A stretch of 9,707 nucleotides of DNA from Candidatus Gerdarchaeota archaeon. GTDB taxonomy: Archaea; Asgardarchaeota; Heimdallarchaeia; JABLTI01. The notes beneath the pieces are model-generated. The model had not been told where the DNA came from, made no database searches, and saw only the letters and a program-made list of their open reading frames with translations. Both the position numbers and the translations under genes were made by a program. Where the stretch lies: the NCBI GenBank assembly GCA_016840905.1, contig JAEORM010000005.1:1-9707 (forward strand), in the 5' to 3' direction. Below are positions 1-9,707 of this stretch, piece by piece; positions within the stretch are counted from its first letter, which is position 1; each line of letters starts with the position of its first letter.

Positions 1-685
1 CAATTACTTCATTGTATTGATCAGTTCCTACTTCAACAGCTGTTAAGCCTTTCTTAGTTAGCTCAAAAACAGTATTATCATCTATAGTAAATTGAGTTTT
101 CACTATGCCTATTTCTTCAAAATAAGCAATTATACTTTGAACAACTTCTACACTTAATTCAAGTTCCTCACTAATAGCACTAATATTATTTTGACCGTTA
201 ATACGTGTCAAAATTGCCCATTTGATATCATCTAATTTTTGGGGACCACGATCAGAAGTAGTAAGTTTGGGAATATGATACGGGCTTATAGGTTTTCTTG
301 AGATTAATTGTTTAACCATTTCCTCGAAGTCACAAAAACAGGTTTGAAAACCATTAAAATTAGCTATCTCGGTTTGATATTTTCGTTCAAATTCAACTAC
401 TAACATTTTTAATTTTTCTTTGAAAGAATAATCTTTACTACTTAATATAAGCAAACCAATGACTTGACTACCAGGTTCAACTTGCAGAATGAAGTCACCA
501 CGATCAATATATTTGACCATCTCTTTACCTTCTGATGGTTTTAATTCCTCTGCAAAAGTAATTACTGCAGAAACAAAACCTGAAATAAGAGTGGGCTCAA
601 GACTAATATCTTCTCTAAAGCGATAAGAAAATAGCTGTACTCCTGAATGTTTGTGAATCATTTGAAGTTCAAAGGGGACTGTCAT
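1..685 (-). CDS. Longin-like domain plus winged-helix protein (3' end cut by window edge)
   Basis: The reading frame is open from an ATG at 683-685 to the left edge, giving 228 complete codons with no stop. An in-frame TAG lies directly before the ATG, so this start is well defined. Residues about 7-110 read HKHSGVQLFSYRF, then a helix, then VEPGSQVIGLLILSS and an amphipathic helix. This alternation resembles the longin/profilin-like domains found in Asgard GTPase regulators and in proteins related to Roadblock. Residues about 150-216 look like a winged helix, with helices around IKWAILTRI, ISAISEELEL and VVQSIIAYFEEIGIV followed by a beta wing. The only two cysteines seen are adjacent, C116-F-C118. 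The gene lies 30 nt after a Roadblock/LC7 gene and is probably co-transcribed with it. The longin assignment comes from sequence pattern only; a protein joining GTPase signalling to DNA or protein binding is an inference. Confidence 0.6.
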   Translation of the reverse strand, partial: MTVPFELQMIHKHSGVQLFSYRFREDISLEPTLISGFVSAVITFAEELKPSEGKEMVKYIDRGDFILQVEPGSQVIGLLILSSKDYSFKEKLKMLVVEFERKYQTEIANFNGFQTCFCDFEEMVKQLISRKPISPYHIPKLTTSDRGPQKLDDIKWAILTRINGQNNISAISEELELSVEVVQSIIAYFEEIGIVKTQFTIDDNTVFELTKKGLTAVEVGTDQYNEVI

Positions 686-715
686 CTATCATACCATTCA
701 TTTAATTTAATATTA

Positions 716-1144
716 TCAATCTAATTGTATAGGACCTATATCTTCATCACATTCACCACATATAATCTCTTGTATTTTTGTAGCATATTTCCTCAAAACT
801 CTAATGGTCAAACCCATTGAGTTTAATTCCAATGAGGAACCAATGATGATATAGTCGCCTGCATTTGTTAGGATAGTAAAACCTTTTTCACCACGTACTA
901 GAACTTCTAATAAACCCCCATGTTCATTCATTGTTACTGCCTGTTCACCTGTGGATAATATTGCAGCAGAAATTGCTGAAAGTAGGTCAGGGTCAGATCC
1001 TTTTTTGGCGAAGAATGAAACTTTTATTCCTTCACGATTAACAACTGCTAAAGCTTCAAGATCTGTGTATTCACCAATTTCTCGAAGTATTTCATACATC
1101 TTTTTTTGTATTTCAGGATTTTCAGGCATAATAACACTATCCAT
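716..1144 (-). CDS. Roadblock/LC7 domain protein
   Basis: The 142-residue protein is essentially one Roadblock/LC7 (MglB-like) domain, residues about 10-125. The family pattern is clear: a first helix, the strand LEALAVVNREGIKVSFF, the long helix LLSAISAAILSTGEQAV, the hairpin GLLEVLVRGEKGFTILTNAGDYIIIGSS, and a last helix. Members form homodimers or heterodimers that bind small GTPases and can act as GAPs or scaffolds; in Asgard archaea they accompany numerous Ras-like GTPases. The ATG at 1142-1144 is preferred. An in-frame TTG at 1148-1150 would add two residues, and an ATG six codons into the gene (MPENPE) is also possible. The C-terminal tail has a CGEC pair (C129, C132), the only cysteines in the protein and unusual for such a small domain. 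Its partner GTPase is not known; a small GTPase gene lies about 2.5 kb upstream on the same strand. Confidence 0.9.
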   Translation of the reverse strand: MDSVIMPENPEIQKKMYEILREIGEYTDLEALAVVNREGIKVSFFAKKGSDPDLLSAISAAILSTGEQAVTMNEHGGLLEVLVRGEKGFTILTNAGDYIIIGSSLELNSMGLTIRVLRKYATKIQEIICGECDEDIGPIQLD

Positions 1145-1182
1145 AAACAAGTATAATTAATTAAGCTATTTTATGTTTGACC

Positions 1183-1200
1183 GTTAATATATATTTACTT
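1183..1200 (-). promoter_or_regulatory. Probable TATA promoter of the Roadblock gene
   Basis: Read on the minus strand, the segment is AAGTAAATATATATTAACG, a good archaeal TATA box with a purine-rich BRE-like stretch before it. It lies about 45-50 nt before the ATG at 1144, so transcription would start roughly 15-25 nt ahead of the gene. This suggests the Roadblock/longin pair has its own promoter, separate from proS. Confidence 0.5.
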
Positions 1201-1202
1201 TT

Positions 1203-1222
1203 AAACATAAAAGAAGAAAAAG
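1203..1222 (-). terminator. T-rich terminator after proS
   Basis: Directly after the proS stop the minus strand reads CACTTTTTCTTCTTTTATG, a pyrimidine and T-rich run without a strong hairpin. Archaeal RNA polymerase commonly terminates on such T tracts. It sits between proS and the TATA box of the Roadblock gene. Confidence 0.4.
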
Positions 1223-1225
1223 TGA

Positions 1226-2656
1226 CTAATAAGCAGGAGAAATATAGACTACTTCTTTTGCTTCTTTGCCACAAATTAGACATTTACCATCAGGTTTTTC
1301 TTTTTTATCTTCACGGGTACCACGAATATCTGCACCAGTATCATTTTTAACCTTCTCAGCACAAGCAATATCACCACACCAATTAGCACGACTGAATCCT
1401 CTCTTTGTATCTTGAATTTCAATCAATTCTTGGTATGTTTTTGGATTGCTAATGCTATTAGCAAGTAATTGGTCTGCTTTCTGTTGTAAAAAGTCGTGAA
1501 TTTCCTTCAAGATTTTCTTTGCTTCAGCAGCTGCATCCTTAACAGGAACAGTCACTTTCGATCCAGTATCCCTTCTAACCAAAACTACTTGATTACTTTC
1601 AATATCTCGAGGTCCAATCTCTAATCTAATAGGTACACCTCTAACTTCCCATTCATTAAATTTCCATCCTGGTGTGTACCCTTCGCGTTTATCTAATTCA
1701 ACCTTAAGTCCTGCTTTAGTTAGAATCTTTAAGATTTTCTCACTTTCACCAATAACTTGGTCAGCATTTTCCTTCTTGTAGATGGGTATAATAATAATCT
1801 GAATTGGTGCAATGAAAGGTGGGATAATTAGTCCCTGGTTATCTCCATGTAACCCAATAATAGCTGCAATTAATCTGGTAGATAAACCATAACAAGTTTG
1901 ATAGACATGTTTGTTTGTTTTATCCTTGTCTTGAAACGTGATATCAAAAGCCTTACTAAAACCTTGACCAAGATTATGAGTTGTACCTATCTGCAAAGTA
2001 CGTCCATCTGGTAATGGTGAATCATAGGCAATTGAATAGACTGCTCCAGCAAAAGTGTCATGTTTTGGTCGTCTAAGAATTAGGAAAGACATACAACTGA
2101 GTTTGTATACAGCTTCATAGATTTTCATTGATTCCCTAACTTGTCTTTCAGCATCTTCTGCAGTAGCATGGCAAGTGTGCCCTTCTGACCATAAGAATTC
2201 TCTATCACGTAAAAGTGGTTTAGTATCCTTGGTATCAAAACGAATGATATTACAGAATTGATTTATCTTAAAAGGAAGATCACCATGACTTCGAATCCAT
2301 AAATGGAACATGTCATACATGATAGTTTCAGAAGTTGGACGGAGAGCTAATCTTCTTTCAAGAGGTTTATCTCCTGCATGAGTGACCCAAGCAACTTCGG
2401 GTATAAAACCTTCGAAGTGTTCTGCTTCACGTTGCAAATAATCCTCTGGTATAAAGAGCGGAAAATATGCATTTCTATGTCCCGTTATTTTCAATTCAGA
2501 ATCTAGTTTTGCTACAATAGATTCCCAAATAGAATAGCCATAGGGCATGATAACATTAGCCCCTTTTACAGGGGACCTTTTATCAACTATTTCTGCATAT
2601 TCAACAACAGTAGTGTACCATTGCAAAAACTCTTTTTCTTTATCTGGAAGCTTCAT
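1226..2656 (-). CDS. proS: Prolyl-tRNA synthetase, archaeal/eukaryotic type
   Basis: This class II aminoacyl-tRNA synthetase attaches proline to tRNA-Pro in the cytoplasm. At about 476 residues it has the usual archaeal length. Visible hallmarks, numbered from the ATG at 2654-2656, are the RPTSET box near 106-111, motif 2 with FDTKDTKPLLRDREFLWSEGHT near 140-161 including the EGHTCHAT segment, and motif 3 GLSTRLIAAIIGLHGDNQG near 257-275. The anticodon-binding domain follows, around residues 280-390. The C-terminal domain has zinc-type cysteines C427, C432, C459 and C462, and the protein ends in tyrosine, as is typical of the subgroup. There is no bacterial-type editing insert. A TTG nine bases upstream could add MAF, but the ATG is preferred. 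The gene follows trmI by about 70 nt. The assignment is firm. Confidence 0.97.
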   Translation of the reverse strand: MKLPDKEKEFLQWYTTVVEYAEIVDKRSPVKGANVIMPYGYSIWESIVAKLDSELKITGHRNAYFPLFIPEDYLQREAEHFEGFIPEVAWVTHAGDKPLERRLALRPTSETIMYDMFHLWIRSHGDLPFKINQFCNIIRFDTKDTKPLLRDREFLWSEGHTCHATAEDAERQVRESMKIYEAVYKLSCMSFLILRRPKHDTFAGAVYSIAYDSPLPDGRTLQIGTTHNLGQGFSKAFDITFQDKDKTNKHVYQTCYGLSTRLIAAIIGLHGDNQGLIIPPFIAPIQIIIIPIYKKENADQVIGESEKILKILTKAGLKVELDKREGYTPGWKFNEWEVRGVPIRLEIGPRDIESNQVVLVRRDTGSKVTVPVKDAAAEAKKILKEIHDFLQQKADQLLANSISNPKTYQELIEIQDTKRGFSRANWCGDIACAEKVKNDTGADIRGTREDKKEKPDGKCLICGKEAKEVVYISPAY

Positions 2657-2676
2657 GAATGCCAAATAAAAATTCC

Positions 2677-2720
2677 TTAGATTAAATCTTTTCGCTCGCT
2701 TCGCACAAATAGTAATCTAA
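2677..2720 (-). repeat. Inverted repeat around a GC-rich core between trmI and proS
   Basis: Perfect 8-bp arms TTAGATTA (2677-2684) and TAATCTAA (2713-2720) enclose 28 nt. The loop holds CGCTCGCTTCGC (about 2693-2704), a GC-rich tract in otherwise AT-rich spacer. In the trmI-proS transcript the arms could pair just upstream of the proS start. A processing or regulatory role is inferred only. Confidence 0.45.
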
Positions 2721-2725
2721 AAAGT

Positions 2726-3502
2726 TCATTTTTTCTCAGCTAAACCCTTTCTACCAGTAATCAGAAAAGCGGTAAATCCAACCATTCTTGTTACAGGTCT
2801 AATTGCTCCTAATTTTGTAGATAAATCCCGTCTGATAACCTCAAATGCTTCTATCTGGTAAAAATTATTCTCAACCATAGCTGTAAGTGCTTTTTCTACC
2901 TGTGAAAAGGTCGGTACAAAAATGAGTAAAACACCTCCACCCATAAGAGCATTACGTGCGGGAACGACAATATCCCAAGGATTTGGTAGATCAAGAATTA
3001 CTGCATCTGCATCTGTTTCATCAAATCCTTCAACCACATCACGGATTTTAAACTCAACCAAATTTGTAAAACCTAATTTTTCGATATTTTTTCTTGCAAC
3101 TTGTTGATGGAGTTCTTTCCAGTCATAGGAGTAGATTTTTCCGTTTGGTTGGACATATCTCGCCATAACAGAGGTTAAAGCACCACTTCCTGTGCCAGCT
3201 TCAATTATTCGTGAACCACTACTTACTCCTGCTGAAAAAATGATTTGAGCAATATCAGTCTGATAGATAACTTGTGTAGAGTGAGTGATGGCATCCAAAT
3301 AATCCGTTGGAAATGGTTTCCAAATAAAGAAGGTGGCATCTTTATTATTCGTGATACTGGAACCAAACTCAAGGCCGATCAACTCAGATAATGAAATCGA
3401 CCCTTTATGTGTGTGGAACTCCTTACCTTTTTCTATCTTTACCATCCATTTTTTCTCAGCAGAAGCTGATATTAGGACATAGTCACCTTCTTGAATTTTC
3501 AT
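2726..3502 (-). CDS. trmI: tRNA (adenine-N1)-methyltransferase TrmI (m1A57/58)
   Basis: The 258-residue protein matches archaeal TrmI, the SAM-dependent enzyme that methylates N1 of adenine 57/58 in the T loop of tRNAs and usually works as a homotetramer. The N-terminal beta domain carries the FHTHKG signature (29-34), followed by ELIG near 40-43. The Rossmann methyltransferase domain has motif I EAGTGSGALT (101-110) for SAM binding, an acidic residue at the end of strand 2 (SYD, 125-127), the family motif DLPNPW (171-176; DLP-x-PW), and the late RPVTRMVGFT segment (235-244). The ATG start is clear, with AAGGT about 9 nt upstream. It lies between the GTPase fusion and proS. Close bacterial and eukaryotic relatives (Trm61) share the fold, but the length and archaeal context favour TrmI. 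Confidence 0.95.
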   Translation of the reverse strand: MKIQEGDYVLISASAEKKWMVKIEKGKEFHTHKGSISLSELIGLEFGSSITNNKDATFFIWKPFPTDYLDAITHSTQVIYQTDIAQIIFSAGVSSGSRIIEAGTGSGALTSVMARYVQPNGKIYSYDWKELHQQVARKNIEKLGFTNLVEFKIRDVVEGFDETDADAVILDLPNPWDIVVPARNALMGGGVLLIFVPTFSQVEKALTAMVENNFYQIEAFEVIRRDLSTKLGAIRPVTRMVGFTAFLITGRKGLAEKK

Positions 3503-3541
3503 ATCTCAAACCTTGGTCTAATTTATCATAATTTCTAATAG

Positions 3542-3585
3542 GATTAATTAATAAAAATTGATTCATTAACTTCTCATAATTAATC
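3542..3585. repeat. Inverted repeat upstream of trmI
   Basis: GATTAATTA (3542-3550) and TAATTAATC (3577-3585) are perfect 9-bp arms around a 26-nt spacer, in the 108-nt gap between the GTPase stop and the trmI start. The sequence is AT-only apart from the terminal G/C. It may hold a trmI promoter (TTTATTAATTAATCC on the minus strand) or an operator. Low sequence complexity makes chance a real alternative. Confidence 0.35.
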
Positions 3586-3610
3586 AAGTACTTAATACAA
3601 TCAATCAGAA

Positions 3611-4462
3611 TTATTTTGCTATTAATTTTATATATTCATCGTTAATTATCGCTTTAAAGAAGCTTTTATCTGAATCACCAACAATAGTCTTGGTACCAAT
3701 GATAGTGGTAGGTAAAGAAAGTATTCCATAATCTTTTGCTAAATCAGATTCTTGGTCGATGTTTATCACTTTCAAATTAATGGGATATCCACTTCCACTG
3801 ACCATGAGATTTTGAAGCGTTGTTGGGCACCAAAGACATTCTTTACTGGTGAAGAAAAGAACAGGTAGTTTCTCTTCATCAAATGCTCCATTAAATAGAA
3901 TTTTTTGTTTATTAGGGATGCCAAATTCCTCGTTCCATCCTGTAAGCATGGCAGCAATCATGGTAAAGATGTCAATGATATTTTGACCTGTTTTTGCGCT
4001 GGCAAAAACTATACCATTAAACTCTTTGCGAATTTCATTTTGAGCTATTTTATCAGATATATTATCCATATCGTAATCTAAATCGATTTTATTAAAAAGA
4101 ACAATTTTAGGGATTTTACGATTGATCACTTCGTTGATCTTTTCATTCCAAATAGCCAAACTTTCAATACTATCTAATTTTGTAACATCCGTAACAAAAA
4201 TAGCTGCATCTGCTTCGAGTAAATATCTAAAAGCAAATTTCTTGAATGCTTCCTGTCCCCCAACATCCCAGATAGATAATCCAACTTGCTTATCACTAAT
4301 TGTAATATAACGAGTATAAATGTTAAATCCTAATGTAGCAGCATAACTTTCAGCAAATTGATTATGAACGTATCTTTGAATGATACTTGTTTTTCCAACA
4401 CCGGGATTGCCTAAAACCACAATCTTCCGGGTTTCAAGAGAATCGATCAAATTCCACACCAT
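3611..4462 (-). CDS. Ras/Rab/Arf-like small GTPase fused to a thioredoxin-like domain
   Basis: This single uninterrupted 283-residue frame has two domains. Residues about 10-175 form a small GTPase with all five G motifs: G1 GNPGVGKTS (18-26), G2 threonine T43, G3 WDVGGQE (65-71) with the catalytic-type glutamine Q70, G4 NKID (124-127) and G5 SAK (155-157). The G3 wording is Arf-like while the rest is more Rab/Ras-like. Residues about 195-280 have a thioredoxin/glutaredoxin fold pattern: strand LPVLFFTS, the CxxC motif C209-L-W-C212, strand LKVINIDQE, then DYGILSLPTTI with the conserved proline P251 expected to be the cis-proline beside the active site. No transmembrane segment or C-terminal prenylation cysteine is visible. 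The two motif cysteines are the only ones in the protein. Domain identities are strong; the combined function is unknown and might be redox-linked switching or a thiol oxidoreductase under GTP control. Confidence 0.9.
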   Translation of the reverse strand: MVWNLIDSLETRKIVVLGNPGVGKTSIIQRYVHNQFAESYAATLGFNIYTRYITISDKQVGLSIWDVGGQEAFKKFAFRYLLEADAAIFVTDVTKLDSIESLAIWNEKINEVINRKIPKIVLFNKIDLDYDMDNISDKIAQNEIRKEFNGIVFASAKTGQNIIDIFTMIAAMLTGWNEEFGIPNKQKILFNGAFDEEKLPVLFFTSKECLWCPTTLQNLMVSGSGYPINLKVINIDQESDLAKDYGILSLPTTIIGTKTIVGDSDKSFFKAIINDEYIKLIAK

Positions 4463-4497
4463 TTTTATTACTAAGTTACTGCTAACAATACAATTTA

Positions 4498-4512
4498 ACT
4501 TAAATATTGAGA
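4498..4512 (-). promoter_or_regulatory. Possible TATA box of the GTPase fusion gene
   Basis: The minus strand reads CTCAATATTTAAGTT about 42 nt before the ATG at 4462. This position suits a TATA box with a start site some 15 nt ahead of the gene. No Shine-Dalgarno sequence precedes the ATG, which is compatible with a short leader. The whole spacer is AT-rich, so specificity is limited. Confidence 0.35.
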
Positions 4513-4548
4513 ATATCTATATGTTGTCTAAAATACCTTTGTATTGGG

Positions 4549-4580
4549 GAAAAAAGTTGTATCAAAAAACCTCTAAAAAT
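4549..4580 (-). terminator. T-tract terminator after rnp4
   Basis: Just past the rnp4 stop the minus strand has three T runs in quick succession: ATTTTTAG, GGTTTTTTGA and CTTTTTTCC. Repeated oligo-T is the usual intrinsic termination signal of archaeal RNA polymerase. It suggests rnp4 is mainly a single-gene transcript and that the GTPase gene uses its own promoter. Confidence 0.5.
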
Positions 4581-4585
4581 TAATT

Positions 4586-4918
4586 TTATAACATCTTAAT
4601 TTTCTTACCTTCATTGCAGAGATCACAGTAATATATCACACGAGATGGTTTTCCTGATTTAATCCGAACATGTGCTGTTAAACCAGGATAAAGATATTTT
4701 TTGCATTTATTGCAAAAACGCAATCGCCAGTGTTCAGGAATAGTGATTCGTGCTTTCATAGCTATTTTTCGGGCGAGTTCACCGTATCTTTGAGCTAAAA
4801 TGGGATCTTGGTTATAAATGGCATCTGCTCGAGTGAGTAAAAGGATTATACGTTCTGAAGCAATTTGTTCTAGCTTTTTAGTTTCATTTTTTCTGTGACT
4901 CAAAAAATCACCACTCAA
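4586..4918 (-). CDS. rnp4: RNase P protein component 4 (Rpp21/Rpr2 family)
   Basis: The 110-residue protein matches archaeal Rnp4, the homologue of eukaryotic Rpp21/Rpr2. It is a subunit of the RNase P ribonucleoprotein that removes 5' leaders from pre-tRNAs and works together with Rnp1. The N-terminal half is helical, including SERIILLLTRADAIYN and RYGELARKIAMKARI. The C-terminal zinc ribbon has cysteine pairs CNKC (69-72) and CDLC (98-101), with the usual HWRLRFC lead-in and KKYLYPG after the first pair. No ATG is available in the N-terminal half. The start is either TTG at 4916-4918 or a second in-frame TTG 15 nt downstream, which has GGTGAT three bases before it. The gene diverges from rps19e and is followed by T runs. 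Confidence 0.93.
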   Translation of the reverse strand: MSGDFLSHRKNETKKLEQIASERIILLLTRADAIYNQDPILAQRYGELARKIAMKARITIPEHWRLRFCNKCKKYLYPGLTAHVRIKSGKPSRVIYYCDLCNEGKKIKML

Positions 4919-4922
4919 GAAG

Positions 4923-4940
4923 ATAGCTTTTAAAAGCTAT
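4923..4940. repeat. Perfect 18-bp palindrome at the rnp4 start
   Basis: ATAGCTTTTAAAAGCTAT reads the same on both strands and lies five bases ahead of the rnp4 TTG start, where the core promoter or leader must be. It may be an operator for a dimeric regulator or a TATA-like element (TTTTAAAA). It also contains an AAGCTAT core seen elsewhere in the same spacer. Confidence 0.5.
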
Positions 4941-5082
4941 TTTTATCCTACAATATTAAATATTAGTACTAAATAAAAAAGCTAATCGTAAAATAAATAG
5001 ATGCAAATGACACAAAGCTATTTAAAGGGAAGAAAAAACCGATACAGAACGAAAGATTAAAAATCTTGAACATTCAGAACGC

Positions 5083-5092
5083 AGAACGTTCT
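5083..5092. repeat. 10-bp palindrome next to CAGAACG repeats
   Basis: AGAACGTTCT is a perfect palindrome. It overlaps the third of three CAGAACG copies (5045-5051, 5075-5081, 5082-5088), of which the last two are directly adjacent and the first lies exactly 30 bp before the second. This arrangement is suggestive of a regulator-binding cluster upstream of the ribosomal operon; no regulator is identified. Confidence 0.4.
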
Positions 5093-5189
5093 AAGAGGAT
5101 TTGAATATTTAGAGATAAATATAAAGGTAAGCTATTTATCAATCCCCTCTTATTGTAATAAAAATAAAATTAAAGTAGTGTATATAACC

Positions 5190-5630
5190 ATGCCAACGGT
5201 TTACGATGTTCCTGCAGAGGATTTAATCGCAGCTCTTTCAGCTGAACTAAAGAAGTCTAATAAAATTTCTCCCCCAGAATGGTCTAGTTATGTCAAGACT
5301 GGTTCATTCAAACAACACGCTCCACAAAATCCTGATTGGTGGTACGTCCGTTGTGCATCTTTGTTGAGGAAAGTATATGTAAAGGGGCCAATTGGTATTG
5401 GTCATCTTCGAAAAGAATATGGTGGAATTAGACATGGTCATAGCGACCCAGAAAGATTCGCTCGTGCTGGTGGTGCAATTATCCGTAAGGCACTCCAACA
5501 ATTAGAATCTGAAGGGTTAATAACCTCATCTCGATTTGGTCGTTCAATTTCACCAAAAGGTAAATCTATGATAGATAAGCTCTCAACAAATATCATTAAA
5601 GAGAAATACCCAGAACTTAAACATTATTAG
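5190..5630 (+). CDS. rps19e: Small ribosomal subunit protein eS19 (S19e)
   Basis: The 146-residue protein is a full-length archaeal S19e, shared with eukaryotes and absent from bacteria. It binds the head of the 30S subunit and is needed for small-subunit maturation. The start MPTVYDVPAEDLI is the classic family beginning and fixes the ATG at 5190; a GTG four codons upstream is in frame but unlikely. Other family landmarks are PEWSSYVKTG (29-38), the WWYVRCASLLRKVYVKGPIG stretch (50-69), LRKEYGG (73-79), RHGHSDPERFARAGGAIIRK near 81-100, and LQQLESEGLI with the final SPKGK. The last part forms a winged-helix-like domain. It opens an operon with PDCD5, L39e and L31e, an order common in archaea. 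No strong Shine-Dalgarno sequence is visible. Confidence 0.97.
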   Translation: MPTVYDVPAEDLIAALSAELKKSNKISPPEWSSYVKTGSFKQHAPQNPDWWYVRCASLLRKVYVKGPIGIGHLRKEYGGIRHGHSDPERFARAGGAIIRKALQQLESEGLITSSRFGRSISPKGKSMIDKLSTNIIKEKYPELKHY

Positions 5631-5660
5631 ACAAGTATAGGTACAAATAATGTGATTACT

Positions 5661-5999
5661 ATGTCTGAAGATCACGAATTAGAAGAATTACGAAAGAAAC
5701 GCGAAGCTGAACTCCAAGCACAAGCGCAAAATCAAGCACAAATGGAAGCTCAAAAAGCAGAAATTGATGCTCAAAAAGCAATGATCCTAAGACAAATACT
5801 CACTCCAAAGGCAAGAGATCGTCTTGCTAACATTAAAATTGCTAGACCCGAATTTGCCGAAAGCTTGGAAAATCAATTAATATCTTTAGCTTCACGAGCA
5901 AACTTAACTTCCCCTTTAACGGAAGAACAGCTAATTGATATCCTAAAACGGCTCCAATCTGGCAAAAGGGAAAGCACAATAGAATTCAAAAGAAAATAA
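5661..5999 (+). CDS. PDCD5/TFAR19-family DNA-binding protein
   Basis: This 112-residue protein belongs to the PDCD5 family, a small helical-bundle protein of archaea and eukaryotes. Archaeal members are annotated as DNA-binding and their cellular role is not settled. The N-terminal 40 residues form a charged, Gln/Ala-rich helix with QAQNQAQMEAQKAEIDAQKA-type repeats. The core has the family signature ILTPKARDRLANIKIARPE (46-64), then the helix ESLENQLISLASRANL and LTEEQLIDILKRLQ, and a basic tail. The ATG at 5661 gives the expected MSEDHELEELRKKREAEL start; a GTG nine bases earlier is in frame but less likely. It lies 30 nt after rps19e and 24 nt before rpl39e, its standard place among archaeal ribosomal genes. 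Confidence 0.94.
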   Translation: MSEDHELEELRKKREAELQAQAQNQAQMEAQKAEIDAQKAMILRQILTPKARDRLANIKIARPEFAESLENQLISLASRANLTSPLTEEQLIDILKRLQSGKRESTIEFKRK

Positions 6000-6023
6000 T
6001 AGTAAAAAAAGAAGGAAAGAATA

Positions 6024-6179
6024 ATGGCTAGATATAAACCACTTGGTAAGAAACTCAGAATGGCTAAAGCATCCAATCGGACAAGAGGTGTGCCAACTTG
6101 GGTTGTAATGAAAACTTCAGGAAAGGTTAAACAACACCCAAAGAAGCGTCATTGGCAGCGAAATACTTTGAAAGTATAA
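6024..6179 (+). CDS. rpl39e: Large ribosomal subunit protein eL39 (L39e)
   Basis: This 51-codon gene encodes the very small, basic L39e, which lines the peptide exit tunnel of archaeal and eukaryotic ribosomes. The translation begins MARYKPLGKKLRMAKASN, continues with RTRGVPTWVVMKTSGKV, and ends HPKKRHWQRNTLKV, which covers the whole family pattern: the KKxRxAKA block, the PxWVxxKT block and the arginine- and tryptophan-containing RHWxRxxL end. The ATG at 6024 is preceded by GAAGGAAAG, a plausible ribosome-binding site. It lies between the PDCD5 gene and rpl31e, as expected for archaea. It is too short for many gene finders but unmistakable. Confidence 0.97.
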   Translation: MARYKPLGKKLRMAKASNRTRGVPTWVVMKTSGKVKQHPKKRHWQRNTLKV

Positions 6180-6208
6180 ATTAAGATTATAATATGAGGT
6201 AGAATAAA

Positions 6209-6586
6209 ATGAGCACTGAAGAAGAAATTGTTGAAGAAAGAATTTACACTATTCCCTTCTATCCCAAATTAAAGCTCTCAACTAGATATAAAAGAGCTCC
6301 ACGTGCGATAAGATTATTAAAAGAATTCATTTACAAGCATATGAAAGCAGAAGATATTATTATTGATAATGAATTGAACGAATTTATTTGGGCTCGAGGA
6401 ATTCAAAAACCACCCAGAAAAGTACGTGTTCGTGCTATTAAAGACGAAGAAGGTATTGTTGAAGTTTATCTTGTGGAAAAGAAAGTTGCTACAGAAGCTC
6501 GTGTTCCAGAAGTAAGACGAAGACCTGGTAAAGGTGAATTACGTCCTCCCGAGGAAGAAGATATCGAAGAAGAAGAGGATGAATAA
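6209..6586 (+). CDS. rpl31e: Large ribosomal subunit protein eL31 (L31e) with acidic C-terminal tail
   Basis: L31e is an archaeal/eukaryotic 50S protein located near the tunnel exit. The core occupies residues about 8-92: the ERIYTIPFYPKL strand, RAPRAIRLLKEFIYKHMKAEDIIIDNELNEFIWARGI across 30-65 with the typical (R)AxRA...I.xFI pattern and NExIWxRGI, then PPRKVRVRAIKDEEGIVEVYLV. About 30 residues follow, first Arg/Pro-rich and then strongly acidic (EEEDIEEEEDE), which makes the protein 125 residues long compared with roughly 90 in many archaea. GAGGT at 6196-6200 lies 8 nt before the ATG, a good Shine-Dalgarno match. This is the last gene of the ribosomal operon here; a T-rich terminator follows. 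Confidence 0.95.
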   Translation: MSTEEEIVEERIYTIPFYPKLKLSTRYKRAPRAIRLLKEFIYKHMKAEDIIIDNELNEFIWARGIQKPPRKVRVRAIKDEEGIVEVYLVEKKVATEARVPEVRRRPGKGELRPPEEEDIEEEEDE

Positions 6587-6589
6587 TCC

Positions 6590-6652
6590 TCTCTGTTTAT
6601 TCTCTTTTCTTATCTTTCCCTCCTTTTTTTCCATTTTTTAATCTTTTATAAA
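6590..6652 (+). terminator. Pyrimidine/T-rich terminator after the ribosomal operon
   Basis: Immediately after the L31e stop lies a long run of T and C with several oligo-T blocks (TTCTCTTTTCTTATC, CCTTTTTTTCC, CATTTTTTAATC). No strong hairpin is needed for archaeal intrinsic termination at such tracts. It separates the ribosomal operon from the membrane protein gene downstream. Confidence 0.6.
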
Positions 6653-6714
6653 TGGTTTTGAAGACATACTTATTTTTTGGCATACCTACTCATAATCGCG
6701 TAAATGAATAATTA

Positions 6715-6726
6715 TTATTTATATTA
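6715..6726 (+). promoter_or_regulatory. Probable TATA box of the membrane protein gene
   Basis: TTATTTATATTAGG lies about 55 nt before the TTG start at 6776. This would place transcription initiation near 6745-6750 and give a leader of about 30 nt. No Shine-Dalgarno sequence is visible before the TTG. Confidence 0.4.
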
Positions 6727-6775
6727 GGATAGTTGATTGTACTAAAATAATTGTGTGCAGTAATAGCTGACTCTA

Positions 6776-7594
6776 TTGGGCAATCAAGTAAAAGAGGAAA
6801 CACATAATCAAATCATTATTGATGAAGGGAATGAGAATAACCTGGATAATCAAAATAATATTCTTAATGTCGAATCAAGAACAGGTGATTTACCTGAATT
6901 AACAGAATATTCTGGTAAAACTATGACAATAAAAATTACTGCAGGAGCGATATTAGGATCATTAAGCATTATTATTGGTTTTAGTTGGGATGCAATAGTC
7001 GAACGGGTTGGTGGATTTAGTCCTTCCTTTGCTCCAGGTATGACTTGGCTTGACTTTTTAGCTATACCTATTCTAGTAGCATTTTTTATGTTCGGTATTT
7101 TAAGTGGATTAATTGCTGCTATCATAGGTTGCGGGGCAATTGCTTTCTTTCCATCAGAAGCGTTTGGTTGGCTTTCAATATGGCCTAAATTTTTTGCTTC
7201 TGTCTCAATGTTCTTTTTCCCCTGGTTAATTTTGAAACTTTTAAACAAAAAGGAATCAAGAAAAGAGAAGAAATTTTTCAAGTCATTTGCTTATTCTAGT
7301 AAAACTTTTCAACCCTTGAAAAATTATGCTTTTCTAATGGGTATGGCTATTTTAGGACGAGCTGTAGTAATGTTTGCTGTAAATACACTGGTTGTTGCAC
7401 CATTATTCTTCTGGTTACTAAAAATACCTCCATCTAACACTAGTTTCACTTCAGTTTTTACTCATCCAACACTTTATCTTTCTCTGGGTGGTGGGTATGC
7501 TGGTTGGAATCTTGTACAAGGACTAATAGATGCTGTGATTTCATATTTAATAGTTTATCCAACAAAATTATATCAACATTATAGTGTTTGGTAA
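6776..7594 (+). CDS. Six-helix membrane protein, ECF transporter S-component-like
   Basis: The 272-residue protein has a hydrophilic, Asn/Glu-rich N-terminal tail (1-50) and about six hydrophobic helices near 51-71, 90-107, 106-125, 133-155, 184-214 and 240-262. The stretch LDFLAIPILVAFFMFGILSG (92-111) followed by LIAAIIG resembles the D-x-P-x-L...FGxxxG signature of vitamin or metabolite S components of energy-coupling factor transporters; the helix count and the small C-terminal helix before a basic end also fit. S components bind the substrate and need a T component and ATPases, none of which is in this window. The substrate is unknown. The start is a TTG at 6776; an in-frame TAG lies 12 nt upstream, and the first internal ATG (residue 50) would remove the tail. 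The gene is flanked by terminators and appears monocistronic. Confidence 0.6.
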   Translation: MGNQVKEETHNQIIIDEGNENNLDNQNNILNVESRTGDLPELTEYSGKTMTIKITAGAILGSLSIIIGFSWDAIVERVGGFSPSFAPGMTWLDFLAIPILVAFFMFGILSGLIAAIIGCGAIAFFPSEAFGWLSIWPKFFASVSMFFFPWLILKLLNKKESRKEKKFFKSFAYSSKTFQPLKNYAFLMGMAILGRAVVMFAVNTLVVAPLFFWLLKIPPSNTSFTSVFTHPTLYLSLGGGYAGWNLVQGLIDAVISYLIVYPTKLYQHYSVW

Positions 7595-7604
7595 AAAAAA
7601 TAGC

Positions 7605-7640
7605 ATTGGGGTATGGGCCCCTAATATCTTTTTTCTTTTA
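7605..7640 (+). terminator. Hairpin plus T-tract terminator
   Basis: ATTGGGG and CCCCTAAT flank a short loop (7605-7625), giving a stem with a GGGG/CCCC core and one bulge, followed by ATCTTTTTTCTTTTAATTT. This resembles a bacterial-style intrinsic terminator and also satisfies the archaeal T-tract rule. It begins 11 nt after the stop of the membrane protein. Confidence 0.6.
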
Positions 7641-7920
7641 ATTTACTTATTTCAAAAAACAGTACAGAGCAAAATTATTATAACTAGAAATACTAAATAC
7701 ATTAGAAACTAATGCTAACAAGTGAAAAATTCTTATACTTAGACACATAACACTTTTTAGTTAGAAGTTACTATGCTATAGTACTATTAACTATAGTACT
7801 AGCACAACCTAAAACTTAGCAAAATTTACAGAATAACCTGAATGACATTGCCGACAAGTTCTCTGTAATTTTACGCTTGCCCTTAAAAAGTAGATGATAT
7901 TGACTATGAGGTCATACCAA
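7641..7920. other. Gene-free spacer before the TFE-beta-like gene
   Basis: Counting from the preceding stop, 326 nt carry no credible gene. The spacer is AT-rich. It holds a small perfect hairpin CATTAG-AAA-CTAATG (7700-7714), a tandem pair of CTATAGTACTA with a 15-bp period (7776-7786 and 7791-7801), and just before the next gene GAGGTC (7909-7914). No clear TATA box could be fixed; CCTTAAAAAGT near 7881-7891 is one weak candidate. No tRNA-like cloverleaf was recognised. Confidence 0.5.
7776..7801. repeat. Tandem 11-bp repeat with internal palindrome
   Basis: CTATAGTACTA occurs at 7776-7786 and again at 7791-7801, separated by TTAA. Each copy contains the palindrome TAGTACTA. A 15-bp period is near 1.5 helical turns. 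It lies about 120 bp upstream of the TFE-beta-like gene and may be an operator pair, though no regulator is known. Confidence 0.45.
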
Positions 7921-8316
7921 ATGATAGCCATTACAAAAGAATTCAAACAAATACTTAAGGAAGTATTTGATAGCAGAGGCATAACTGAGATTCCTGCAGA
8001 TGACCTAGCTGACATTTTAAATATCGAATTAAAAGAATTGAAAACACTCATTACAGACGAAAGTATGAGAAATGAGTACATAATTATCCAAGCAAAAGAT
8101 AATAGACTATTTGTTAAGCGAACCCTAGAAAGTAAATTAGAGGGAAAAGTTATGATAAGTGCTTTCAAAATCCAATGGGACAATATTGGAGGATGTCCAT
8201 GTTTCACTTGTTATGAATTGGATAAATGCGATATTGGAAATCCTATTTCTTCAGTTGATTGCCCACTTTTCACAAGATGGTTATTCACAGAACCACAAAA
8301 GCAACAATCAGAATAG
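7921..8316 (+). CDS. TFE-beta/Rpc34-like transcription initiation factor with Fe-S cluster motif
   Basis: The 131-residue protein begins with a helical, winged-helix-like region (about 5-75: EFKQILKEVFDSRG, PADDLADILNIELKELKTLI, then a wing strand NRLFVKRTL). It ends with a cysteine cluster, C94-x2-C97-x5-C103-x10-C114, followed by a tryptophan six residues later (W120-L121). This spacing, with IS before the last cysteine and the final WL, matches the C-terminal 4Fe-4S signature of the RNA polymerase III subunit Rpc34/RPC6 and of archaeal TFE-beta as I recall them. TFE-beta pairs with TFE-alpha at the polymerase clamp and helps open promoters. An extra cysteine, C92, precedes the cluster. GAGGTC lies 6 nt before the ATG at 7921 and selects it over in-frame ATGs at 7894 and 7906. 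It is followed by two RNA methyltransferase genes. Confidence 0.75.
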   Translation: MIAITKEFKQILKEVFDSRGITEIPADDLADILNIELKELKTLITDESMRNEYIIIQAKDNRLFVKRTLESKLEGKVMISAFKIQWDNIGGCPCFTCYELDKCDIGNPISSVDCPLFTRWLFTEPQKQQSE

Positions 8317-8337
8317 TCATCTAAAAATCAGATCTTA

Positions 8338-8360
8338 ATTACAGATTTACCATCTGTAAT
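8338..8360 (+). repeat. Perfect 9-bp hairpin after the TFE-beta-like gene
   Basis: ATTACAGAT and ATCTGTAAT are exact inverted copies around the 5-nt loop TTACC, 21 nt after the stop codon. Only weak T content follows, so it is not a standard terminator. It may protect or punctuate the 3' end of the transcript, or be an RNA-processing site. Confidence 0.5.
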
Positions 8361-8383
8361 ATCTATCTGTTTCTAATAAGTTA

Positions 8384-8399
8384 TCAAAGGATATTAAAA
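8384..8399 (+). promoter_or_regulatory. Possible BRE/TATA promoter of the FtsJ gene
   Basis: TCAAAGG followed by ATATTAAAA lies about 46 nt before the ATG at 8441. It predicts a transcription start near 8420 and a leader of about 20 nt that would still include the GGAG ribosome-binding site. This fits an independent FtsJ-trm1 transcript. Confidence 0.4.
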
Positions 8400-8440
8400 G
8401 CAATTAATAGTATTTTTAGATACAACTTGGAGTGATGATA

Positions 8441-9097
8441 ATGAGTGATAGACAAAAAAAGCGACGAAGAGAATTTTACTACAGAGAAGCAATAAGAGAG
8501 GGCTATCGTTCCAGAGCGTCATATAAATTGATTCAAATCCAAGAAAAATTTAACATCTTCAAAAGCGGTAATTTGGTTCTAGATGTAGGGGCAGCTCCAG
8601 GTGGATGGTCTCAAGTTGCAAGCAACTATATTAAACCTAATGGTCGAGTTTATGCTGTTGATCTCGAGTATATCGAACCCATTGATAATGTAATTGCTAT
8701 ACGTGGGGATATTTCTGAAGAAGAAACAAAAGATCGCATTAGAGCTTTGATTGCAGCTCCTGTTGATGTTGTTATTTGTGATATCAGTCCAAAAATTTCC
8801 GGTAATTGGTCAACTGACCATGCTCGACAAATCTATCTCGCAGAAGAGACATTACGATTAAGTATTTCTGATATCCTAAAACAAGGGGGTAAATTTGTTT
8901 GTAAATTATTTATGGGCGACTTATATGAAGCCTATTTAAGTAATGTAAAAATCCTTTTTCATGTTGTTTACACCTATAAACCTAAAGCATCCCGTAAAGG
9001 TAGTGCAGAAGTATATGTTATTGCTAAAGGATTAAAGAAAGGACCTATTAAGTGGAAAAAGAAACCTGATGTTGATGAAGGGGAAGAAGATGATTGA
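8441..9097 (+). CDS. rlmE: FtsJ/RlmE-family RNA 2'-O-methyltransferase
   Basis: The 218-residue protein is a SAM-dependent ribose methyltransferase of the FtsJ/RrmJ family. Bacterial RlmE methylates U2552 of 23S rRNA; eukaryotic relatives act on tRNA (Trm7) or rRNA (Spb1, Mrm2). The archaeal target is probably rRNA but not certain. Visible features are SRASYKL with catalytic K29, SAM motif I DVGAAPGGWSQ (48-58), acidic D75, catalytic D114 in CDISPKISG, K155 in GGKFVCKLF and E190 in KGSAEVYVIAKG, which together form the KDKE tetrad. The C-terminus is basic and then acidic (DVDEGEEDD), beyond the catalytic core. GGAGTGAT at 8429-8436 precedes the ATG at 8441, which is preferred over in-frame GTG 8432 and ATG 8435. 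Its end overlaps the trm1 start by 8 nt, implying translational coupling. Confidence 0.92.
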   Translation: MSDRQKKRRREFYYREAIREGYRSRASYKLIQIQEKFNIFKSGNLVLDVGAAPGGWSQVASNYIKPNGRVYAVDLEYIEPIDNVIAIRGDISEEETKDRIRALIAAPVDVVICDISPKISGNWSTDHARQIYLAEETLRLSISDILKQGGKFVCKLFMGDLYEAYLSNVKILFHVVYTYKPKASRKGSAEVYVIAKGLKKGPIKWKKKPDVDEGEEDD

Positions 9098-9707
9098 TTA
9101 TCCACTTGAATCCGTTATTGAAGGGAAAACATCTGTTCTTGTTCCTGATGTGGAGGCCTTAAAAAAGCCTACCTCAAAATTTCCTCCTGCAGATGCACCT
9201 GTATTTTATAATAAAGTAATGGAATTCAATCGTGACTTTGCCTTAGCAACTTTACGGGTTTTTAAAAAATATTATTTCAATAAAGATGAAATTCACTATT
9301 GTGAACCTATGGCTGGTAGTGGTATTCGTTCAGTTCGAGTTGCTAACGAAATTAATGATATTAAAGTTGTAATTAATGATCTTAATCCTTATGCAGTAGA
9401 ATTAATTGAAGAAAATATTAAGCAACTAAAATTGCAAGAAAAAGCTGTTGTTTACAAAGAAGATGCTAATGCATTAATGTTGAGGATACGTGCGGAAGGA
9501 ATGAAATTCGATGTAATTGATATCGATCCCTTTGGCTCACCAGCTCCATTTGTTGATGCTGCAGCACAGGCGATTAATATGGATGGTCTGTTAGCCATAA
9601 CCTCAACTGATATGGCTACCACCTGTGGGGTTTATTCACAAGCATGCATTCGAAAATATGCTTCAAAACCAATCCATAGTTCAATTGGCCATGAATTAAC
9701 TGTTAGA
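9090..9707 (+). CDS. trm1: tRNA (guanine26-N2)-dimethyltransferase Trm1 (3' end cut by window edge)
   Basis: The first 206 codons of a gene whose family averages about 380 residues are present. Trm1 uses SAM to form N2,N2-dimethylguanosine at position 26 of tRNA. The sequence shows the N-terminal IEGKTSVLVPD segment, the FYNKVMEFNRDFALATLR block (39-56) typical of the family, SAM motif I CEPMAGSGIRSVR (71-83), the acidic NDLNPYAVELI stretch (96-106), the family catalytic motif DIDPFGSPAPFVDAA (144-158), then TSTDMATTCG and CIRKYASKP with HELTVR at the edge. The ATG lies inside the last codons of the FtsJ gene, giving an 8-nt overlap in another frame. The two methyltransferases are therefore probably co-translated. 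Confidence 0.96.
   Translation, partial: MIDYPLESVIEGKTSVLVPDVEALKKPTSKFPPADAPVFYNKVMEFNRDFALATLRVFKKYYFNKDEIHYCEPMAGSGIRSVRVANEINDIKVVINDLNPYAVELIEENIKQLKLQEKAVVYKEDANALMLRIRAEGMKFDVIDIDPFGSPAPFVDAAAQAINMDGLLAITSTDMATTCGVYSQACIRKYASKPIHSSIGHELTVR

What the first reader, a model, noticed from the sequence alone, without database searches (positions are those of the whole stretch)
3611..4462. Small GTPase fused to a thioredoxin-like domain with a CLWC active-site motif
One intact frame encodes a complete G domain (GNPGVGKTS, T43, WDVGGQE, NKID, SAK) followed directly by a thioredoxin/glutaredoxin-type domain with C209-L-W-C212 and P251 in the expected cis-proline position. Ras-superfamily proteins rarely carry a redox domain. 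The two cysteines are the only ones in the protein, so disulfide chemistry, if any, is confined to this site. Either the redox state could set GTPase activity or membrane/partner binding, or GTP could control a thiol oxidoreductase. I know of no described system with this architecture, but I cannot search for one.
Basis: partly seen in the sequence, partly recalled or inferred. Interest (0 to 1): 0.82.

Follow-up and report, generated by a model that had tools for sequence, protein, structure and literature searches.

The report
Small GTPase fused to a thioredoxin
An Asgard archaeon carries a Ras/Rab-like molecular switch welded to a small thioredoxin, a redox protein; the pairing recurs in related microbes as a fusion and, in others, as neighbouring genes, which suggests a link between redox state and GTPase switching that is not yet tested.

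Summary
The finding holds, with one correction: the gene is on the minus strand (4462→3611). Residues 11-177 are a complete Ras-family G domain. Residues ~185-283 are a minimal thioredoxin domain with C209-x-x-C212 and P251 at the cis-proline position (model pLDDT 87.6; best hits thioredoxins). It is no assembly artefact. Fifty other database proteins align; C209 is kept in 48, and C212 and P251 in 50, of the 50 rows reaching those columns. The fusion (A) was listed in 9 of 227 Asgard-phylum genomes, which are the 9 held of one order. Each also carries a paralogue (B) that keeps the fold but has D-x-W-S for C-x-x-C (27 of 27 rows), and a PAS-thioredoxin-PAS-kinase-like protein (CVYC, 9 of 9). 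In 67 other Asgard genomes a related stand-alone thioredoxin gene was found; in 66 of 68 copies it directly follows a small-GTPase gene on the same strand, usually with a V4R-like gene next. GTPase-thioredoxin association is thus recurrent in Asgard archaea. My searches listed no paper describing it. Best reading: a redox-coupled small GTPase. Which domain controls which is inferred, and trees do not resolve whether fusion and gene pair share one origin.

The parts
3611..4462 (-). GTPase-thioredoxin fusion gene (family A), 283 aa, ATG start
3932..4432 (-). G domain, residues 11-177 (Ras/Rab-like, WDVGGQ switch II)
4388..4411 (-). P-loop GNPGVGKT, residues 18-25; Pro20 in 49 of 49 rows, at the place of Ras Gly12 (Ras numbering recalled)
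   Evidence: alignment A1
3614..3910 (-). minimal thioredoxin domain, residues 185-283, in the stretch folded alone
3827..3838 (-). CLWC active-site motif, residues 209-212
   Evidence: C209 in 48 of 50, C212 in 50 of 50 rows that reach the columns
3710..3712 (-). P251, cis-proline position (LPTT)
   Evidence: 50 of 50 rows that reach the column
4586..4918 (-). RNase P Rpr2/Rpp21-type subunit, first gene upstream, neighbour in 7 of 8 testable loci
   Evidence: Pfam Rpr2 3.4e-16; synteny
2726..3502 (-). tRNA methyltransferase (GCD14/TrmI-type), next gene downstream
   Evidence: Pfam GCD14 1e-39; synteny
1226..2665 (-). prolyl-tRNA synthetase
   Evidence: Pfam ProRS-C_1 3e-16, tRNA-synt_2b 1.1e-32; synteny
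716..1150 (-). Roadblock/LC7 protein, candidate GTPase partner (inference)
   Evidence: Pfam Robl_LC7 1.2e-10; PDB roadblock 1.8e-12 with the orthologue profile; synteny
2..685 (-). HTH_45-like protein with an unassigned N-terminal domain, runs off the window
   Evidence: Pfam HTH_45 1.9e-5, 25.1 of 25.5 bits, just under the cut-off; synteny

Best explanation
A two-domain signalling protein: a nucleotide-binding Rab-like switch carrying a minimal thioredoxin whose active site is conserved. SHOWN: the fusion, the fold, the near-invariant CxxC and cis-proline, a paralogue in which the CxxC is replaced, and GTPase/thioredoxin gene neighbours elsewhere in Asgard archaea. INFERRED: C209/C212 cycle between dithiol and disulfide, reduced by the cell's thioredoxin system or oxidised by thiol stress. 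The redox state of this module (or a mixed disulfide it makes with a partner or, in most orthologues, with the extra cysteine before strand 1) changes partner binding or GTPase output of the attached G domain. Roadblock- or V4R-type proteins are candidate regulators. Paralogue B would be the redox-blind version of the same switch.
For: Fusion family of 51 aligned proteins, the window's included; C209 in 48 of 50, C212 and P251 in 50 of 50 rows that reach the columns. In A the thioredoxin part is less conserved overall than the G part (mean majority 0.64 against 0.82), yet C209, C212, S249, P251 and T252 are at 90% or more. G1-G5 motifs are intact. Paralogue B in the same 9 of 9 order genomes, with D-x-W-S in 27 of 27 rows. 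A PAS-thioredoxin(CVYC)-PAS-HATPase protein in the same 9 genomes puts a thioredoxin into a second sensor-type protein. A stand-alone relative directly follows a small GTPase on the same strand in 66 of 68 copies in 67 genomes. A stand-alone thioredoxin sits by a roadblock gene in L158. A roadblock gene follows in the A operon in the 7 of 9 loci long enough to show it, and in the window.
Against: No biochemistry. The C-terminal domain of the window's own protein scores below the curated cut-offs. B keeps the fold without the cysteines, so the fold alone has a use. Two of 50 A rows lack C209 (P0045, P0047). The column-11 cysteine is missing in the window and its close relatives P0002-P0004, so an intramolecular target is not general. 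The roadblock gene occurs in 41 of 47 class genomes outside the order and is not tied to A. The other neighbours of A are tRNA/RNase P genes, which point to no redox role. Trees do not tie A's G domain to the GTPase that neighbours the Loki-type thioredoxin.
Confidence: 0.45

Rival explanations
1. GTP-targeted oxidoreductase: the G domain is the addressing part. In the GTP state it docks on a scaffold or membrane platform and brings the thioredoxin to disulfide substrates there; redox does not act on the G domain.
For: In 67 other genomes the thioredoxin is a separate protein, next to a GTPase gene in 65 of them, so it can act in trans. Linker 178-193 is low-confidence in the full model, compatible with a tethered, freely moving domain. 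Stand-alone thioredoxins in 9 of 9 order genomes suggest a working thiol system.
Against: B keeps the G domain and the fold without the chemistry. No prenylation signal: the last four residues hold no Cys in 51 of 51 rows.
Confidence: 0.25
2. The thioredoxin fold serves mainly as a protein-interaction module, as in redox-inactive thioredoxin-fold proteins; the CxxC in A is residual or stabilises the fold.
For: B: fold region and cis-proline kept, D-x-W-S invariant in 27 of 27 rows. B rows also match KaiB (12 of 27) and Thioredoxin_6 (4 of 27) at E 0.01 or better. The Trp before the second cysteine is common to A (36 of 50) and B (27 of 27), so part of the loop is conserved for something other than thiols.
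Against: Near-invariance of both cysteines in A at about 56-87% identity to the window, while the residue after C209 varies (Thr 21, Ser 9, Asp 9, Leu 4, Glu 4 and others of 50).
Confidence: 0.2
3. Chance or assembly joining of two genes.
For: None found.
Against: Fusions of about the same length in separate assemblies with one gene order; nine genomes held in the order, nine with the gene (in one the contig starts inside it).
Confidence: 0.01

Closest known systems
Rab/Ras-family small GTPases (Ypt51, Ypt7, Rab21; Asgard Rab-like proteins)
   Same: Full G1-G5 set; PDB profile hits Ypt51 6.7e-29, Rab21 2.4e-28
   Different: Carries a C-terminal thioredoxin instead of a prenylated tail; WDVGGQ switch II is Arf-like (recalled); Pro at the Ras Gly12 place in 49 of 49 rows
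MJ0307-type minimal archaeal thioredoxin (PDB 1fo5, 1nho)
   Same: ~85-residue thioredoxin, CxxC, cis-Pro; best PDB sequence matches
   Different: Fused behind a G domain; second middle residue of CxxC is Trp in 36 of 50 rows; scores far below TIGR00411's cut-off (29.1 of 92.75 bits)
Asgard GTPase fusions with roadblock or longin domains (PMC10933270, passages and section 7 read)
   Same: Small GTPase plus a further domain in one chain in Asgard archaea
   Different: Those add roadblock/longin platforms or '?' domains of unknown function; the word thioredoxin does not occur in that paper's main text
Loki-type gene cluster GTPase - thioredoxin - V4R-like - GTPase (found here)
   Same: Same two partners, same order GTPase then thioredoxin
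   Different: Separate genes; the adjacent G domain is not shown to be the sister of A's (AU test A+GTPase1 p 0.267, A+GTPase2 p 0.578; neither rejected nor shown)

Membership tests
Ras-superfamily small GTPase | G1-G5 motifs and match to the family profile | tested here: met
   structural match also, from a low-confidence model
Rab subfamily | C-terminal prenylatable cysteines | tested here: not met
   no Cys in the last four residues of 51 of 51 rows (three of the rows are short)
Arf subfamily | N-terminal myristoylation glycine / amphipathic helix | tested here: not met
   window protein starts MVWN; the five commonest starts among 51 rows are ML, MV, MI, MR, MD; at least two rows start MG (P0021, P0025); helix not tested
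Thioredoxin family (fold) | thioredoxin fold | tested here: met
   a minimal form, seven elements E-H-E-H-E-E-H in the model
Thioredoxin family (active site) | CxxC and cis-proline | tested here: met
   48 of 50 and 50 of 50 rows
Thioredoxin family (Pfam PF00085) | score over the curated cut-off | tested here: inconclusive
   window protein 13.6 of 23.5 bits; of the 9 A loci of the order genomes 6 pass outright, one only with its neighbours in the frame, two do not
Thioredoxin family | disulfide reductase activity / redox potential | not testable with these tools
   needs protein
MJ0307 family (TIGR00411) | NCBIfam equivalog cut-off 92.75 bits | tested here: not met
   29.1 bits
MglA/MglB-like GTPase-roadblock pair | roadblock protein that acts as GAP/GEF of this GTPase | not testable with these tools
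   co-located only; the roadblock is class-wide

The most novel reading that the evidence does not exclude
Asgard archaea have a dedicated redox-GTPase signalling system: a thioredoxin module coupled to Rab-like switches, as a gene cluster (with a V4R/TRAPPC3-like protein) in Loki-type genomes and as a single fused protein plus a redox-blind twin in this order. It would let cellular redox state set membrane- or polarity-type GTPase signalling before eukaryotes arose.
Probability: 0.35. Interest if true: 0.87.

Novelty: new variant of a known kind. Interest (0 to 1): 0.73.

Why it matters
Small GTPases are the core of eukaryotic membrane traffic and are known to be expanded in Asgard archaea, but what inputs they read there is largely unknown (recalled). 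A conserved, lineage-wide link to a thioredoxin gives a concrete, testable input (redox), with a natural control: a paralogue in each of the nine order genomes that lacks the two cysteines. The gene-neighbour pairs in other Asgard genomes make the link more than a one-off fusion, although those genomes are related to each other and whether pair and fusion arose separately is open.

Tried and rejected
Assembly error: rejected.

Virus origin: one scan of viral contigs with the protein found no relative.

Direct fusion of the Loki-type GTPase1-thioredoxin pair: not supported and not excluded. Trees used a part of what was held: 6 of 10 A loci (window included), 5 of 9 B loci, 14 of 68 Loki-type thioredoxins, other GTPases mostly from two of the nine order genomes. 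In the best G-domain tree A lies nearer B, the second Loki-type GTPase and a Loki-type roadblock-GTPase than GTPase1, but the split is unstarred (87/93) and AU tests reject none of A+GTPase1 (p 0.267), A+GTPase2 (0.578), B+GTPase1 (0.456). A+B as one G-domain clade: 55/61 and 72/89, unstarred. Thioredoxin trees (87 columns) put A, B and the kinase domain in one unstarred part with a few other thioredoxins; long branches were flagged.

The whole-protein model is poor (mean pLDDT 65.4; 42-76 per ten-residue block in the G domain) and the listed structural matches were all GTPases; I took no domain-domain contact from it. The 530-aa proteins that matched A beyond the G domain: the one scanned (L019) is a GTPase with a weak roadblock hit and no thioredoxin hit. 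Two-domain GTPases among the lower rows (P0159, P0216, P0223, P0054) have no thioredoxin hit in Pfam; two carry DUF835.

The roadblock as a dedicated partner of A: weakened, since it is class-wide, and in five other genomes looked at (L132-L136, of 12 such loci fetched) no neighbour within about 1.5 kb matched a protein of the L001 locus. The HTH_45 protein's N-terminal domain was not assigned. Rpr2 as a fixed upstream neighbour: L005 has 536 bases upstream of A and no Rpr2 in them.

Literature: nine searches; several lists were capped (67: 20 of 89; 73: 10 of 26; 74: 10 of 12; 96: 10 of 571). No listed title or abstract start is on a Ras-type GTPase fused to, or encoded next to, a thioredoxin in archaea. 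Apart from PMC10933270 only the listings were seen; bioRxiv and most subscription papers are not held.

Limits: genome hit lists were cut by the tool, so weaker rows were not seen; the protein searches reach only relatives sharing short words and of 0.55-1.75 times the length, so unrelated GTPase-thioredoxin fusions elsewhere could be missed; the kinase search used E 1e-100, so distant relatives are not excluded; genomes may be incomplete.

They named the synthetase, cleared four rows, and showed the missing Rpr2 in L005.

Full report

IT IS A REAL FAMILY. The protein search gave 51 proteins of this family, the window's own included: 48 of 255-291 aa and three of 205-210 aa. C209 is Cys in 48 of 50 rows that reach the column (the others Ser and Ala), C212 in 50 of 50, P251 in 50 of 50. 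The residue after C209 varies; the one before C212 is Trp in 36 of 50. A second, profile-based search with A and B together listed no further full-length relatives among its best 120 of 689 rows. The rows below A and B were GTPases that match the query over 41-70% of its length; four of those with longer chains were scanned and have no thioredoxin hit. One 152-aa row (P0208) is a fragment with the thioredoxin part. Three members carry labels outside Heimdallarchaeota or 'Asgard group' (Bathyarchaeia P0003, Thorarchaeota P0018, and Zixibacteria P0097 for paralogue B); I suspect binning errors but did not test this.

WHERE IT OCCURS. Genome contigs gave nine loci, all titled Candidatus Heimdallarchaeota or Asgard group archaeon. 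Among 227 genomes of the phylum, full-length matches to A were listed only in these nine (the list is cut at weak scores). The order of G001 has nine genomes held, and all nine have A, one of them cut by a contig end. The window itself lies in no held genome.

A REDOX-BLIND TWIN. The same nine genomes each hold one paralogue, B; in 225 phylum genomes full-length matches to B were listed only in these nine. I aligned 27 of the 28 B proteins (the 171-aa partial P0115 was left out). They keep the thioredoxin region and, in 26 of 26 rows that reach it, the cis-proline, but have Asp, Trp and Ser fixed in the pattern D-x-W-S where A has C-x-x-C. The two domains are related by profile comparison (hhalign probability 97.6). 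So one twin keeps the chemistry and the other has lost or never had it. I read this as evidence both that the thiols matter in A and that the fold has a role without them.

A THIRD PROTEIN. The nine genomes also carry a ~660-aa PAS-thioredoxin-PAS-HATPase protein. Two of the nine were scanned (L049: PAS 3.7e-25, HATPase_c 9.8e-23, Thioredoxin 1.1e-6; L053 alike). CVYC stands in 9 of 9 (one is cut by a contig end). At E 1e-100 or better it was found in 9 of 58 class genomes, which are these nine. Thioredoxin modules are thus built into two types of signalling protein in this order.

THE SAME PARTNERS AS NEIGHBOURING GENES. A search of 225 phylum genomes with the thioredoxin profile matched 166 of 225 at 1e-6, in the listed rows often as frames of 85-150 aa. 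I then searched with that thioredoxin: 68 matches in 67 of 225 genomes, none in the nine order genomes. I inspected all 68 places (30 loci, 35 already held). In 61 of the 63 that the script could label, the next gene upstream on the same strand is the GTPase, 3-46 bases away in 52 of the 61 and 3-4 bases in 19. Five more, found by tblastn, have the same arrangement. Of the remaining two, one lies at a contig end, and in one the order is GTPase - V4R-like - thioredoxin. Total 66 of 68, in 65 of 67 genomes. These genomes are related, so the copies are not independent events; identity to the query falls to about 46-58% in the most distant ones. The next gene downstream is, in 60 of 63, a relative of a 159-aa protein whose one scanned copy has weak V4R similarity (3.5e-5, under the cut-off; it also matches DUF2507 at 5.3e-6, likewise under the cut-off). 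V4R is the family related to the TRAPPC3 Rab regulator (recalled). The trees do not say whether A descends from this cluster.

NEIGHBOURS OF A. The order Rpr2 - A - GCD14/TrmI - prolyl-tRNA synthetase is largely kept: TrmI and the synthetase follow A in 9 of 9 fetched loci. Rpr2 precedes it in 7 of the 8 loci with sequence upstream; L005 has 536 bases there and no Rpr2. A roadblock gene and an HTH_45-like gene follow in the 7 loci that reach so far. The roadblock protein matches solved roadblock structures (1.8e-12), but it occurs in 41 of 47 class genomes searched outside the order and is therefore probably older than A. It remains a candidate regulator, no more.

HOW IT MOST LIKELY WORKS. 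I think the thioredoxin is a redox module that tunes the switch or its contacts. In 40 of 48 rows a third cysteine stands at column 11, just before the first G-domain strand, a possible internal partner; it is absent from the window's protein and its closest relatives, so the general mechanism must work without it. The opposite reading, a G domain that steers an oxidoreductase, and a purely structural role of the fold, are listed as rivals. Nothing here measures activity.

NOVELTY. Tran et al. 2024 (PMC10933270; passages, section 7) describe Asgard GTPases fused with roadblock or longin domains; 'thioredoxin' does not occur in that paper's main text. Nine literature searches, some with capped lists, listed no paper on a Ras-type GTPase-thioredoxin fusion or gene pair in archaea (listings only). 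Both domains are known kinds; the combination, its redox-blind twin and its gene-pair form are, as far as I could see, undescribed. Hence 'new variant of a known kind', with high interest because it is directly testable.

Noticed in passing
L049 1465-3447 (+) and L050-L054, L091-L093: PAS-thioredoxin(CVYC)-PAS-HATPase kinase-like proteins of about 660 aa, one in each of the nine order genomes; a thioredoxin inside a sensor-kinase-like protein.
   Followed up: partly
L144-L223, e.g. L144 3074-5128 (-): Loki-type cluster GTPase - thioredoxin - V4R-like - GTPase, thioredoxin 3-4 bases behind the GTPase stop in 19 of 61 loci.
   Followed up: yes
L067, L084-L090: In eight order genomes two small GTPase genes (next to each other in seven of the eight) lie near a WCPPC thioredoxin with one or more ~165-aa membrane proteins close by; the one tested (L086) resembles the membrane half of OST3/OST6 (Pfam 4.5e-5, under the cut-off).
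   Followed up: partly
L158 3141-3946 (+): A roadblock gene directly followed by a thioredoxin/KaiB-like gene with CAFC in another Asgard genome.
   Followed up: no
L157 1992-3672 (+): A KaiC-family ATPase directly followed by an 87-aa thioredoxin (CSWC).
   Followed up: no
L019 841-2406 (-): 521-aa GTPase with a weak N-terminal roadblock hit (0.0083) and a ~170-aa C-terminal part that looks by eye like a degenerate second G domain.
   Followed up: no
window 6776-7594 (+): 272-aa protein with weak similarity to ECF transporter substrate-specific components (7.2e-6, under the cut-off).
   Followed up: no
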